Assembly: GCF_009882945.1 (NCBI RefSeq)
Contig: NZ_WTUY01000004.1
Location: forward strand, 334,858 to 398,857
Direction: 5' to 3'
Length of the DNA stretch: 64,000 nt
Origin: Alcanivorax sp. DP30
GTDB lineage: Bacteria; Pseudomonadota; Gammaproteobacteria; Pseudomonadales; Alcanivoracaceae
The notes under the pieces were generated by a model, which worked only from the letters and a program-made list of their open reading frames with translations, was not told the DNA's origin and made no database searches. Of the stretch, positions 1 through 64,000 are shown in pieces. The position numbers were made by a program, and so were the translations under genes. Every line of letters begins with the position of its first letter. Within the stretch, counting starts at the first letter, position 1.

Positions 1-220
1 CCACACCCACGTCCAGACCACCACGTTCTTTCGGCAGCTGGAACCCCCACAACCCTTGCGCACGCGCTTTTTCACGCAGTGCATCGACCACGCTTTCCTT
101 GAAGTTTTCGTGCTCGTCGTAGTTGGCCTTGTCGCCTTCCAGCGGCATGATTTCGGCTTCAACAAACGCGGCCACACGTTGACGCAGGTCTTCCAGTTCC
201 GGGCTCAGGGAAAAATCCAT
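1..220 (-). CDS. acyl-CoA dehydrogenase, N-terminal part (runs off the window)
   Basis: The minus strand starts with ATG at 220 behind a GAGGA ribosome site and translates to MDFSLSPELEDLRQRV followed by about 55 more residues without a stop to the window edge. This helical opening, ending in GFQLPKERGG, is typical of the N-terminal domain of FAD-dependent acyl-CoA dehydrogenases, which carry out the first oxidation of fatty-acid beta-oxidation. The catalytic and FAD-binding parts lie outside the window, so substrate length cannot be judged. It follows an SDR gene in the same direction, 33 bases downstream of its stop, and is probably cotranscribed with it. Confidence 0.8.
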   Translation of the reverse strand, partial: MDFSLSPELEDLRQRVAAFVEAEIMPLEGDKANYDEHENFKESVVDALREKARAQGLWGFQLPKERGGLDVGV

Positions 221-253
221 GATCTGTCCTCGGTGAATTCAGTTAGCAGGCAA

Positions 254-1009
254 TTAAAGCGTGTTGCACAGGTGACCGCCGTCAACGGCGATGATGGCCC
301 CGCTCATGTAGGACGAGGCATCCGAGGCCAGCAGAAGCAGCGGCCCCACCAGTTCGTCAATCTGTCCCAGGCGACGGTAGGGGATGCGCTTGAGCATCTT
401 CTCGGCCTGCGGGCTGCTGAAGAAATCGCGATTGATGTCGGTTTCCACATAGCCAGGGCAGATGGCGTTGCAACGAATGTTGTAACGGGCGCAGTCCAGC
501 GCCAGGGATTTGGTGAGCTGTACCACCGCCGCCTTGGACGCGGTGTACGGGGCCACCCGGCCACCCACTCGCAGGCCGAGGATGGAGGCAATATTGACGA
601 TGCTGCCGGGGCGACCATCGCGCTTCCATTGCTGGATAGCGAATTTGGAGACGGCCCAAACGCCTTTCAGATTGGTGTCCACCACCCGGTCCCATTCGTC
701 TTCCGGGATGTTCTCGGTGGGACCTTCCTGGGAAATGCCGGCGTTGTTCACCACCACGTCCAGCGGCGGCATGTCAGCAAAGGCGGCTTCCACGCTGGCG
801 TGATCGCTCACGTCCATGGGCACCACCGTGGCTTCACGGCCCAGGGCACGCACGGCGGCGGCTGTATCTTCCAGTTTTTCCACACGGCGGGCGGCCAGCA
901 CCACATCCGCGCCTTCTTCGGCCAGGGCGGTGGCGAAGTGGGCACCAAAACCGCTGGAGGCACCGGTGATCAGAATACGCTTACCGGCAACACTGAATCG
1001 CTGAGTCAT
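254..1009 (-). CDS. SDR family NAD(P)-dependent oxidoreductase
   Basis: A 251-residue classical short-chain dehydrogenase. The cofactor glycine motif TGASSGFG is at residues 15-22, NNAG at 88-91, and the catalytic triad is Ser142, Tyr155 and Lys159 (YTASK). The length is normal for the family. AAGGAGAG precedes the ATG at 1009 with good spacing. It lies just upstream of an acyl-CoA dehydrogenase on the same strand, so a role in fatty-acyl or alcohol oxidation is a reasonable inference. The sequence resembles 3-oxoacyl reductase-type SDRs, but the substrate cannot be read from it. Confidence 0.88.
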   Translation of the reverse strand: MTQRFSVAGKRILITGASSGFGAHFATALAEEGADVVLAARRVEKLEDTAAAVRALGREATVVPMDVSDHASVEAAFADMPPLDVVVNNAGISQEGPTENIPEDEWDRVVDTNLKGVWAVSKFAIQQWKRDGRPGSIVNIASILGLRVGGRVAPYTASKAAVVQLTKSLALDCARYNIRCNAICPGYVETDINRDFFSSPQAEKMLKRIPYRRLGQIDELVGPLLLLASDASSYMSGAIIAVDGGHLCNTL

Positions 1010-1074
1010 AAGGCTCTCCTTCTTGATGCAGAGAACCTACCCAGCAGAAGCCTGGTGAACAAGGACGAAAACGC

Positions 1075-1563
1075 TCAGCGCGCTGATGCCAGCAGTAAGG
1101 AGAGGGCATGGCGAGTGTCCGGCGTGGCCCCGGGCAGGGCCTGCGCCTGCTGTGCCGGCAGCCAGTCAATGGCCACCACCTCGTCGCTCAGGGATACCGC
1201 CTGTGGGCACACCCGCACCGACGCCAATGCACCCCAGACCCGGTGATGGGGGTTGGCAAACCAGAACCACTGCCAGCGACTGAACTGACGACGCAGACCC
1301 AGTTCCTCAAACAACTCTCGGCCCAGGCTCTGCGCCACCGACTCGTCCGGTCGCATCACTCCGCCGGCGGCCAGGTCCCAGCCCCCCGGATAGAAATGCT
1401 TGTCCGCCGCCCGCTGCTGCACGCACACACGACCGGCCAGATCCTGCACCACCACATAGGAGGCACGGTGGATCAACCGCTGGCGCTGCATACGCCCACG
1501 CTGGCAACTGCCGCGGGGATGATTATGCCGGGACACCAGCAGGACGGGTTCGTGGTTGCTCAT
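1075..1563 (-). CDS. Nudix hydrolase (YfcD-like)
   Basis: A 162-residue protein with a complete Nudix box at residues 68-90: G-x5-E-x7-REL-x-EE-x-GL, the metal-binding helix of nucleoside-diphosphate-X hydrolases. The stretch before it (YPGGWDLAAGG) and the overall length match the YfcD branch, which is related to isopentenyl-diphosphate isomerases. The natural substrate is unknown. The start at 1563 has only a weak ribosome site, so an internal start is possible, though the N-terminal strand needed by the fold begins near residue 33. The gene ends 65 bases upstream of the SDR gene. Confidence 0.85.
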   Translation of the reverse strand: MSNHEPVLLVSRHNHPRGSCQRGRMQRQRLIHRASYVVVQDLAGRVCVQQRAADKHFYPGGWDLAAGGVMRPDESVAQSLGRELFEELGLRRQFSRWQWFWFANPHHRVWGALASVRVCPQAVSLSDEVVAIDWLPAQQAQALPGATPDTRHALSLLLASAR

Positions 1564-1634
1564 GGGGTGCTGTTTTTACCAAGTCGAGCGGGCAACACTA
1601 GCGTTATAAGGCGGCGAATGCCAGATGGGGAGAG

Positions 1635-1779
1635 CGGCAAGCTACAAGCTGCAAGCTGCAACACGGGGTATGACCTCATCATTTGGAACGCCGTGCCCGC
1701 GCACCGCCTCACTCACGATTCGCGGGCAGGGCATTGCAGATAGTCAAGGCCTTGCACGCGTTGCAGCTTGTAGCTTGTG
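1635..1779. repeat. dispersed intergenic inverted repeat, copy 1
   Basis: The left arm has CAAGCTACAAGCTGCAAGC and the right arm the complement-like GTTGCAGCTTGTAGCTTG. Between them is a nested pair, GCCGTGCCCGCG (1690) and CGCGGGCAGGGC (1721). The same architecture recurs near 33.4, 52.2, 55.1 and 56.9 kb, with a half copy near 12.6 kb. It fills the gap between the AraC gene and the Nudix gene and contains no gene. Confidence 0.8.
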
Positions 1780-1782
1780 TTA

Positions 1783-2811
1783 TTACGGCTGGAAATGACT
1801 GGGCGGGTGCCCGGTCCATTTGCGGAAGGCCCGGGCGAAGTTGCTGGGGTCGGCATAGCCCAGGCGGTTGGCCACCTGCTGGACGGTGATATTGGCCTGA
1901 AGATAACCCATGGCCTTGGTCATGCGCACCTCTTCCAGCAGTGAGCGGTAACTCACGCCCAGCGCATTGAGATAGCGACGCAGGGTGCGGGAGGTCACGT
2001 GGAAATTACTGGCCAGCTGTTCCAGGCTGGGCAACATCCCTTCCGCCTGCATCAGACGGGCACGCACCCGGCTGGCCCAGTCCTGGTCCGCTTCCAGGCG
2101 CTGCAATTCTTCCTCGCATTTCTGCGCGGCCATTTGCCGGGACGCCGGGTCGGACAGTGTGAAGGGCTCGTTGAGCAAGCGGGTCGGCAAACGTAACGCC
2201 GCCACTTCAGCGCCGAACTCCACGGGCATGCCCAGCAGCTCGCCATAAAGGTGTGCATGTTCCGGGGCTGCGTAAGGGAGCTCCAGCACGGCGCCCTGGA
2301 AACGGTCGCCCAGCAGGTAACGAATACCCCCCACCACGGCCGCCACCACCACTTCCAGGTAGGTCTCACGAATATCGCCCAGCGGCATGCTTTCGATCAG
2401 ACAGAAACGCACCCCGGTGCTCACCGGTTCGATACGCGGCACACACAGACGAGTACGGGTACGGAAGTAGCGTTCCAGCAGACGCAGGGCGTCGCCCAGG
2501 TCAGGGCTGCTGATGGCAGCATAGCCCAGCAGGCCATGGGCGGTCAGCGTCAGTTGCTGGCCCAGCTTCAGGCCCAGGGCCGGATTACCGGTCATGTCGC
2601 GCGCGCCCACCATTACCCTGCGGAACTGCTCGAAGCGCAGTGCCGGTTCGGGGTTATAGACTTCGTCCTTGCTCAGGCCCACACGATTGAGCAAGCGCCG
2701 GGTATCAATACCAAGCTCGCCAATCAGCTCAACCAGGTTCCGCACGTAATTGACGGGTACCGGGGAGCGGCCTGTGCCGGGGTCCAACTGGATGAAACGT
2801 TCACGACTCAT
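1783..2811 (-). CDS. AraC family transcriptional regulator
   Basis: A 342-residue regulator with an N-terminal arabinose-binding-like domain and a C-terminal double helix-turn-helix (LEQLASNFHVTSRTLRRYL and VANRLGYADPSNFARAFRKW). I place the start at ATG 2811 (MSRERFIQLD); the frame stays open further upstream but would run into the divergent promoter region. Members of this subfamily often activate a divergent neighbour. Here the neighbour is a fatty-acid desaturase 137 bases away, with an inverted repeat between them. The inducer is unknown, perhaps a fatty acid. Confidence 0.88.
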   Translation of the reverse strand: MSRERFIQLDPGTGRSPVPVNYVRNLVELIGELGIDTRRLLNRVGLSKDEVYNPEPALRFEQFRRVMVGARDMTGNPALGLKLGQQLTLTAHGLLGYAAISSPDLGDALRLLERYFRTRTRLCVPRIEPVSTGVRFCLIESMPLGDIRETYLEVVVAAVVGGIRYLLGDRFQGAVLELPYAAPEHAHLYGELLGMPVEFGAEVAALRLPTRLLNEPFTLSDPASRQMAAQKCEEELQRLEADQDWASRVRARLMQAEGMLPSLEQLASNFHVTSRTLRRYLNALGVSYRSLLEEVRMTKAMGYLQANITVQQVANRLGYADPSNFARAFRKWTGHPPSHFQP

Positions 2812-2860
2812 GGGACCATTATACGCCACATTGCATGCTTGTCCGAAAATGACCGATAAC

Positions 2861-2887
2861 TGTCCAGCCCTGCACTTCGACTGGACA
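2861..2887. promoter_or_regulatory. candidate operator between AraC gene and desaturase
   Basis: A perfect inverted repeat TGTCCAG-N13-CTGGACA lies midway in the 136-base divergent intergenic region. It is the clearest dyad there and is a candidate binding site for the adjacent AraC protein. Assignment is by position only. Confidence 0.4.
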
Positions 2888-2947
2888 CAACTGTTCACCA
2901 GAATGCCTGCCATCAGAAGATTTCGGCCGATCCGCCAAGGACAGAGC

Positions 2948-4012
2948 ATGAGCACAGAAACACCGACCTACAGCCGCCAGTTTGGCGCGGATGACGCCCG
3001 CGCCATCCGCGATGCCGTCAAGAAAGATCTGGGCCCCGCGGCCTTCAAGGCCCGCCCACAACGTGCCCTGTGGTTTATCCCCATGACCGCCATCATCGTC
3101 GGCAGCATTGCCAGCATTCTCGCCTTTGACCTGCCCTGGTGGGGCAACCTGCTGCTCAGCCTGCTGGCCGGCCATACCCTGGCCTGCCAGGCCCTGCTGG
3201 CCCACGAGGTGCTGCACGGCGCCCTGGGTATGAGCCGGCGCATGCAGGATACCCTGGGCTGGATGGGCTTTGGCCCGGCCATGGTGCCACCGGAGTTCTG
3301 GCGCCGCTGGCACAACGTGGCCCATCATGCCCACACCAACCTGGGCGACAAGGACCCGGATTCCTTCGGCACCATGGTGCGCTATGAGAAGTATCCGAAG
3401 ATGGCCAGTTTCACCAAACCGGCCCCGGGCAGCGGCACCTGGTACAGCTTCCTGTTCCTGTTTTATTCCTTCATGTTCCACGCCCAGCTGGTGTTGTGGA
3501 TGCAGACCCGCCGCCGTGACGAGTTCAAGGGCTTCAACCGTCGCAAGGCCATCACCCAGTCCCTGCTGTGCGGTGCCGCCTGGATCGCCCTGGCCATCGC
3601 CTCCGGGCCACTGGCCGTCTTCACCGTGCTGATCCCGCTGATGATTCTGAACTTCATCGGCCAGAGCTACATCCTCACTAACCACATGCTGCGCCCGCAG
3701 ATGGACAACAACCATCCGGTGGACAATTCCATGAGTGTGCGCGCCTGGCGCTGGATCGACCCGCTGCATTTCCACTTCAGCCATCACGTGGAACATCACC
3801 TGTTCCCGAAAATGGGCTCCGACCAGGCCCCCAAGGTCCGCGCCTGGCTGCAACGGGAAATGCCAGATCGCTACGTGTGCCCCAGCCATGTGAAAGCCGT
3901 GGCGATGCTCTACAAGACGCCGCGAGTCTACAAGGATGCCAAAACCCTGATCGACCCACTGAATCCGGAACGCACCGTGGACGTGATGGAACTGCAGGGG
4001 CAGTTGGGCTGA
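2948..4012 (+). CDS. membrane fatty-acid desaturase
   Basis: A 354-residue integral membrane protein with the three histidine boxes of the di-iron desaturase family: HEVLH at 86-90, HNVAHH at 122-127 and HHVEHH at 279-284. Hydrophobic spans flank the boxes (about 42-60, 65-85, 170-190 and 205-235). The family inserts double bonds or hydroxyl groups into acyl chains using O2. The start is set at ATG 2948 (MSTETP), preceded by AAGGACAGAGC. It is divergent from an AraC regulator that probably controls it. Regioselectivity cannot be inferred. Confidence 0.87.
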   Translation: MSTETPTYSRQFGADDARAIRDAVKKDLGPAAFKARPQRALWFIPMTAIIVGSIASILAFDLPWWGNLLLSLLAGHTLACQALLAHEVLHGALGMSRRMQDTLGWMGFGPAMVPPEFWRRWHNVAHHAHTNLGDKDPDSFGTMVRYEKYPKMASFTKPAPGSGTWYSFLFLFYSFMFHAQLVLWMQTRRRDEFKGFNRRKAITQSLLCGAAWIALAIASGPLAVFTVLIPLMILNFIGQSYILTNHMLRPQMDNNHPVDNSMSVRAWRWIDPLHFHFSHHVEHHLFPKMGSDQAPKVRAWLQREMPDRYVCPSHVKAVAMLYKTPRVYKDAKTLIDPLNPERTVDVMELQGQLG

Positions 4013-4076
4013 GAAATTTTTACCACAGAGAGCACTGAGTTCACTGAGGAAAACCTTCATTACCCCAAAACCGTAG

Positions 4077-4112
4077 GGCGGAAATTTCCGAAAGGAAATC
4101 TCCGCCTTTTTT
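4077..4112 (+). terminator. rho-independent terminator after the desaturase
   Basis: GGCGGAAATTTCC-GAAA-GGAAATCTCCGCC forms a 13-pair stem with one mismatch and a GAAA loop, followed by six T. It lies 65 bases after the desaturase stop and faces the convergent rsuA gene. Confidence 0.85.
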
Positions 4113-4212
4113 ATGGCTCATCGCGTATTTGCGGGAAAGGGCCGATTTAATCCTCTCACCTTCCCGCAGGAGGTTGCCTGCAAGCTCCTGCAGCAGCCCC
4201 GTAGAAACCGCC

Positions 4213-4902
4213 TCAGATACTGGCGATCTCTTCTTCCGTCAGCACCCGAAACTCCCCCGGCGCCAGACCCGCATCCAGCGCGATCTCACCGATCTGTTCC
4301 CGGTGCAGCCCCACCACCTTGTTGCCCCGGGCAGCCAACATGCGTTTGACCTGGTGATAGCGCCCTTCGCTAATCGTAAGCAGCAATTCGCACTCACTCA
4401 CCCGCTCCGCCTGTGCCGGCAGGGTGGGCTTGTCCTCACCACGTAGCAGAATGCCCTCTCGCAGCGCCTGCAGATCCTCATCACTGACCGGTTCTGCGCA
4501 TTGCACCCGGTAGCGTTTGCCACAGACATGGTTAGGCGAGGTCAGCCGGTGGGACCAATCACCATCACTGGTGAGCAGCACCAGCCCGGTAGTATCCCGA
4601 TCCAGCCGCCCGGCAGGGTGCAAATCCCGGCGCAGCTCGGCGGGTATCAGATCCAGCACCGTGCGATGCTCGCCGTCCTCCGTGGCGCTCACCACTCCGT
4701 CCGGCTTGTGCAGCATCAGGTAGCGATGGCCCGGCAATTGCACCGGTTCGTCATGGAGCCACACCGCCTGGCCCTCGGCCAGCCGGGTATTGGCCTTGGG
4801 CCGGGCCTCACCCTCCACCCGGACCGCACCCTTGCCGATCAATATTTTTACCTGCTTGCGGCTCAGGCCCGTACTGTGGGCCAGAAAGAAATCAAGGCGC
4901 AT
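4213..4902 (-). CDS. rsuA: 16S rRNA pseudouridine synthase RsuA
   Basis: A 229-residue protein (from ATG 4902, MRLDFFLAH) very close in layout to E. coli RsuA, which makes pseudouridine 516 in 16S rRNA. An S4 RNA-binding domain covers about residues 1-48. The catalytic GRLDRDTTGL motif has Asp101. The conserved block SEGRYHQVKRM and the C-terminal LAPGEFRVLTEEEIAS also match the family. The frame is open 30 codons upstream, but RsuA proteins start MRLD, so the shorter start is preferred; an ATG two codons earlier (4908) is possible. Confidence 0.92.
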   Translation of the reverse strand: MRLDFFLAHSTGLSRKQVKILIGKGAVRVEGEARPKANTRLAEGQAVWLHDEPVQLPGHRYLMLHKPDGVVSATEDGEHRTVLDLIPAELRRDLHPAGRLDRDTTGLVLLTSDGDWSHRLTSPNHVCGKRYRVQCAEPVSDEDLQALREGILLRGEDKPTLPAQAERVSECELLLTISEGRYHQVKRMLAARGNKVVGLHREQIGEIALDAGLAPGEFRVLTEEEIASI

Positions 4903-5079
4903 GACCATGGTGACACTGACAACCTGTTCAGGCCTGACCCGGCCCCACTGGGGCGCCGCCGGTGCAGGCAAAATCCTTCGATCAACTGACACCCGGTATC
5001 TGGAGTGCAGCCACTACGCTGGTATCATACCCGCCTTTGGCACACATGCCCGAACACCCCAAACCCGGATACACGCCCA

Positions 5080-7101
5080 ATGAGTAAACTCAATCCCCGT
5101 CAGCAGGAAGCCGTGGACTACGCCGATGGTCCCCTGCTGGTACTCGCTGGCGCGGGCTCCGGGAAAACCAGCGTGATCACCCGCAAGATCGCCTGGCTGA
5201 TCCAGGAACGGGGCATGTCAGCGCGCCATATTGCCGCGGTGACCTTCACCAACAAGGCGGCCCGGGAAATGAAGGAGCGGGTGCAGTCACTGGTCAGCCG
5301 TGATCTGACCCGCGGCCTGATCGTCTCCACCTTCCACAACCTGGGCCTGCGCATCCTCAAGTCCGAACTCAAGGCCTGCGGTCTGCGCAATGGTTTTTCC
5401 ATTCTCGATGGCGCCGACAGCAAGGAAATCCTCAAGGAAATTCTCCGCCAGGGCGATTCGGAAAAAGATCTGGATGCGGTGGACGCCATCCACAAACGTA
5501 TCTCTGATTGGAAGAACGCCCTGGTGCTGCCTGAGCAGGCCGTCAGCACTGCGGATTCTGACGAAGCCCTGCGCGCCGCCATGGCCTATGGCGGCTACGA
5601 CCGCATGCTGCGGGTGTGCAACGCGGTGGACTTCGACGACCTGATCCTGATGCCCGCGCGCATGTTCAAGGAGCAGCCGCGCATTCTGGAAAAGTGGCGC
5701 AACCGCATCCAGTACCTGCTGGTGGATGAATACCAGGACACCAACGGCGCCCAGTATGAGCTGGTAAAAATGCTCACCCTTCCGGAAGGCAAGTTCACCG
5801 TGGTAGGCGACGACGACCAGTCCATTTATGCCTGGCGCGGTGCCCGCCCGGAAAACCTGGAGCAGCTACAGGAAGATTGGCCGACGCTAAAGGTCGTAAA
5901 ACTGGAACAGAACTACCGCTCCACCGGACGCATCCTGAAAGCGGCCAACACCGTTATCGCCAACAACCCCCACGTGTTCGACAAGAGCCTGTGGTCCGAT
6001 TATGGCTACGGCGAACCGCTGCGCTTTTCTGCCCTGCGTGACGAAGATGCCGAAACCGAATGGATTGCCAGCGACATCTTCCATCGCCGCCTGCAGCAAG
6101 GCCTCAAGTGGAAAGACTTTGCTATTCTCTATCGCGGCAACTTCCAGTCACGGATTCTGGAAATGAAGCTGCAAAGCCTGTCGATCCCCTACAAGGTGTC
6201 CGGCGGCACCAGCTTTTTCTCGCGCAGCGAAATCAAGGATCTGATGTGCTACCTGCGCCTGCTGGTGAACCCGGATGACGACAACGCCTTCCTGCGTATC
6301 ATCAACACGCCGCGCCGGGAGATCGGCCCTACCACCCTGGAAAAACTGGCCACCTGGGCACTCAAACGCGAGCAGGGGCTTTACCATGTGTGCGATGACT
6401 TTGCTCTCGGCGAAGTCATGGCCCCCAAGTCCGCGGAGAAACTGCAAAAGTTCAAGGCGTGGCTGGATGCCAAACGGGAATTCTGTTTTGGCCAGAACAG
6501 CCTGCAAGCCGTCAACGAACTGATCAGTGACATCGATTACGAAGGCTGGCTGATGCAGAACGCCTCCAGCCCGCGGATCGGTGAAAAACGCATCGAGAAT
6601 GTCTGGCAACTGGTGCGCAGCATCGAACGCATGCTGGAAAAACAGGAAGAAGAAGAGGACGGCGCCAGCGACCTGGAAACCGTCATCAAGAAACTGGTGC
6701 TGCTGGACATGCTCGAACAGCAGGAAGAGGAAGACGATTCTGATCGGGTCCAGCTGATGACCCTGCATGCGTCAAAGGGTCTCGAGTTCCCCCACGTCTA
6801 CATGATGGGCGTGGAAGAAGAACTGCTGCCCCACCGCACCAGCATCGAAGAAGACAATATTGTGGAAGAGCGACGACTGATGTACGTGGGCATCACCCGC
6901 GCCCGCGAAACGCTCGCCATGACCCAGGCACTGACCCGCAAGCAATACGGCGAACGCATCGATACCTCTGCCAGCCGCTTCATCGACGAAATTCCCCAGG
7001 ACGATATCGACTATCTGGGCATTGGCGTCATCAAGGATGAAGCCCAGGAAGACGCTGTTGCCGAAGCCAGCATCGCCAACCTGCGCGCCCTGCTGGATTA
7101 A
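5080..7101 (+). CDS. rep: ATP-dependent DNA helicase Rep
   Basis: A 673-residue superfamily 1A helicase, the same length as E. coli Rep, a 3'-5' helicase that assists replication restart and clears proteins ahead of forks. Motif I is GAGSGKT at residues 24-30, motif II is VDEYQDTN near residue 217, and motif III is GDDDQSIYAWRGA. Motif V/VI is represented by TLHASKGLEF and VGITRARE. The start is ATG 5080 (MSKLNPRQQEAV); the family begins with this motif Q region. It is divergent from rsuA, with under 180 bases between. Confidence 0.95.
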   Translation: MSKLNPRQQEAVDYADGPLLVLAGAGSGKTSVITRKIAWLIQERGMSARHIAAVTFTNKAAREMKERVQSLVSRDLTRGLIVSTFHNLGLRILKSELKACGLRNGFSILDGADSKEILKEILRQGDSEKDLDAVDAIHKRISDWKNALVLPEQAVSTADSDEALRAAMAYGGYDRMLRVCNAVDFDDLILMPARMFKEQPRILEKWRNRIQYLLVDEYQDTNGAQYELVKMLTLPEGKFTVVGDDDQSIYAWRGARPENLEQLQEDWPTLKVVKLEQNYRSTGRILKAANTVIANNPHVFDKSLWSDYGYGEPLRFSALRDEDAETEWIASDIFHRRLQQGLKWKDFAILYRGNFQSRILEMKLQSLSIPYKVSGGTSFFSRSEIKDLMCYLRLLVNPDDDNAFLRIINTPRREIGPTTLEKLATWALKREQGLYHVCDDFALGEVMAPKSAEKLQKFKAWLDAKREFCFGQNSLQAVNELISDIDYEGWLMQNASSPRIGEKRIENVWQLVRSIERMLEKQEEEEDGASDLETVIKKLVLLDMLEQQEEEDDSDRVQLMTLHASKGLEFPHVYMMGVEEELLPHRTSIEEDNIVEERRLMYVGITRARETLAMTQALTRKQYGERIDTSASRFIDEIPQDDIDYLGIGVIKDEAQEDAVAEASIANLRALLD

Positions 7102-7124
7102 ACCCCAGCCGATTTCTGCAGGCG

Positions 7125-7275
7125 TTTCCTTCAAGGGGACGAACCTCGCACAGCGAGGAAATCAGTTTCGAAAAGCAAGTTTCGAGTTGCGAAAATCAAA
7201 TGCACAAACACCCGCTATTTGCAGGGCACGATTTTGCTTTTCGCTACTCGCTTCTCGTAGCTCGTAGCTGAAAGC
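7125..7275. repeat. repeat-rich gap between rep and the YqaA-like gene
   Basis: Positions 7127-7152 hold a TTCCTTCAAGGGGACGAA element whose relative recurs at 7795. It is followed by TTTCGAGTTGCG, also seen near 58255, and ends in CTCGTAGCTCGTAGCTG, related to the AGCTTGTAGC family. No reading frame of interest is present. Confidence 0.55.
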
Positions 7276-7281
7276 TAGTCT

Positions 7282-7716
7282 CTACCCCGCCATCCACGCC
7301 ACCACCACATAGCGCAGAAACTTCCCCACCGTCACCAACAACACAAACCACAACAGCCGCACCCTCAGCACGCCCGCCACCACCGTCAATGGATCACCAA
7401 TAATTGGCGCCCAGGCAAGACACAGCGACCACACCCCGTACTTCCTGAAACGCGTCTCTGCCGATAAAAACTCCGCCTCCGACATTCTTAACCAACGCCG
7501 GATCACGGCCACCCCGGCCCAATAGCCCAATGCAAAATTCACCAGCGCACCCAGCACATTGCCCAGCGTGGCCACGGCCACCAGGGATGCCGGCGACATG
7601 CCATTGAGCAACAAGGCCACCAACACCACCTCGGAACTCAACGGCAACACCGTTGCCGCCAGAAACGCCGACAAGAACAGTCCGATGTGCCCCAACTCGG
7701 TGAAATATTCCATCAA
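7282..7716 (-). CDS. YqaA-type (SNARE-associated/DedA-like) inner-membrane protein
   Basis: A 144-residue protein with hydrophobic spans at about 10-33, 42-68 and 115-140. It has the family's mid-protein pattern of a small helix-breaking segment (AWAPIIGDPLTVVAGVLR), as in YqaA proteins of the SNARE-associated superfamily. DedA relatives are lipid scramblase- or transport-like proteins of the cytoplasmic membrane; the YqaA function itself is not established. It is convergent with rep, with only repeat DNA between. Confidence 0.8.
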   Translation of the reverse strand: MMEYFTELGHIGLFLSAFLAATVLPLSSEVVLVALLLNGMSPASLVAVATLGNVLGALVNFALGYWAGVAVIRRWLRMSEAEFLSAETRFRKYGVWSLCLAWAPIIGDPLTVVAGVLRVRLLWFVLLVTVGKFLRYVVVAWMAG

Positions 7717-8363
7717 TGTGATAGCAACCTTTTGTTCCTACTGAGGGAGAGCCCGCAGGCACCCAGCAAACGCGCACCGACAGCTGTAAGAGTTCCCTTC
7801 CAGGGGACGAATCGAGCGCATCGAGGCGACCAAAGGGAGTATTTCTTCAAAGCCCGCCAAGCCCTGCAACGCCGGATCGCCCTACGATCGATGCCGTACT
7901 GCGTACGGTTCGTCCCTCAAGAGAAACTCCTACATTGGCTCCGTAGTAATGCAGCCGCGTTTCTGGCGCCATCATCATGCACCACCACCAGAAAACGCCC
8001 CGCCAACACCCACAACAACACCCGCAATCCCTGCAACCTTTCCGTCATCGCCAACCCGATACAACGTAGATACCCATTTTTTTGTAACCACCGCCATCCC
8101 GCGCTGCACCTGCCTTTAAGGCGTCATCAAAAACACGGCCCACAGACAGAAAACACCCTCCCGGCACAGATTATGCAGTACTACTCTCAGGAAACAGATT
8201 GCCAGTTAGCACCCCGGTGCCGGCACATGTTCCTTTCGATGCGGAATCACCTCCAGCATCCGGCTGCTAATTTGGCAATGCGTACTGACTCTGAATGGCT
8301 TGTTTTGAGTCAGCGCTATTGTGAACTCGCAATACTGGTAACTGGCCGCTACGCGAGGTAATT
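7717..8363. other. 647-base non-coding gap with a large palindromic element
   Basis: No convincing gene. Positions 7791-7930 form a bipartite inverted repeat: GAGTTCCCTTCCAGGGGACGAA on the left and TTCGTCCCTCAAGAGAAACTC on the right. The left arm resembles the element at 7127. The remainder is AT-richer leader of the glucosylglycerol synthase gene, ending in GAGGTAATT-ATG. A frame open across part of it has no recognisable composition or homology and is rejected. Confidence 0.6.
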
Positions 8364-10646
8364 ATGCTTTTAGCAACGGATCTTGACGGTACTTTTCTGG
8401 GTGGTGATGAGGAAAGCCGGAACAGACTTTATCAACTGATCACCGCCCATCCGGATATTGACCTGGTTTTTGTCACCGGACGCGGCCTCGAGTCCGTGCT
8501 GCCTCTGCTCTCAGACCCCACCATTCCCGCGCCGCAATACATTATCTGCGATGTGGGTTGCACCATTGTGGATGGCAACACCCTGCAACCCGTACAACCC
8601 ATTCAGGGGCATATTGATAACCTCTGGCCCGGCGAGCACATCGTTGGCAGCGCCGTCGAACAAGTGGCCGCCTCACTGCAACGCCAGGATGTTCCCCAGG
8701 AACGCCGCTGCTCCTATTTCTGTGATGCCGATGAAGTCGACATCACCCTGAAAACCCTGGTGGACGATCTGGGCTGCGACCTGCTCTATTCTGCTGACCG
8801 TTATCTGGACGTGCTCCCCAAAGGCATCAACAAGGGCAAAACCCTGCTCAACCTGGTGAAGCATCTCGGCATCTCCACCGAAAAAGTGCTGGTGGCCGGT
8901 GACACCCTGAACGACCTGTCCATGTACGAGCATGGCTTCAAGGGTGTCTGTGTTGGCGAATCTGAAACAGCGCTGCTGGACGCCACCGAAAACTGCACCC
9001 GCGTCATGCACGCCACCTCACCCGGTTGTGGCGGCATCCTGGAAGCCCTTGGCTATTTCGGTTTCATGGGCCCGGCCGGTATTGATACCGAGATCCGCGA
9101 CATTACCAAGTCCGGCAAGGCCGATCTGGTAATCGTTTACCATCGCCTGCCTTATGAGGAATCCCTCATTGACGGGAAAGTGGTCCGCCATCGCCCCAAA
9201 TCACCCAACGGCATCATCCCCACCCTGTTAAGCTTCTTTGATGACGACAAGGCCGGCTCCTGGGTGGCCTGGTCTGCTCACGATGGTGATCCCGCCCACT
9301 TCCAGACCCACACCGACGTGGATAGCGATCGTTATCCCAACCTGGTGGCGGCCCGTGTGCCGCTGAACAAGGACGATATCGACATCTTCTACAAGCGCTT
9401 CTCCAAGGAAGCCTTCTGGCCCACCCTGCACACCTTCTGGGAAAGAGCCAGCTTCAAGGAAGAACACTGGGAAGTGTTTCTCAGAGTGAACAAGCTGTTC
9501 GCCGAGCGGACCGCCGCCGAGGCTGCAGAAAACGCCACCGTCTGGATTCACGATTACAACCTGTGGATGGTGCCGGCCTACCTGCGCGAACTGCGCCCGG
9601 ACGTGACCATTGCCTTCTTCCACCACACTTACTTCCCGTCGGCGGATGTCTTCAATGTGCTTCCGTGGCGGCGCGAGATTGTCGGCAGCTTGCTGCAGTG
9701 CGATTACATCGGTTTCCACATTCCCCGTCAGGCCGAAAACTTTGTCGATGTGGCCCGGGGCGTGACACCACTGGAGGTGGTCGAAAAGGTCGGCTGTGCG
9801 CCACGCTTCCTGACCTACGGCTGCGCGGTTGGCCTGGATGAAATGAGCAAGACCATCAAGGTGAATGATCGCTATATCGGGCTGGGTGCCCACCCGGTAG
9901 GTATCGACCTGAACCGCATTAAAACCGTGTTGGATGATCCCAAGTCGCAGCAACGCATGGCCGAACTGCGCGAACAGCTCAAGGACACGCGGCTTATTCT
10001 GTCTGTAGAACGTCTGGACTTTACCAAGGGCATTCTGGAGAAACTGGTGGCCTATGAGCGCCTGCTTACTGACAACCCGGAACTGATCGGCAAAGTCACC
10101 CTGCTGACGGTCTGCGTACCTGCCGCCAAGGAGATGCGCATCTACGATGAACTGCAACATCAGATTGAACAGACTGTCGGACGCATCAATGGTCAGTTCG
10201 CCAACGTCGGCTGGACCCCTGTGCAATTCTTTTTCCGTGCCTTTCCGTTTGAAGAACTGGTGAGCTACTACGCCATGGCCGATGTCATGTGGATTACCCC
10301 ATTGCGCGATGGACTCAACCTGGTCTCCAAGGAATACGTGGCCACCCAGGGGCTCACCAAAGGCTGCGGTGTGCTGGTGCTGTCAGAATTCACCGGTGCC
10401 GCCGCCGAACTGCGCGGCGCCATCCTCACCAACCCCCACAATCCACTAGAGCTGGCCGAAACCTGCTACCTGGCACTTTCCATGAGCAGCACCGACGCCC
10501 GCGCGAGACTGGACGAGGCCTTTAGCGCGGTGCAGCACTATGACATCGACTACTGGGCCAACGATTTTCTCGAAAACGTGGAAAAGTTCAGTCGCTCGCC
10601 GAGTCCCCGAGTGAAGCTGGTCGATGCGTCAAACCAGGTTGCCTGA
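8364..10646 (+). CDS. ggpPS: bifunctional glucosylglycerol-phosphate phosphatase/synthase (GgpPS)
   Basis: A 760-residue fusion. Residues 1-235 are a HAD phosphatase (catalytic DLDGT at 6-10, GDTLND near 179); residues about 245-745 are a GT20 glycosyltransferase (HDYNLWMVP near 396, RDGLNLVSKEY near 648). The glucosylglycerol-type sequence FFHHTYFPSADVFNVLPWRREI distinguishes it from OtsA trehalose-phosphate synthases. In the family, ADP-glucose plus glycerol-3-phosphate gives glucosylglycerol-phosphate, and the HAD domain then releases glucosylglycerol, a compatible solute made under salt stress. The fused order phosphatase-synthase matches the heterotrophic GgpPS type. A trehalose-phosphate product is the main alternative. 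Confidence 0.82.
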   Translation: MLLATDLDGTFLGGDEESRNRLYQLITAHPDIDLVFVTGRGLESVLPLLSDPTIPAPQYIICDVGCTIVDGNTLQPVQPIQGHIDNLWPGEHIVGSAVEQVAASLQRQDVPQERRCSYFCDADEVDITLKTLVDDLGCDLLYSADRYLDVLPKGINKGKTLLNLVKHLGISTEKVLVAGDTLNDLSMYEHGFKGVCVGESETALLDATENCTRVMHATSPGCGGILEALGYFGFMGPAGIDTEIRDITKSGKADLVIVYHRLPYEESLIDGKVVRHRPKSPNGIIPTLLSFFDDDKAGSWVAWSAHDGDPAHFQTHTDVDSDRYPNLVAARVPLNKDDIDIFYKRFSKEAFWPTLHTFWERASFKEEHWEVFLRVNKLFAERTAAEAAENATVWIHDYNLWMVPAYLRELRPDVTIAFFHHTYFPSADVFNVLPWRREIVGSLLQCDYIGFHIPRQAENFVDVARGVTPLEVVEKVGCAPRFLTYGCAVGLDEMSKTIKVNDRYIGLGAHPVGIDLNRIKTVLDDPKSQQRMAELREQLKDTRLILSVERLDFTKGILEKLVAYERLLTDNPELIGKVTLLTVCVPAAKEMRIYDELQHQIEQTVGRINGQFANVGWTPVQFFFRAFPFEELVSYYAMADVMWITPLRDGLNLVSKEYVATQGLTKGCGVLVLSEFTGAAAELRGAILTNPHNPLELAETCYLALSMSSTDARARLDEAFSAVQHYDIDYWANDFLENVEKFSRSPSPRVKLVDASNQVA

Positions 10647-10665
10647 GGCGAGGAGGATGGCACTG

Positions 10666-10688
10666 AAAGCCCGGCTTTGCCGGGCTTT
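10666..10688 (+). terminator. terminator after ggpPS
   Basis: A perfect 10-pair hairpin AAAGCCCGGC-TTT-GCCGGGCTTT, 20 bases after the stop codon. The T-run is short (three T). Confidence 0.8.
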
Positions 10689-10754
10689 GTATCTCATCGA
10701 GGATCGACTACAGAGCAAGAAGTAAGGTGTCTACTTTTCTTGGGTAACTCGGGC

Positions 10755-10838
10755 ACTTAACGCCCGCAGCACACGCGGGTTTGTAGTGAAGGCGTAGCCG
10801 TAACGGAAAACCCGTCGCTATGCCTTCGATTATTAAGT
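10755..10838 (-). other. attC-like integron recombination site 2
   Basis: On the minus strand, the R''-like box ACTTAAT (10832-10838) and R'-like box GTTAAGT (10755-10761) are complementary at 6 of 7 positions. Inner arms GCGACGGGTTT and AAACCCGCG pair with extra unpaired bases, as in attC hairpins. The stop codon of the adjacent gene (10833-10835) overlaps R'', a common cassette trait. It shares ACTTAACGCC and TGTAGTGA with the site at 11521. No integrase gene is nearby. Confidence 0.65.
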
Positions 10839-11504
10839 TTTCTCCAGCTCAAACCGAGTGTTCGGAATTAATTCTTTCTTTGCCATGATCTGGATGCGAC
10901 CCAAATACTCCAAGGACGCCAAAAATTCTTCTAAGTCCATATTCGATTGATCAAAAAAATATTTCTGGTAGTCCGCACCAACAGAATATTCTGAGGCCTC
11001 CATACTTCCATTATTGATGGAGACCTTTCTTTCTGTGCCATCTGGGCCGACTAAAACTCCGCTGGCGGCAACCCCATTCTGGAAAGTGATGTGACCACAC
11101 TCACATAATGTGTCGGAAACAATATGAGCCGTCGCATTATTAAAACGTGAGCTTAGCTGTCTGGCCGTGGCCACTGCAACAATTCGACTAATGTAAGCAG
11201 ATAGATCTTGCTCTGCCGGTGACCCACCGAATTTTGAGAAAAGGTTAGACAAGAATCCAGTCTTCTGAGCTTTAGACGAAAAGGACGAGCGCAAAACGGG
11301 GTCCGGCCGATCCAAATAAAAGGCATCTTTATTTTGGAAAGCCACCATCGTAACGATAGTTTCGCCTTCACGCGGATCTCGATAGAAGACGCATGAGAAA
11401 TTTATTGGATTCGAGAAGTTTATGATAACCCGCTGCATGGTTTCAGCGATATCTTCGAGCTTTGCTTCGCTTGTTATTCTCACTGCCCGAAATTTAGCGC
11501 CCAA
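10833..11504 (-). CDS. hypothetical protein, likely integron-cassette gene
   Basis: About 223 residues of unknown function. There is no signal peptide or membrane span. The middle has CECGHITFQNG, a short Cys-x-Cys-x2-His pattern in a predicted beta region followed by GVLVGPDGTERKVSINNG; the C-terminus is mixed alpha/beta. Codon use is AT-richer than in flanking genes. No ATG fits: a TTG at 11504 lies eight bases after AGGAG, while an in-frame TTG at 11510 abuts the ribosome site. It is bounded on both sides by attC-like sites (10755-10838 and 11521-11601), so it is best read as a mobile cassette. Confidence 0.6.
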   Translation of the reverse strand: MGAKFRAVRITSEAKLEDIAETMQRVIINFSNPINFSCVFYRDPREGETIVTMVAFQNKDAFYLDRPDPVLRSSFSSKAQKTGFLSNLFSKFGGSPAEQDLSAYISRIVAVATARQLSSRFNNATAHIVSDTLCECGHITFQNGVAASGVLVGPDGTERKVSINNGSMEASEYSVGADYQKYFFDQSNMDLEEFLASLEYLGRIQIMAKKELIPNTRFELEKT

Positions 11505-11520
11505 ATCCAACTCTCCTAAA

Positions 11521-11601
11521 ACTTAACGCCAGCCGTAACCGGCATATATGTAGTGAGCAGCGCGAACGAAATATACGTCCGCGTTGACGGCCTTGTTAGC
11601 C
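11521..11601 (-). other. attC-like integron recombination site 1
   Basis: Read on the minus strand: GGCTAACAAGG (R'' side, 11595-11601), inner arms CGGACGTATAT and ATATATGCCGG with one extrahelical base, then GGCGTTAAGT ending in R' at 11521-11527. R'' GGCTAAC is the exact complement of GTTAGCC at the 5' edge of the same cassette (12248-12254). That is expected when a cassette circle is cut at its own R' site. The upstream gene's stop TAA is inside R''. Confidence 0.7.
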
Positions 11602-12231
11602 ATAAATGCTCTTGCGATGAAGGTGCGATAGCAGCAAGACCTCTCCTTCTTCACGCGAATCGGCAAGATTTTGTGACAACTCATCATCAAGATTATCGGA
11701 TGGGTAAAGCTGTCGCTGTGCCTCGATGATCTGCGGCGAATCTGGAAAGTACGTATTGGAGAAGTCTTGAAGCAGGTCTAAATAAGCGTTGACGCGCTCT
11801 ATCGATTCGGTAAGAGACCGACCAAAAGGCAAAAAACCCTCGTAAATTTTTGATCCTACTAAGATGCGAAGGTCAAGCATAGCTGACTCATATCGTTTTA
11901 ATTCCTCTGCGAACTTTTCGATTTTTGCTTTATAACCTTCTGCCTCGGATAGACGCCACCTTTCATTTTCTGTGGTGTGCTCGATTTCTTCATCTGTGAA
12001 TTGACGCTTGTCGTAAGGCCAAAGGGGTTGCCGGAGTGTACGGGCTGCCTTACAGACTAGATGACTTTCTTTCACGAGCTTTCTTGCCGCTGTGTAGAGT
12101 TCCTTTCCAACCAAATCCCTCTTCCAAGCCCTCACCCCGTAAACGCCAACAAAGATCGTCACGATTGCAGCCAACCCCAACAGGGCATCTTTGAGCAATG
12201 CAATCCATTCCTTGATTTCTGGATCCGGCAA
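11596..12231 (-). CDS. hypothetical membrane-anchored protein, likely integron-cassette gene
   Basis: A 211-residue protein of unknown function. Residues 10-33 (ALLGLAAIVTIFVGVYGV) form one membrane span near the N-terminus. The rest is a long, charged, mostly helical cytoplasmic region with coiled-coil character around 95-135. The pattern, a short N-tail, one span and a helical soluble body, is common in small cassette and defence-associated proteins, but no family is recognised. The ATG at 12231 has no strong ribosome site. AT-rich codons, the attC-like site at its 3' end and a matching R' box at its 5' edge mark it as a cassette. Confidence 0.6.
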   Translation of the reverse strand: MPDPEIKEWIALLKDALLGLAAIVTIFVGVYGVRAWKRDLVGKELYTAARKLVKESHLVCKAARTLRQPLWPYDKRQFTDEEIEHTTENERWRLSEAEGYKAKIEKFAEELKRYESAMLDLRILVGSKIYEGFLPFGRSLTESIERVNAYLDLLQDFSNTYFPDSPQIIEAQRQLYPSDNLDDELSQNLADSREEGEVLLLSHLHRKSIYG

Positions 12232-12644
12232 GATTTGTTCCTCTTTTGGCTAACAGTTTATTCAGTTGCAGATGCGATATAACACTTTGCTGTATATCCC
12301 CGATCTTCTCGCCCGCAAAAAAGTACATCAAATTGCCTGCCAATCAGTGACTTACCCCTCAACCAGGAATCACCCTCAACCGACTTTTCTTGCACTTGCG
12401 TGTTGAACGGGAATGTTTACTCGGACTTTTCTTGCATCCGCTTTTTTGAAAAACCAATTTAGCTCAATCACTTACAAATTTATGTAAGCCATATCCTACA
12501 AATTCAACTTGCGCGCTGTTGAAAAACGGGAATTGAGAATGGTTTAGAAAGCCAGCAACAAGTGCTCACGCCAAAACGCGGGCACAGCATTACAGTCAGC
12601 ACGACACCAAACCGCGCCTTGTAGCTTGCAGCTTGAAGCTGTGT
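12232..12644. other. 413-base AT-rich gap upstream of the cassettes
   Basis: No gene. GTTAGCC at 12248-12254 (minus strand) is the outer R'-type border of the cassette pair. A small dyad, GATATAACA/TGTATATC, lies at 12276-12298. Two direct repeats of GACTTTTCTTGCA lie near 12382 and 12429. No third complete attC or integrase fragment was found. The last 70 bases (12575-12643) are a half copy of the AGCTTGTAGC repeat family. Confidence 0.5.
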
Positions 12645-13004
12645 TTACTTCGCCGCGCTCAACTGCAGCATATAGATAACGGCGTTGCGGATTTCCTGAT
12701 CGGAACAGTCGTAGCAGTTGCCGCGGGGAGGCATGGCATTGATGCCATGGATGGCTTCCTGAACGAGGGTCTCGAAGCCCTCTTCTTCCACTTCGTGGGA
12801 CCAGTACAGGCGATTGTGTTTGCCCACCTGGGGGGCGCCGGCGGCGCCACTGCCGTGGCAGTTGACGCAGTACTGGCGATACAACAACACCCCGCTGCGT
12901 CGTTCCGCCTGATCGGCGGTGGCAGTCGGGGCGCTGTTGGTGGATTCGCTATCCGAGCAGGCGGTGAGGATCAGGGCCGCCGCCGCGAACAGGATCCGGG
13001 TCAA
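12645..13004 (-). CDS. c5-type cytochrome lipoprotein
   Basis: A 119-residue monohaem cytochrome. The signal peptide ends in a lipobox (LTAC, Cys16), so the protein is probably anchored in a membrane facing the periplasm. The haem site CVNCH is at 46-50 and the likely axial Met is Met91 in MPPRG. A CYDC pair (97-100) is the disulfide typical of cytochrome c5. It would carry electrons in the respiratory chain. It lies 2 bases downstream of a second cytochrome gene of the same type and is probably cotranscribed. The stop codon directly abuts a repeat copy. Confidence 0.87.
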   Translation of the reverse strand: MTRILFAAAALILTACSDSESTNSAPTATADQAERRSGVLLYRQYCVNCHGSGAAGAPQVGKHNRLYWSHEVEEEGFETLVQEAIHGINAMPPRGNCYDCSDQEIRNAVIYMLQLSAAK

Positions 13005-13006
13005 AC

Positions 13007-13474
13007 TTACTTGCTCTCGCCAACCATGTACTCGACGGCAGCCTTGATTTCGTCGTCAGAGCAAGTCATGCACATGCCTTTCGGGGGCATGGCGTTCAGG
13101 CCATTAATGGCGTGCTTGACCAAAGTGGCTTCGCCTTGGGCGATACGGGGTGCCCAGGCAGCCGCGTCGCCAGTCTTGGGAGCGCCAGCGGCGCCAGTGG
13201 CATGACAGGCTGCGCAGGCAGAGTTGTAGACGGCATCGCCGGAACGCGGGCCGCTGGCCACTTCAGCCTCAGCCGGGGCGGCGGTGCCACACTCTTCACC
13301 TTCCACACACACAGAACCGACCGGCTTGATACGCTCTTCGATGGCGCGGTCGCTGAACACGGAACGTTCACCCAGCGGGTAGGGGGAAATTTCCTTGGTG
13401 CTCTTGGCAGCCACATTGCCGGCGGCAAACAGGGCGGCAATCAGGACCAGGCTGGCTGTCAGCATCTTTTTCAC
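13007..13474 (-). CDS. cytochrome c5 family protein, periplasmic
   Basis: A 155-residue protein with a signal peptide (cleavage likely after NVAA, near residue 23), an acidic linker with two Cys (56, 62), then a cytochrome c domain. Haem attachment is CAACH at 87-91, the axial Met is Met129 in MPPKG, and the disulfide CMTC is at 135-138. It is similar to its downstream neighbour but longer at the N-terminus. The pair looks like a duplication feeding a terminal oxidase, as cytochrome c5 does in Pseudomonas relatives. The partner oxidase is not in this window. Confidence 0.87.
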   Translation of the reverse strand: MKKMLTASLVLIAALFAAGNVAAKSTKEISPYPLGERSVFSDRAIEERIKPVGSVCVEGEECGTAAPAEAEVASGPRSGDAVYNSACAACHATGAAGAPKTGDAAAWAPRIAQGEATLVKHAINGLNAMPPKGMCMTCSDDEIKAAVEYMVGESK

Positions 13475-13637
13475 AATTACACCTCTACTGTTCTGTGAGT
13501 CGCCTCGGGGGCGTGCGGTTGGCGATTATACCCGCTCAGGCCGTGGGGACAAAATGGCATCTTTTTGCGGCTTACGCCCAGGTAACAGGCAGGGTAGCGG
13601 AAATCCCTTATCGGGCGCCCCAAGTAGCCAAACTGCC

Positions 13638-16232
13638 TCAACCCATGTCAATGCGAGGTAAAACCAGGGTGAAGCGGCTGCCTTCGTTGACCACGCTGTG
13701 CACCCGGATTTCACCGCCATGGCGCTCGGTGACTACCTTGACGAATCGCAGCCCCATCCCCGCGCCGCGGACGCTGGCGCCGCCACTGGTACTGGCCCGG
13801 CTGAAGCGCTGGAACAGGCGCGCCTGGAATTCCGGAGGAATACCCACACCGCGGTCACGCACGTCGCAGCACACCTGATCATTCTCGGCATACAGGCGCA
13901 CGTCCACAGAGCTGCCTTCATGACTGTATTTGATGGCGTTGGTGAGCAGATTGACGATCAGACGCTCCAGCAATTCATTGTTGCCCTGTACCCAGACATC
14001 CTGCTCGGGATCGTAATCAAAGCGCAGCCCGATGCCGCGTTGCTGGGCCTGAATCTGCACCTGGTCGATGGCGCTTTCCACCACGTCGAGCATGTCCTGC
14101 TCGTTCATTTCCACGGTTTCCACCGCTTCCACCCGGGCCAGCTGCAGGAATTGCTCGGCAATGTTCAGGTTCTTCTGGGCGTAGTGCTGAACGTTGTCCA
14201 GAAACTGGGGCAGCTCTTCCAGGGTGCTGCCCTGGCGCATTTTTTCAGTGAGGGCCAGCACCGAGACCATGGGTGAGCGCAGGTCGTGGGACAGGAAGTC
14301 GAGCATTTCCGAGCGCGTGCGCAGGGCCAGTTTGACCTCAGAGATATCCTTGAAGGACAGGATCATCATCCGCCCGGGGTTATCGCCGGCATGCACCAGC
14401 AGCATGTCCAGGTAGAGATCGGCACCCTGGCGATTGCGGCATTCCAGCTGGCTGCGGCCCTCTGCCAGGGTTTGCCGAAGCAGCACATCCCAGCTGTGTT
14501 CACGCAGTTCCAGCTCGCGCCCCATGTCGGTGACGGGAAAATCACCACTGTTCAGCCGCACGGCATCCACGCCCAGCAACAGGGCCGCCTGAGGATTGGC
14601 AAAGATGATGCCGCCACAGGCGTCGGCAATCACGACGCCTTCGCGGATCTGCGCCAGGGTCACCTGGAAGAACCGGGTCAGGGCTTCCTGACGCTCTTCT
14701 TCGCGGCGCAATCGTTCAATGTGGTTTTCCAGCACTTCGTAACGCGGGCCTGCGCTGGGCACCCCGGAGCGAATCCGCACCAGCATGGCATGGACCCAGT
14801 AATCATAGGTGTCCGCATCCAGCCCCTGATGCCACACCACTTGCAACTCGAAACGCCGCCCCTCATAGCGGAAGCGATACTGGCGCGCCAGAGACCCCTT
14901 CCATTGCGATGCGGCAAGGGCCTCGCCGCCGGATAGCTGCACATCCGGGCCATTGAGTTGCCAGGCCCGGACCGGCAGCACCTGGTCGAGCATCACGCCG
15001 AGCTGCTCCAGGGATGCCGAACGGGTAAGACGGCGATTCAGTTCGCTGTATTCCGCCAGCCTTTCCAGCGCCTTGCGCATATAGGACAGGGAGTATTCCA
15101 GACGACGCCAGGTCCACAGCGGGTAGGCCATCAGCGCCGCGGTCATGGCTGCAGCAGGTGGCAACCAGAGCCGCAGGGTAATCAGCATGATCATGCTCGC
15201 CAGCATGCAGGACAGCATGATGGCGGCCACCAGCGGAATGCTCCAGCGTGGCAGCACATAGGGCAGCAACAGCGGCGCCAGTAGAGCCAGCAGTGCGCTG
15301 AGGATCAGCACACTGGGCATGTTCAACTCGCGGATCAGACGATCATCACGCAGGGCGTCCAGCAGGTTGGCGTTGATTTCCACTCCCGCCATGAGCTCGC
15401 CGCTATTGGCCACCGGGGTGGGCAGCATATCGCCCAGCCCCGCCGCGGTGGCCCCCACCAACACAATGCGGTCACGAATCAGCTGTTCGGGGATCAGGTT
15501 TTCCAGCAGCTCCACCGCGGACACCTGGGGGTAACTGTTGGGGCCGCTAACAAAGGGGATGTAACGGTGATAGCGGCGCACGTTGGCGAGCCCGGAAAAC
15601 TCCTCACCCTGATTCGATGGAAAGCGATTTTCTGCCAGCTCACCTTCGTGCACCAGCAGGGTCTGGGTGATATGTGGCCACCAGGCCTGGCCAATCCCGG
15701 AGCGCATGTATACCGAGCGGGCCACGCCATCCGCATCCAGCTCCAGGTCCACATGCCCCAGACCCGCAGCCGCGCGGGCAAAGGGCGAATAGGGCAACAC
15801 CTCGATAAGCTGGCCTCCGGCACGCAATTGCTCCACATGCACGGGCAGATAGACATGGCCATTGGCCGTCATGGCCTGCACCAGGGCCTCATCGGATTCA
15901 GGGTTGTTGCGGTCCGGCTCGGAGAGAATCAGATCCATCAGCACCGCACGGGCGCCCATTTCAGTGAGGCGGTCGATCAGCTGCGCATGCACCTTGCGGT
16001 CCCAGGGCCAGCGACCAATTTCGCGCAGGCTGTATTCATCAATGCCGACAATCACCACATCACTGGCGGGCTCGTCTGGCAGGGTCTGCATGAGGTTGTC
16101 GTAGATGTAGCGATCAATGAACGACAGGGCACCACTAACGCTGAGCAATACACTCAGTGCAGCCACCAGCAGCAATACCGAGACGTGTTCGGCCAGATAG
16201 CGGCGCTGATCCAGCGTCAGGCGGCGGCGCAT
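13638..16232 (-). CDS. CHASE2-domain sensor histidine kinase
   Basis: An 864-residue membrane kinase. After an N-terminal span (about 18-38), residues 40-300 form a periplasmic CHASE2 domain (VVIVGIDEYSLREIGRWPW, RVVLVGATAAGLGD-like blocks). Three to four spans follow (about 305-385), then a PAS-like region (about 535-630). The kinase core has the H-box FLSHDLRSPM (His near 648), the N-box NLLTNAIKYS, and ATP-lid glycines DRGVGIPP and GAGMGLRFV. It is the last gene of a response regulator-FecR-kinase operon and starts 3 bases after the FecR gene. The stimulus is unknown. Confidence 0.88.
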   Translation of the reverse strand: MRRRLTLDQRRYLAEHVSVLLLVAALSVLLSVSGALSFIDRYIYDNLMQTLPDEPASDVVIVGIDEYSLREIGRWPWDRKVHAQLIDRLTEMGARAVLMDLILSEPDRNNPESDEALVQAMTANGHVYLPVHVEQLRAGGQLIEVLPYSPFARAAAGLGHVDLELDADGVARSVYMRSGIGQAWWPHITQTLLVHEGELAENRFPSNQGEEFSGLANVRRYHRYIPFVSGPNSYPQVSAVELLENLIPEQLIRDRIVLVGATAAGLGDMLPTPVANSGELMAGVEINANLLDALRDDRLIRELNMPSVLILSALLALLAPLLLPYVLPRWSIPLVAAIMLSCMLASMIMLITLRLWLPPAAAMTAALMAYPLWTWRRLEYSLSYMRKALERLAEYSELNRRLTRSASLEQLGVMLDQVLPVRAWQLNGPDVQLSGGEALAASQWKGSLARQYRFRYEGRRFELQVVWHQGLDADTYDYWVHAMLVRIRSGVPSAGPRYEVLENHIERLRREEERQEALTRFFQVTLAQIREGVVIADACGGIIFANPQAALLLGVDAVRLNSGDFPVTDMGRELELREHSWDVLLRQTLAEGRSQLECRNRQGADLYLDMLLVHAGDNPGRMMILSFKDISEVKLALRTRSEMLDFLSHDLRSPMVSVLALTEKMRQGSTLEELPQFLDNVQHYAQKNLNIAEQFLQLARVEAVETVEMNEQDMLDVVESAIDQVQIQAQQRGIGLRFDYDPEQDVWVQGNNELLERLIVNLLTNAIKYSHEGSSVDVRLYAENDQVCCDVRDRGVGIPPEFQARLFQRFSRASTSGGASVRGAGMGLRFVKVVTERHGGEIRVHSVVNEGSRFTLVLPRIDMG

Positions 16233-16235
16233 GTC

Positions 16236-17360
16236 TTACAGCGCCAGCATCAGGGCGACCCCGCCAATGAAAACCCAGAGATCCCAGGGCTTTTTCTTTT
16301 CCGGCTCGGGTTCGGGCAACGGCTCGGGTTGAACCACCGGTGGCGGTTCGGCGGGGGGCGGGGTAATGCGGATCGGCTGCCAGGCTTCTTCGCCCCGCAG
16401 ACCATTGGCATCCACTGCACGCACCAACAGGCGGTATTGGCCCACCGGCAAATCCTGCTGCCAGCGGGTATCGGTGAGGAACTGCTGCCCCAGCAGGGCG
16501 CCATCGGGTTGCTGGTACCATTCCACCGCATACTGTTCGGCTTCGGCCTGGGCCGGCCAGACTGCCTCTGCACCGGTGTGAGATTCGGTGATTACCACGG
16601 CGGGGGCCGGAAGCAAGGCCACGGGCTCCATGGGCGGCTCATCCACGGCCGCCAGGGTGGCATAGCCGTCGGTCACTTCCCGGGTGGTTTCCCGGCCGGT
16701 GACATCCACCTGCCCTTCCAGCACTTCGTTACGGGTGGTCTCGGCACCATCCACCGAGAGATAGTATTCGGTACCGCGCACCGCCGCGACCACACCGGGG
16801 GTATAGACCTCAAACGTCGCTTCGTCCTGATCCTGGGGGGAAACAGTATTGCGGATGTTGCCACGCTGCAGCCGCAACTCGGTGCGCTCGCCTTTCTGGC
16901 CAAGAAAGCGCCGATACTGGTTAACCACCAGCAGGCTGGAAGGCTTGATCAGCACCACAGACTGGTCGGCGAAGTGCACCCGCACACTGCCATTCATGCC
17001 GGTTTCCAGGGCATCACCGAAAGCAATGGATTGCCCTTCCTGGACCAACAGCGGTTCACCACCTGATACGGGATAAAGCAGCACTTCTCCTTTCACCGCG
17101 TGAGCGGTGGCCGGGATGGGTTTTTCCTTGAGCCAGTCGATGGGCACCCGCAGGGTATTGCCGGGGCTAAGGCTATGGGGGTTATCGAGGCCGTTATAAG
17201 AGGCAAGTTCGCGCCAGCAGGCATCTGGCTGCTGGGCGAAGCGGTCACAGATCTTCCACAGGGAATCACCGGGCCGGAGGGTATACTGCCAATCCTCTTG
17301 CGCGCTGGCTGCCGAGGACAACAGTCCCAACAGCAACGCCATCCACAACCAACCCTTCAT
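16236..17360 (-). CDS. FecR-domain protein with LysM, exported
   Basis: 374 residues. A signal peptide (cut near SSAASA, residue 20) is followed by a LysM peptidoglycan-binding domain at about 24-74 (YTLRPGDSLWKICDRF). A FecR domain lies at about 95-225 (GVVAAVRGTEYYLSV, with GQVDVTG). Then come a fibronectin-like region, a proline-rich linker and a C-terminal membrane span (357-373). Such proteins accompany CHASE2 kinases and probably sense the cell wall or the periplasm. It is transcribed between a response regulator and the CHASE2 kinase. This is not a classical iron-dicitrate FecR, since no sigma factor or TonB receptor is adjacent. Confidence 0.83.
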   Translation of the reverse strand: MKGWLWMALLLGLLSSAASAQEDWQYTLRPGDSLWKICDRFAQQPDACWRELASYNGLDNPHSLSPGNTLRVPIDWLKEKPIPATAHAVKGEVLLYPVSGGEPLLVQEGQSIAFGDALETGMNGSVRVHFADQSVVLIKPSSLLVVNQYRRFLGQKGERTELRLQRGNIRNTVSPQDQDEATFEVYTPGVVAAVRGTEYYLSVDGAETTRNEVLEGQVDVTGRETTREVTDGYATLAAVDEPPMEPVALLPAPAVVITESHTGAEAVWPAQAEAEQYAVEWYQQPDGALLGQQFLTDTRWQQDLPVGQYRLLVRAVDANGLRGEEAWQPIRITPPPAEPPPVVQPEPLPEPEPEKKKPWDLWVFIGGVALMLAL

Positions 17361-17395
17361 CTCACCCCTTCCTGAAACAGTTTTGCCTGTTCAGC

Positions 17396-18097
17396 TTATT
17401 CTTCGATCGGCTCCAGCCGATAGCCATGCTGATAGACAGTCTTGATACGGTAACCACGTTCCGGGCGGATCTGCAGGCTGCGGCGAATGCGGCTGATATG
17501 TACGTCCACCGTGCGCGATTCAATCGGCGTCATGATGCCCCATACCTTTTCCAGCAGGTGCGCACGACTCATCAGCTTGCCCACATTCTGGAACAGGTAA
17601 CAGGCCAGTTCGAAATCCTTGTCGGTGAGTTTCACCGCTTCATCGTCCAGCAGGATCTGACGGCGGGCGCGATCCACTGTCCAGGGCCCCACCGAAAGCG
17701 AAGTTTCTTCATCCATTTCCGCTACCCCTGCCCGGCGCCCAAGGGCTGTGATCCGGGCCAGCAATTCCGCTTGCTTGGTCGGTTTTACCATGTAGTCATC
17801 CGCTCCGAGCGACAGTGCGCCGACAATCGAGGATTCATCATCACGCTGGGTGGCGAACAGTACCGGGGTTCGGTTGCCACTGGCTCGCACCTCTTCCAGC
17901 ACGGCATAGCCATTCATGTCAGGCACTTCCCAATCCAGCAGGAGAATGTCGAAAGTATCGCGCCGCAACAGCGACATGAATTCTCGACCGCTGGAATGAT
18001 GAATACAGTTGTGTCCCGCCTCCTTCAGCCAGTGGGTCACCAGCTCGGCCTGGGCCATATCATCTTCCAGATAAGCAATCCGCACGGTTTTCTCCAT
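17396..18097 (-). CDS. OmpR/PhoB-type response regulator
   Basis: A 233-residue two-domain regulator. The receiver domain (1-120) has the acidic pocket EDD (11-13), phospho-acceptor Asp55 in LLLDWEVPD and Lys in MVKPTK. The C-terminal winged helix (135-230) has the usual LTDKDFELACYLFQN and VDVHISRIRRSL recognition segment. It is the first gene of the operon with the FecR-LysM protein and the CHASE2 kinase, which is very likely its partner. Targets are unknown. Confidence 0.9.
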   Translation of the reverse strand: MEKTVRIAYLEDDMAQAELVTHWLKEAGHNCIHHSSGREFMSLLRRDTFDILLLDWEVPDMNGYAVLEEVRASGNRTPVLFATQRDDESSIVGALSLGADDYMVKPTKQAELLARITALGRRAGVAEMDEETSLSVGPWTVDRARRQILLDDEAVKLTDKDFELACYLFQNVGKLMSRAHLLEKVWGIMTPIESRTVDVHISRIRRSLQIRPERGYRIKTVYQHGYRLEPIEE

Positions 18098-18236
18098 CTG
18101 TCTGCAGTCTGCAAGTGCCTGCAGAGACTAACGGTTCATCGAGGTATTAGCGGGAAAAAATTGTAAAATGCCAGCTACAGGCATTCGACACCAAAAGCCC
18201 GACAACGTCCAATACAACCCGCAATCTGCCCGACAA

Positions 18237-18566
18237 TCACCCCACCTTCGCCGTCAACTTCAGGCCCACCACCCCGACAATAATCAGGGCCATGAAGGCC
18301 ACCCGCGAGGCACTTAGCGGGTCGCTGAACCAGAGAATACCAATTACCGTGATACCCACTGCTCCCAATCCGGTCCATACCGCATAGGCCGTACCCACCG
18401 GAATGCCACGCATGGCATAGGACAACATCAGCATGTTGAGACCCGTCAGCACCAGAGACGTTCCAATGGACCACACTCCCGGCTGGGTCTGGATCCATTT
18501 CAGGCTCAGGGCCCAGGCGATTTCCACGATCACCGCCAGTAACAACACCACCCAATAGACGTTCAT
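18237..18566 (-). CDS. SMR family exporter, SugE/Gdx type
   Basis: A 109-residue four-helix small multidrug resistance protein. The membrane-embedded glutamate is Glu15 (VIVEIAWALSLKW). The stretch VGTAYAVWTGLGAVG is the signature of the SugE/Gdx branch, whose characterised members export guanidinium in exchange for protons. A single gene implies an antiparallel homodimer. A TATAAT hexamer lies on the minus strand at 18673-18678, about 110 bases upstream. I looked for a guanidine riboswitch in that leader and saw none. Confidence 0.85.
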   Translation of the reverse strand: MNVYWVVLLLAVIVEIAWALSLKWIQTQPGVWSIGTSLVLTGLNMLMLSYAMRGIPVGTAYAVWTGLGAVGITVIGILWFSDPLSASRVAFMALIIVGVVGLKLTAKVG

Positions 18567-18790
18567 GCAGACGCTCCGTCATTCATCGGGCTCGAACAAA
18601 GACAGGATGCCGGAAACCCGCAAGAGACAACCTGCCAGAGAATACCCCGCACCAGAACAGTGCGGCGCGCAGATTATAGCCAACTGAAATCATTTCTGAA
18701 GATTCGCCGGTCAGGCCGTTGCTCGATCCATGGACGCCACCGCCACAAACGGCTATCATTCGCCGCCGTTGGATCCCCCAAGTTCCAGCC

Positions 18791-18833
18791 TTGCACAGCC
18801 AGGGTGTCAGAGCGACACCCCACCGCTGTGCAA
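18791..18833. repeat. perfect nested palindrome before tRNA-Arg
   Basis: The outer arms TTGCACAGC (18791-18799) and GCTGTGCAA (18825-18833) enclose inner arms GGGTGTC and GACACCC with a five-base loop AGAGC. All 16 pairs are Watson-Crick. It ends eight bases before the tRNA, without a T-run. Confidence 0.75.
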
Positions 18834-18841
18834 CATGTTCT

Positions 18842-18918
18842 GCGCCCGTAGCTCAGCTGGATAGAGCGTTGCCCTCCGGAGGCAAAGGTCAGAGGTTCGA
18901 ATCCTCTCGGGCGTGCCA
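18842..18918 (+). tRNA. tRNA-Arg (anticodon CCG)
   Basis: A complete 77-base cloverleaf. The acceptor GCGCCCG pairs with CGGGCGT (one G-T), the D arm is GCTC/GAGC, the anticodon stem TTGCC/GGCAA carries loop CTCCGGA with anticodon CCG, and the T arm AGAGG/CCTCT carries loop TTCGAAT. The discriminator is G and CCA is encoded. A strong terminator follows at once, so it is transcribed alone. Confidence 0.97.
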
Positions 18919-18922
18919 TATG

Positions 18923-18952
18923 AAAAGGCCTCTCAATCGAGAGGCCTTTTTT
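18923..18952 (+). terminator. terminator after tRNA-Arg
   Basis: AAAAGGCCTCTC-AATC-GAGAGGCCTTTTTT: a 12-pair stem counting the A/T pairs, with six T, starting five bases after the tRNA CCA. Confidence 0.92.
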
Positions 18953-18999
18953 ATGTCTGTCACCAGGGCGACCAGGGTCATGTCAGCGTTGCAGGCTGC

Positions 19000-20016
19000 T
19001 CACGGCGCCCCCTCACTGCGGTATTCGCTCGGCGAGCAGCCCTGCCAGCGACGAAAGGCCCGCACAAATCCGCCCGCATCGGTATAGCCAAGATGGGCGG
19101 CAACTTCCTCGATTTTCATGCTGGTGCTGCTTAACAACTGCAGACCAAGCTGTTTGCGCTCATCGTCAACCAGATCCCGGTAACTGGTGCCCTCCTGTTC
19201 CAGCCTGCGCCGCAGACTGCGGGATGAGAGCGCCAGCGCGCTGGCCATGTCATTCAGGGATGCACCCAGGCCAAGGTCACCCAGCAGTTTCTGCCGTACC
19301 CGGCCAGCCACCCCGCTATTTTCCACGGTTTCCATGCGCTGCCGGCATTGCTGCTCCAACATCCCGGTCAGAGCAGCATCGAAACCGGGAAATGCCTGGC
19401 TGGCACCGGCCCGGTTAACCAGGATGCGATTGGCCGACGCATGAAACCGGGGAGCCACCCCGCACAGTGACGCCACGGTGTCGGCTGTCACGTCGGTGTC
19501 GCCGGTGAACTCCACCGCCTTGAACTCCACGCCCTGAAAGGTAATTTCGCGGATCAGGTTCAGGGCGGTGGCCATGTCCCGTTCCAGCAGGAACTGGCGC
19601 AGGTGCGCGGGAATCGGATCAGGATCGAACACCACCCCGAAGGCGTCATCTTCGTCACACATGGTGATCTGGCAGTAGGCGGTGCTCAGCGGCAGATAAC
19701 GCAGCCCCAGGGAGGCCGCATCGCGCAGGGTGCGACAGGTGCGCAGGGCAAACCCCCAGACCCCGAAAGTGGCGAGATTGTATTGCAGCCCCAGATCAAA
19801 ACCCGACGCCCCCACCTCAGGCAGCGCCAGCATCAGATTCTCTATCAGACGCATTTCCTGAGTACGGGAGACCAGACCCTCACCCTTGCTCAGGGCATCT
19901 TCCGTAATGCCGGTCCCCAGCAAACAGGTCTGCCGGTCTATACCGTTGCGCTGGGCAAAGTTGACCATGACCTGGGTGATGGCCACGGGATGCAGCTTGT
20001 CATCAGTTGTTTGCAT
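19000..20016 (-). CDS. AraC family transcriptional regulator
   Basis: A 338-residue regulator of the arabinose-binding-N-domain type (GVWGFALRTCRTLRDAASLGLRYLPL region), with C-terminal helix-turn-helix segments LNDMASALALSSRSLRRRL and EEVAAHLGYTDAGGFVRAFRRW. It is divergent from a desaturase/hydroxylase gene, with 131 bases between; that gap holds a long inverted repeat (20050-20065 and 20130-20143). It is the second of five such regulators in the window and probably an activator of the divergent gene. Confidence 0.88.
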   Translation of the reverse strand: MQTTDDKLHPVAITQVMVNFAQRNGIDRQTCLLGTGITEDALSKGEGLVSRTQEMRLIENLMLALPEVGASGFDLGLQYNLATFGVWGFALRTCRTLRDAASLGLRYLPLSTAYCQITMCDEDDAFGVVFDPDPIPAHLRQFLLERDMATALNLIREITFQGVEFKAVEFTGDTDVTADTVASLCGVAPRFHASANRILVNRAGASQAFPGFDAALTGMLEQQCRQRMETVENSGVAGRVRQKLLGDLGLGASLNDMASALALSSRSLRRRLEQEGTSYRDLVDDERKQLGLQLLSSTSMKIEEVAAHLGYTDAGGFVRAFRRWQGCSPSEYRSEGAP

Positions 20017-20049
20017 TGGCCGTTACCGCCGCCACCGTTGCGAAACACT

Positions 20050-20143
20050 GTGGCCACTTTTTCAGGGTGAATGGCCACGGAGGCTATTCTGGTTATTGTC
20101 TTGCCGCCGTAATCTGGGATCTGATAACACTGAAAAAGGCCAC
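20050..20143. promoter_or_regulatory. candidate operator pair between AraC gene and hydroxylase
   Basis: GTGGCCACTTTTTCAG at 20050-20065 is mirrored by CTGAAAAAGGCCAC at 20130-20143, and a further TGGCCAC lies at 20072. These are the only long repeats in this divergent gap and are candidate sites for the adjacent AraC protein. Positional inference only. Confidence 0.4.
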
Positions 20144-20147
20144 CAGC

Positions 20148-21068
20148 ATGGATTCGGCAACACTGAACAAACAGGCGATCACCTGCGCCAAACACTATAT
20201 GGGGAAAACCGCCTGGCCAACAGTTGCGCTTACGTTGGCAGTGGTGGCTGCATTTGTTTTGACGCTATCCCTGTTTGCCAGCGGCACCTTGCCCGCCTGG
20301 GGCGCCTTTTGGGCGGTGGCCGCCCTGACCTACATGTCCTATACCCCGTTGCACGAAGCCGCCCATGGCAATATTCATGGTCAGCACGACGGCCGCAAAT
20401 GGATCAATGATCTGTGCGGCTATCTGGTCGCGCCGATCATTGCGATTCCGTATGCCTCACATCGCATTGAGCACTTTACCCACCACCGCTATACCAACCA
20501 GCCCGACAAGGATCCGGATTTTGTCGTCAGCGGCATGCAAAAAAGTCCGCTGGCATTGATCACCGCCGGGCTGCGTTTTCAGTGGACTCAGAATACGTTT
20601 TTTGTGACGCACAGCTGGCGAAGCGCATCGCGAATGGAGCGCCTTGTTTACTGTGCGGAAATCGCCGTCTCTCTGGGCTGGCGCATTGCCTTCCTGATGC
20701 TGGTGAGCCAGCCCGGTACCGCGCTGGTCATTCTGCTGGCCTACTACGTCGGCGGGCTGTTCACAGCCTACTGGTTTGCCTATCGCCCCCATCTGCCCTA
20801 CAAGGTCAGCGAGCGCTACCGCAATACCAACAGCCTGATCATGCCGGCCTGGATGAAACCGGTTGAGTGGTTCTGGCTGGGACAGAATCTGCACTCCATC
20901 CATCACCTTTTCCCACGGGTCCCTTTCTACCAGTACCATGCACTGCATCAGGAGATCGAACCGATCCTGCGCGCCCAGGGCACGCCGATCATCGGCATTT
21001 TTTCACGTAAACCCGTGGGCAATGGCATGGAAGACTCATCGCCGAGGCCGGTGAGCCGCCGGCAATGA
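20148..21068 (+). CDS. membrane fatty-acid desaturase/hydroxylase family protein
   Basis: 306 residues, with start ATG 20148 (MDSATLNKQ). Histidine clusters are HEAAH at 69-73, HRIEHFTHH at 105-113 and HSIHH at 249-253, the di-iron pattern of membrane desaturases and carotenoid-type hydroxylases. Hydrophobic spans are about 24-42, 50-66, 90-103, 180-200 and 203-225. It differs clearly from the desaturase at 2948, being shorter with distinct box spacing. The neighbours (AraC regulator, hydrolase, AlmA monooxygenase) suggest lipid or alkane-derived substrates. Hydroxylation versus desaturation cannot be decided. Confidence 0.78.
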   Translation: MDSATLNKQAITCAKHYMGKTAWPTVALTLAVVAAFVLTLSLFASGTLPAWGAFWAVAALTYMSYTPLHEAAHGNIHGQHDGRKWINDLCGYLVAPIIAIPYASHRIEHFTHHRYTNQPDKDPDFVVSGMQKSPLALITAGLRFQWTQNTFFVTHSWRSASRMERLVYCAEIAVSLGWRIAFLMLVSQPGTALVILLAYYVGGLFTAYWFAYRPHLPYKVSERYRNTNSLIMPAWMKPVEWFWLGQNLHSIHHLFPRVPFYQYHALHQEIEPILRAQGTPIIGIFSRKPVGNGMEDSSPRPVSRRQ

Positions 21069-21075
21069 ACAAAAA

Positions 21076-21112
21076 AGCCCGCCTCGCCTGCTGGCAGCAG
21101 GACGGGCGGGCT
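21076..21112 (-). terminator. terminator between convergent genes
   Basis: Outer arms AGCCCGCC/GGCGGGCT enclose a second hairpin CCTGCT-GGC-AGCAGG. Six T follow on the minus strand, so it mainly serves the alpha/beta hydrolase gene. Confidence 0.7.
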
Positions 21113-21129
21113 GTTGTCAGCCACGGTCG

Positions 21130-21951
21130 CTATCCGGCCACCAGGGCCTGTTCTGTTTTCGCCGTGACCTCGCCGCCTTTCAGCCAGTCAAACAGGGCAT
21201 GGCGAATCTCCGGGAAAAAGCGGCCACCCACGGTCCAGTGATCACAGCCGGGAATTTCCACTAACTGACAACGATCCCCGTAACGCTTTGCAATACGACG
21301 CTGAACACCGATGGGGGTAATGCGATCATCCACCCCGCCGATAATCAACACCGGGCAACGAATACTCTCTGGCTCCACGTTGGCAAAGGTCTTCCTGCTG
21401 AACGCCGCCAGGGTCATCTGAAACGTCACCATGCCGGATTCGTAACTGCAACTTTCGAACACCTCACGTTGCACCGCCTCACTCTGGGTGTTGGCCACGC
21501 CGTATCTCACATTGGCCAGTTTAAGGTGGGTAGCGCTACGCCATAGCGGAAAGCGGAACAGATTGCTGCCCAGCGTGCGGAATACTGAAAAGCCCAGCCC
21601 GTTAATGCCTGCCGGTGCAGCAGAAGACAGCAGCACAAGGCGCTCACACTGCACCCGTGCCGCGGTGAGCTGCGCCAGCAAGCCCCCCATGGAATGCCCC
21701 ACGACAATGGGCGCTGACGGCATTTTTTTCACATGCTCCACCAGAAATCCCACATAATCCTGCAGCGTGGCACGCGCCAGACTGGCCAGGCTGGCGGACG
21801 TATGCTCCGCGCGGGGACGGTGGTAAGGCAGCGTCACTGAATCGACCGCGTAGCCTTGCCCGATAAAGGCATCACGCACTTCATGTAACGTCTCTCCGTC
21901 GCTCCACATGCCGTGGATCAGCAATACCGGCGGCTTGTTATCCTGTTTCAT
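21130..21951 (-). CDS. alpha/beta hydrolase
   Basis: A 273-residue soluble hydrolase from ATG 21951 (MKQDNKPPVLL), preceded by GGGAGAG. The oxyanion strand is LLIHGMW, the nucleophile elbow GHSMGG has Ser87, the acid is probably the first Asp of GGVDDRITP and the base His is in CDHWTVG. It lies downstream of the AlmA-type monooxygenase on the same strand, 73 bases away. A plausible role, by inference, is hydrolysis of esters formed by Baeyer-Villiger-type oxidation of ketones from subterminal alkane oxidation. A general esterase is the alternative. Confidence 0.82.
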   Translation of the reverse strand: MKQDNKPPVLLIHGMWSDGETLHEVRDAFIGQGYAVDSVTLPYHRPRAEHTSASLASLARATLQDYVGFLVEHVKKMPSAPIVVGHSMGGLLAQLTAARVQCERLVLLSSAAPAGINGLGFSVFRTLGSNLFRFPLWRSATHLKLANVRYGVANTQSEAVQREVFESCSYESGMVTFQMTLAAFSRKTFANVEPESIRCPVLIIGGVDDRITPIGVQRRIAKRYGDRCQLVEIPGCDHWTVGGRFFPEIRHALFDWLKGGEVTAKTEQALVAG

Positions 21952-22023
21952 AGTCTCTCCCAAGGCCTGCCTGAACCGCTCTCCCGAATCCGGTTAATCA
22001 GGCAGGCAAATTTCATCATGCAC

Positions 22024-23526
22024 TCAGGCGGATGCCCGCAGCGATGAGACATTGCCGACTTTGTCGGCCGCCGTTTTTTCAAATTCCAGGATACCGTCAT
22101 CCACCGGATCCTCGGTGAGAATTTTCTTGTCCTGGCCATAGTGCATTGTCACTTTCCATGGCCCACCGCGACCCTGTCGGGGCATGCGATCCTTGGCCCG
22201 ATTGATGTAGCCCGGAGCAAACCCGTCAAGCATGCCCACGTCGGTGAGATTATTGTCATGGTCAACCGGGGTCGCCACTGCGGCACCTTTCTTTTCCATC
22301 TGCGCGAACAGGCGACACAGGTACTGGCCGCCGATATCACTTTTCAGGGTCCAGGGCGCATTGGTATAGCCGAAGATCCAGCCATAGTTGGGGACATCCT
22401 GAATCAGGATTCCCTTGTAGGTCATCTTGCCGGGCAGATCCACAGGCTGGCTGTCCAGTGACAACTGCAAGCCGCCCATCAGCTGAACATCCAGCCCGGT
22501 CGCCGCAACAATAATATCCGCATCCAGATGCTCGCCGGATTTCAGGACGATACCGGTTTCGTCAAAGCGGTCGATATGATCGGTGGCGATATCCGCCTTG
22601 CCGGCACGCAGGGCCGCAAAGAAATCACCGTCCGGCGCGGCACACAGGCGCTGGTCCCAGGGCATGTAAGACGGGGTAAAGTGCTTGGGATCAATGTTCG
22701 GGGCGCGCTTGCTCATGTGCGAGACAAGCAACTTTCGCGCTTTTTCCGGCCAGCGCTGACACGCCAGGTACAGGCCTCGCTGGAACAGGATGTTGCGCTT
22801 GCGGGTCATGTTGAAGACCCACTTCTTTGGCAGCACCTTGTTCATGGCCATGGCAATTTTGTCGGTATCCGGCATGGCCATGATGTAACTGGGTGAACGT
22901 TGCAGCATGGTCACTTTGGCCGCCTTCTCTGCCATGGCCGGCACCACGGTGATGGCCGTGGCGCCACTACCAATCACCACCACTTTCTTGCCGCTGTAGT
23001 CCAGATCTTCAGGCCATTGCTGGGGGTGAATAATCTGACCCTTGAAGTGTTCCTCGCCCTCAAAATGCGGACGGTAACCCTGATCAAAATTGTAGTAACC
23101 GGCACAGTTGACGATAAAGCTGCAGGTGTAAGTGCGGATTTCACCGCTGGACTCATGCCGGGCCGGGATGGTCCAGCGCTGCTCACTGCTGGACCAGTCA
23201 GCCTGTTCCAGCTTGAGCCCGTACTTCACCTTGTCGTACAGCCCAAATTCCCTCGCCGTCTCCGCCACGTACTCGCGTATATCGCCCCCCTTCGCCAACA
23301 CCTTGTCGGAGTACCAGGGTTTGAAATTGAAGCCGAAGCTGGCCATGTCGGAATCGGAACGAATACCGGGATAACGGAACAGATCCCAGGTGCCGCCCAC
23401 CTTCTCGCGGCGCTCAAGGATGGCCATGGTCTTGTCCGGGTACTCGCGCGCGATATGACACGCGGTGCCAATGCCGGACAGGCCGGCACCAATAACGATG
23501 ATGTCGTAGTGCTGAGCTTCCATCAT
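22024..23526 (-). CDS. almA: AlmA-type flavin monooxygenase (long-chain alkane)
   Basis: A 500-residue FAD/NADPH monooxygenase. The FAD site GAGLSG is at 13-18, a second GSGATA nucleotide site lies near 190, and between them is FKGQIIHPQQWP, fitting the FxGxxxHxxxW(P) fingerprint of Baeyer-Villiger/FMO enzymes. The sequence around GGTWDLFRYPGIRSDSDM closely matches Acinetobacter AlmA, which is needed for growth on very long n-alkanes, and Alcanivorax has AlmA proteins. Start 23526 has AAGGAG three bases upstream; the next ATG (23523) has better spacing. A divergent AraC regulator and a FadL importer lie beside it. A ketone or steroid BVMO is the alternative. Confidence 0.83.
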   Translation of the reverse strand: MMEAQHYDIIVIGAGLSGIGTACHIAREYPDKTMAILERREKVGGTWDLFRYPGIRSDSDMASFGFNFKPWYSDKVLAKGGDIREYVAETAREFGLYDKVKYGLKLEQADWSSSEQRWTIPARHESSGEIRTYTCSFIVNCAGYYNFDQGYRPHFEGEEHFKGQIIHPQQWPEDLDYSGKKVVVIGSGATAITVVPAMAEKAAKVTMLQRSPSYIMAMPDTDKIAMAMNKVLPKKWVFNMTRKRNILFQRGLYLACQRWPEKARKLLVSHMSKRAPNIDPKHFTPSYMPWDQRLCAAPDGDFFAALRAGKADIATDHIDRFDETGIVLKSGEHLDADIIVAATGLDVQLMGGLQLSLDSQPVDLPGKMTYKGILIQDVPNYGWIFGYTNAPWTLKSDIGGQYLCRLFAQMEKKGAAVATPVDHDNNLTDVGMLDGFAPGYINRAKDRMPRQGRGGPWKVTMHYGQDKKILTEDPVDDGILEFEKTAADKVGNVSSLRASA

Positions 23527-23581
23527 GTTCTCCTTGTTATGACTCTCTCGGTCTCCCCCCAGACTATTCCAAATGGGTAGC

Positions 23582-23630
23582 TTGACAATATTGACGAATG
23601 CGGACATCTTTTTGACATATTGCGACATTC
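23582..23630. promoter_or_regulatory. tandem direct repeats in the almA/AraC divergent region
   Basis: TTGACAATATTGACGAATG (23582) and TTGACATATTGCGACATTC (23612) are similar 19-base units spaced 30 bases apart, about three helical turns. That geometry suits an AraC dimer. Both contain TTGACA, so they may also be -35 boxes of either gene. Confidence 0.45.
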
Positions 23631-23694
23631 TTCAGCCAGCCAATTCAATACCTTGCAGTGCATACTGCCAAAGCAAGATCTTTTGGGAGGTTGC

Positions 23695-24726
23695 GTGTCC
23701 AGCCTTATCCGGGCCACCAATCTATGGGGCTATGACGAACAGGTCAGGCGCAAGGGCGGAGATCCGCTGCCGTTGCTGGCCCTGCATCACATTGCGCCAG
23801 AGGAACAACGGGATGACCGCAGTTTTCTGGTGTTCAAACACCTTACCGGCCTGCTGGAAGATACCGCCGACGCCCTGAATGAGCCGGCTTTCGGCATGAG
23901 CCTGGCGGAATACCAGGGCATGGATATTCTCGGGCCGATCTCGGTGATCGCCCGCAGCTCGCTGACCGTGGGCGACGCCATCAACAACATTGCCCGCTAC
24001 CTGCACCTGCACTGTCCCGCCCTTGGCCTCACCACCACCCTTGCCACCGCAAAGGGCCAATCCGTTATCCAGTTTGTCTTCCTGATCGATGACGAGGGCG
24101 CCGGCTACCGGATCCAGTCCCACGAACTGAGCCTGGCCAACGCCATGCAAGTGATGAAGCTGCTGTGCGGCGACGACTTCCAGCCGCTGTCCGTGCATTT
24201 CAAACACAAGCGCAGTGCCGACATGGCCACCTACAACCAGATCTTCCGCTGCGAGGCCTTCTTCGAGCAGGACTGGACCGGGTTTTACCTGCCTCTGTCC
24301 GCCTTTGCCATGCCGCTATCCAGTGCCGATCACCAGACCTGGCAGCTCGCCGAGCAATATCTGGATTCCCAGCAGGCCCCCAACGCCAACACCCTGTCCG
24401 AGGATGTGGTGCAGCTGATCAACACCCTGCTGCCCACTGGGCATTGCTCCAGCGACACCATCGCGTCCCACCTGTCCATGCACAAGCGCACCCTGCAACG
24501 CCGCCTGGCCAAAGAAGGCACCACTTACGAGCAGCTGCTCAGCGAAGAGCGCATGAAAATGGCCCGCCAGTATCTGCTGGAGCCCAACCTGAAGCTGAGC
24601 CAGATCGCCGGTTTGCTGGGTTATTCGGAGCAATCCGCCTTCAACCGGGCCTGCCGGGACTGGTTCGACGTGACACCGCGGGCCTACCGTCAGCAGCTTC
24701 TAGAGCAACCGCCGGCACCGGTCTAA
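23695..24726 (+). CDS. AraC family transcriptional regulator beside almA
   Basis: 343 residues, starting at GTG 23695 behind GGGAGG. The N-terminal domain is of the arabinose-binding type (GMSLAEYQGMDILGPISVIA). The C-terminal DNA-binding part has SSDTIASHLSMHKRTLQRRL and LSQIAGLLGYSEQSAFNRAC. It is divergent from almA with 168 bases between, which contain two direct repeats. It is the likely regulator of almA and perhaps of the fadL gene downstream on its own strand. The inducer is unknown. Confidence 0.87.
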   Translation: MSSLIRATNLWGYDEQVRRKGGDPLPLLALHHIAPEEQRDDRSFLVFKHLTGLLEDTADALNEPAFGMSLAEYQGMDILGPISVIARSSLTVGDAINNIARYLHLHCPALGLTTTLATAKGQSVIQFVFLIDDEGAGYRIQSHELSLANAMQVMKLLCGDDFQPLSVHFKHKRSADMATYNQIFRCEAFFEQDWTGFYLPLSAFAMPLSSADHQTWQLAEQYLDSQQAPNANTLSEDVVQLINTLLPTGHCSSDTIASHLSMHKRTLQRRLAKEGTTYEQLLSEERMKMARQYLLEPNLKLSQIAGLLGYSEQSAFNRACRDWFDVTPRAYRQQLLEQPPAPV

Positions 24727-25005
24727 GCCCTGACACCCTCCCTCCGCATGCCCCGGCAGCCCTGCCCCCCCCGACCCCTCGCCACCCCGGGCTGAGTTTC
24801 AACCACTTAGGCATGCATTTTTTAACCAAAGGCGACATCAGGCAATGTAACAATGAAACATGTTCAGCGAATTAAACAGCGTGTTTAGCGCCTTTTGTCG
24901 CAAATTTAACGACAAATGGCACATTTTTCCGAGAACCCCCATGGCCATACCCTCCAGTACGGTGATACCGTGCGCGCGCTACAAAACTCATAACTCGGGA
25001 AAGCT

Positions 25006-26313
25006 ATGATGAAGCAGTCAAACAAGATGATTTTGGCGGCCGCTATTGCTGCCACATCGGGTCAGGTATTGGCCAACGGTCTGTCACTTAACGAACAAAG
25101 CGCCAGCAGCGCGGGCTCCGCCTACGCCGGTCGTGCCTCCACCGCCAGCAACGCCAGTGTCCTGTTCGGCAACCCTGCCGGCATGAGCCGCCTGCAGCGC
25201 GCCGAAGTCTCCGGTGGTCTGGCCTTTATTGATGCCAGCACCGATATCAGCAATGCCAGCGGCCCATTCCCCGGCACCAATGAGGGCGACATGGTGCCGT
25301 TCTCTGCCGTGCCGTTCGGTTACTACGTCACCCCGGTGAGCGACAAGCTGCATGCCGGTATCGGCCTGTACGTCCCGTTTGGTGTGGAGAGCGATTACGA
25401 AGATACCTTCCAGGGTCGCTACCATGGCCTCAACAGCGTGGTAAAGGTCGTCACCATCCAGCCGACCATCAGCTACGCCTTCAACGACAAGGTCTCCATT
25501 GGCTTCGGTCCGACCATCAATCACATTGAAGGCAAGCTGACCAGCGCGGTTGCCAACGGCTCAATCGCGCCGCTGGGCGTCAATGGCGAAGGCGATGCCA
25601 ACGTGAAAATCGAAGGCGACGACATTGCTTATGGCTACAACCTGGGTGTATTGGTGGCCGTTTCGGATCGTCTCGACTGGGGCCTGACCTACCACTCCAA
25701 GGTGGATTACAGCCTTGAAGGCAACACCACGGTTCGCGGCGGCAACGGCACACTGGGTCCAATCGCGCCCAACCCGATAATTCCAACCGGTCTCCCCGGC
25801 CTGAACGGCAAGTATGATGCCGAGCTGGACATCACCATGCCGGAATCCGTGGACACTTCGTTCAGCTATCAGGCCACCGATGAGGTCACCCTGTACGCGG
25901 GCGCCACCTGGACTCGCTGGAGCCGCCTGGAAGGCATTGACGTTGAGAACAGTGGCATCAATGCTGCCTATGTCAGCGACTTCGGTACGGTTTCCGAAGA
26001 GCTGAACTGGGAAGACACCTGGGCTGTAGCCATTGGCGGCGCCTACCAGCTGAACCCGGACTGGGTACTGCGCGCCGGTTACGCCAAGGACCGCACCCCC
26101 ACCAGCGACATGGACCGCACCGTGCGTATCCCGGTAAGCGATCGTGACATCGTTACCCTGGGCGCCGGCTGGAATTTGTCCGATGACCTGACCCTCGATG
26201 CGGCCTACGCCTACATTGACGAGAAGAAAGGCCGTGTTTCTCAGGCGTCCTACAGCGGCGACTTCGATAACACTGCTCACGGCTTGAGCTTCCAGGCCAC
26301 CTACCGCTTCTGA
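25006..26313 (+). CDS. FadL/OmpP1/TodX family outer-membrane transporter
   Basis: A 435-residue beta-barrel. The signal peptide ends near VLA (residue 23). The mature start NGLSLNEQSASSAGSAYAG matches the FadL hatch region, and NPAGMSRL is the conserved NPA block. Repeated amphipathic strands run to the C-terminal aromatic Phe in ATYRF. FadL proteins take up long-chain fatty acids and, in alkane degraders, hydrocarbons. Its place downstream of almA and its regulator supports alkane or fatty-acid uptake. A second ATG one codon on could be the start. It ends in a strong terminator. Confidence 0.9.
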   Translation: MMKQSNKMILAAAIAATSGQVLANGLSLNEQSASSAGSAYAGRASTASNASVLFGNPAGMSRLQRAEVSGGLAFIDASTDISNASGPFPGTNEGDMVPFSAVPFGYYVTPVSDKLHAGIGLYVPFGVESDYEDTFQGRYHGLNSVVKVVTIQPTISYAFNDKVSIGFGPTINHIEGKLTSAVANGSIAPLGVNGEGDANVKIEGDDIAYGYNLGVLVAVSDRLDWGLTYHSKVDYSLEGNTTVRGGNGTLGPIAPNPIIPTGLPGLNGKYDAELDITMPESVDTSFSYQATDEVTLYAGATWTRWSRLEGIDVENSGINAAYVSDFGTVSEELNWEDTWAVAIGGAYQLNPDWVLRAGYAKDRTPTSDMDRTVRIPVSDRDIVTLGAGWNLSDDLTLDAAYAYIDEKKGRVSQASYSGDFDNTAHGLSFQATYRF

Positions 26314-26329
26314 TCATCAGCCAGCGGAA

Positions 26330-26366
26330 CACAAAAAAGCCGGGCGATCTGCCCGGCTTTTTTGTG
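26330..26366. terminator. bidirectional terminator
   Basis: A perfect 16-pair palindrome CACAAAAAAGCCGGGC-GATCT-GCCCGGCTTTTTTGTG between fadL and the convergent PepSY gene. T-runs are present on both strands. Confidence 0.92.
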
Positions 26367-26433
26367 GGTTCAGAAAATGATGACGGGTCACGACTTGCGT
26401 GCTGTGAGTGTCGAAACTCGCAAAACGGTACCT

Positions 26434-27999
26434 CTACGACTCCGCATCCGCCGCTTTAAGCGGGTGCGTCTCACTGACTCGCCCCACCCAGAGCGGGTGC
26501 GGCTCTGCCAGGCGCACACGGCGGCGAAAATGTATTCGCACCAGCCACAATAACCCAGCCAGCGACAGCATCAGCAGATTGACCAGCAACACATCACCCT
26601 CGCGCCAGGCTCGACTGCCTTCCAGCAACACTGACAGCACCGGAATCGCCAGGTACAGCCAGGGCATGATGCGCATTCCCAACCCGCAATACCGCAGTGG
26701 CGAGGCGCGCAGACTCCAGAGCACCAGCGGCAGCAGCACCAGCACAAACGCCAGCCGCTCCAGCAGCTGCACCTGATCTGCCCAGGGGGAGTGCAAGCCC
26801 AGCTTGCTGACCCAGAAACTCACCGCAACACCACTCACCACACCCACGCAAACGCCCAGCGTAAGGCGCAACAAAAACGCCGACGCCCTGGATGGACCGG
26901 TACGATCACTACGACGTTCGCACCAGAGAATATTGCCAGAGACAAACAGCAGACACCCCAGCAGCCCCAGCAGGAAGTACATCAGCTTGACCGGCAGCCC
27001 GCCGTAATCGCCAAAGTGCAGCGAATACACCGGCGACAGTGAGGCATAATTCAGGTTGCGCTGCTGCGGACTGATCACCCGCAATGGCTTGAGTTCAGGA
27101 TCCAGCACCACATGGGCATGATGCCCCAGATTCCCCGGTACGGACCCTGCCACACCCAGCCAGCCCTGGCTGTCGCCATAACCCCGCACCTCTACCCAGG
27201 CCACCTGCAAACCTGGCACAGCATGTTCAGCGGCGGACAGATAATCCGCCATCAGCGCCATGGCGACCGGCTCCCCGGCACGTTCCATGGGCGGCCAGAC
27301 ATCGGTTTCCTGAGCGATCACATCCTGTAACTGGGGCCCAAACACCAGCGCCCCCAGCAGCACGGCCATCACCGTAAACAACCCCATGGCCGCCCCGGTT
27401 ACCGCCATGATCAGATGGAACGGCAGACTGATGACGCCGATCAAATTGTGCAGGTTTTTCCAGTAGCGACGCAGGTTGCCCTGATGCCGCAAGGCAAGCA
27501 GCTCCTTGCCCAGCTTGGGCCAGTGAATCAGCAGACCACTGAACAGGGCCACGCCGTACAGCACCGCCACCAACCCCATCAGGGTCATGCCGATATTAAG
27601 CAGGCCCGCGCCGCCAGGTATGGCCAGTTGGTAGTGCAACTCATTGATAAAGTCTGCCAGCCCGGACTCGGGCAGCACGGAGAAGGTGCCCTCCCCGGTG
27701 AAGCTGGAAGCATGGGCTGTGCGCCACTCACCATCCTGCTTCCACATGGCCCCCGGGTCCTCACCGGGCAGAAAATAGAACCGTTCTGCCGCCTGCGGGA
27801 AATGGCCTGTCAGCCGCTCGAGAAAGCGGTCCGCATCATGGGGGGCAGAGGAGGAGGACGGCAGGGCCTGCCAGTGATGAAGCTCATGGTGGAAGACGTT
27901 GATGGCACCGGCAAAGAACGCCACAAACAGCAGTAGCCCGCTGACCATCCCGACCGAAGCATGCAGATCGATAAACCGGCGCAGTCGCTCGGCCTTCAT
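26434..27999 (-). CDS. PepSY-associated transmembrane protein (iron-uptake associated)
   Basis: 521 residues from ATG 27999 (MKAERLRRFIDLHASVG). The first span (17-38) is followed by a periplasmic PepSY region. Paired spans surround LLIHWPKLG and NLHNLIGVISLPFHLIMAVTGA, the usual PepSY_TM signature, and more spans follow to residue 505. Such proteins are encoded with siderophore receptors and may act as ferric-siderophore reductases of the inner membrane; that is family inference. The start overlaps the stop of the preceding small gene (ATGA), and the three-gene operon begins behind a Fur box. Confidence 0.83.
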   Translation of the reverse strand: MKAERLRRFIDLHASVGMVSGLLLFVAFFAGAINVFHHELHHWQALPSSSSAPHDADRFLERLTGHFPQAAERFYFLPGEDPGAMWKQDGEWRTAHASSFTGEGTFSVLPESGLADFINELHYQLAIPGGAGLLNIGMTLMGLVAVLYGVALFSGLLIHWPKLGKELLALRHQGNLRRYWKNLHNLIGVISLPFHLIMAVTGAAMGLFTVMAVLLGALVFGPQLQDVIAQETDVWPPMERAGEPVAMALMADYLSAAEHAVPGLQVAWVEVRGYGDSQGWLGVAGSVPGNLGHHAHVVLDPELKPLRVISPQQRNLNYASLSPVYSLHFGDYGGLPVKLMYFLLGLLGCLLFVSGNILWCERRSDRTGPSRASAFLLRLTLGVCVGVVSGVAVSFWVSKLGLHSPWADQVQLLERLAFVLVLLPLVLWSLRASPLRYCGLGMRIMPWLYLAIPVLSVLLEGSRAWREGDVLLVNLLMLSLAGLLWLVRIHFRRRVRLAEPHPLWVGRVSETHPLKAADAES

Positions 28000-28253
28000 G
28001 TGCCACCCCCATACAGCGCCGTTGCCTGCAACAACAGTGCCGCCACACCATTCGCCACCAACAACCCCGCCAACCCTGGCAGGACCCGCCGGGGCATGGC
28101 CGCCAACACCACCAACCCCATCCACAGGATGACCACCAGCAACAGCATCAACACCAGCCAGGAAGACCAGGGCACCGGCAAGGCAGCCGCCAATAGCCCT
28201 ACTAGCATGACACTCAGTGGCAAGGACAACAGCGCAGCGCCCCACAGCCTCAT
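27996..28253 (-). CDS. small membrane protein, DUF3649-like
   Basis: An 85-residue protein with two or three hydrophobic helices (about 5-25, 29-50 and 57-78). It overlaps the genes on both sides by four bases (ATGA), so translation is coupled. Position directly before a PepSY_TM gene and the pattern PVPWSSWLVLMLLLVVILW fit the small DUF3649 proteins found in iron-regulated operons. The match is weak in sequence. The function is unknown. Confidence 0.6.
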   Translation of the reverse strand: MRLWGAALLSLPLSVMLVGLLAAALPVPWSSWLVLMLLLVVILWMGLVVLAAMPRRVLPGLAGLLVANGVAALLLQATALYGGGT

Positions 28254-28531
28254 GGGCGCCCCCCCGATTTCTGGAAAGTATCGCGATGGTGACCCGCCAG
28301 CAGGGCCAGCACTATCAGAGACAGCACCAGTACCCACAGCCACGCCATCAACCCCACGGACAGCCCCAGCGACAGGGACCACAACCCGGCAGCAGCAAGC
28401 AGCATCAACAGGCTGATGAGCCGCTGCCAGGATGAAAGCGGTTTCATTAGCCAGCGTTGTTCACGGTCGGTCAGATAAAAAAGCGTCGCCGCAACCAGCG
28501 TCAGCAATGACGCGGCTATCCCCATCATCAA
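28250..28531 (-). CDS. small membrane protein, DUF3325-like
   Basis: A 93-residue protein with three hydrophobic helices (2-20, 35-55 and 58-80) and a polar YLTDREQRW segment between the first two, as in DUF3325 proteins of siderophore operons. It is the first gene of the operon. Three consecutive ATGs at 28531-28523 leave the start ambiguous; AGGGG favours the first. A Fur box lies 23 bases upstream. Confidence 0.6.
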   Translation of the reverse strand: MMMGIAASLLTLVAATLFYLTDREQRWLMKPLSSWQRLISLLMLLAAAGLWSLSLGLSVGLMAWLWVLVLSLIVLALLAGHHRDTFQKSGGRP

Positions 28532-28553
28532 GATTGCCCCTTTCTATTTTTTT

Positions 28554-28572
28554 GATAATGGTTCTCATTTAA
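28554..28572 (-). promoter_or_regulatory. Fur box
   Basis: GATAATGGTTCTCATTTAA matches the 19-base Fur consensus at about 13 positions, including GATAATG and TCATT. It sits just upstream of the DUF3325-DUF3649-PepSY operon, implying repression by Fur with iron. Confidence 0.7.
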
Positions 28573-28620
28573 TAGCAGCAGGGGAACAGCGTCAATAACA
28601 GAAGGAAGGGCGAGGGGAAA

Positions 28621-29211
28621 TCAGTGTGCAGGACGGAGCGGCAACAACGCCTCCGTGGCACTACAAAGGCGAGCCGTGGAAAGCCGGGCCCAGTCGATGC
28701 CATCGCGGTCCGGCATCCAGACATCTCGAAAGGCGGCCGCATCCGCCACCGCCATCTCCGGACTGAGCATGGTTGCCCCATGACGCCCCTCGGCAGACAA
28801 GCCGCCCACCTGACGCATCACCGACCACCAGCCCGCAGGGCGAGAGTGCAGCCCCACCTGATTCAGATTGCAGTCCGTCACCGGTTCGGCCACCGCACAT
28901 TCGAGAGTGCTGTCCTGCTGCGTGCTTACTCCCTGACGCCACAGCGCTGAACCGCCCACGATCACCACCGAGGGGAAGGTGCGCATCAGGGCTTGCAGCA
29001 CTTCCGCCTCACTGAGCGGCTGACCAAGAATCACCCGATAGAAAACCGGGCGCTCAGGGGCCACCTGGCGAATCACGCCAGCCTCCAGCCAGCGCAGAGT
29101 CACATCCAGGGCATGCTCGCCGTCGCCAGGCAAACGCTGCTTCAAATCTGACAGAGAAAAGATCTTGGGCAGGCTGTCCAGGGACGGGAACATCACATCC
29201 TGTTGCATCAT
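28621..29211 (-). CDS. hypothetical protein, possibly AbiEi-like
   Basis: 196 residues from ATG 29211 (MMQQDVMFPSL). Residues 10-60 look like a winged helix (FSLSDLKQRLP ... LRWLEAGVIRQV). Residues 85-115 contain VVIVGGSALWRQG, similar in pattern to the region after the winged helix in AbiEi antitoxins, and the C-terminus has EMAVADAAAFRDVWMPDRDG. No AbiEii toxin gene is adjacent, so the resemblance may only reflect fold. It overlaps the upstream unknown gene by four bases (ATGA), so the two proteins probably act together. Confidence 0.55.
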   Translation of the reverse strand: MMQQDVMFPSLDSLPKIFSLSDLKQRLPGDGEHALDVTLRWLEAGVIRQVAPERPVFYRVILGQPLSEAEVLQALMRTFPSVVIVGGSALWRQGVSTQQDSTLECAVAEPVTDCNLNQVGLHSRPAGWWSVMRQVGGLSAEGRHGATMLSPEMAVADAAAFRDVWMPDRDGIDWARLSTARLCSATEALLPLRPAH

Positions 29212-29819
29212 GGCTCCATGACCCTGGCCATCGGCAGCGGCAGCCCAAGCCCCTGGCGCAACACCATCACTGCCCGCAGCAGCTGACAACACACACTCAC
29301 ATGACGCGGCTCCGGAAGATGGTGGCGGCGCAGCATTGAGGCCTGCTCGAGACGGCATTCCAGCTGGCGCAGCTGGGCATCCGTAACCCGGGCAGGAAAC
29401 TGTTTGGCGGTAAGCCGACGAGTCAGCAACTGGCCCTGCACATCTTCCTCGAGAGTCACATAGGCACGCAGCACCAGGCTATAGCTACCCAGGCGGCGCA
29501 TGGTGCGCGCCGGATGCCGGCGACGGGGCTTGTCTTTTTTCAGTGGCATCATCGGGATCAATAACGCGCTCAGCTTGTCCAGCCAACGCACCCAGCCAGC
29601 ATTGCGCTGCTGACTGTTCAGATACCACCACCAGGCCTGAAGGCGGGCGATGTCACTGCGTAACACCCGGACCTGGCGCCATTGCCAGCCACCCACACCG
29701 GAGGCCAGACCGGCACGATACACTGCCAGATACTCGGACAAGGCCTGCAGGCGATGCTCCACGGCTTCGAGGGCAACACCATTGAGGCTGTCATTGCTCG
29801 ACGAGCGAGTGGACGTCAT
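29208..29819 (-). CDS. hypothetical basic protein
   Basis: 203 residues from ATG 29819, with AGGAG well placed. The protein is rich in Arg and mostly helical, with Trp clusters (GGWQWRQV, WWWYLNS) and a very basic stretch KKDKPRRRHPARTMRR near residue 110. There is no signal peptide or clear membrane span. It is not recognised as any family. It is translationally coupled to the next gene at 28621. The basic patch could bind nucleic acid, but that is speculation. Confidence 0.55.
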   Translation of the reverse strand: MTSTRSSSNDSLNGVALEAVEHRLQALSEYLAVYRAGLASGVGGWQWRQVRVLRSDIARLQAWWWYLNSQQRNAGWVRWLDKLSALLIPMMPLKKDKPRRRHPARTMRRLGSYSLVLRAYVTLEEDVQGQLLTRRLTAKQFPARVTDAQLRQLECRLEQASMLRRHHLPEPRHVSVCCQLLRAVMVLRQGLGLPLPMARVMEP

Positions 29820-30287
29820 AGAAAGGCTCCTGGTACTTCGGTTGAGACTGCGGCGAACGCACAATCAAACCCCCAGCGTAAACTCCGGTCCGGGGAGCAT
29901 AGGTAGCCTAGCGCTGGCGGAACCATCCCCCCAGCACGAAAATGTGGCTTTTCGTAGTACCGCGTTGCGGTTTGTTTCACCGCCGTAAATTGCCGGAACC
30001 AGTTCACATTTCTTGTCATTTAGGTCATCGCCCACACCCCTTACGGCTGATGCTTTACGCATTTATTCTTAGCCTGATGAGTGACCTCTCTCGCGCCCTC
30101 CTAGCCCTTTTTCCTGTCGCTTTTCCCATTCTCTGCGCCCATCCCGGAGGGCTAGATAACCAGGCGGTCATATCACCGCCACCGTAGCCAATGCACAAAA
30201 GACACGTATGAAAAACCGTTGATGGTCAGGATACCCGCGTCGACATTCTCATCCAGCCCATACCTCTTGCCCAAATCCGAAAGAACC
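29820..30287. other. gap of about 470 bases without a gene
   Basis: No reading frame with plausible start and composition on either strand. It presumably holds the promoter of the minus-strand gene pair starting at 29819. No repeat of the main families and no tRNA or recognisable RNA was seen. Confidence 0.5.
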
Positions 30288-30322
30288 ACAAAAAAGGCCG
30301 CGCCCGAATCCGGGCGCGGCCT
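30288..30322 (-). terminator. terminator of the small lipoprotein gene
   Basis: On the minus strand, GGCCGCGCCCG-GATT-CGGGCGCGGCC is an 11-pair stem followed by TTTTTTG. It lies about 65 bases past the lipoprotein stop codon. Confidence 0.9.
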
Positions 30323-30384
30323 GGGCGCATCAACCCGGGAGCACCTCTCCCGCGTTGTTGCGTGTTACCTGCAGCGTATGACGC

Positions 30385-30615
30385 TTACTGCTCCGCCGCA
30401 TCCTTCATGCTGTCCACGGACTCTTCAGCACTGTCCATGGCATCATCCAGGTCTTCCCCCATCTCTTCCATGGGACCCTGGGGGTTCATGCTTTCAACAG
30501 CCTCATCCACTTTCTCGCCGGCTTTTTCAACCGGTCCGTCATTGCTGTCACAGGCTGCCAGCAGCGCCGTGGAGGCAAAAATGGCGGCCAATGCCGCTTT
30601 ACCGAAAATACGCAT
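30385..30615 (-). CDS. small acidic lipoprotein
   Basis: A 76-residue protein with a signal peptide and lipobox LLAAC (Cys22). The mature 55 residues are strongly acidic, repetitive and helical (EKAGEKVDEAVESM, EDLDDAMDSAEESVDSM), resembling small periplasmic entericidin- or coiled-coil-type lipoproteins. It has its own terminator and a well-placed AAGGAG ribosome site, so it is probably abundant and monocistronic. The function is unknown. Confidence 0.75.
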   Translation of the reverse strand: MRIFGKAALAAIFASTALLAACDSNDGPVEKAGEKVDEAVESMNPQGPMEEMGEDLDDAMDSAEESVDSMKDAAEQ

Positions 30616-30793
30616 AGACTCACTCCTTGGATGTCTGTGATTCGAACAACACCCACCCTACCGGGGAAACCACTGGGCTGGCTATGGAAAAACCCACAGA
30701 ACAGACGCATTTTACGAAGCGTTACGAATGCGCTAGTGACAGGAAAGCCTCCTGGAGGCACCTCAATCCGTCACCTCATCAGGAACACGCGCC

Positions 30794-31894
30794 ATGAAAA
30801 AAGTCGGACATCAAGTAGGAGGACTGGCGCAGCTGGTCACGCGGTTTGGCAATGAGATCACTCAGGTGGTGCAGGATATGCACGGCACCATCGCCAATCC
30901 CTTTGGGGTGCGCGGCCATGATTACACCCCAGCCCCCATGGTCTATAACCTGATCCGCTACGGATTTCGTCAGGCCGGGAATGTGGCAGGAATGGCCGAT
31001 CTGCTTGCGGATCCCAACCGGGAACTGCGCGAAAGCCTGGACCTAAGAAGCATCCTCAACGGCATCTTCGGGCAGCTGATGGTGGAACAAAACAGCAGCT
31101 ACGCACTGCCAATGACCCTGCTGCCGAAAAAAGAACCCGCACCGCAAACCGACACCCTGGTGATCTTTATTCACGGCCTGTGCATGAACGATGCCTGCTG
31201 GAACAGCCCAGCCGTGGACGGCTTCAGTCACTGGGCCCGCCGCCACCTGAATGCCGAGACACGCTACCTGCGATACAACACCGGGCTGCACATCTCGGAT
31301 AACGGCCGCAAGCTGGCCGGCCTGCTGGCACACAGCACTCTGCCGAAGCAGGTGATTCTGATTGGCCACTCCATGGGCGGCCTGGTAGCACGTAGCGCCC
31401 TGCATCAGGGGCGGCAACGCAAGGACGGCTGGGTAGACAAGATCACCCATCTGGCCTGTCTGGGTGCCCCGCATCAGGGTGCCCTGCTGGAGCGCATCGG
31501 CAACAACGCCAACCGGCTTCTGGCCGCCACCCCCTGGTCAAAACCGCTGATGCGACTGGGCAATCTTCGTTCCGACGGCATTCGCGATCTACGCTTTGGC
31601 TATGTACTGGAAGACCAGTGGAAGCACCGTCCCATTGATGACGTGATGCCCAGCAGCAAGGTGCCGCTGGACCCCGCCGTCAAACAATTGTTCATCGCCG
31701 GCAGTGTCAGCGAGCCAAATCACCCCCAACCCCAGGGAGACTGGCTGGTGTCGGTGGACAGCGCCCTCGCAAACAGGCTGTACCCTGATGCGCCTCTGCT
31801 CACCCGGGAGCTGTTCTGGCAGATGGGGCACATGACCATGATCGAGGAAAGCCGTACCTTTGCACGGGTACAGCAATGGCTGGAACAGGATTGA
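30794..31894 (+). CDS. lipase-like alpha/beta hydrolase
   Basis: A 366-residue hydrolase. Strand and oxyanion region are VIFIHGLCMND, the nucleophile elbow GHSMGG has Ser193, and GAPHQGALLE follows, as in PGAP1-like or triacylglycerol lipase-type proteins. A C-terminal His lies in WQMGHMTMIEE. There is no signal peptide, so it is cytoplasmic. The N-terminal 110 residues are helical and include GMADLL and DLRSILNG. The next gene, a methyltransferase, overlaps by one base (TGATG). Substrate unknown; an intracellular ester is likely. Confidence 0.8.
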   Translation: MKKVGHQVGGLAQLVTRFGNEITQVVQDMHGTIANPFGVRGHDYTPAPMVYNLIRYGFRQAGNVAGMADLLADPNRELRESLDLRSILNGIFGQLMVEQNSSYALPMTLLPKKEPAPQTDTLVIFIHGLCMNDACWNSPAVDGFSHWARRHLNAETRYLRYNTGLHISDNGRKLAGLLAHSTLPKQVILIGHSMGGLVARSALHQGRQRKDGWVDKITHLACLGAPHQGALLERIGNNANRLLAATPWSKPLMRLGNLRSDGIRDLRFGYVLEDQWKHRPIDDVMPSSKVPLDPAVKQLFIAGSVSEPNHPQPQGDWLVSVDSALANRLYPDAPLLTRELFWQMGHMTMIEESRTFARVQQWLEQD

Positions 31895-32523
31895 TGGATT
31901 GCACGCTTTGTCGGACCCCAGCGCAGCGATTCACTCAGGTGGACAACCGCGAATACTTTCGCTGTCCCTGCTGCCAACTCACGTTTGAGCACCCGGACAA
32001 ACTCCCGTCTCCCGAGCAGGAAAAAGGACAGTACGATCTGCATGAAAACCAGCCGGATGACCCCGGCTACCGACGTTTTTTATCCCAACTGGCCGATCCG
32101 CTCATGGCGCTCCTGCCCGATGACGCCCAAGGGCTGGACTTTGGTTGCGGGCCCGGCCCGGCACTGGCCACCATGCTGCAAGAGCAGGGATTTGATTGCG
32201 AAACCTTCGACCCCCTTTATGCCCCCGACACTTCAGTGCTGGATCGCCACTATGATTTTGTCACCTGCACGGAAGTGATTGAGCACCTGCATCAACCCGC
32301 CCGTGAGTGGGACTGGTTCGCCGCACATGTGAAACCCGGGGGCTGGCTGGGCATCATGACCCGCTGGCTGATCGACGACACCGCCTTTGCCAACTGGCAT
32401 TACCGTCGCGATCCAACCCATGTGTGCTTCTGGCAACCCGCCACGTTCGAGTGGCTGGCCCGGCAACAGGGCTGGTCACTGCACCTGACCGGCAACCCGG
32501 TCGTCCTGATGCAGAAACGCTGA
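31894..32523 (+). CDS. class I SAM-dependent methyltransferase with N-terminal zinc-binding cysteines
   Basis: 209 residues from ATG 31894, overlapping the lipase stop. Cys3/Cys6 and Cys24/Cys27 form a likely zinc ribbon (CTLC, CPCC). The methyltransferase fold begins at LDFGCGPGPA (81-90), the SAM motif I; motif II/III is DFVTCTEVIEHLHQP. This build, zinc ribbon plus a Methyltransf_23-like domain, is common in proteins of unknown substrate. Coupling to the hydrolase suggests a shared pathway. Confidence 0.82.
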   Translation: MDCTLCRTPAQRFTQVDNREYFRCPCCQLTFEHPDKLPSPEQEKGQYDLHENQPDDPGYRRFLSQLADPLMALLPDDAQGLDFGCGPGPALATMLQEQGFDCETFDPLYAPDTSVLDRHYDFVTCTEVIEHLHQPAREWDWFAAHVKPGGWLGIMTRWLIDDTAFANWHYRRDPTHVCFWQPATFEWLARQQGWSLHLTGNPVVLMQKR

Positions 32524-32525
32524 CT

Positions 32526-32648
32526 TCAGCCAGCCACAATCACCGCCACCCCGGCAGCCAGCAGCGCTATTGGTATGATGATGAGCGCCTGTCTCAGCAT
32601 GCGCTCTGCGAACAGGGAAAGCCTGTATTGAGGTTCCATTTTTTTCAT
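32526..32648 (-). CDS. small single-span membrane protein
   Basis: A 40-residue frame from ATG 32648, six bases after AGGAA: a basic head (MKKMEPQYRLSLFAERML) and one hydrophobic helix (ALIIIPIALLAAGVAVIVAG). The composition is typical of small inner-membrane proteins. No homolog is recognised. It is convergent with the methyltransferase gene, with its stop two bases from that gene's end. Evidence is limited to composition and the ribosome site. Confidence 0.4.
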   Translation of the reverse strand: MKKMEPQYRLSLFAERMLRQALIIIPIALLAAGVAVIVAG

Positions 32649-32740
32649 ATTCCTGTATCCCTCCCGCGATAGTAAGGGAGACAGGGTCACCCGCAATCCC
32701 CCAGATGGGGGATTGCGATGATTTTTAGTCAATTTTTTGT

Positions 32741-33331
32741 TTACAGGCTATGCATCCAGAATTGCATATTCTTGTGGGACGGGGCGGTATCTCCCACATC
32801 TGTCCAGTCAAAGTCCGCCACCAGCTGGGCCTGGGGAAAATATCCGCGGCTTCGCCAGAAAGCATCCAGCGCACGGTAGCCTGCAGGCCTTGCCGGGTGA
32901 TCCTCGGGGCGCTGCACCGCACAGAACGCGGTATTCTGAAAACCGAAATCCTCGGCATACTGCTCGCGCAAATCAAAGAACCGGTGGCCGATGCCCTGAC
33001 CACGCCAGGCCTTTTTCAGCACTGACTCACCAAAATAGAACACCGTGCACAGATCGGCCCCCAGCTGCCGGAACGGCGCCTGGAAGGCATCATCCGCCTC
33101 CTTCAACGGCAAACCGGTTGCTGCTCCTACCAGCTTGTTGAACTCCAGCGCCAGCACAAAGACGCTGCGGTCAGACTGGGCATAGCGGTCCAGATAGCGG
33201 CGCTCGTACTCCAGATCGCCCTCATACAGGTAAGGGAAATCGCGAAACACCTCAATGCGCAACTGCGCCAGCTCATCCAGCCAGGGATCAACAGCGATAC
33301 CGGTCACCGGGCGGATCTCCACAGACGACAT
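32741..33331 (-). CDS. GNAT family N-acetyltransferase
   Basis: A 196-residue protein from ATG 33331, with GGGGAG five bases upstream. The acetyl-CoA loop is RGQGIGHRFFD, preceded by the strand YFGESVLKKAW, and the late segment ALDAFWRSRGY is typical of the fold. It is slightly longer than minimal GNATs because of an N-terminal helix (WLDELAQLRIEVF). The acceptor is unknown; it stands alone between convergent neighbours. Confidence 0.83.
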   Translation of the reverse strand: MSSVEIRPVTGIAVDPWLDELAQLRIEVFRDFPYLYEGDLEYERRYLDRYAQSDRSVFVLALEFNKLVGAATGLPLKEADDAFQAPFRQLGADLCTVFYFGESVLKKAWRGQGIGHRFFDLREQYAEDFGFQNTAFCAVQRPEDHPARPAGYRALDAFWRSRGYFPQAQLVADFDWTDVGDTAPSHKNMQFWMHSL

Positions 33332-33409
33332 TAGCACTCCCCAGAAGATATAACGTCAGGAAAGAATGAATAGCACGATGTCAGGGGGAAGGAAAAGGCA
33401 GGGAAGATG

Positions 33410-33560
33410 AGCTGCAAGCTTCACGCTACAAGTTGCAACGCGAAAGAGGGTGTTAGATGGATCCGACGCCGTGCCCGCGCACCCATTCTACCCTGGTTCG
33501 CGGGCACAGCGTGTCCTGTTATTCGGCATTGTCCCCGTTGTAGCTAGAAGCTTGCAGCTC
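33410..33560. repeat. dispersed intergenic inverted repeat, copy 3
   Basis: Arms GCTGCAAGCTTCACGCTACAAG and CTAGAAGCTTGCAGC enclose the nested GCCGTGCCCGCG (33471) and CGCGGGCACAGC, as in the copy at 1635. It ends exactly at the stop codon of the TauE-like gene. Confidence 0.8.
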
Positions 33561-34300
33561 TACGGCCGCATCAGAATCAACCCTGTAATCCACAACACCA
33601 CAAACACCGCCTGGCGAAAACGTTCTTCGTTAACCCGGTGATGCAGCCACTCCCCCAGCACCATGGCGGCGATCACCACGGGCACCAGCATGCCGATCTT
33701 CGGCGCGGCAGGCAGCAGCGAACCATCGATCAGAAACACCACCGTGAGCAGGCTGTTCAGGGACAACCACACCAGGATCAGGGTGGCGCGAAAACGTTGC
33801 TTGTCCAGCTGCAGGCCACTGAGGGCATACACCAGCAAGGGGCCGCCGGAAGCAAACAGGCCGTGGGTAATTCCCGCCAGAAACATCCAGCAGCGAGACC
33901 ACCAGGCCGCATGAGCATGCACCTCCAGCCCCTTGAACATGCGCCACAGCTCACGGCTGCTGAACCACAGCACAAGTACACCAAAGCCCTGACGCAGGTA
34001 ATCGTCCCCCAACCAGGGGCGCAAGCCATAACCGGCTAGGGTGCCCAGCACCATCAACGGCAGGATCAGCTTCCACAAAGTAGGCCAGTGAATGTTGTGG
34101 CGATGCCGCCAGCTCAGAGTACTGCTCATGACGATATTGAGCGGCACCAGCACCGGCAGGATCTCCGGGATAGGCAACACCAGCGCCCCCAGTGACAGGG
34201 CGATGACGATGCTGCCAAAACCCGTCATGGCTTCGGTGGTAAAGGCAAAAAAGATGAAAAGCCCCAGCAACAACCAGGGCCATATGACAGCGATATCCAA
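33560..34300 (-). CDS. TauE/SafE (TSUP) family membrane transporter
   Basis: A 246-residue protein with seven to eight hydrophobic spans, starting LLLGLFIFFAFTTEAMTGFG (the conserved TGFGSIVIA motif of the first repeat) and a second repeat AGITHGLFASGGPLLVYALS. TSUP proteins move sulfite, sulfonates or small organic anions across the inner membrane. It is the last of five genes transcribed in tight succession from the flavin monooxygenase at 38232, three bases after the SDR gene. An export role for a pathway product is possible. Confidence 0.83.
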   Translation of the reverse strand: MDIAVIWPWLLLGLFIFFAFTTEAMTGFGSIVIALSLGALVLPIPEILPVLVPLNIVMSSTLSWRHRHNIHWPTLWKLILPLMVLGTLAGYGLRPWLGDDYLRQGFGVLVLWFSSRELWRMFKGLEVHAHAAWWSRCWMFLAGITHGLFASGGPLLVYALSGLQLDKQRFRATLILVWLSLNSLLTVVFLIDGSLLPAAPKIGMLVPVVIAAMVLGEWLHHRVNEERFRQAVFVVLWITGLILMRP

Positions 34301-34303
34301 GGG

Positions 34304-35098
34304 TTACTGCTCCAGCTCGACGGCGAATTTACGCATCATCAGGCGCTGATACAGATCCGGCGCGATACGCCACAGCACACTGGCAAACCAGGTAAAACGG
34401 TCAGGAAAAAGGCGCTTCTGCTTTCTGTGATATGACGCAAACACTTTCTCGGCCAGTTGCTCCGGGCTTCGCATGCGCCCCACCATGGAACGGGCATGGC
34501 TGGCCGGCTTGCCATCATGGCCCAGGGCATTGGTCTCGATGGGGGTATCCAGAAAGCTGGGGTAGACCATGAGTATGTGCACGCCATAGCGGGACACTTC
34601 CCCGCGCATCACTTCAAAGAACTGCCCCAGGGCACTCTTGGCACTACAGTAACCGGCCCGGCCCAACACCGGCATCCACCCTGCCATGGAGCCGATATTG
34701 ATGATGCCTCCACGGCTTTTTTTCAGCTGCGGCAGCAGCGTAATGGACAGTTCCACCGGTGCTGCCCAGTCCACCTGCATCACTTTGCGGAACACCGGTA
34801 CCGCGGTTTTTTCTGCCAGAGAGCGGTGGGTAATGCCGGCATTGTTGATCAGCAGGTCCAGATCGAACGGCTGCTCCTGCAACCACACGCTGAGCGTGGA
34901 GATCGCATCGCCATCGGTCACATCCAGCGCCCGGCAGATAACGCGCCCATCTTCCGCATCACCCAACTGCTCCGCCCGAGCCTCAAGCAGCACGGTGTTC
35001 ATGTCGGTCAGGATCACCCGGTAACCACAGGCAAACGCCTGCCGCGACAGCTCCCAGCCCAGCCCGGAGGCCGCACCGGTTATCAGTACGGTTTTCAT
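34304..35098 (-). CDS. SDR family oxidoreductase
   Basis: A 264-residue short-chain dehydrogenase: TGAASGLGWELS at the N-terminus for cofactor binding, NNAG near 84-87, then the catalytic Ser in NIGSMAGWM and YCSAKSA supplying Tyr and Lys. The C-terminal extension (about residues 215-264) carries a basic KQKRLFPDRF stretch and a hydrophobic tail, as in SDRs acting on lipids at membranes. Its start overlaps the epimerase stop by four bases. Part of the FMO operon. Confidence 0.85.
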   Translation of the reverse strand: MKTVLITGAASGLGWELSRQAFACGYRVILTDMNTVLLEARAEQLGDAEDGRVICRALDVTDGDAISTLSVWLQEQPFDLDLLINNAGITHRSLAEKTAVPVFRKVMQVDWAAPVELSITLLPQLKKSRGGIINIGSMAGWMPVLGRAGYCSAKSALGQFFEVMRGEVSRYGVHILMVYPSFLDTPIETNALGHDGKPASHARSMVGRMRSPEQLAEKVFASYHRKQKRLFPDRFTWFASVLWRIAPDLYQRLMMRKFAVELEQ

Positions 35099-36033
35099 GA
35101 TGCCTGCCTCTGTCTGGTGCCAGCCAAATAAAAACGAAATACCTCTTCCGAGCTCTTTTTCGGCTGGTAACCGAACTCGGATTTGAGGCGCTGATTACTC
35201 AGCACCGGTCGGTAGCGCAGGAAGTTGATCTGCGCCGGCGTGTAACCGGTAAGCCCCAGCTTGTTGCCCAGCCACAAACCGACACGCAGCACACCAGCAG
35301 GTATGGCCACCACCGGCTTGTGGAGGATGCGGCCGAGTTCATGAATGCTGAGCGCGCCGTCACCCGCCAGATTGAAACAACCGCGAGCTTCTTCGTTCAC
35401 GCCCTTCTCAATGATCTCCAGCACATCCTGGTCCCAGATAAACACAAACGGAGACGGCGAGCCGGCCACCGCCAGCAAACGCTTGCCCTCGAACAATTTG
35501 GTAATCAGGTTTCTGGTGCCCGCCCCCAGTACTGTGCCCGGGCGCAACACCAGCTGTGCCAGTTGCGGGTACTGCTGGCGATAAGAGGCGAGCAGCTCTT
35601 CCACCTGACGCTTGTGATCCGAATAGGCAAACTCCGGGTTACCCCGCAGCGGATCCTGCTCGTCCAGCCAGGGGGGATTGTCCGCGTGATACCCGTAGGC
35701 TGCACCGGAGCTGGTCACCACCAGCTGGCGGACCCCATTGGCTACACACGCCTCCAGCACATTGCGTGTACCGTTTACGTCGATATCGTAATCCCGCTGG
35801 CGATCCCCCGAGTCTTCCAGCACCGCTGCCAGATGCACCACCTGTTCAATGCGATGCTCGCGAATCAGTTCTCCCAACGCGGGATCGCGCACATCCATCA
35901 CCCGGAAAGGAAAGACCGCAGACGGATCCTCACGAATGTCCACGCCCACCACAAAGTGGCGCTCTGCCAGACGGCGGGCCAGCAGGCTGCCAATGTAGCC
36001 CCCGGCACCGGTAATCAGGATACGTCTTTGCAC
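35095..36033 (-). CDS. NAD-dependent epimerase/dehydratase family protein
   Basis: A 312-residue extended SDR. The N-terminus has the glycine motif TGAGGYIGSLLARRL, then HLAAVLEDSGD. The catalytic region has Ser in VTSSGAAYG and Tyr-x3-Lys as YSDHK, and VLRPGTVLG follows. The C-terminal part (after 200) would bind the substrate. Extended SDRs act on sugar nucleotides but also as 3-beta-hydroxysteroid dehydrogenases or reductases. In this operon with a monooxygenase and a bile-acid-type symporter a non-sugar substrate is more likely. It overlaps the upstream gene by 19 bases. Confidence 0.82.
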   Translation of the reverse strand: MQRRILITGAGGYIGSLLARRLAERHFVVGVDIREDPSAVFPFRVMDVRDPALGELIREHRIEQVVHLAAVLEDSGDRQRDYDIDVNGTRNVLEACVANGVRQLVVTSSGAAYGYHADNPPWLDEQDPLRGNPEFAYSDHKRQVEELLASYRQQYPQLAQLVLRPGTVLGAGTRNLITKLFEGKRLLAVAGSPSPFVFIWDQDVLEIIEKGVNEEARGCFNLAGDGALSIHELGRILHKPVVAIPAGVLRVGLWLGNKLGLTGYTPAQINFLRYRPVLSNQRLKSEFGYQPKKSSEEVFRFYLAGTRQRQAS

Positions 36034-36938
36034 GGCGCATCCTCCTTTTTTGCATCATCGGCGCCGGATTGACGCCCCCACCAACCTGCCAGCACCAGAC
36101 CGGTGATCAGATGCCACACACCCCAGAAACCGGCAATCAGTATCATCTCGCTGGCGTCAGGGAAGAAGGTGAACAGAATGGCCAGGCCCAGTCCGGAATT
36201 CTGGATACCCACTTCAATGGTTATGGCCCTGCGATCATTACGGGGCAAGCCGGTGAGACCGGCGGCAAAGGCTCCCAGCCCCAGCGCCAACAGATTCTGC
36301 AGCACCACCAGGCCAACGATGCGATCGGCATTGGCCAGAAACACATCCATGTTGTTACCGAAGGCCACGCCGACGAACAGAAGCAGCACCAACAGGGTGA
36401 TGACACGCATGGGCTTCTGGGCCGCTTCGGCGAACGCCGGAAACGCCTTGCCCACCAGCATGCCAATCACCAGTGGCAGGCCCAGCACCAGCGCCACCAA
36501 CGCAAGTATCTCCATGCTGTCGAGCTGGATCTCCGTGAGGATGCTGCGGGTATGGGGGTTGATGTAGCCGTACAGGGCAAAGTTGAACGGCGTCAGGAAC
36601 ATGGCCGCCAGACTGGACACTGCGGTCATGCTGACCGATACCGCCACGTTGGCTTTCGCCAGCCAGGTCATGATGTTGGAAAAAGACCCGCCCGGACAGG
36701 ACGCCACCAGAATCATGCCCAGCGCCAGCTCGGGATCCACATCGAAATACCAGGTGGTGAGACAGGTGGCCGCTGGCAGCAACACAAACTGGGCGATCAG
36801 GCCGACAATGGGGGCATCCGGTCGCTTCAGCACACGGCGAAAGTCATCGCCGGTGAGCGACAGGGACACGCCGAACATCATGAAGGCGAGGATGACATTG
36901 AGGATCAGCAGATTATTACTGCCAAAATGCACTTCCAT
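36015..36938 (-). CDS. bile acid:sodium symporter family (SBF) transporter
   Basis: A 307-residue membrane protein with eight to ten spans. The sodium-site crossover motifs are recognisable: VASCPGGSFSNIMTWLAKAN in the first half and EVGIQNSGLGLAILFTFF in the second. Bacterial members carry bile acids, pantoate or other organic anions with sodium. One base separates it from the upstream monooxygenase, so both are probably made together. The cargo may be the monooxygenase substrate; that is inference. Confidence 0.88.
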   Translation of the reverse strand: MEVHFGSNNLLILNVILAFMMFGVSLSLTGDDFRRVLKRPDAPIVGLIAQFVLLPAATCLTTWYFDVDPELALGMILVASCPGGSFSNIMTWLAKANVAVSVSMTAVSSLAAMFLTPFNFALYGYINPHTRSILTEIQLDSMEILALVALVLGLPLVIGMLVGKAFPAFAEAAQKPMRVITLLVLLLFVGVAFGNNMDVFLANADRIVGLVVLQNLLALGLGAFAAGLTGLPRNDRRAITIEVGIQNSGLGLAILFTFFPDASEMILIAGFWGVWHLITGLVLAGWWGRQSGADDAKKEDAPCKDVS

Positions 36939-36939
36939 C

Positions 36940-38232
36940 TCACACCCCCTGCTTCAGTTCGGCGATGTGCTTGCCCACCGCCTTGCGGTAGGTATCCTTG
37001 TGAACATAGTAGGCCATGCGAGCCAGCTTCAGGTATTCCAGCCCCCCGTCCAGGGTCTGGCCAGCTTGCGAGGAAGCCTTCTGCTCCAGCGCTGAAGCCA
37101 GCGGTGAACCTTTCGCTTTCGCCTTCAGGTAAAGGGCCACCATCTCTGCCTGCTCGTTGCGCCCTTCCCAGCCAAGGCCCGCCGCTTCCACCATGCCCAT
37201 GATGAACAGATTGCGGTGTTGCGGGTGGAACACATTGAGATACAACTGCGGCGCAGCCTGGCCCTGCCAGTTCAACTCATTGCCATCAATGAACGGATAA
37301 TCCAGCTTGTAGCCGGTGCCCATCAGGATCAGGTCGTACACCCGGGACTGGCCATCGGCAAAGGTCACGGTCTTGCCGGACACTGCCGCAATATCCCCAT
37401 GGGCATTGATATCACCATGCCCCAGATGGTGCAGGATCAGGGAATTGATCACCGGGTGGGATTCATACAACCGGTAATCGGGATCCGGCAATCCATAATC
37501 GCTGGGCTTGCCGATCAGCAACTGGATCAGCGCCGCATCCACTTTCTGCTTTACCATCCGCGGCAAGGTGAACTTGCCACCAAAGGTATCGGTGGGCTTG
37601 CCCGCGATGAACTTGGGCAGGAAGTAGTAGCCGCGCCGCACAGACAGATCCACGCTGGCCGCCCGGTGCACCGCATCCACGGCGATATCACAGGCGGAGT
37701 TGCCACAACCCACCACCAGCACCCGCTTGCCGGCAAACACCTCAGCATTGCGATATTCGCTGGAATGCATCAGCTCGCCGTCAAACTGGCCAGGCAGGCT
37801 GGGCATGTTCGGCTTGTGCAGGGTGCCATTGGCAATCAGGACACCGTCAAACCGGCGGGTCTGCTGCTCACCATTCTTGCTGGTGGTCACCTGCCAGCCA
37901 TCACCATCGCGCACCACATTTTCCACCCGGGTGGAAAACTCGTAGTTCTCATAAAGACCGAACTGGCGGGCGTAGCTCTGGAAGTAGCGCTTCATCTCAC
38001 TGTGATGAGGATAGGTGGCCACACCGTCCGCCATGGGGAATTCCTTGAATTCCGTCATGGTCCTGGAGGAAATCAGGTGGGCGGACTCGTACATGGTGCT
38101 GTGGGGGTTGTCGATATCCCACAGGCCACCCACATCGGAATTCAGGTCGAATCCAATGAACGGGATGTCATACTTTTTCAGGTTGCGGGCGGTCGCGAGC
38201 CCCATGGGGCCGGCCCCTATCACTGCGTACAT
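36940..38232 (-). CDS. FAD-dependent monooxygenase (FMO-like)
   Basis: 430 residues from ATG 38232 (MYAVIGAGPMG). The FAD motif GAGPMG is at 6-11 and the NADPH motif VVGCGNSACD near 165. Between them FDGELMHSSEY fits the FxGxxxHxxxF/Y fingerprint of flavin monooxygenases. It is distinct from the AlmA-type enzyme at 22024. It leads the five-gene operon FMO-SBF symporter-epimerase-SDR-TSUP and is divergent from an AraC regulator. The organisation suggests uptake and oxidation of a hydrophobic or sterol-like compound; the substrate is not known. Confidence 0.85.
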   Translation of the reverse strand: MYAVIGAGPMGLATARNLKKYDIPFIGFDLNSDVGGLWDIDNPHSTMYESAHLISSRTMTEFKEFPMADGVATYPHHSEMKRYFQSYARQFGLYENYEFSTRVENVVRDGDGWQVTTSKNGEQQTRRFDGVLIANGTLHKPNMPSLPGQFDGELMHSSEYRNAEVFAGKRVLVVGCGNSACDIAVDAVHRAASVDLSVRRGYYFLPKFIAGKPTDTFGGKFTLPRMVKQKVDAALIQLLIGKPSDYGLPDPDYRLYESHPVINSLILHHLGHGDINAHGDIAAVSGKTVTFADGQSRVYDLILMGTGYKLDYPFIDGNELNWQGQAAPQLYLNVFHPQHRNLFIMGMVEAAGLGWEGRNEQAEMVALYLKAKAKGSPLASALEQKASSQAGQTLDGGLEYLKLARMAYYVHKDTYRKAVGKHIAELKQGV

Positions 38233-38384
38233 GCCAATACCACTCTTGTTGTTGTAGTAGGAGCCCGTGCAGCACTCCTTTGCTGAGCCAAACTCAGAAT
38301 TTGTTATGATGTTTACTTTACGGTCCCCGGGCAGCCCCCTCACGGCCAATTCAGGACCACCCTGCGGTTAATTCGAGACAGGCA

Positions 38385-39350
38385 ATGCCACAAACTCCCA
38401 CCGTTACCGTGCGCTATACCCAGGCCATCAGCCAGGCCGCCGCCAAACTGGGGTTTTCCCTGCCGGACGACCTGCAGCAGGCGTTTGCCGAGCAGGACCG
38501 GGTTTCTCTGGAGTTGCAGGGACAGATCTGGGAAAACTTCTGTTCGCAGGCGGAAGATGCCCTGGTAGGGGTGCGTTTCGGGCTGGCGTTGGAAGTGGGT
38601 CATCTGGACACCGCCGGCATGGTGCTGATGAGCTGTGACACTGTGGCCGACGCCATGGAAAGCCTGATCGACTACTACCCGATTGTCGGCGAAGGCGGCA
38701 CTTTCGAATTCGAGATTCAGGGTGACGAGTGCATCGTCAGCTACCAGCCCCAGTATCAGGAGCGCCAACAGGAACGGGTGGAAGCTGCGCTGGCCTCATT
38801 GCTGCAACTGTCGCGCTGGTCCACGGGCGGCAAACTCAAGGCTCTGCGCCTGGAGTTCGCCCACGCAGCCCTGGACGACAACCGACGTTACGAAACCCTG
38901 CTGAATGTACCGGTGCGTTTTCTGTCCAGCCGCAACAGCCTGGTCATTCCAGCCAGCTCACTGGATCTTCCCTTGATCTATGCCAACCCGGCCCTGTGTC
39001 AGCACTTGCGCACCCTGGCCGATCAGGTACTGGATTCCCTGGGGGAACAGTCGTTGAGTGCCCAGGTCACCGATCTGCTTCGCCAGCAACCCCACTGGGG
39101 CAAGGAAAAGGTCGCCGACAGCCTGGCCATGAGTGGCCGCCATCTGGTCCGCAAACTGGGCGAGGAAGGCAGCAGTTTCAAACTGCTGCGAGATGGCCTT
39201 TTGCAGAGCATGGCCGAAAGAAAATTACAGCAAGGGGTACGTCTGACTGATATCGCCGAGGCGTTGGGGTTTTCCGATGAGAGCGCCTTTTCCAAGGCAT
39301 TCAAACGCTGGACCGGCATGACGCCGGCCCAGTTTCGGGAACAGACCTGA
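38385..39350 (+). CDS. AraC family transcriptional regulator of the FMO operon
   Basis: A 321-residue regulator with an arabinose-binding-like N-domain (DALVGVRFGLALEVGHLDTAGMVLMS) and two C-terminal helix-turn-helix units (VADSLAMSGRHLVRKL, TDIAEALGFSDESAFSKAFKRW). It is divergent from the FMO operon with 152 bases between, so it is the likely controller. The fatty-acid-type AraC subfamily is suggested by its similarity in layout to the regulators at 1783, 19000 and 23695. Confidence 0.88.
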   Translation: MPQTPTVTVRYTQAISQAAAKLGFSLPDDLQQAFAEQDRVSLELQGQIWENFCSQAEDALVGVRFGLALEVGHLDTAGMVLMSCDTVADAMESLIDYYPIVGEGGTFEFEIQGDECIVSYQPQYQERQQERVEAALASLLQLSRWSTGGKLKALRLEFAHAALDDNRRYETLLNVPVRFLSSRNSLVIPASSLDLPLIYANPALCQHLRTLADQVLDSLGEQSLSAQVTDLLRQQPHWGKEKVADSLAMSGRHLVRKLGEEGSSFKLLRDGLLQSMAERKLQQGVRLTDIAEALGFSDESAFSKAFKRWTGMTPAQFREQT

Positions 39351-40622
39351 TCAGACCTTGTCGAGCGCCTGGGTGATATCCGCCAGGATGTCATCAATAT
39401 GCTCAATGCCCACCGACAATCGAACCAGATCGGCACTGACACCCGCGCTTTTCAGCTCTTCGTCATTCAGCTGACGGTGCGTCGTGGTGGCCGGGTGACA
39501 GGCCAGCGACTTTGCATCACCAATATTGACCAAACGCTTGATCAGACCCAGCGCATCAATAAAGCGCGCCCCCGCATCACGCCCCCCTTCAATGCCAAAG
39601 CTGAGAATGGAAGACGGCACCCCGCCATCCATATACGTCTGTGCAGCCTGATAGTCCTGATCCGTTTCCAGCCCGGCAAAGTTAACCCAGCTGACCTTGT
39701 CATGGTCGCGCAGGAAGGCAGCCACCTTCATGGCATTCTCACAATGGCGCTCCATACGAAGACTCAGGGTTTCGATGCCCTGCAGAATCAGGAACGCATT
39801 CATGGGAGACAATGCCGCGCCCATATTGCGTAGCGGCACCACTCGCGCGCGACCGATAAACGCCGCTTCTCCCATGGCTTCCACATACACCACACCGTGA
39901 TAACTGGGATCAGGCTCATTAAATTGCGGAAACCGTGGATTGCCTTTCCAGGGGAATTTTCCAGAGTCCACAATCGCACCGGCAATCGTCGTCCCGTGCC
40001 CACCCATATACTTGGTCAGCGAGTGCACCACGATATCGGCACCATGTTCAAAAGGCCGACACAGCGCAGGAGTGGCAACCGTGTTATCCACCACCAACGG
40101 GACACCGGCATCATGGGCAACCTTGGCCAGCGCAGCCATGTCCACCACATTACCCGCCGGGTTGCCGATGGATTCACAGAAAACCATTTTGGTTTTGTTA
40201 TCAATGGCAGCGGCAATGGATTCAGGCTTGCGGCCATCGGCCATGCGTACGTCGATGCCCTGATTTGGCAGGGTATGGGCAAACAGGTTGTAGGTGCCAC
40301 CATAAAGCTGGCTCACCGATACAATGTTGTCGCCGGCACGAGCCAGGGTCTGCACGGTGGCAGTAATGGCTGCCATACCCGATGCCATGGCCAGGGCACC
40401 AATCCCGCCTTCCAGCATGGCTACCCGTTCTTCCAGCACCGCATTGGTGGGGTTCATGATGCGGCTATAGATATTGCCCGGCACTTTCAGATCAAACAGA
40501 TCCGCACCGTGCTGGGTGTCATCAAAATAATAGCTGGTGGTCTGATACATGGGCACCGCCACCGCATGGGTCTGCGGGTCGCCCTCAAAGCCACCATGAA
40601 TGGATACGGTTTCTTTCTTCAT
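39351..40622 (-). CDS. metY: O-acetylhomoserine sulfhydrylase (MetY type)
   Basis: A 423-residue PLP enzyme of the Cys/Met metabolism family. The PLP-binding lysine is in VHSLTKYMGGHGTTIAG, with ASGMAAITAT and DNTVATPALCRP earlier. The long insertion FPWKGNPRFPQFNEPDPSYHG and the length of about 425 indicate MetY, which joins O-acetylhomoserine with sulfide to form homocysteine, rather than the shorter MetZ or MetB. The start has GGGAGAGAG close by. It is apparently monocistronic; no SAM riboswitch is visible in the 58-base leader. Stop codons of this gene and the AraC gene meet end to end. Confidence 0.9.
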   Translation of the reverse strand: MKKETVSIHGGFEGDPQTHAVAVPMYQTTSYYFDDTQHGADLFDLKVPGNIYSRIMNPTNAVLEERVAMLEGGIGALAMASGMAAITATVQTLARAGDNIVSVSQLYGGTYNLFAHTLPNQGIDVRMADGRKPESIAAAIDNKTKMVFCESIGNPAGNVVDMAALAKVAHDAGVPLVVDNTVATPALCRPFEHGADIVVHSLTKYMGGHGTTIAGAIVDSGKFPWKGNPRFPQFNEPDPSYHGVVYVEAMGEAAFIGRARVVPLRNMGAALSPMNAFLILQGIETLSLRMERHCENAMKVAAFLRDHDKVSWVNFAGLETDQDYQAAQTYMDGGVPSSILSFGIEGGRDAGARFIDALGLIKRLVNIGDAKSLACHPATTTHRQLNDEELKSAGVSADLVRLSVGIEHIDDILADITQALDKV

Positions 40623-40642
40623 TTCTCTCTCCCTGCCAACAA

Positions 40643-40668
40643 TAAAAAAAGGCCGCCGAAAGGCGGCC
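40643..40668 (-). terminator. terminator of the crotonase transcript
   Basis: On the minus strand, GGCCGCC-TTTC-GGCGGCC is a seven-pair GC stem followed by seven T. It lies 13 bases after the crotonase stop and upstream of metY. Confidence 0.88.
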
Positions 40669-40680
40669 TGATCAAGCTAC

Positions 40681-41547
40681 TTATTCAAGCGGAGGTTCAG
40701 GCCAGAAATCAAATTGCCTGGGCACTTCTGACAACGACATTTCAAATCGCGGCGCGCGCTTTTCCAGAAAGGCATCAAACCCGTCACGACCATCCCAGAA
40801 CGTGTGGGACCAGTAAATCATTTTCGATTCCACCACATGGGCCTGCATCGGATGATCGAACTCCGGGTTGCGCCACAGCATGTGGCGAGCCAGCGCCACT
40901 GCCACCGGGGAACTCTTGGCGATCAGTTTTTTCGCCATGCAGCGGGCCACGTCCAGGACTTCGCCCTTGTCGTGGGCGCTATGAAACAAGCCGGCCTCCA
41001 CCCCTTCTTCGGCCATGAAGATATCCCCACTGAGCACCCACTCCAGCGCCTTCTGACGTCCCACCACGCGAGGCAGGAACCAGGAGGAACAGGCTTCAGG
41101 GGTAATGCCGCGCTGGGTGAACACGAAGCCGATCTTGCTGTTCTCGGCGACCAGACGAATATCCATGGGCAGGGTCATGGTGATGCCCACGCCCACGGCG
41201 GCCCCATTGATGGCACCGATCACCGGCTTGCGGCAGTTGTAGATGGCCATGGACAATTCACCGCCGGAATCACGGATGGTTTCCAGCGGCGGCTCCATAC
41301 CTTCTGCGTCATCGTACCCAAACAGGTTGCCGCCACCCTCCGGCTCCATTTCCATACCGGCACAAAACGCCCTGCCCGCACCGGTAATAATAATGGCACG
41401 TACTTCATCGTTGCTGTCCGATGCCTCCAGCGCATGCACCAGTTCATCCTTCATGCGCAGGGTAAACGCGTTCATTCGCTCAGGACGGTTGAGGGTTATG
41501 GTGAGAATATTCTCTGACAGATCGGTCTTGATGTCCTGGTATTGCAT
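40681..41547 (-). CDS. enoyl-CoA hydratase/isomerase family protein
   Basis: A 288-residue crotonase-fold protein from ATG 41547 (MQYQDIKTDLSE). Hallmarks are ITLNRPERMNAFTLRM, the oxyanion-hole segment GAGRAFCAGMEMEP, and IGAINGAAVGVGITMTLPMD with the second oxyanion glycine. A long insertion (EPEGGGNLFGYDDAEGME) is seen in isomerase-like relatives. It presumably acts on acyl-CoA in beta-oxidation or branched-chain degradation. It is cotranscribed with an upstream AraC regulator two bases away. Confidence 0.87.
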   Translation of the reverse strand: MQYQDIKTDLSENILTITLNRPERMNAFTLRMKDELVHALEASDSNDEVRAIIITGAGRAFCAGMEMEPEGGGNLFGYDDAEGMEPPLETIRDSGGELSMAIYNCRKPVIGAINGAAVGVGITMTLPMDIRLVAENSKIGFVFTQRGITPEACSSWFLPRVVGRQKALEWVLSGDIFMAEEGVEAGLFHSAHDKGEVLDVARCMAKKLIAKSSPVAVALARHMLWRNPEFDHPMQAHVVESKMIYWSHTFWDGRDGFDAFLEKRAPRFEMSLSEVPRQFDFWPEPPLE

Positions 41548-41549
41548 GG

Positions 41550-42332
41550 CTACTCCATGGAAGTTGTTCTTGTGTTGGCAGACAGATCCACCACCTGCAC
41601 TGACTGCCCCCGAGCATAGCGCGACGGCAAGGCGTCGAACATGGCGCGAAGTGTCCGGTTCAGGTGGGGTTGGTCGTAGAAGCCGGCGGCGACAGCCAGT
41701 TCCGTGAGTGTCATGCCGCTTTCCCACAGGGACAGGGCTCGCTGACACTTGAGATGCAAGACATAACGCTTGAAGGTGACGCCCAGCTGCTCGCTGAACA
41801 GACGCCGGAAACGGGATGCCGACAGGTTGGCCCCCGCCGCCAGTGCGTCCAGATCCAGGCTGTTGTCGGCCCGCAATTGCTGGCAGGCGCGAACCACCCG
41901 GGCATCCGGCGGATTCAGCGGTGCAGATGCTCGCAGTTGCTGGATAAAAGCGCCGGCAAGATCCGCATGGGGCTGCCCGTCCGCCAGCACCTGCAAGCCC
42001 TGACGCAGCTGGGGTAACGGTAACTGTGCGTCAGCATCGGCCTCGCGCAGCGACCACCAGGCAGGCTCGTCCGGATCCAGGTGCATGACGGCCACGGGCC
42101 CGTCACTGTGCAACGACTGGCGGGCTTCCGGCGGCACCCTCACCAGCGGCTGCTGCAGGCAACGGTCATCCACATTGACCCGCAATAAACCGTCGAGAGA
42201 CACCAGCAGGGACGCCGCCACGTGCTGGTGGGGGCGGTTGTCCATGGCGGACAGCAGCACCAGCCAGCCTCCCGGCCAGATATACAGGGGCGACAGTAAA
42301 CGGGTCAGGGGTGCCGGCGGGGAAACAGTCAT
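41550..42332 (-). CDS. AraC family transcriptional regulator (short, cupin-type)
   Basis: 260 residues from ATG 42332 (MTVSPPAP). The N-terminal half is a short cupin-like sensor (DNRPHQHVAASLLVSLDG). The C-terminal domain has LDALAAGANLSASRFRRLF and LTELAVAAGFYDQPHLNRTL. It differs from the four longer AraC proteins here, which have the arabinose-binding-like domain. It is followed after two bases by the crotonase gene, so it may regulate its own operon. Confidence 0.85.
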   Translation of the reverse strand: MTVSPPAPLTRLLSPLYIWPGGWLVLLSAMDNRPHQHVAASLLVSLDGLLRVNVDDRCLQQPLVRVPPEARQSLHSDGPVAVMHLDPDEPAWWSLREADADAQLPLPQLRQGLQVLADGQPHADLAGAFIQQLRASAPLNPPDARVVRACQQLRADNSLDLDALAAGANLSASRFRRLFSEQLGVTFKRYVLHLKCQRALSLWESGMTLTELAVAAGFYDQPHLNRTLRAMFDALPSRYARGQSVQVVDLSANTRTTSME

Positions 42333-42375
42333 GCCGGCATAATGCCCGGCGAACGCCGGGCGGACAATCTGCCGA

Positions 42376-42867
42376 TCAGGCCGAAACGCTGTCGCGTCGC
42401 AACCCAAGTTTGTGCGCCAGCTCCAGAGACACAAACATGGGGCCCACCAGCAGGAAAACCAGGTCATCCACGAAGGACGGCTTTTTGCCTTCCACTTTAT
42501 GGCCCCACACCTGCACAGCCCAGGCAATCAACCACACGGCAGCACTGGTCCAGCCCAGAGACATGCCACTGCGATCCACGGCTACAACGGCCACCAACGA
42601 CAGTGCCAGCCAGGCACTCATCAGGACGGTCATGGCGGCAGACATGCGCAGATAGAAAGGCATGCAGATGGCAGCCAGCAGGGTGCCACCATTCACCCAG
42701 TAAGCCATCGCACCTTCCAGCCCCAGCCAGCTACCCAGCGGGAGCAACCAGAACAGGCCGATGGTGGACACAAAAATGGCAGGCACACAAAGAATGTGTA
42801 CCCACTGATTGACCGGATTGCGATGGCTGTCGCCATAATCCGCCAGAAAGGTCTGCAAATCACGCAT
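42376..42867 (-). CDS. Mpo1-like (DUF962) protein, 2-hydroxy fatty acid dioxygenase family
   Basis: A 163-residue membrane protein. The conserved N-terminal block YGDSHRNPVNQWVH and the C-terminal VWGHKVEGKKPSFVDDL with its His/Glu residues are diagnostic; four hydrophobic helices lie between. Yeast Mpo1 is an iron(II) dioxygenase that shortens 2-hydroxy fatty acids by one carbon (alpha-oxidation). The bacterial role is inferred. It sits upstream of the AraC-crotonase pair on the same strand, 43 bases away, fitting lipid metabolism. Confidence 0.82.
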   Translation of the reverse strand: MRDLQTFLADYGDSHRNPVNQWVHILCVPAIFVSTIGLFWLLPLGSWLGLEGAMAYWVNGGTLLAAICMPFYLRMSAAMTVLMSAWLALSLVAVVAVDRSGMSLGWTSAAVWLIAWAVQVWGHKVEGKKPSFVDDLVFLLVGPMFVSLELAHKLGLRRDSVSA

Positions 42868-43015
42868 GGGAACGCTCCGGAGTTGTTGTTTTCAATCCGC
42901 AGACTACCGGGAGGGCAAGCAGGAAAATTGTACGCAGGGGCCAACCGGAAAGCGGAGGCCCTGACGCGGACGTCCGCAACTGACAGACCCAGGCATCAGA
43001 CGTCCGGCGTTCAAA

Positions 43016-43426
43016 TCACACGTCGCAGGCGCGCCGGGTATCTTTCAGGGCGCCCAGCACCTGGTGGCGGCTCAGCATCCCCACCAGTCGTTTCTGCGCA
43101 TCCACCACCGGGTAGATCTTGGGCTTCTGATTCACCATCAGCTCCGCCACATTGACCACCGAATCGCTCTCCGCCACGGTGAGGGGCTGGTCATGCATGA
43201 ACTCATCCACGATCAACGAGCCTTCACAGTGGTAACTGGAGACCAGCAGTTTGCGCAGACAATCCTGCTCCGACACAAAACCCACCACCCGATGATTTTC
43301 ATCCACCACCGGCAGGCCGGAGGCCTTGTGTTTCAGCAACTGGTCCACCACCTCGGTCAATTCCGTGCCCAACGCAATGGCCGTGGGATGTTTGCCCATC
43401 AGGGCACCGACTGTCAGATCACTCAT
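43016..43426 (-). CDS. CBS-domain pair protein
   Basis: 136 residues from ATG 43426 (MSDLTVGALMGKHP). Two CBS motifs are visible: about 1-60 (ELTEVVDQLLKHKASGLPVVDENHRVVGFVSEQDCL) and about 75-130 (ADLMVNQK-type segment, YPVVDAQKRLVGMLSRHQVL). Stand-alone CBS pairs bind adenine nucleotides and regulate partner proteins. It is divergent from the membrane AAA ATPase gene (start 43606), with a 180-base shared promoter region, so a regulatory connection with it is possible but unproven. Confidence 0.85.
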   Translation of the reverse strand: MSDLTVGALMGKHPTAIALGTELTEVVDQLLKHKASGLPVVDENHRVVGFVSEQDCLRKLLVSSYHCEGSLIVDEFMHDQPLTVAESDSVVNVAELMVNQKPKIYPVVDAQKRLVGMLSRHQVLGALKDTRRACDV

Positions 43427-43605
43427 TGTCACATCCTCTGCAATGGCTCTTCTTTGACTATAGCACTCTGACTCTCCCCGTTCTGCGCTATTCCTCAATC
43501 TCCTGCATGACCGTTTCTTATACAGTAGGTGACGCCATCCGCTACCCTTCCTACAATGGTTGCCGCAGCCACCCCGAACTCCGGGCCGAATCAAGGACAC
43601 AGGAA

Positions 43606-46353
43606 ATGCGAATGGGATCGCACCGCAGACAATTGCCCGGCTTTGTGATGGCTTGCTTGTTGCTGTTGCTGCCGCTGGCCAGGGCTGCCACACCGGCCTG
43701 CGAAGAAGCCGAACAACTGCTGATCAGCCTGGAACGCGAATACCAGCAGTTGCAGAATGACCGCCAGCAACTGCAACGCGTTATTGATGGCCAGATTCCC
43801 AGCCATGAACAGCTGGAAACCCTGATCGGCCACTCTCTGGATAGCCCCCTGATCACCCTGCCGTCCACGGCCCCCTCACGGTCACTGGAATTACCCGAAT
43901 GCCCGTCACTGAATAGTGACCTGGAAGCCATCAAACGCCAGCTGGAAAAGCAGGACCAGGCCCTGCTTGTGCTGCGCCATCAGATTACCGACCGCAACCT
44001 GACGCAGCGGCGCGCCATGGTCAGCCTCACCGAGCTTAACCAGCAGCTGGAGAGCCTGCTCAGTGCCGACACGCTGGACCCGGGCATTCGTCAGGGCGCC
44101 CTGTTGCTACAAGACAACCTGGCAAGCACCTGGGCGCTGATTCCCAGGCTGGATGAAGAACGCTCACAGCAGGCGCGGGCGCAGCTGGATCAACTCTGGT
44201 ATGACAGCCCGACGCTGAACGCGCCAGTGCCCGTCACCGAGGCATATCGCACCCTGATCAAGATCCGCCTGGATATCCAGCGACAGATTCGGGTACTGCG
44301 TGGAGATATCTGGCAACGGCGTCAACTGGCCCGGCAGATTGCCGATTTCGGTGGCCTGAGCGCATCCCCCGCCCTGGTCGCCAGAGAAGCCCAACGGATC
44401 GGACAGCGGGCAATCGACACAATGGTACTGGTGCGCTACGACCTGAACGCGCCGATCCGTGGTAGCGGTTATCTGCCTTTAGTACAGAATGTCCTTGCTC
44501 TGGTGCTGGGCATCGCCGGGTTCGTGCTGCTGGTCAAACTGGCGCGACGCACACGCCACTGGGCCCTGAGTCTGCACGAGAAAGTGATCAGCATGAGTGG
44601 CGATAAACGCTGGGTACGCAATGCCAGTCGCCTGATCAGCGGCCTTGCCCCCATGCTGCCCTGGTTCCTGCTATGGATGATTCTCGACCAGCTTGACATG
44701 CGACTGAACACACCCTCCACCAAGGTGCTGTTCTGGTTACTGCCCTTTGCTCACCTGTACGTAATCTATGGCCTGCTTTGCCTGATGGGCGAATGGCTGC
44801 TGGGCCGTGTGGCCCAGAGTGCTGGCACCTATCTCAGCGGCGACCCGGCACAACAGGTCATAGAGCATTCCCGCGGCGTGGCTCGATGGCTGATGCTGCC
44901 CTGGCTTCCCCTGCTGGTGATCTGGGAAAGCCTCGGTCCATCCCTGCTCTACTACCTGATGCAGACGGTCCTTGGCGTTTGCCTGTACATTGCACTCAGC
45001 CGCCTGTTGACCCTGCGCAGCAAGGATTATCTGGTCTGTCTGCAAGCCATTCTGCCGTCACGACTGGATCCCATTGCCGAACGATTGCTCGGAGAGCGCT
45101 ATTTCCCGCTGTTTGCCCCCCTGCTGTTACCGGTGGCGCTGATCAGCTTCCTGGTGGGCTTTATTGATCGGGTGCTGACCGACTTCGATTGGTACGTGAG
45201 CTTCAAGGCCCGCTGGTTCAGGCTGCGCACCCGTATCGCCAGCGACGAGGGGAATGACCAGGCGACAGACCAGGATGACGAGGTGGAGATCCACTACGAA
45301 CGCTGGTTTGCCCAGGATGTCCCGGAAGGCTCCAAATTGCCGTTCATCGATACCGGCCTGGTTGCTGCCATCGAAAAAAGCATCCAGCGCTGGCATGAAG
45401 ACAAGACCGACGAGAACGCACTGGTAGTGGCCGGTGAAAAAGGCAGCGGCAAGAGCATCAGCATCAGCAAGCTGAAAAGCGCTCTGGAGAGCAGCTGTGA
45501 AAGCCTGAAGGTCATCGACATCAAGGTGCCCGCCCGCACCACCATGCCAGCGGATATCCTCGCCTTGGTCGGCGATACGCTCGATGTGGAACTGGGTGAA
45601 AACGGCGCCGCCGCGCTGGTAAAAAGTGATGAGGACAGAACACCCACCCTGGTGGTGCTGGATGAAGCGCAGAATTTCTTCCTCGCCCAGCAAGGCGGAC
45701 TGGAAGGCTGGCGACAGGTGCTCAGTCTGGTGAACGCGCGACTGGATAACGTGTTCTGGCTGCTGTTGATCAATAACCAGAGCTGGGCCTACCTGTGCAA
45801 CGTGTTCGGCCGAGACTACCAGTTCCGCAATGTGATCAAGGTGAAGCGTTGGGCCCAATCCGACATCCGCTCCCTGATTCTTTCTCGCAACCATCTCAGC
45901 GGCTACAAGGTACGCTACGACGAAGTGTTACTGTCTTCCCGTGGACCGGAGGCAGGCAATGTCCGTAACGCCGAACAACGATACTTCAGCCTTTTATGGG
46001 ATGCCTGCCGGGGCAACCCCCTGGTCGCACTGAGACTGTGGCTCACGTCTATCAAGGTACAGGGGCGCGATGTGCTGGTGGGTCTGCCTACCCCGCCTTC
46101 CGCCAGTCTCCTTGACAACATGGGCGAGAACGCCTTGTTTGTTTATGCCGCCATTGCCACCCACGGCACCCTCACCAGCAATGAAATCAGTGGCGTCACC
46201 TGCCTCCCCGAGAACGTGGTGGGGTACGCCCTGAAAGGTGGTTTCGATGCCGGCTTTCTGCAAAAAGCGGAAGACGGTCGCTACCGGCTGGTGCCATTGT
46301 GGTACCAGCCGGTGATCAGTTACCTGACAAGGAAGAACCTGCTCAATGAATGA
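43606..46353 (+). CDS. membrane-bound AAA ATPase with periplasmic coiled coil, unknown function
   Basis: A 915-residue protein. Residues 1-28 are a signal peptide (CLLLLLPLARA). Residues 30-270 are a coiled-coil periplasmic domain rich in Gln and Leu, reminiscent of the N-domains of large MscS-type channels. About six spans lie at 287-530. The cytoplasmic part has Walker A GEKGSGKS near 610, Walker B LVVLDEAQN near 686 and a sensor-like WLLLINNQS. A C-terminal winged helix (THGTLTSNEISGVTCLPENVVGYAL) resembles ORC/Cdc6-type ATPases. It overlaps the mscS gene by eight bases. An ATPase controlling the channel is the simplest reading; no known family name applies. Confidence 0.75.
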   Translation: MRMGSHRRQLPGFVMACLLLLLPLARAATPACEEAEQLLISLEREYQQLQNDRQQLQRVIDGQIPSHEQLETLIGHSLDSPLITLPSTAPSRSLELPECPSLNSDLEAIKRQLEKQDQALLVLRHQITDRNLTQRRAMVSLTELNQQLESLLSADTLDPGIRQGALLLQDNLASTWALIPRLDEERSQQARAQLDQLWYDSPTLNAPVPVTEAYRTLIKIRLDIQRQIRVLRGDIWQRRQLARQIADFGGLSASPALVAREAQRIGQRAIDTMVLVRYDLNAPIRGSGYLPLVQNVLALVLGIAGFVLLVKLARRTRHWALSLHEKVISMSGDKRWVRNASRLISGLAPMLPWFLLWMILDQLDMRLNTPSTKVLFWLLPFAHLYVIYGLLCLMGEWLLGRVAQSAGTYLSGDPAQQVIEHSRGVARWLMLPWLPLLVIWESLGPSLLYYLMQTVLGVCLYIALSRLLTLRSKDYLVCLQAILPSRLDPIAERLLGERYFPLFAPLLLPVALISFLVGFIDRVLTDFDWYVSFKARWFRLRTRIASDEGNDQATDQDDEVEIHYERWFAQDVPEGSKLPFIDTGLVAAIEKSIQRWHEDKTDENALVVAGEKGSGKSISISKLKSALESSCESLKVIDIKVPARTTMPADILALVGDTLDVELGENGAAALVKSDEDRTPTLVVLDEAQNFFLAQQGGLEGWRQVLSLVNARLDNVFWLLLINNQSWAYLCNVFGRDYQFRNVIKVKRWAQSDIRSLILSRNHLSGYKVRYDEVLLSSRGPEAGNVRNAEQRYFSLLWDACRGNPLVALRLWLTSIKVQGRDVLVGLPTPPSASLLDNMGENALFVYAAIATHGTLTSNEISGVTCLPENVVGYALKGGFDAGFLQKAEDGRYRLVPLWYQPVISYLTRKNLLNE

Positions 46354-47149
46354 TGGAAATATCGTCAACGACCTGGCGGTAGTGGTTGAGCTGTTCAACA
46401 TCTACGCCATTCTGCTGCTGTTCATCGGTGGCTTTGTGTTGTGGGCACTCAACTGGGGCATCCACAAGGCCGGCCAGAAAGTCACCGAAAAGCTGCCTAC
46501 CCGGCGCTTTCTGATTTTGCAGATCACCACCCTGATCGGCTTCGTGCTCTACACCGTGGGCGCCATTGCTCTGGTGGTGGGCGTATTGCAGCCTCCCAAG
46601 GAATTCATGCTCGCCGCTGGCGGTTCCGTCGCCGTGGCGCTGGGTTTTGCCCTCAAGGATATTGCCGCCTCGCTGGTGGCCGGCCTGCTGCTGCTGTTCG
46701 ATCGCCCGTTCCGGGTGGGAGACCGGGTCAGCTTCGACAGTGTCTATGGCGAGATTGTTTCTATCGGCCTGCGCACGGTGCGACTGCAAACCCTGGATGA
46801 CAATCTGGTCACTATCCCCAACTCCCGATTCATTACTGACGTGGTCGCGTCCGGCAACGCCGGGGAACTGGACATGATGGTGGTGACGGATTTTCATGTG
46901 GGACTGGACGCAGATCTGGAAGAAGCAAGAGCCATCATTGAAGAAGTGATCTTTACCAGCCGCTTCGCTTATCTGAAAAAACCCGTGAGCTTCGCTATCG
47001 AGGAAATCGAGATCGGTTACAAGCTGGCCATTCGCTTACGGGCCAAAGCCTATGTACTGGATGTGCATTACGAGAAAGCGTTTCAGAGCGATATTGTGGT
47101 TCGGGTATCCAAACGATTTTCCGAGGCAGGGGTCATTCGACCTGCCTGA
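46346..47149 (+). CDS. MscS family mechanosensitive ion channel
   Basis: A 267-residue small-conductance channel. The pore helix TM3 is about residues 88-117, with the Gly/Ala-rich GGSVAVALGFALKDIAASLVAG. The beta domain follows (RPFRVGDRVSF, VRLQTLDDNLVTIPNSRF), and then the alpha/beta vestibule. It has only two helices before TM3 and no periplasmic domain. The start overlaps the ATPase gene by eight bases, so the proteins are coupled. Together the pair looks like a large channel whose sensor/ATPase part and pore are separate polypeptides. Confidence 0.85.
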   Translation: MNDGNIVNDLAVVVELFNIYAILLLFIGGFVLWALNWGIHKAGQKVTEKLPTRRFLILQITTLIGFVLYTVGAIALVVGVLQPPKEFMLAAGGSVAVALGFALKDIAASLVAGLLLLFDRPFRVGDRVSFDSVYGEIVSIGLRTVRLQTLDDNLVTIPNSRFITDVVASGNAGELDMMVVTDFHVGLDADLEEARAIIEEVIFTSRFAYLKKPVSFAIEEIEIGYKLAIRLRAKAYVLDVHYEKAFQSDIVVRVSKRFSEAGVIRPA

Positions 47150-47238
47150 ACGTTTTGCGAAGCGCATGCCTGCATGCGAAAAGCGGGACTATCCGCGTGC
47201 AGGTGCTCAAGAACAGAAACCTGACAATAAACCGACCA

Positions 47239-47478
47239 TCATTGCCGGTCTTTTTTTTGCTTTTCCAGGATGGCCTCAACCTCTTCCCGTGGCAGGTAAT
47301 CCAGATCCCAGTGATTGGTAAAGGTTTCCTTGATTCGGTGCCGACCGCGGTGCAGATCATCCGGCGTCTCACCTTCATGGGCGGGATGATAGACACGGTG
47401 CTCAACGGGCTCCTCACATTCATCCTGCGAGGGAGACGCTGAAAAAAAACGTTGCTTCAGAGCTGTGAGCCAACCCAT
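47239..47478 (-). CDS. small hydrophilic hypothetical protein
   Basis: A 79-residue protein from ATG 47478, preceded by an ideal AGGAGG. It is charged and His-rich (VYHPAHEGETPDDLHRGRHRIKE) and ends EEVEAILEKQKKDRQ. No signal peptide or span is evident, though the first dozen residues (MGWLTALKQRFF) are amphipathic. The family is not recognised. It is convergent with mscS, and the ribosome site is the main support. Confidence 0.6.
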   Translation of the reverse strand: MGWLTALKQRFFSASPSQDECEEPVEHRVYHPAHEGETPDDLHRGRHRIKETFTNHWDLDYLPREEVEAILEKQKKDRQ

Positions 47479-47570
47479 GGTCACCTCCTCATGACACTAT
47501 CAGTTCACGCTATCACAGGAGGCGACAAGGTTTCATGAAGCCGTTAGGCAACATATCCCTGGGCCGCTTT

Positions 47571-48443
47571 TTACGCTACCAGATCCGGCCTCCCCATCAT
47601 GTCGGCAAGACGAATCAATGCGCGCCTGCGCAGGTGGGCACTGTCACGTTTTGACGGATGGAAGTCACGCTTGTAGTAGGCCAGGTAAGACTTGCCCAGC
47701 TTGCGCAACCATCCGGGTTTACCCAGCAGCCAGTTGAAGCCATTACGCACCGATTTCCAGTCCGTGGGATCGTCCATTTCCTGGCGCAACTGGATATAGT
47801 GAAAAATGGTAAAGCCAATGAACTCCACCGTGGTGAAGGCCATCTCGGAACTGCGCACCCAGTAGCTATCCACCTGGTCCTTGAAGACATCGAAGGCCAC
47901 CGCCTTGTGTTCACTTTCTTCAATCGCGTGCCACAGCCACAGCGGCACCATGCGCTCATCCATGCCCTCAATGAATTCCGGGTTTTCCAGAATCATTTCC
48001 GCCAGCATGGCGGTGAAGTGCTCCAGCGCACAGGTCTTGGCCAGCTGTCGTTCTGGTGACAGCACCTTGGCCATAAACTTGAGGCCGTCTTTCACAAAGG
48101 CATCCACTTTTTTGGCCGGTACGCCCTTGGTCTCCATAAATTCATTAAACGCATCATGCTCGTTTCCATGATGCGCTTCCTGACCAATAAAACCCTTCAC
48201 CTGCTCGCGCAGCATTGGGTCCTGAATATTTTTCTGGAAGTGACGGACCGAACGCACAAAAAAACGTTCGCCTTCGGGAAAAGTACAGGACAAGGAGGTA
48301 AGCAAAATGGATTTGAACTGATCATTATCAAACCAGTAACGGGGCATGGACGGGTCAAACTCAAAGTCCATCCGGCGCGGCTGAATATCGCTCTGGTTTA
48401 TTTTTTTCTTGGCAGCAAGTTGCCCAATCACTTGATCAGTCAT
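47571..48443 (-). CDS. PF10118-type metal-dependent hydrolase
   Basis: A 290-residue protein from ATG 48443, with AGGAGG seven bases upstream. It carries Glu/His pairs typical of a di-metal helical bundle: GQEAHHGNEH, ALEHFTAML and EESEHKAVAFD. Family members are annotated as metal-dependent hydrolases but look ferritin-like and di-iron; their reaction is not firmly known, and they are common in alkane- and lipid-using bacteria. It stands alone between convergent and divergent neighbours. Confidence 0.83.
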   Translation of the reverse strand: MTDQVIGQLAAKKKINQSDIQPRRMDFEFDPSMPRYWFDNDQFKSILLTSLSCTFPEGERFFVRSVRHFQKNIQDPMLREQVKGFIGQEAHHGNEHDAFNEFMETKGVPAKKVDAFVKDGLKFMAKVLSPERQLAKTCALEHFTAMLAEMILENPEFIEGMDERMVPLWLWHAIEESEHKAVAFDVFKDQVDSYWVRSSEMAFTTVEFIGFTIFHYIQLRQEMDDPTDWKSVRNGFNWLLGKPGWLRKLGKSYLAYYKRDFHPSKRDSAHLRRRALIRLADMMGRPDLVA

Positions 48444-48528
48444 GGTAGCCCTCCTGTGATTCATTCAATATGGGACAGGAGAACATGGGACGCTAGTGCA
48501 GTTTGTGCCATTTTTGCGTCCCGTGCTG

Positions 48529-49464
48529 TCAATCGGCGCCTCTCAACTGGACCACCTGATCACGCCCCTGCTCTTTCGCCAGATAGAGCGCTTCGTCGGC
48601 CGCACGCATCAGGGTCGGGACAGAGAGGGTGCTACCGGGAGCCCAACTCGAGGCGCCCACAGACAAAGTCACCGGCTGCCAGTCTGGACCACTCTTCACC
48701 TCCTGATTGGCACGCCGCATGGCTTTGACCAGACGCCAGGCCACATCGTGCGCACCGGATGCGTCCGTATTTGGCAATAGCACCGCAAACTCTTCACCGC
48801 CGATCCTGGCCACACGATCCCCTTTGCGTACCAGAGCGTTAGATAACAGGGACGCCACGGCGCACAACACCTTGTCACCGGTTTCATGGCCATGGTTGTC
48901 ATTGATGCGTTTGAAAAAATCCAGATCGATCAGTAGCAGAGAGAGAGGGAGCGACCCTTTCACTGCCTCCTGACACAGTTGCTGAAACCACTGCTCGAAG
49001 GCCCGGCGGTTGCCAATGCCGGTAAGTGGGTCCTGGTAGGCCTGGGAAAGTGCTGTCCGTTCCGATTCCCTGGCCCGCACATAGTTTCGCTGCAGAGACG
49101 CCTCCCGGCGACGTATCTCAGAAAGTCGATTGATGGCTCCCACTGCCAGATCCCTGGGCATCAGTTCGATCAGATAACAGTCCTGCCACTCGCCCGCGCG
49201 GCAGACACGGGAGCTGGCCGGGTAGTAGTGCTGCAAAGGCTCGATGAAACGAGTAGCAAGGTGGGCACATTGACGGTTTCGACGCACCATTTTCAGGAAG
49301 GCCTCACCATCGGTACGGAGAAGCGCGGCAATGTGGGTGGGCTCACTCCCGCCAAGCAACCGTCGAGCGTGGGCATTCAGCACCTTGATGCCCCCCTCTC
49401 CATCCATCAGCACCACCGGCAGGGAGATCGCGTCGAGAATGGCGAGGCAATCGACAGTGACCAT
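48529..49464 (-). CDS. PAS-GGDEF diguanylate cyclase
   Basis: A 311-residue protein. A PAS-like domain (about 10-60, PVVLMDGEGGIKVLNAHARRLLG) precedes a linker helix and a GGDEF domain with the active signature GGEEF near residue 222. An RKGD inhibitory site lies five residues before it, so product feedback is likely. DPLTGIGNRRAF begins the domain. It makes cyclic di-GMP. There is no signal peptide or span, so it is cytoplasmic. It starts two bases after the stop of the sensor-like gene at 49467, indicating a functional pair. Confidence 0.9.
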   Translation of the reverse strand: MVTVDCLAILDAISLPVVLMDGEGGIKVLNAHARRLLGGSEPTHIAALLRTDGEAFLKMVRRNRQCAHLATRFIEPLQHYYPASSRVCRAGEWQDCYLIELMPRDLAVGAINRLSEIRRREASLQRNYVRARESERTALSQAYQDPLTGIGNRRAFEQWFQQLCQEAVKGSLPLSLLLIDLDFFKRINDNHGHETGDKVLCAVASLLSNALVRKGDRVARIGGEEFAVLLPNTDASGAHDVAWRLVKAMRRANQEVKSGPDWQPVTLSVGASSWAPGSTLSVPTLMRAADEALYLAKEQGRDQVVQLRGAD

Positions 49465-49466
49465 GG

Positions 49467-49979
49467 TCAGTCATCCGCTGAAAAGTATTCCCGTCCCGCA
49501 GCGCCTTCTTCCGGCTGCAGATTCACGGCGACCCGGCATTCCGCGTGGCCACTGGCAATGGCTTCTCGAATCTCTACCCTGGCATAGCCGTGATTTTCCG
49601 CGGCAATCACGCCAAAGACATTGGACGTCATCATGCACAGCGCAGGACGACCTTCCACGTAACGACCAAAGGGACAGCGACGATTGCCCAGGATGATCTG
49701 TTGTTCATCCTGTTGAATGATGTAGAAGTCACCGCGGATTCGCCGTTTGAGATCGACCAGCACAGCCGCCATGCGAGCCTTGTCCAGCCTGGCCACGCCC
49801 AGGGCACTTCGATACTCGGCGTTTATCTCATCACCAATTTTCTGGCCGACTATGGATACCAGGCCCTCCGCATGCTCAAGGCCCGCCACATCCTGAATCG
49901 CCTCGGCCAGATAACCCAGCAACTGGCGGAGAAACCGGTCCTGATTCAGCGGTATTCTGGCACTGCTGATCTCATCCAT
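49467..49979 (-). CDS. sensor-like protein with methanogen-output-domain-type C-terminus
   Basis: 170 residues from ATG 49979, with GGAGGA upstream. The second half contains NRRCPFGRYVEGRPALCMMTSNVFG and AECRVAVNL, a Cys-Pro-Phe-Gly ... Leu-Cys ... Cys pattern seen in the MetOD1 output domain. The three conserved Cys could bind a metal or react to redox change; that is inference. It is coupled to the diguanylate cyclase two bases downstream, so it probably tunes cyclic di-GMP synthesis. Confidence 0.65.
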   Translation of the reverse strand: MDEISSARIPLNQDRFLRQLLGYLAEAIQDVAGLEHAEGLVSIVGQKIGDEINAEYRSALGVARLDKARMAAVLVDLKRRIRGDFYIIQQDEQQIILGNRRCPFGRYVEGRPALCMMTSNVFGVIAAENHGYARVEIREAIASGHAECRVAVNLQPEEGAAGREYFSADD

Positions 49980-50130
49980 GCAGTCCTCCAAAGGCAATCC
50001 CTAGCCGGAACAATGACGCACTACACGCAGTAAAGCGTGATACATATCACATTATTGCATTTCCATAGGAACCCGGAGCGGATTTCGCCCAGTTAACCCG
50101 GATTCTGGACGAATGGCTGTCATGAATACG

Positions 50131-50733
50131 TTAAGGGCACGCTGGAGCATGCCGCCGGAACAGCCGGGCATGAATTTCGCCGGCCTGTTTTTCCCGATGG
50201 AGTGACCAGTTTGCCGGCACCGCAGGCACCGCACCCTGACGGCGGGATTCCAGGTAAATCCAGGCGCCGTCCGCCAGCCAGCCCCGCTTTTCCAGGTCCG
50301 CGCAGGCGGGCTCTGCCAGCCCCAGATCATAGGGAGGATCCACGAACACCAGGTCAAAGGGCTCGGCAGGCTGATGCAACCACACCAGCGCATCGTGGCA
50401 GAGCACGCTGACTCGACCATCAAACAGGGGCTGCAGCTGGCGCTGCAGGTCTGCTACCCGGTCCCGCTGTTTCTCTATCAGCACCGCTTCGCGGGCACCA
50501 CGACTGAGCGCTTCCGCGCCCAGTACCCCGGAGCCGGCAAACAGGTCCAGCACACGCATGCCCGGCAATTCGAACTGTAGCCAGTTGAACAGGGTTTCCC
50601 GCAACCGGTCCGAGGACGGGCGCAAGTCGCCACCGTGATCCACAAACTGCAATCGCAAGCCACGCTTCTCGCCACCGATAATACGCACCTGGCCCTTGCT
50701 GGCCGTAGCGGCACGGCCCTTATTCTTCGCCAC
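50131..50733 (-). CDS. rsmD: 16S rRNA (guanine-966-N2)-methyltransferase RsmD
   Basis: A 200-residue SAM methyltransferase. SAM motif I is LDLFAGSG at 62-69, the base-flipping DPPY is at 132-135, and the entry RIIGGEKRGLRL plus RPSSDRLRETLFNWL is characteristic of RsmD. The start is GTG 50733, overlapping the end of the M16-family gene by 14 bases, with GAGGCGG as ribosome site. Translation is therefore probably coupled to the peptidase genes. The location next to M16 genes and ftsY matches Pseudomonas. Confidence 0.92.
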   Translation of the reverse strand: MAKNKGRAATASKGQVRIIGGEKRGLRLQFVDHGGDLRPSSDRLRETLFNWLQFELPGMRVLDLFAGSGVLGAEALSRGAREAVLIEKQRDRVADLQRQLQPLFDGRVSVLCHDALVWLHQPAEPFDLVFVDPPYDLGLAEPACADLEKRGWLADGAWIYLESRRQGAVPAVPANWSLHREKQAGEIHARLFRRHAPACP

Positions 50734-52318
50734 TGTCCGCCTCTTCCACCACGGCAGCCACATCACTGCCGGCACCCTCATCCACCGGGACAATCTCCGG
50801 CGCCTTTGGGCCAATGCTGACGATGGCCAGGTCATCGGCATCCAGCGCGCGAGCAAACGCCTGACGAATATCTTCGGCTGTCACATCCCGGACCTGCTGG
50901 CTGAACTGCTGCAGGTAATCCAGCGGCAGATCATAGAAGCCAATGGCTCCCAGCTGGCCAATGATGTCGCCGTTGTCCGCCGTGCCCAACGCAAAGCTGC
51001 CAAGAATGCTGGTACGGGCTTCTTCCAGCTGGGTGTCGGTAGGCCCTTGCTGGATGAAGTCATCAATCAGCTGCAGGGTCAGGCTAAGGGCCTGATCGGC
51101 ATTGTCGTTGCCTGTCTTGAACGACACCTTAAAGGGACCTCCCGCCGCCATGGCCGAGAACCCACTGCCGATGCCATACACATACCCGCGCTTCTGACGT
51201 ACCTCATCGGTAAGGATGGAGGCGAAGCCGCCACCGCCCAGCACCATGTTGCCCACGTACAGGGCAACGTGGTCCGGGTTGCCCCGCCAGGTGCTTTGAT
51301 TACCCAGCAGGATGCTGGTCTGGGCAGAGGGGAAGGTGATGTGCTCGCGCTTGCGACTTTCCAGCGGTCTGGCCCGCTCCAGCTTCGGCGCGGCATCACC
51401 CGCTGGCAGCGCCGCACTGATACGGCTGGCGATAGCCTCCGCCTGCTCGCGGTTCACCGCACCCACCATGGCAATCACGGCATTTCCGGCAGCGTAATAG
51501 GTGTCATAAAACTGCTGCAGCTGTTCGCGCTGAATCGCCGGCAAACTGTCCAGAGTACCGCCGCTGGCAGAACCGTAGGGGTGCCCCTGGTAAAGGGCCG
51601 CCATGAACGCCTTGCTCACCTGCGGCCCCGGCACCTGCTGCTCCATGCGCAGGCCCTGCATCATTTGCGTACGAATGCGCGCAAGCGCATCCTCCGGGAA
51701 CGTCGGCGTGCCGATGACCCTGCCGAACAAGTCCAGTACCGGCTCGCGGAATTCCGGGTCAGACAGGGTACGCAGGCTGATAACGCCCATATCCCGATAG
51801 CTGCCGGATGAAAACTCCGCGCCGCGATCCTCGAAGCCGCGGGCGATATCATCCACGTCCAGGTCCGCAGCGCCTTGGCCAAGCAGCGAACTGGTCAGGG
51901 ACGCCAGGCCTTCCTGCCCGCCGTCGCGGGCACTGCCGGCATCCATCACCAGACGGATATCCAGCATCGGCAGCGCATCACTGGGGACAAACAACACTTT
52001 CGCGCCTTCCGTTGTCTGCCAGGACTGAATCGCCAGCTCCGGCGCCCTCGGCTCACTGGCCGCCACCTGCGCTTCAGTGGTGGGGAAATTATCAGAGGAA
52101 TTCATCGAAGCGCAGGCGCTCAGGAATATCGCTGCTGCCACTGTCAGGAAGCGCAAGCTGCAAGCTGCAAGCTGCAACACGCGCAGATCTCTCAGCCAAC
52201 CGAACAACGCCAGCGCCGCGCCGCCAGCAGCGCGGAACTCTGCCCCTCCTCGCTGGCGACGACCTTTTCTCGCGCCTTGCAGCTTGTAGCTTGTAGCTTG
52301 TAGCTGATTCTTCATCAT
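50720..52318 (-). CDS. M16 peptidase-like lipoprotein, inactive, with repeat inserted in signal peptide
   Basis: 532 residues if read from ATG 52318, which overlaps the upstream M16 stop (ATGA). The two-domain M16 fold is clear (ALPMLDIRLVMDAGSARD, RTSILGSFALGTADNGD), but the zinc motif HxxEH is missing at the expected place, so it is probably the non-catalytic partner of the next protein. The lipobox LSAC is preceded by FLTVAAAIF. Residues about 5-55 are encoded by an in-frame copy of the dispersed repeat (52152-52306), including LQLAACSL. Without it the protein would start MMKN-RFLTVAAAIF, an ordinary lipoprotein signal. Translation may instead start inside the repeat. Confidence 0.82.
   Translation of the reverse strand: MMKNQLQATSYKLQGARKGRRQRGGAEFRAAGGAALALFGWLRDLRVLQLAACSLRFLTVAAAIFLSACASMNSSDNFPTTEAQVAASEPRAPELAIQSWQTTEGAKVLFVPSDALPMLDIRLVMDAGSARDGGQEGLASLTSSLLGQGAADLDVDDIARGFEDRGAEFSSGSYRDMGVISLRTLSDPEFREPVLDLFGRVIGTPTFPEDALARIRTQMMQGLRMEQQVPGPQVSKAFMAALYQGHPYGSASGGTLDSLPAIQREQLQQFYDTYYAAGNAVIAMVGAVNREQAEAIASRISAALPAGDAAPKLERARPLESRKREHITFPSAQTSILLGNQSTWRGNPDHVALYVGNMVLGGGGFASILTDEVRQKRGYVYGIGSGFSAMAAGGPFKVSFKTGNDNADQALSLTLQLIDDFIQQGPTDTQLEEARTSILGSFALGTADNGDIIGQLGAIGFYDLPLDYLQQFSQQVRDVTAEDIRQAFARALDADDLAIVSIGPKAPEIVPVDEGAGSDVAAVVEEADSGEE
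52152..52306. repeat. dispersed inverted repeat copy 4, inside a coding region
   Basis: Arms GCAAGCTGCAAGCTGCAAGC (52154) and GCAGCTTGTAGCTTGTAGC (52279), about 155 bases in all. It lies within the 5' part of the M16-like lipoprotein gene and keeps the frame open on the minus strand. Confidence 0.85.
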
Positions 52319-53640
52319 TCTTCCCCCTGCTCCGGCTCAACATGCCCGACCGCCAGGCGCTCCGGCACCAGCCATTGTTTCGCCACCCGCTGCACATCCT
52401 CGGCGGTCACCTTCGCCAGTTCATCAGCAAACTTCGCAGAAAGATCCAGGTCCAGCCCAAGGGTGCTGAGCGTACCCAGCTCCATGGCCTGCCCCATCAC
52501 CGAATCCTTTTCGTAAACCTGCCCCGCCAGCACCCCGGCGCGCACCCGTGCCATCTCTTCCTCGCTGGGCAGGGTGGTCTGCAATGTCTCAATCTGTTCG
52601 CGCAGGGCCTCTTCCACCTGGTCCAGAGTGACACCGGGGTTCGGCGCCGCCTGAATCGTGAAAGTGCCATTGCCGCGCTGAATGCCGGAATAGGAAGCCC
52701 CTGCTCCCGCCACCAGTTTCTGTCCGCGCACCAGATCGGTCTCGATGCGCGCGCTCATGCCGCCATCCAGCACCCCGGCCAGCATGGTCAGGGCGTAGAA
52801 ATCCAGCTTGTCCTGCGCCGTAACCAGGGACGGCACGTTGTACATCATGAACAGGGTGGGCACCTTCACCGGCAGGGCTAACGTCAGCCGGCGCTCCCCA
52901 GCTGGCGGATTGATGGTCTGTTTCGGGCGGGGCGGCGTGCTGCCAGCGGGCAGGTCACTGAAGAACTTCTCCACCAGCGGTTCTACCTGATCCCGGGTCA
53001 CATCCCCGGCAATGACCAGGGTGGCATTGCCCGGCACATAAAAGCGCTGGAACCAGCTGCGCGCCTGTTCCGGCTGCAGCTGGGAGAGCAACGAACGCCA
53101 GCCAATAATGGGGTGCGCATAACCGGTCCCCGGCCGCGCCACTGCCTGGAACTTCTCCCAGGCCAGGGCATTGGGATTGTCATCGGTGCGCATGCGGCGC
53201 TCTTCCATGACCACCTGCAGTTCACGGTAGAACTCCTCATCGTCGATCTTCAGGTTGGCCAGCCGCTCTGCCTCCAGCTCAAGGGCCAGGGGCAGCCGGG
53301 ACACTTCATACTGCTGGTAGTAACCCGTGTAGTCATAACTGGTGAAGGCGTTATCGCTGCCACCGTAGCGTGCCACCAGCCTGGAAAAATCACCGGGACC
53401 CAGCTTTTCCGTACCTTTGAACATCATGTGTTCCAACACATGGGCCAGCCCGGTCTCAAACGGTGCCTCGTCAATGCTGCCGGCCTTGAACCACACCATC
53501 ACCGTGACCACTGGCGCACGATGGTCTTCACGCACCAGCACCTTGAGCCCGTTATCCAGAGTAAAACTGTGAGTGGGCAACGCGGCCCCGGCCAGACCGG
53601 CCCAGCAGGCCAGTGACAGGCCCAATATCCATTTCTTCAT
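52315..53640 (-). CDS. M16 family zinc metallopeptidase
   Basis: A 441-residue exported peptidase (signal peptide 1-19, WAGLAGA). The inverted zinc motif is HVLEH at 67-71, and the third ligand Glu is in the LQVVMEERR region, as in pitrilysin-type enzymes. The second M16 domain has the usual LALPVKVPTLFMMYNVPS start and an Arg/Tyr region. It is encoded with an HxxEH-less partner, an arrangement known for bacterial heterodimeric M16 proteases. The start at 53640 has a weak ribosome site; an ATG four codons upstream is possible. It is divergent from ftsY. Confidence 0.9.
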   Translation of the reverse strand: MKKWILGLSLACWAGLAGAALPTHSFTLDNGLKVLVREDHRAPVVTVMVWFKAGSIDEAPFETGLAHVLEHMMFKGTEKLGPGDFSRLVARYGGSDNAFTSYDYTGYYQQYEVSRLPLALELEAERLANLKIDDEEFYRELQVVMEERRMRTDDNPNALAWEKFQAVARPGTGYAHPIIGWRSLLSQLQPEQARSWFQRFYVPGNATLVIAGDVTRDQVEPLVEKFFSDLPAGSTPPRPKQTINPPAGERRLTLALPVKVPTLFMMYNVPSLVTAQDKLDFYALTMLAGVLDGGMSARIETDLVRGQKLVAGAGASYSGIQRGNGTFTIQAAPNPGVTLDQVEEALREQIETLQTTLPSEEEMARVRAGVLAGQVYEKDSVMGQAMELGTLSTLGLDLDLSAKFADELAKVTAEDVQRVAKQWLVPERLAVGHVEPEQGEE

Positions 53641-53906
53641 TATGTATCCCATTGTCATGCGCCTTGGCACCGCTCTGGTCGACGCTGCGGACAGCCCGGA
53701 TCGTCCTCGGTAAAGTGCGGCGAAAGCTGCTCACCTCAATGCTTAATGGTAGGATAGCCACCCGCTCGCGTGTCGAGCGGCCAACCTGCAGGCAGGCGCC
53801 TTTTTCTTTTGCCGGCATAGCATACCGGTTTATTGCCCTGCACTTGCAGCCCGATTGCAGAGGAAGGGGGAACTTCTTTTCCCTTCACAAGTGGATACGA
53901 CTGATC

Positions 53907-55103
53907 ATGAGCGACGAAGTTTCCCGCGACGACGACAATGGCAAGCAGGAACCCAAAAAAACCGGTTTCTGGAAGCGTATGTTTGTGGGGGTAGAGGAAG
54001 ACGCCTCGCCGGAGAGCACACAGCCGCCGGCCTCTGAGCAACCTGCCCAGGCCGAAACCCCGGACACCGCCGAGCCGCAACCCGCGCCTCAGCCTGCTGC
54101 TGAACCTGCTCCTGCCGCCGAGCCTGCACCGGCGACCACACAGCCTGCCGCAACAGCGCCAGGCGACGAGGACAGCGAGAGTTTCTGGGCCCGCATGAAG
54201 CAGGGCATGAGCAAGACCCGCAAAGGCCTTGGCAAAGGCCTGGCCGACCTGCTGGTGGGCGCCAAGGAGATCGACGACGAGATCTTCGAGGAAATCGAAA
54301 CCCAATTGCTGGTGGCCGATGTGGGTGTGGAAGCCACCGACGTGATTATTCAGGCCCTCACCGACCAGGTAACCCGCGAAGAGCTGGTAGATGCAGATGC
54401 CCTCTACGAGTCCCTGCAGAACGAACTGCGCAAGCTGCTGGAGCCGGTGGATCAGCCAATGGTTATCGACGGCAGCAAGAAACCTTATGTGATCCTGATG
54501 GTGGGCGTGAACGGGGTCGGCAAGACCACCACCATCGGCAAGCTCGCCTGCCGCTTCAAGGCCGAAGGCCAGAACGTGATGCTGGCCGCCGGCGATACCT
54601 TTCGTGCCGCTGCCGTGGAACAGCTGCAGGTATGGGGCGAACGCAACGACATCCCGGTTGTGGCCCAGCACACCGGCGCCGATTCCGCTTCAGTCGTGTA
54701 TGACGCCGTGCAAGCCGCCCAGTCCCGCAACGCCGACGTGCTCATCGCCGACACCGCCGGGCGTCTGCACACCCGCGGCAACCTGATGGACGAACTCACC
54801 AAGGTTACCCGGGTCATGAAGAAGCTGATCCCGGATGCTCCCCACGAAGTGCTGCTGGTACTGGACGCCGGCACCGGCCAGAATGCCATCCAGCAGGCCG
54901 AACAATTCCGCGATGCGGCCGGTGTGACCGGGTTGGCACTGACCAAGCTCGACGGCACCGCCAAAGGCGGTATTCTGTTTGCCTTGGCCAAACGGACCGG
55001 GCTGCCGATTCGCTTTATCGGCGTTGGGGAACGACTGGAAGACCTGCGTCCTTTCCACGCAGAAGAATTCGTCCAGGCGCTGTTTGAAGATGTAACGGGG
55101 TAA
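53907..55103 (+). CDS. ftsY: signal recognition particle receptor FtsY
   Basis: 398 residues from ATG 53907 (MSDEVSRDD). An acidic, Pro/Ala/Glu-rich A-domain (about 1-90) precedes the helical N domain and the GTPase G domain: GVNGVGKTTT near 200-208, DTAGR, TKLDGTAKGG and the C-terminal GVGERLEDLRPF. FtsY receives ribosome-SRP complexes at the inner membrane with GTP. The 265-base gap upstream is shared with the divergent M16 gene. A repeat copy separates it from ftsE. Confidence 0.96.
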   Translation: MSDEVSRDDDNGKQEPKKTGFWKRMFVGVEEDASPESTQPPASEQPAQAETPDTAEPQPAPQPAAEPAPAAEPAPATTQPAATAPGDEDSESFWARMKQGMSKTRKGLGKGLADLLVGAKEIDDEIFEEIETQLLVADVGVEATDVIIQALTDQVTREELVDADALYESLQNELRKLLEPVDQPMVIDGSKKPYVILMVGVNGVGKTTTIGKLACRFKAEGQNVMLAAGDTFRAAAVEQLQVWGERNDIPVVAQHTGADSASVVYDAVQAAQSRNADVLIADTAGRLHTRGNLMDELTKVTRVMKKLIPDAPHEVLLVLDAGTGQNAIQQAEQFRDAAGVTGLALTKLDGTAKGGILFALAKRTGLPIRFIGVGERLEDLRPFHAEEFVQALFEDVTG

Positions 55104-55106
55104 AAC

Positions 55107-55220
55107 CAGCTACAAGCCACAAGCTGCAAGCTACAACGCGGGCAAGGCCTTGCTAACAGCACCGCCCTCTCCGCGCCCACTTGTTTTCCTTGTAGCTTGC
55201 AGCTTGAAGCTTGTAGCTGC
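55107..55220. repeat. dispersed inverted repeat copy 5, between ftsY and ftsE
   Basis: Arms CAGCTACAAGCCACAAGCTG and CTTGCAGCTTGAAGCTTGTAG, 114 bases in total, shorter than the other copies because the nested inner dyad is missing. It starts four bases after the ftsY stop and ends twelve bases before ftsE. Confidence 0.85.
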
Positions 55221-55232
55221 TTAGGGACTTCC

Positions 55233-55919
55233 ATGATTCAGTTCGACCGGGTCAGCAAACGCTACCCGAATGGCAAAGACGCGCTCAGCAAGGTGAGTTT
55301 CACGCTCCCCGCCGGGCAGCTCACCTTTCTTACCGGGCATTCCGGGGCGGGCAAGTCGACGCTGTTGAAACTGATCATGATGATAGAACGCCCCACCCAG
55401 GGTCAGGTGTTCGTGGAAGGCCAGAACCTGAACGGGTTTGGCAACCGTCACATTCCCTTGCTGCGCCGCAAGATCGGCATGGTTCACCAGAACCACCAAC
55501 TCCTTTTCGACCGCACCGTGTTTGATAACGTGGCCCTGCCCCTGATCATCGCCGGCTATTCCCGCGCCGATATCGGCAAGCGGGTACGCGCAGCCCTGGA
55601 CAAGGTAGGCCTGCTGGAGAAAGAAAACCTCAGTCCGATCATGCTCTCCGGCGGTGAACAACAGCGCGTCGGCATCGCCCGCGCAGTGGTCAACAAACCC
55701 CCACTGCTTCTGGCCGACGAGCCCACCGGGAATCTGGATCCGGCCCTTTCCGAAGAAATCATGGACCTGTTCCAGGACTTCGCCCGCGTGGGCGTGGCGG
55801 TGCTGATCGCCACCCACGACCTGAGCCTGATTGCCCGCTACAATCACCGCCTGCTAACCCTGCGCGAGGGGCGTCTGATTCACGATGGCGACGAGGGAGA
55901 AGACCACCATGGCGTCTAA
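55233..55919 (+). CDS. ftsE: cell division ATP-binding protein FtsE
   Basis: A 228-residue ABC ATPase from ATG 55233 ([14 protein letters not shown]). Walker A is GHSGAGKST at 35-43, the signature is [14 protein letters not shown], and Walker B is [12 protein letters not shown]. With FtsX it links ATP hydrolysis in the cytoplasm to septal peptidoglycan hydrolase activation. It overlaps ftsX by 11 bases. The upstream repeat replaces the usual close ftsY-ftsE spacing, and the ribosome site is weak. Confidence 0.96.
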
Positions 55920-56937
55920 CCGTCCTCCCCGTAATGCCACACCGATCAAGCCAGCGCGGCAGAAGGCCGACAAGCCACGTCGAGTGGTGGGCGCCCAAAG
56001 CGCCAACACTTCCCTGAAGGATCGTTTCACCAGCTGGCGCCAGCACCACCGCGACTCCTTCCGCGACGCGTTGCAACGCATCAATAGCAGCCGTGCCAGC
56101 AGCGCCATGACTATCCTGGTCATCGCCATTGCCCTGTCCCTGCCTGCCGGGCTCGCCGTACTGCTGGATAACGCCCGCGCCATTACCAGCGGCTGGGACG
56201 GAAACGCCCATCTGTCCGTGTTTCTGGACATGGACGTAGACGAAAACCGCCAGCGGGAAATGGCCAGGCAATGGCGGGAAATAGACCACATCGAAAGCAC
56301 CCGGGTAATCACCCGCCAGCAGGCTCTGGAAGAATTTCAGGCCCTGTCCGGCTTTGGTGATGTGCTTCAGGCCCTGCCGGACAACCCATTGCCCCCGTTG
56401 ATCGTGGTGTTCCCGGACAGCACCGACCCGGTCACCCTGCGCGCCCTGGAAAATCGCCTGGCCGAACAGGACCACGTGGACCTGGTACAGCTGGATGTGG
56501 AATGGGTGCGCCGCCTGCATGCCCTGATAGAACTGGGCGAGCGACTGATCTCCGCCCTCACCCTGGCCCTGGCCGCCGCCGTGGTGCTGGTGGTGGTGAA
56601 CACCATCCGGCTGGGCATCGAAAGTCGCCGGGATGAAATCATGGTGGTCAAAATCGTCGGCGGCACCGACGGCTTCGTCCGGCGCCCCTTCCTCTACACC
56701 GGTTTCAGCTACGGCTTTGCCGGCGGACTGGTGGCGGTCATTCTGGTGCAAACCGCCCTCTGGTGGCTGGGCGGCCCCATCGACGAATTGCTCAATCTAT
56801 ACAACAGTGAGCAATCACTCACCTCCTTGGCCGCATCCAGCCTACTCATCATGCCACTCTTCAGCGGCACCCTGGGCCTGCTCGGTGCCTGGCTGGCGGT
56901 GGGACGGCATCTGAGCGACATTGAGCCGAACTTCTGA
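55909..56937 (+). CDS. ftsX: cell division protein FtsX
   Basis: A 342-residue membrane protein from ATG 55909 (MASNRPPRN). After a basic N-terminal cytoplasmic tail (to about 68) comes TM1 (SAMTILVIAIALSLPAGLAVLL). A periplasmic domain follows (about 95-205, containing QQALEEFQALSGFGDVLQALPDNP). Three further spans lie at about 210-230, 265-290 and 310-335. The DALQRINSS and VNTIRLGIESRRDEI blocks are typical. It is cotranscribed with ftsE; GGGAGAAG inside ftsE is the ribosome site. Confidence 0.95.
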   Translation: MASNRPPRNATPIKPARQKADKPRRVVGAQSANTSLKDRFTSWRQHHRDSFRDALQRINSSRASSAMTILVIAIALSLPAGLAVLLDNARAITSGWDGNAHLSVFLDMDVDENRQREMARQWREIDHIESTRVITRQQALEEFQALSGFGDVLQALPDNPLPPLIVVFPDSTDPVTLRALENRLAEQDHVDLVQLDVEWVRRLHALIELGERLISALTLALAAAVVLVVVNTIRLGIESRRDEIMVVKIVGGTDGFVRRPFLYTGFSYGFAGGLVAVILVQTALWWLGGPIDELLNLYNSEQSLTSLAASSLLIMPLFSGTLGLLGAWLAVGRHLSDIEPNF

Positions 56938-56940
56938 AGG

Positions 56941-57088
56941 CAGCTACAAGCCTCAAGCTACACGCTGCAAGGCGCGGGTCAGGCCCTGCCAATCGGCAAA
57001 GCCCTGCCCGCGAACCACAAGGATACCAGCGCGAAATCCGGAACTTTCCCGGCCCTCCACTCTCTAATCGCGTTGTAGCTCGTAGCTG
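56941..57088. repeat. dispersed inverted repeat copy 6, between ftsX and rpoH
   Basis: Arms CAGCTACAAGCCTCAAGC and GTTGTAGCTCGTAGCTG, with the inner GCCCTGCCCGCGAA (57001), the complement of TTCGCGGGCAGGGC in copy 1. It occupies the first half of the 340-base gap; the rpoH promoter lies in the second half. Confidence 0.82.
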
Positions 57089-57179
57089 ATTCTGCGCCCC
57101 GGTTCACAGCCTGTTCACCAAAACCCGTTATGCTCCGAAAACCATCAAATTTGTTGATGGAACGGAACTTTCTGGCCGA

Positions 57180-57206
57180 TTAGCACTCTACTAATTCGAG
57201 TGCTAA
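57180..57206 (+). promoter_or_regulatory. CIRCE element (HrcA operator) upstream of rpoH
   Basis: TTAGCACTC-N9-GAGTGCTAA is an exact match to the CIRCE consensus, both arms perfect. It ends 71 bases before the rpoH start. A possible promoter overlaps it (TTAGCA, 18 bases, TAATAT), so bound HrcA would block RNA polymerase. In most bacteria CIRCE fronts groESL or the dnaK operon. Confidence 0.93.
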
Positions 57207-57277
57207 TATCGAGCACTGATGGATTTCAGAAAATCCTCAACGGAATTTAACAAGGTCTTCACAAGGAGACATTGCGC

Positions 57278-58141
57278 ATGACCAAGCCTTCAATCCCCGC
57301 ACAGGCGCTCACTCTGGCAGTACCAGGCAATGACTTGGACGCCTACATGCGAGCCGTTAATGCCGTGCCGGTGCTCAGCGCAGACGACGAACACCAACTG
57401 GCTGAACGCCTTTATTACCAGCAGGATCTGGATGCCGCCCGCAACCTGGTGCTGGCCCACCTGCGCTTTGTGGTCCATATCGCCCGCAGCTATACCGGCT
57501 ACGGCCTGCCCCTGGGTGACCTGGTGCAGGAAGGCAACGTGGGCCTGATGAAAGCCGTCAAACGCTTCGACCCCACCAAAGGTGTGCGCCTGGTGAGCTT
57601 TGCCGTGCACTGGATCAAGGCCGAAATCCACGAGTATGTGATCAAGAACTGGCGCATCGTGAAAGTGGCCACCACCAAGGCTCAGCGCAAGCTGTTCTTT
57701 AACCTGCGCGGCCAGAAGAAACGCCTCGGCCGCCTGACCCTGGAAGAAGCCCAGCGCGTGGCTGACGACCTGGGCGTCACGGCCGAGCAGGTAAAAGAAA
57801 TGGAAGGCCGCCTGGGTGCCTATGACGCCAGCTTCGACGGCCCCGCCAACGACGATGAAGACAGCACCGTGGTCTCCCCGGCGACCTATCTGCACAGCGA
57901 CAACAGTGACCCTGCAGATATCATCGCTGAGCAGGACCAGCAGAACCGCGAAACCCGCCAGCTAAGCTCTGCGCTGATGGCCCTGGATGATCGCAGCCGT
58001 GACATTCTGGAACGCCGCTGGCTGGCTGACCAGAAATCCACCCTGCAAGATCTGGCCGATGAATACGGTGTCTCTGCCGAACGCATCCGTCAGCTGGAAA
58101 ACAACGCCATCAAGAAGCTGCGCAACGCCATGGCGGCGTAA
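57278..58141 (+). CDS. rpoH: heat-shock sigma factor RpoH (sigma 32)
   Basis: A 287-residue sigma factor from ATG 57278, with AAGGAG ten bases upstream. Region 2 has [17 protein letters not shown] and [21 protein letters not shown]. The RpoH box [10 protein letters not shown], which is specific to this family, follows, and region 4 is [19 protein letters not shown]. It directs transcription of heat-shock chaperones and proteases. The gene lies after ftsX as in many gammaproteobacteria. Unlike E. coli, the promoter region carries a CIRCE element, so repression by HrcA is likely. Confidence 0.97.
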
Positions 58142-58456
58142 CGCAACAGGCTTCGCGCAACAGGCACCCATAAAGCCCCTCGCAGAGGGGCTTTTTTATG
58201 CCGCTGTGGGAGCTTGCCTGCAAGCGATCCGAACCCCAGGCGAGGCAACCCGTTTCGAGTTGCGAGAAGCAAGTTTCAACAGGAAAAAGTCTTGCGCACT
58301 ATCAGGTTTAGACCTTCGAAACTCGCCCCTCAACCCCACCATCTGTACTCCGCGCCATCGCCACAACAGGCACGAATTTCCCCGACGCGAAAAGTTTTCC
58401 GGTACACTGTGCAACCCGAGGCGGCACCCGTTTTGACCGCCCATGCGGAGCCCAGA
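58142..58456. other. 315-base gap after rpoH
   Basis: Holds the rpoH terminator (58172-58198), a GCTTGC-CT-GCAAGC hairpin at 58211 (related hairpins near 4173 and 59980), and TTTCGAGTTGCGAGAAGC at 58255 with a partner TTCGAAACTCGC near 58315, matching elements near 7170 and 26414. No gene. Confidence 0.6.
58172..58198 (+). terminator. rpoH terminator
   Basis: AAAGCCCCTC-GCA-GAGGGGCTTT with six T in all, 31 bases after the stop. It is nearly identical to the hairpin after thiG. Confidence 0.93.
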
Positions 58457-58825
58457 ATGAAAGTCCTGCTTATCCTTGGCGCCATTAACGGCGCGCTGGC
58501 TGTGGCCCTTGGCGCCTTTGGTGCCCATGGTCTCAAGAGCCGGGTAGACGAGTCCCTGCTGGCCACTTGGTCCACCGCCAGCGAATACCACTTTTACCAT
58601 GCCCTTGCCCTGCTGCTCACCGGCCTGCTGGCCAAAGCCTTCGGTGCTTCCGGCATGGTCACTGCCGGCTGGGTACTGTTTGCCGGCATGCTGGTATTCA
58701 GTGGTAGCCTGTATGTACTGGTGCTGAGCGGACAAAAATGGCTCGGCGCCATTACGCCACTGGGCGGCACCGCCCTGATCATCGGCTGGCTGATGCTGGC
58801 CTTGTCTCTTTTCAAACACGCTTGA
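58457..58825 (+). CDS. DUF423 family membrane protein (YgdD-like)
   Basis: A 122-residue protein with four spans, starting MKVLLILGAINGALAVALGAFGAHGLKS, the conserved GAFGAHGL motif of DUF423, and WSTASEYHFYHALALLL. Members are small inner-membrane proteins of unknown function. It stands eight bases before thiS on the same strand and could be cotranscribed with it. Confidence 0.87.
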   Translation: MKVLLILGAINGALAVALGAFGAHGLKSRVDESLLATWSTASEYHFYHALALLLTGLLAKAFGASGMVTAGWVLFAGMLVFSGSLYVLVLSGQKWLGAITPLGGTALIIGWLMLALSLFKHA

Positions 58826-58833
58826 TCAAGATC

Positions 58834-59031
58834 ATGAAGCTCACTGTAAATGGCGATACGCTCACTTTGAATGGCAACACCATTGCTGATCTGGTGACGC
58901 AACTGGAACTGAACGGCCGCCGACTGGCCGTGGAAGTGAACCGGGAAATCATCCCCAAGAGCCAGCATGGCGACCACACCCTTAACGACGGTGACGTGGT
59001 GGAAATCGTCCATGCCATCGGCGGTGGCTGA
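58834..59031 (+). CDS. thiS: sulfur carrier protein ThiS
   Basis: A 65-residue ubiquitin-like protein. The C-terminal AIGGG supplies the Gly-Gly end that is adenylated and thiocarboxylated to donate sulfur in thiazole synthesis. The fold pattern (MKLTVNGDTLTLN, LAVEVNREIIPKSQ, LNDGDVVEIVHAIGGG) is standard. It is followed by thiG, 55 bases downstream, as is usual. Confidence 0.93.
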   Translation: MKLTVNGDTLTLNGNTIADLVTQLELNGRRLAVEVNREIIPKSQHGDHTLNDGDVVEIVHAIGGG

Positions 59032-59086
59032 CCCCGCATCCGAACAGCGCTGACAGCTATCCACCCACTGAATTATCGAGGCCAGA

Positions 59087-59866
59087 ATGTCCGATCTGCT
59101 TACCATTGCCGGAAACACCTACTCCTCCCGCCTGCTGATCGGCACCGGCAAGTACAAGGATTTTGACGAGACCCGCGAGGCCATTGAAACCAGCGGCGCG
59201 CAAATCGTCACCGTAGCCATCCGCCGCACCAATATCGGCCAGAACGCCGACGAGCCCAACCTGCTCGACTACATCACCCCGGACAAGTACACCATCCTGC
59301 CCAACACCGCCGGCTGCTACACCGCCGAGGAAGCGGTACGCTGCTGCAAGCTGGCCCGGGAACTGCTGGATGGTCATGACCTGGTCAAGCTGGAAGTCCT
59401 GGGCGACCAGAAAACGCTTTACCCCCATATCCCGCATACCCTGACCGCCGCCCGCGAGCTGATCGACGACGGCTTCAAGGTAATGGTCTACACCAACGAT
59501 GACCCCATCGTTGCCAGGGAACTGGAAGACATGGGCTGTGTGGCGGTGATGCCGCTGGGCTCGCTGATCGGCTCCGGCCTGGGCATCCTCAACCCGCATA
59601 ACATTCGCCTCATCATGGAAGAAGCCAACGTGCCCATCATCGTGGACGCAGGTGTTGGTACCGCGTCCGATGCGGCTATCGCCATGGAAATGGGGTGTGA
59701 CGGGGTGCTGCTCAACTCGGCCGTTGCCCACGCCCGGAAACCGGTACTGATGGCCTCTGCCATGAAGAAGGCCATCGAAGCCGGCCGCGAATCCTTCCTG
59801 GCCGGACGCATGCCCCGCAAGGCCTATGCGTCTGCGTCATCACCGCTGGACGGCATCAGTCAATAA
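59087..59866 (+). CDS. thiG: thiazole synthase ThiG
   Basis: A 259-residue TIM-barrel enzyme. The Schiff-base lysine is Lys101 in VKLEVLGD; phosphate-binding glycines lie in [11 protein letters not shown] and [10 protein letters not shown]. It condenses 1-deoxyxylulose 5-phosphate, dehydroglycine and ThiS thiocarboxylate to the thiazole half of thiamine. There is no TPP riboswitch in the short gaps around it. Length and order after thiS are normal. A strong terminator follows. Confidence 0.96.
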
Positions 59867-59891
59867 GAAACGCGGCACGCTTCAGGCAACA

Positions 59892-59920
59892 CAAAAAGCC
59901 CCTCGAAGAGGGGCTTTTTG
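59892..59920. terminator. terminator after thiG
   Basis: CAAAAAGCCCCTC-GAA-GAGGGGCTTTTTG, perfect, with runs on both strands, 25 bases after the stop. The core matches the rpoH terminator. Confidence 0.93.
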
Positions 59921-60181
59921 TTGGGCTCTCTGCGGCTGCTGACGCCTGGCACCATGGATAGACTCTGCAGAAGCCATGCTTGCAGGCAAGCACCCGCAGC
60001 AACAACCTGAACCGGCCTCCCGAGAAACGGGCAAAAAAAAGGCACTGTCCGGGGGAGGAGTCAGTGCCAGGGGTAAGTATTGGGGAAGAATAATCTTCAA
60101 GAGCGATCATCCCCCAGCGTCCATGAACAGCACGTGAACACGCCTCCTCGCCGCTTTCTGCTACAATCACGCCCCAATTCC

Positions 60182-60916
60182 ATGACAGCTCCCATTGCCA
60201 TGCTCGATTTCATCAAACAGGACAAAGACCCGGAAACCGGCAAGGTCATGCGCAAGGTGCGCAGCTTTGTGCTCCGCGAAGGCCGACTGACCACCGGGCA
60301 GCGCAATGCCCTGGATAACCTCTGGCCCACCTTTGGCCTGGAGCGGGATCAGGGCATGCTGGATCCCATGGCAGTATTCGGCCGCGATGCGGACCGGGTG
60401 CTGGAAATCGGCTACGGCATGGGGCAATCCCTGGCCGCCATGGCGGCAGCGGACCCGGACAAGGACTTCATCGGCATCGAAGTGCACCGCCCGGGAGTCG
60501 GCGCCCTGCTGATGGAAATCGAGCAACTGGGTCTCAGCAACCTGCGCAGTTACTGTGATGATGCGGTGGAGATTCTCGAGCTATGCATCCCGGACAACAG
60601 CCTCTCCCGCGTGCAGCTGTATTTTCCTGACCCCTGGCACAAGAAAAAGCATCACAAGCGCCGTATCGTCCAACCGGCCTGGGTACAGCGGGTACACCAG
60701 AAGCTCAAATCCGGCGGCGTGCTGCATATGGCCACCGACTGGGAAAACTATGCCGAACACATGATGGAAGTGATGAACCCGGAGGAAGGCTTCATCAATC
60801 TGGCGGGCCCCGGCCAGTTCTCACCGCGCCCCGACTGGCGTCCGGAAACCAAATTTGAACGCCGCGGCGAAAAACTCGGGCACGGGGTCTGGGATTTGTT
60901 GTTCGAGAAAGACTGA
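60182..60916 (+). CDS. trmB: tRNA (guanine-46-N7)-methyltransferase TrmB
   Basis: A 244-residue SAM methyltransferase. Motif I is [16 protein letters not shown], and the active-site block is [20 protein letters not shown], diagnostic of Trm[19 protein letters not shown] follows. It methylates G46 of tRNAs. Two starts are possible: ATG 60182 ([10 protein letters not shown]) or 60200 (MLDFIKQD); neither has a strong ribosome site. A degenerate repeat copy (60918-60992) follows. Confidence 0.93.
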
Positions 60917-61048
60917 GCGGCAAGCTTCAAGTTAAAAGGCGCGGGCGAAGCTTCCCTGGACTAAAACGCATCTCCCGCGCTTTCAACTGACTTACTGAAC
61001 GAAAGCCCCTGCACTTTCGCAACAACGATAGAGCAAGAGGCAGATCAA

Positions 61049-61675
61049 TTAACGAAAATACCCTTCCAGGCCAAGGCTGAAACTGTTGTACTCCAGCTCC
61101 TCGCCCTCTTCATCTTCGAAGCTGTACAACGAATACCCCACAACAAAAGCAGCTTTGTCCTCGTTGAACTTTGCCTTGCCCCGAAGCCCATAAAAGAAAT
61201 CACGGCCATTGCTTGAATCACTATAGCTGCCGTAGGTGTTTTTAATGCTGATATCTCCATCCCAGCTCTGCAGACCCAGCGTTCCACCCAGTGAAAAGGT
61301 CTTGTTAATCGGGTACATAAGGTCAACAGCCAGGTAGGCGCCATCCGCATCAACCTTGTACTCGCTTGCTTTTACACCGCTGAAAAATACTTCTCCATCC
61401 TGATTGCCAAAAGTTCGGTAACCCAGACGGACACTTGATGCAGCACCAAAGGCATAACCCAAATAGAAACCTGTACCAGTACCTGCACCCTCATCGTCCA
61501 CTGAGAAGCCGGGCCCTGAACGATTCAGGAGAGCATCCTCCAGCTCATCGCCATAGTTACTTTTATCTTTTACAAACTCCGCCCCAACCATAAATGCGCC
61601 TTTGCGCTGTTCTTCAGCAGAAAAAACATTTCCCGCCGCCAGCATGGCCACGCCCATCACCAGAATTCGTTTCAT
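61049..61675 (-). CDS. outer-membrane beta-barrel protein, paralog A
   Basis: 208 residues from ATG 61675 behind GGGGGAA. The signal peptide is about 1-19 (AAGNVFSA). The remainder alternates hydrophobic and polar residues as short strands, ending in the aromatic EGYFR tail. Segments YLAVDLMYPINKTFSLGGTLGLQSWDGDI and FYGLRGKAKFNEDKAAFVVGYSLYSFE parallel the next gene closely. An eight-stranded OmpW/opacity-like porin is the likely fold. The function is unknown. Confidence 0.75.
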   Translation of the reverse strand: MKRILVMGVAMLAAGNVFSAEEQRKGAFMVGAEFVKDKSNYGDELEDALLNRSGPGFSVDDEGAGTGTGFYLGYAFGAASSVRLGYRTFGNQDGEVFFSGVKASEYKVDADGAYLAVDLMYPINKTFSLGGTLGLQSWDGDISIKNTYGSYSDSSNGRDFFYGLRGKAKFNEDKAAFVVGYSLYSFEDEEGEELEYNSFSLGLEGYFR

Positions 61676-61880
61676 TGATTCCCCCCAGCCGTTGGTAAAA
61701 CCAGGCGGACTACTACTTAAGACCAGCAAGTAAATCTCGAATGTCAGTTTTGAGACATAGCCTACAGAGATGTCAGAGATCTCTTACAGGGAGCACTCAG
61801 TAATGCGACTGCTTCTCGCACTTTTTCGCATTGTTGATAAGCAGGCACCAGAATGATGCCTGCCAGGATTCTTCCAGCAC

Positions 61881-62480
61881 TTAAAGAAAAAACTCTACAC
61901 CAACAGAAATCGGCGTGTATTCCAGGTCAGAACCATCCAGCTCGAAGCTGTAACGATTGATGGACATGGTCAGTGCGCCGGTCTGATCCTGGAACAGCAT
62001 CTTGCCGATGACACCAAAGAAAAGATCATTACCGTCTTCGCTGTCGCCATAGCCCTCAACGTCCAGATCAATTTCCCAGTCCTGCAACCCCAGAGTTCCC
62101 CCCAGATAGAAGGTATCGCTGACCGGAAACAGCAAATCCAGGGCAGCGTAGATACCATCTGCATCCAGCTCCGCCGTCGCAGTACCCGGAAGACCGACTA
62201 CGCCCACCTCTGCGGATTGCTGACCGAACTTCCGATAGCCCACCCGAAAGCTGGAAGCCTCCATGAAGCCCAGACCCGCATGAATATCCAGCCCCACCGC
62301 CAAACCGGTATCATCGTCCACATCAAAACCCAGACCAGCAAGATCATCATCAAGCTCATCCGCAAAGTTGCTGGTATCAACGGACAATGCACCACCCAGA
62401 ATAAAATGCGGCGCCCCCTCTTCCGCCTGGGCCAACCCAACTGACATCAGCAATGCTCCTGCAATCGCGATTTTTTTCAT
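61881..62480 (-). CDS. outer-membrane beta-barrel protein, paralog B
   Basis: A 199-residue protein with a signal peptide 1-19 (GLAQA) and a barrel pattern ending in the aromatic GVEFFL. It shares with its downstream neighbour a common order of segments: RVGYRKFGQQ against RLGYRTFGNQ, and YAALDLLFPVSDTFYLGGTLGLQDWEI against YLAVDLMYPINKTF. The two are tandem duplicates, separated by about 205 bases with no gene. It is strongly acidic in loops (DELDDDLAGLGFDVDDD), as common in marine bacteria. Confidence 0.77.
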   Translation of the reverse strand: MKKIAIAGALLMSVGLAQAEEGAPHFILGGALSVDTSNFADELDDDLAGLGFDVDDDTGLAVGLDIHAGLGFMEASSFRVGYRKFGQQSAEVGVVGLPGTATAELDADGIYAALDLLFPVSDTFYLGGTLGLQDWEIDLDVEGYGDSEDGNDLFFGVIGKMLFQDQTGALTMSINRYSFELDGSDLEYTPISVGVEFFL

Positions 62481-62592
62481 CTTTTTCCTTCCCTGTTTTG
62501 GTTTCGAAACAGCATCAATATTATCGTCGGTCAGTATAGAAACACAGACCGGTGTCCATGCCTGGACAATTGAACGGCTACCTGCCGCTCAC

Positions 62593-63894
62593 TCACACAT
62601 CCCTCAATGACACCGCGCTGAGCACCCCGACCGCCCCCATGACGCCCAACACAAGTAACGCCCAGTCATTACCCAGGGTCGCCACCCCCGCACTCATGGC
62701 ACCTACTGCCAACAGCAGCACACCAATCACCGTATTACTGACGGAGGTGTAATCCGTGCGTTTGGTGCCACCGGCCATGTCCACCAGATAGGTTTTGCGT
62801 CCGATACGGATTCCCGCATGGGCGATCGCCAATACGAAATAGGCGATGGGGAACAACCAGTGCAGCCAGGACACGGTCGGCCCCCAAAGGGCAAATGCAC
62901 CGGCCAGCACACAGATCACGGCAGCCAGGCCGCCCCCGAGAATCATCACGTTGCGGCTGGAGGTATCGGCCATATAGCCCCAGACCGTGGCACTGACCGT
63001 GCTGGCCAGACTGGAAGCCAGCACAAAACTGCCCAGCAGCAGGGGCAGGGAGGATTGGTCTTGCGCCAGCAGCACCAGAAACGGGGACGCCAGGGACGAG
63101 GACATCAACAACGCCCGGGTAATAACGAAACGGCGAAACGGCGCATCCGTTTTCAACAATCGCAGACTGCCGATCGCTTCTCGGAAGGCATTATGGCCAC
63201 CCTCGCTGGCACCGGGGTATTCATCCACGGTGAAAAACACCCAGGCCGCCGCCAGCCAGGCGCCCCCGGCCCCGGCCAGCAAGGCGGTGTAAAATCCCCG
63301 GCTCGGGTCATCGTCACCCTGAAAGATCACCAGGGACAACGTGAAGGTAATCGCTCCGGACAAGGTCGCCGACAAACCAGTAAGCCGACCGCGGCGGGAC
63401 TTGGGAATACACTTCCCCTGCACATCTTTCATGGCCACAGAACAGAATCCGCGGCTGATGCTGAACAGGATTAACAGGCCAATGATAGCCAGGCCCGCCT
63501 GCATGCCGTCCAGCCACCACACCGCCACGGCCATGCCCAGCACCGCCAGCCCCTGCAAGGCAGAGCCCAGCACCCAAAAGCCCTTGCGCACCGGATAGCG
63601 GCGAACCAGGGCACCGATCATCAATTGCGGAATCAGTGATCCAGACTCCCGAATGGGCACCAGAAACCCGGCCAGCCAGGCCGGCGCGCCCACTGCGGTG
63701 ATCAACCAGGCCAATACGGTTTTGGGGTTGATCAGCAGATCGCCGATCTTGGTCAGGGCATTGGCAGTGATGATTCGGAAAAAATTCCCCGGCACTTCCC
63801 GGCAGGCGTCCTCGCTGATGTCCGTGCAGGTTCGGGCATCCTCATCATTGGCCACCTGGGCGTACAGCTTGTCCAGTAATTCCCGATTTGCCAT
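62593..63894 (-). CDS. MFS transporter
   Basis: A 433-residue protein with twelve or so spans, in two halves around a cytoplasmic loop (DEYPGASEGGHNAFREAIGSLRLL). A soluble N-terminal tail of about 45 residues is unusual (DEDARTCTDISEDACREVPGNFF) and precedes ALTKIGDLLINPKTVL. MFS motif A is weakly present as RRYPVRKGFW. No substrate is predicted. It is divergent from the gene starting at 63985. Confidence 0.83.
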   Translation of the reverse strand: MANRELLDKLYAQVANDEDARTCTDISEDACREVPGNFFRIITANALTKIGDLLINPKTVLAWLITAVGAPAWLAGFLVPIRESGSLIPQLMIGALVRRYPVRKGFWVLGSALQGLAVLGMAVAVWWLDGMQAGLAIIGLLILFSISRGFCSVAMKDVQGKCIPKSRRGRLTGLSATLSGAITFTLSLVIFQGDDDPSRGFYTALLAGAGGAWLAAAWVFFTVDEYPGASEGGHNAFREAIGSLRLLKTDAPFRRFVITRALLMSSSLASPFLVLLAQDQSSLPLLLGSFVLASSLASTVSATVWGYMADTSSRNVMILGGGLAAVICVLAGAFALWGPTVSWLHWLFPIAYFVLAIAHAGIRIGRKTYLVDMAGGTKRTDYTSVSNTVIGVLLLAVGAMSAGVATLGNDWALLVLGVMGAVGVLSAVSLRDV

Positions 63895-63984
63895 TCTTCA
63901 CCTGTTTCTGATCATCTTTTGATCACTTCTTCACTTGCCCACGCCTAGCGTGGGAGGCATCTATTACGAAGGAGGGAAACGCGT

Positions 63985-64000
63985 ATGTACAGGATCTACT
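63985..64000 (+). CDS. start of an unidentified gene (runs off the window)
   Basis: ATG at 63985, nine bases after AAGGAGGG, gives MYRIY before the window ends. The ribosome site is strong and the location is right for a gene divergent from the MFS transporter, but five residues do not identify it. Confidence 0.4.

Follow-up and report, generated by a model that had tools for sequence, protein, structure and literature searches.

In a 64,000-nucleotide stretch of the Alcanivorax sp. DP30 genome (the window), a gene for an MscS-type channel directly follows the gene of an ATPase with the fold of the ORC/STAND proteins in its structure model. This pair of MscS and ATPase recurs in Gamma- and Alphaproteobacteria. 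Sequence comparisons suggest that the ATPase serves one kind of MscS as its dedicated regulator, a role not described so far.

The association was evaluated in both directions. An MscS of a single subfamily adjoined the ATPase gene in 67 of the 70 genomes with an ATPase match (28/28, 19/19 further genomes, 5/5, 11/11 and 4/7 in the individual sets), while the three genomes lacking this neighbor had weak ATPase matches to the P-loop only. Searches that started from the MscS found the ATPase upstream in 24/24 and 19/19 genomes, two overlapping sets in which thresholds of 1e-45 and 1e-36 define the subfamily. The ATPase was also upstream of the MscS at all 35 named loci and on three of three alphaproteobacterial plasmids; all of these linkage counts include close relatives and do not represent independent events. 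Weaker MscS relatives were taken from nine genomes, where 29 other MscS loci with about 1.5 kb of flank each, covering 22 of the 38 relatives in eight of those genomes, had no adjoining partner gene, except for L199, a control locus that itself adjoins the module. Two-way linkage compared to these control loci indicates that the pairing is more than chance. A sequence-only reading of this DNA had coupled an ORC-like ATPase to the channel and named ATPase homologs occurring mostly without an MscS neighbor as the result that would speak against it. The claim survived that comparison, and the linkage and the fold described below both support it.

Adjacency persists at roughly 20% ATPase identity and for partners without a recognizable P-loop. 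Neighboring genes change between loci, and mostly the pair alone is retained. Pairwise ATPase and MscS distances were correlated across 76 modules (r 0.95), as is also expected from shared vertical descent alone. Linkage and joint divergence would also follow from a regulator of expression or assembly. Alcanivorax is known for oil degradation, and the pair was seen both there and in other proteobacteria.

The 915-residue frame and its eight-base overlap with the MscS gene, both noted in the sequence-only reading, were confirmed by their coordinates (Table 1). The ATPase more likely starts at the second ATG (43612), a start favored by where the AGGA box lies and by relatives such as L064, in which no ATG precedes it in frame. 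Comparison of the window with 10 of the 35 named loci showed that L057 was the one upstream region without the −10 block of the promoter-like site, a pattern found once against 1.4 sites expected by chance. The divergent CBS gene read earlier is present at 43016-43426. It adjoins the pair at the named Alcanivorax and Alloalcanivorax loci, and was rejected as a third member of the module since it is absent at L074 and L079-L089 (tblastn at 1e-8; the flanks of L079 and the downstream flank of L080 are short).

Table 1. Features of the ATPase-MscS pair, with positions counted from the first base of the window and residues numbered from the first ATG.
Feature	Position	Strand	Basis or remark
Promoter-like site GTGACG-17-TACAAT	43529..43557	+	−10 block CCTACAATGG kept in 10/11 chosen Alcanivoracaceae upstream regions
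Membrane-anchored ORC/STAND-like ATPase, MscS partner	43606..46353	+	915 aa, likelier 913 aa; AAA_22 4e-8; AlphaFold2 model; fold comparison
Signal peptide, ~residues 1-28	43606..43689	+	hydrophobic segment 10-28; pLDDT <50 for 1-28
Periplasmic helical (coiled-coil-like) domain, residues 29-281	43690..44448	+	AlphaFold2 model; long helices 30-281
Membrane helix bundle, ~residues 286-528	44461..45189	+	AlphaFold2 bundle matching hydrophobic stretches
Walker A GEKGSGKS, residues 610-617	45433..45456	+	window sequence
Walker B LVVLDEAQ, residues 682-689, D686	45649..45672	+	Glu retained in 24/77 family members
Conserved GNP, residues 803-805	46012..46020	+	precedes winged helix
C-terminal winged-helix-like domain, ~residues 841-909	46126..46332	+	secondary structure of model; region remains alignable in P-loop-less partners
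Overlap of ATPase and MscS genes	46346..46353	+	8 bases; most frequent layout, 34/76 modules
MscS channel, partner-linked subfamily, 267 aa	46346..47149	+	PF00924 7e-20
Subfamily signature AYVLDVHYEKAFQSD, MscS residues 235-249	47048..47092	+	C-terminal part of cage

The window partner has both a Walker A and a Walker B motif, as befits an AAA+ protein of the ORC/STAND type. The best Foldseek match of its AlphaFold2 model (pTM 0.53) was Drosophila ORC (E 1.5e-7), followed by NLR, CED-4 and TnsC, in alignments whose rmsd was large (about 10-25 A) and whose TM-score by query length was about 0.2. Model and matches together identify an ORC/STAND fold with a C-terminal winged helix, which bears out the earlier guess of an ORC-like ATPase. 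One distant partner scored above the cut-off of the Pfam STAND model nSTAND6, and the conserved GNP presumably resembles the GxP motif of STAND ATPases. Residues 29-560 alone had no Foldseek match below E 0.5, and a sequence search of the PDB for direct relatives of the partner returned none that was convincing.

The domains that the sequence-only reading had assigned to the partner were largely recovered. Its signal peptide corresponds to a hydrophobic segment directly followed by ARAA, its periplasmic coiled coil to the long helices of the model, its Walker motifs near residues 610 and 686 to those in Table 1, and its winged helix to the C-terminal element. Of the claimed "about six spans", the helix bundle is present but the count should be odd: the partner probably crosses the membrane either seven times or, if the stretch near 500-525 is re-entrant, five times, because an even count with an exported N-terminus would leave the ATPase in the periplasm. 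The periplasmic helical domain is missing from the short partners (~651 aa) of some Alloalcanivorax.

The channel itself is a clear MscS, with a MS_channel beta-domain (PF00924) that scores 71 bits (cut-off 20). Residues 11-264 align with residues 23-267 of the 286-residue chain 4age_A, which we take to be E. coli MscS, covering the transmembrane region, beta-domain and cage. The window channel presumably stops close to the point at which the C-terminal barrel begins in E. coli MscS. The partner-linked channels form a distinct subfamily (382 bits, compared to at most 105 for seven paralogs) that is marked by a signature in the cage, AYVLDxxYEKxFxSD. Residues Y236, V237, D239, E243 and D249 were invariant among 23 MscS sequences. 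A loose form of the pattern was found in 74 of 76 module MscS and a strict form in 65, while neither occurred in 31 other MscS frames. We suggest that this signature is a candidate docking site for the partner.

Both the nucleotide site and the membrane part of the partner have been lost in some lineages. The Walker-A Lys is kept in 56 of 77 members and lost or unalignable in 21, with five partners in which Walker A could not be aligned, and the position of the catalytic Glu is occupied by E in 24, N in 35 and D in 11 of the 77. The window's family has the Lys in 27/28 genomes and the Glu in 23/28. Because some lineages have lost the P-loop, control by nucleotide cannot be the mechanism common to all modules. 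Ten of the 77 partners have no membrane span, and several lineages are without the periplasmic and membrane parts. At eight of the ten loci of these soluble partners, which were read individually, no adjoining gene resembled the missing membrane part. In genome G071, a 202-residue membrane protein that appears unrelated by eye is encoded about 90 bases upstream.

We give slightly better than even chances to a single module in which the MscS-type channel is regulated in trans by its dedicated partner, which would dock on the cytoplasmic cage and use nucleotide as a switch rather than as a motor. In the window's lineage the partner would be tied to the inner membrane and extend into the periplasm, and its ATPase and winged-helix half would most likely dock on the cage of a putative MscS heptamer, through the C-terminal signature. 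The partner may keep the channel in a single state, most likely the closed or a desensitized one, until a change in membrane, periplasmic or nucleotide state releases the hold. In partners that retain a P-loop, binding of nucleotide would serve as a slow switch, and the output might be tension-dependent solute release tuned to the state of the cell. A more specific picture is tentative and in our estimate unlikely as a whole: an obligate ORC/STAND partner would form a resistosome-like ring under the cage of a putatively heptameric MscS, gating it in trans and linking periplasm, tension and nucleotide state, with nucleotide site and membrane part repeatedly lost and the channel kept as the client.

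That the partner instead hydrolyzes ATP to drive the MscS gate is improbable. The window protein has complete Walker A and B motifs with Asp-Glu and its family largely keeps them, but linkage stays in the wider family despite the degenerate Lys and Glu positions and the partners without an alignable Walker A. A factor for assembly or expression, whose winged helix binds DNA or which aids folding or insertion of a channel it does not gate, is the less improbable of these two alternatives, though still unlikely. It would fit the winged-helix-like domain with an ORC-like fold, the partners without membrane spans and the close gene spacing. Conversely, the majority of partners lie in the membrane and many also have a periplasmic domain, which is odd for a DNA-binding regulator of a single downstream gene, and the partner-linked signature sits on the MscS cage itself.

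Two further explanations concern the origin and the role of the pair. In the sequence-only reading, an MscK-like channel had been split so that its periplasmic portion and additional spans came to lie on a second chain, an origin that we consider the most improbable of all. E. coli MscK is reported to be heptameric, with 11 TM helices and a ring in the periplasm (PMC9653487). The partner does have periplasmic helices followed by a membrane bundle, in the order of MscK, and MscK (7ux1) ranked fifth in a Foldseek search with the N-terminal model, but at E 1.9 and TM 0.15. A profile alignment with three MscK-like proteins was collinear but weak (pairwise E 0.0055, probability 6.6%), and in a ranking of 27 membrane proteins, single MscK-like proteins took places 2, 4 and 12. 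Neither MscS_porin (PF12795) nor MscS_TM (PF12794) matched partner residues 29-560 at E values up to 10, whereas the MscK-like protein that the same genome encodes besides the module matched both strongly. The parts said to have moved are also absent from several partner lineages.

The earlier proposal of a defence role, in which a STAND-like sensor opens the channel and kills the infected cell, was likewise not supported and seems to us very unlikely. Sensor-plus-effector pairs of the STAND type are common in defence, which together with the STAND-like fold and the three module copies on plasmids would favor it. Against this, PADLOC returned no match below E 0.02 for either protein (best E 0.021, for the coiled-coil part of the partner, and none for MscS), a phage search found no match, and viral contigs had none to two peptide patterns. 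Among ten genes flanking the module at six further loci, the sole matches were a phospholipase-like one and one to a CARF model (20-32 bits). The patchy, mobile, island-like distribution expected of a defence system was not found: the module is present in 17/17 genomes of the genus and occupies one syntenic place across the named Alcanivorax and Alloalcanivorax loci, yet there are the plasmid copies, and 8 of the family's 19 other genomes lack it.

MscS is the textbook example of a channel opened by membrane tension alone. In each genome above the thresholds, the subfamily was accompanied by one AAA+ partner, which implies dedicated control by a protein for some MscS pores. Such regulation could be addressed directly by patch clamp of this MscS alone or together with its partner, and natural variants in which the nucleotide site has decayed would help to tell a scaffold function from a switch. 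Outside defence, ORC/STAND proteins would then gain a channel as a client. The literature covered, which excluded most subscription papers, offered no paper whose title, opening abstract lines or examined passages describe an MscS-ATPase pair. A Halomonas elongata study was set aside as a source of phenotypes, since its four channels, tabulated as one MscK, two large relatives and an MscS with 43% likeness to the E. coli protein, are probably outside the partner-linked subfamily (PMC7174268, available in part). MscS and AAA ATPases reported from genomic islands were rejected as the same pair because, in the portion of that report available, they are located in different elements (PMC9035990).

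Compared to known systems, the partner resembles ORC/Cdc6 and STAND proteins (NLR resistosomes, CED-4, TnsC) in its ATPase and winged-helix fold and the GNP before the winged helix. Unlike these, it is membrane-anchored with an exported N-terminus and has a channel gene as its fixed neighbor, and the nucleotide site is gone in some of its lineages. KtrAB and SUR-Kir6 also have separate nucleotide-binding subunits that gate a channel; the likeness drawn here concerns the logic of the proposed control, and the components differ, with an MscS pore and an ORC/STAND partner. With E. coli MscS the window channel shares the beta-domain, TM3 region and C-terminal cage, but it differs in its signature and in the partner gene ahead of it. 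Like the pair, MscK and MscM have helices in the periplasm and additional spans besides an MscS pore, whereas the pair consists of two chains, includes an ATPase and is without MscS_porin and MscS_TM. A precedent for the proposed docking is FtsZ, a cytosolic NTPase that, in the part of the report available, binds the cytoplasmic domain of MscS (PMC4440785), although FtsZ is a general cell-division protein and not a dedicated partner from the operon.

The partner ATPase (P0001, gene 1) and the MscS channel (P0002, gene 2) are encoded by genes that overlap by 8 bases. The genome is Alcanivorax-like; its ATPase is 77% identical to that of Alcanivorax sp. S6407, the nearest named relative (its own record was possibly excluded). 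We favour the ATG at 43612 as the probable start of gene 1, giving 913 residues, because a relative lacks the earlier ATG and because of the spacing to an AGGA box. The promoter-like site upstream did no better than chance in a scan; among 11 upstream regions chosen from the family, 10 conserve its -10 block.

Features of the partner-MscS pair and its surroundings in the window
Feature	Position	Strand	Remark
Two-CBS-domain protein	43016-43426	-	divergent from gene 1
Promoter-like site	43529-43557	+	scan; -10 block conservation
Gene 1, ATPase partner	43606-46353	+	915 residues as called
Hydrophobic signal segment	partner residues 10-28		
Periplasmic helices	partner, to about residue 281		
Membrane bundle	partner residues about 286-528		
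P-loop ATPase	partner: Walker A 610-617, Walker B 682-689		
Winged-helix-like end	partner residues 841-909		
Gene 2, MscS	46346-47149	+	267 residues

Searches that started from the ATPase found MscS beside it in 67 of 70 genomes in total. Homologs of the ATPase that mostly lack an MscS neighbour, which the sequence-only reading had named as grounds for giving up the coupling, are thus not what is seen. Of 57 near genomes, 28 carry P0001 (17/17 in the genus, 11/19 others in the family and 0/21 elsewhere in the order), with MscS directly downstream in all 28, one of them cut by a contig end. An ATPase profile matched 30/293 genomes in the order (19 new, MscS in 19/19), 6/369 in the class (5 new, MscS in 5/5) and 14/398 in the phylum (11 new, MscS in 11/11). 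A profile of the ATPase and winged helix matched 19/339 genomes, seven of them new, and MscS was present in four of these (G861, G966, G107 and G186). The remaining three (G878, G892 and G904) matched in the P-loop region only (E-value about 3e-11 to 1e-10) and are probably general ATPases. The window's own genome has a single P0001 copy, six further matches scoring at most 29 bits. The pair was also found in 35/35 named loci, including Alcanivorax, Alloalcanivorax, Mangrovimicrobium, Parahaliea, Aestuariicella, Pseudomaricurvus and Marinobacterium, whose species may in part coincide with those of the other genomes counted. All three plasmid copies, from Caulobacter sp. NIBR2454, Novosphingobium pentaromativorans US6-1 and Novosphingobium sp. 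PP1Y, have an adjoining MscS.

The linkage was constant in two overlapping sets of genomes found through the channel. P0002 matched 24/194 genomes of the order (E-value up to 1e-45), and all 24 contained the partner; 20 were already known as pairs, and the four read afterwards scored 342-373 bits with the ATPase profile. A profile of the MscS subfamily matched 19/339 genomes in the phylum (E-value up to 1e-36), each with an upstream partner, of which the weakest scored 20 bits. As a control, the subfamily profile was run at an E-value up to 1e-6 in eight genomes, yielding 46 MscS genes, eight of which belonged to the module, that is, the partner gene plus the adjoining MscS gene of this subfamily. 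None of 29 control loci (22 of the other 38 MscS genes with about 1.5 kb of flank, and seven other MscS of the own genome) had a partner gene alongside except L199, a tandem MscS copy adjoining the module itself; a 9-bit match in control locus L002 falls on the MscS frame. In the own genome, which has eight MscS-type matches in all, the subfamily profile scored the module MscS at 382 bits and the other seven at 105 at most.

Additional MscS genes were seen in several places. The own genome carries a separate full MscK-like gene (L219 816-4187), whose 1123-aa product has the MscS_porin and MscS_TM domains. One or two tandem MscS genes from outside the partner-linked subfamily follow the module MscS in the Caulobacter plasmid (L150 5726-7569) and in G758, of the same phylum and another class (L188 1426-3732). 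In G134, two further MscS genes less than 3 kb from the module belong to other subfamilies (L096 7184-10690; L192, L205).

We also compared gene order and spacing. Synteny with the window extends to the flanks of the named Alcanivorax and Alloalcanivorax loci, which carry a sulphur amino-acid enzyme, an enoyl-CoA hydratase relative, an AraC regulator, CBS, RsmD and an M16 protease, all called by eye except CBS, which was compared with a library. The CBS gene adjoins the module in these loci only. In loci L074 and L079-L089 (L079 and L080 with short flanks), only the ATPase and MscS remain of this neighbourhood, besides a distant GGDEF match in L087. The replacement neighbours mostly differ between lineages, but L074 and L089 have similar-looking ones. 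The ATPase-MscS pair is the unit. When the ATG or GTG closest to the ATPase stop is taken as the MscS start, which biases the result to small gaps, MscS overlaps the ATPase gene by 8 bases in 34/76 modules, and in 70/76 its start is no more than 15 bases from the end of that gene. Pairwise distances of the two proteins correlate over the 76 modules (r 0.95), as vertical descent alone would also give.

The module MscS share a signature in the C-terminal part of the cytoplasmic cage, AYVLDxxYEKxFxSD (residues 235-249), in which Y236, V237, D239, E243 and D249 are invariant over 23 diverse members. A loose pattern was found in 74/76 and a strict one in 65/76 module MscS, and neither in 31 other MscS frames, a set that excludes two edge pieces of module MscS and includes some frames cut at locus edges. 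The signature is a candidate sign of a surface between the partner and its channel client.

AlphaFold2 modelled the whole partner with a mean pLDDT of 78.7 (pTM 0.53) and residues 29-560 alone with 88.5 (pTM 0.80). AAA_22 was the sole Pfam family above the cut-off (4e-8). With Foldseek, the whole model matched ORC and Cdc6 best in the PDB (E-value 1.5e-7), followed by plant NLRs, CED-4 and TnsC, all at large rmsd and with TM-scores of about 0.2 when scaled by query length; the partner had rightly been called ORC-like. Since residues 29-560 alone gave no match below an E-value of 0.5, the ORC/STAND likeness sits in the second half. Given a predicted exported N-terminus and cytoplasmic ATPase, the span count must be odd, presumably 5 or 7, which the about six spans counted before do not fit.

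Parts of the partner are lost in some lineages. Among 77 partners (74 genomes and three plasmids, the events being non-independent), the Walker-A Lys is kept in 56; elsewhere it is R, T, A, S, M, V or L, or no P-loop can be aligned (5). The residue that follows the Walker-B Asp is E in 24, N in 35 and D in 11. The window's family retains the Lys in 27/28 and the Glu in 23/28. Losses are spread over several separate groups. In L020 (G012), a lone Lys-to-Met change gives GEKGAGMT, while close relatives are intact. A crude scan found no hydrophobic segment in 10/77 partners (G416, G520, G396, G861, G966, G107, G186, G071, G758 and G880), leaving unclassed G204 and four loci cut at an edge; by look, eight of the loci lacking the segment have no detached membrane-part gene beside the partner. 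The G204 partner gene is frameshifted (L102 5295-8080; frames of 577 and 330 residues) next to an intact MscS, perhaps through a sequencing error or because the gene was lost only recently. Small membrane proteins that resemble each other (both containing VYEVIRRDGEEEL) are encoded upstream of the P-loop-less partners of G880 (L223 4795-5601, 2.1 kb) and G758 (L224 4803-5645, 0.5 kb), in differing orientations. Because nucleotide site and spans are lost while the P-loop-less partners still align with the family (hhalign 99.2%, 231 columns, sensor-to-winged-helix part), the partnership's shared core is the ORC-type second half with the winged helix, and ATP hydrolysis, membrane spans and periplasmic domain lie outside it. 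Within Alloalcanivorax, the partner has the periplasmic domain in L072 (about 899 aa) and lacks it in L073 (about 651 aa), which offers experiments a domain deletion made by nature.

A regulator docked on the cage would best account for the constancy of partner and channel subfamily, for the cage surface that goes with the partner and for a nucleotide site that can be lost, and we lean, by a little, towards the partner being a regulator of MscS. It would dock on the cage and may lower or set pore opening, perhaps for osmotic purposes. That MscS cages can bind a cytosolic NTPase is known at least for FtsZ (PMC4440785). The sequence-only reading had taken the partner's periplasmic coiled coil and spans for MscK parts moved to a second chain. 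The MscK Pfam domains are absent from the partner, and although MscK ranked fifth in the fold search of residues 29-560, its E-value was 1.9. A profile alignment with MscK-like proteins was collinear (pairwise E-value 0.0055, probability 6.6%), but single MscK-like proteins ranked 2, 4 and 12 of 27, no better than controls. The fold-search rank and the collinear alignment leave a faint hint of a possible, very old common origin of the membrane bundle.

A role in defence, also proposed earlier, is unsupported. The plasmid copies and the absence of the module from 8/19 other genomes of the family would suit it, but the module occurs in all 17 genomes of the genus, its flanks are syntenic in the named Alcanivorax and Alloalcanivorax loci, phage records gave no match, and two peptide patterns run against viral contigs found no relative. 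PADLOC matched neither protein below an E-value of 0.02, and ten genes flanking the module at six other loci yielded just one phospholipase-like and one CARF-model match (20-32 bits). A bolder reading than cage-docked regulation, which we consider possible if on balance improbable, is a novel system in which an obligate ORC/STAND partner sets the opening of an MscS channel in trans. Our literature search found no description of an MscS-ATPase pair of this kind. The parts of the module are all of known kinds; what is new to us is how they are combined and how constantly the combination is kept.
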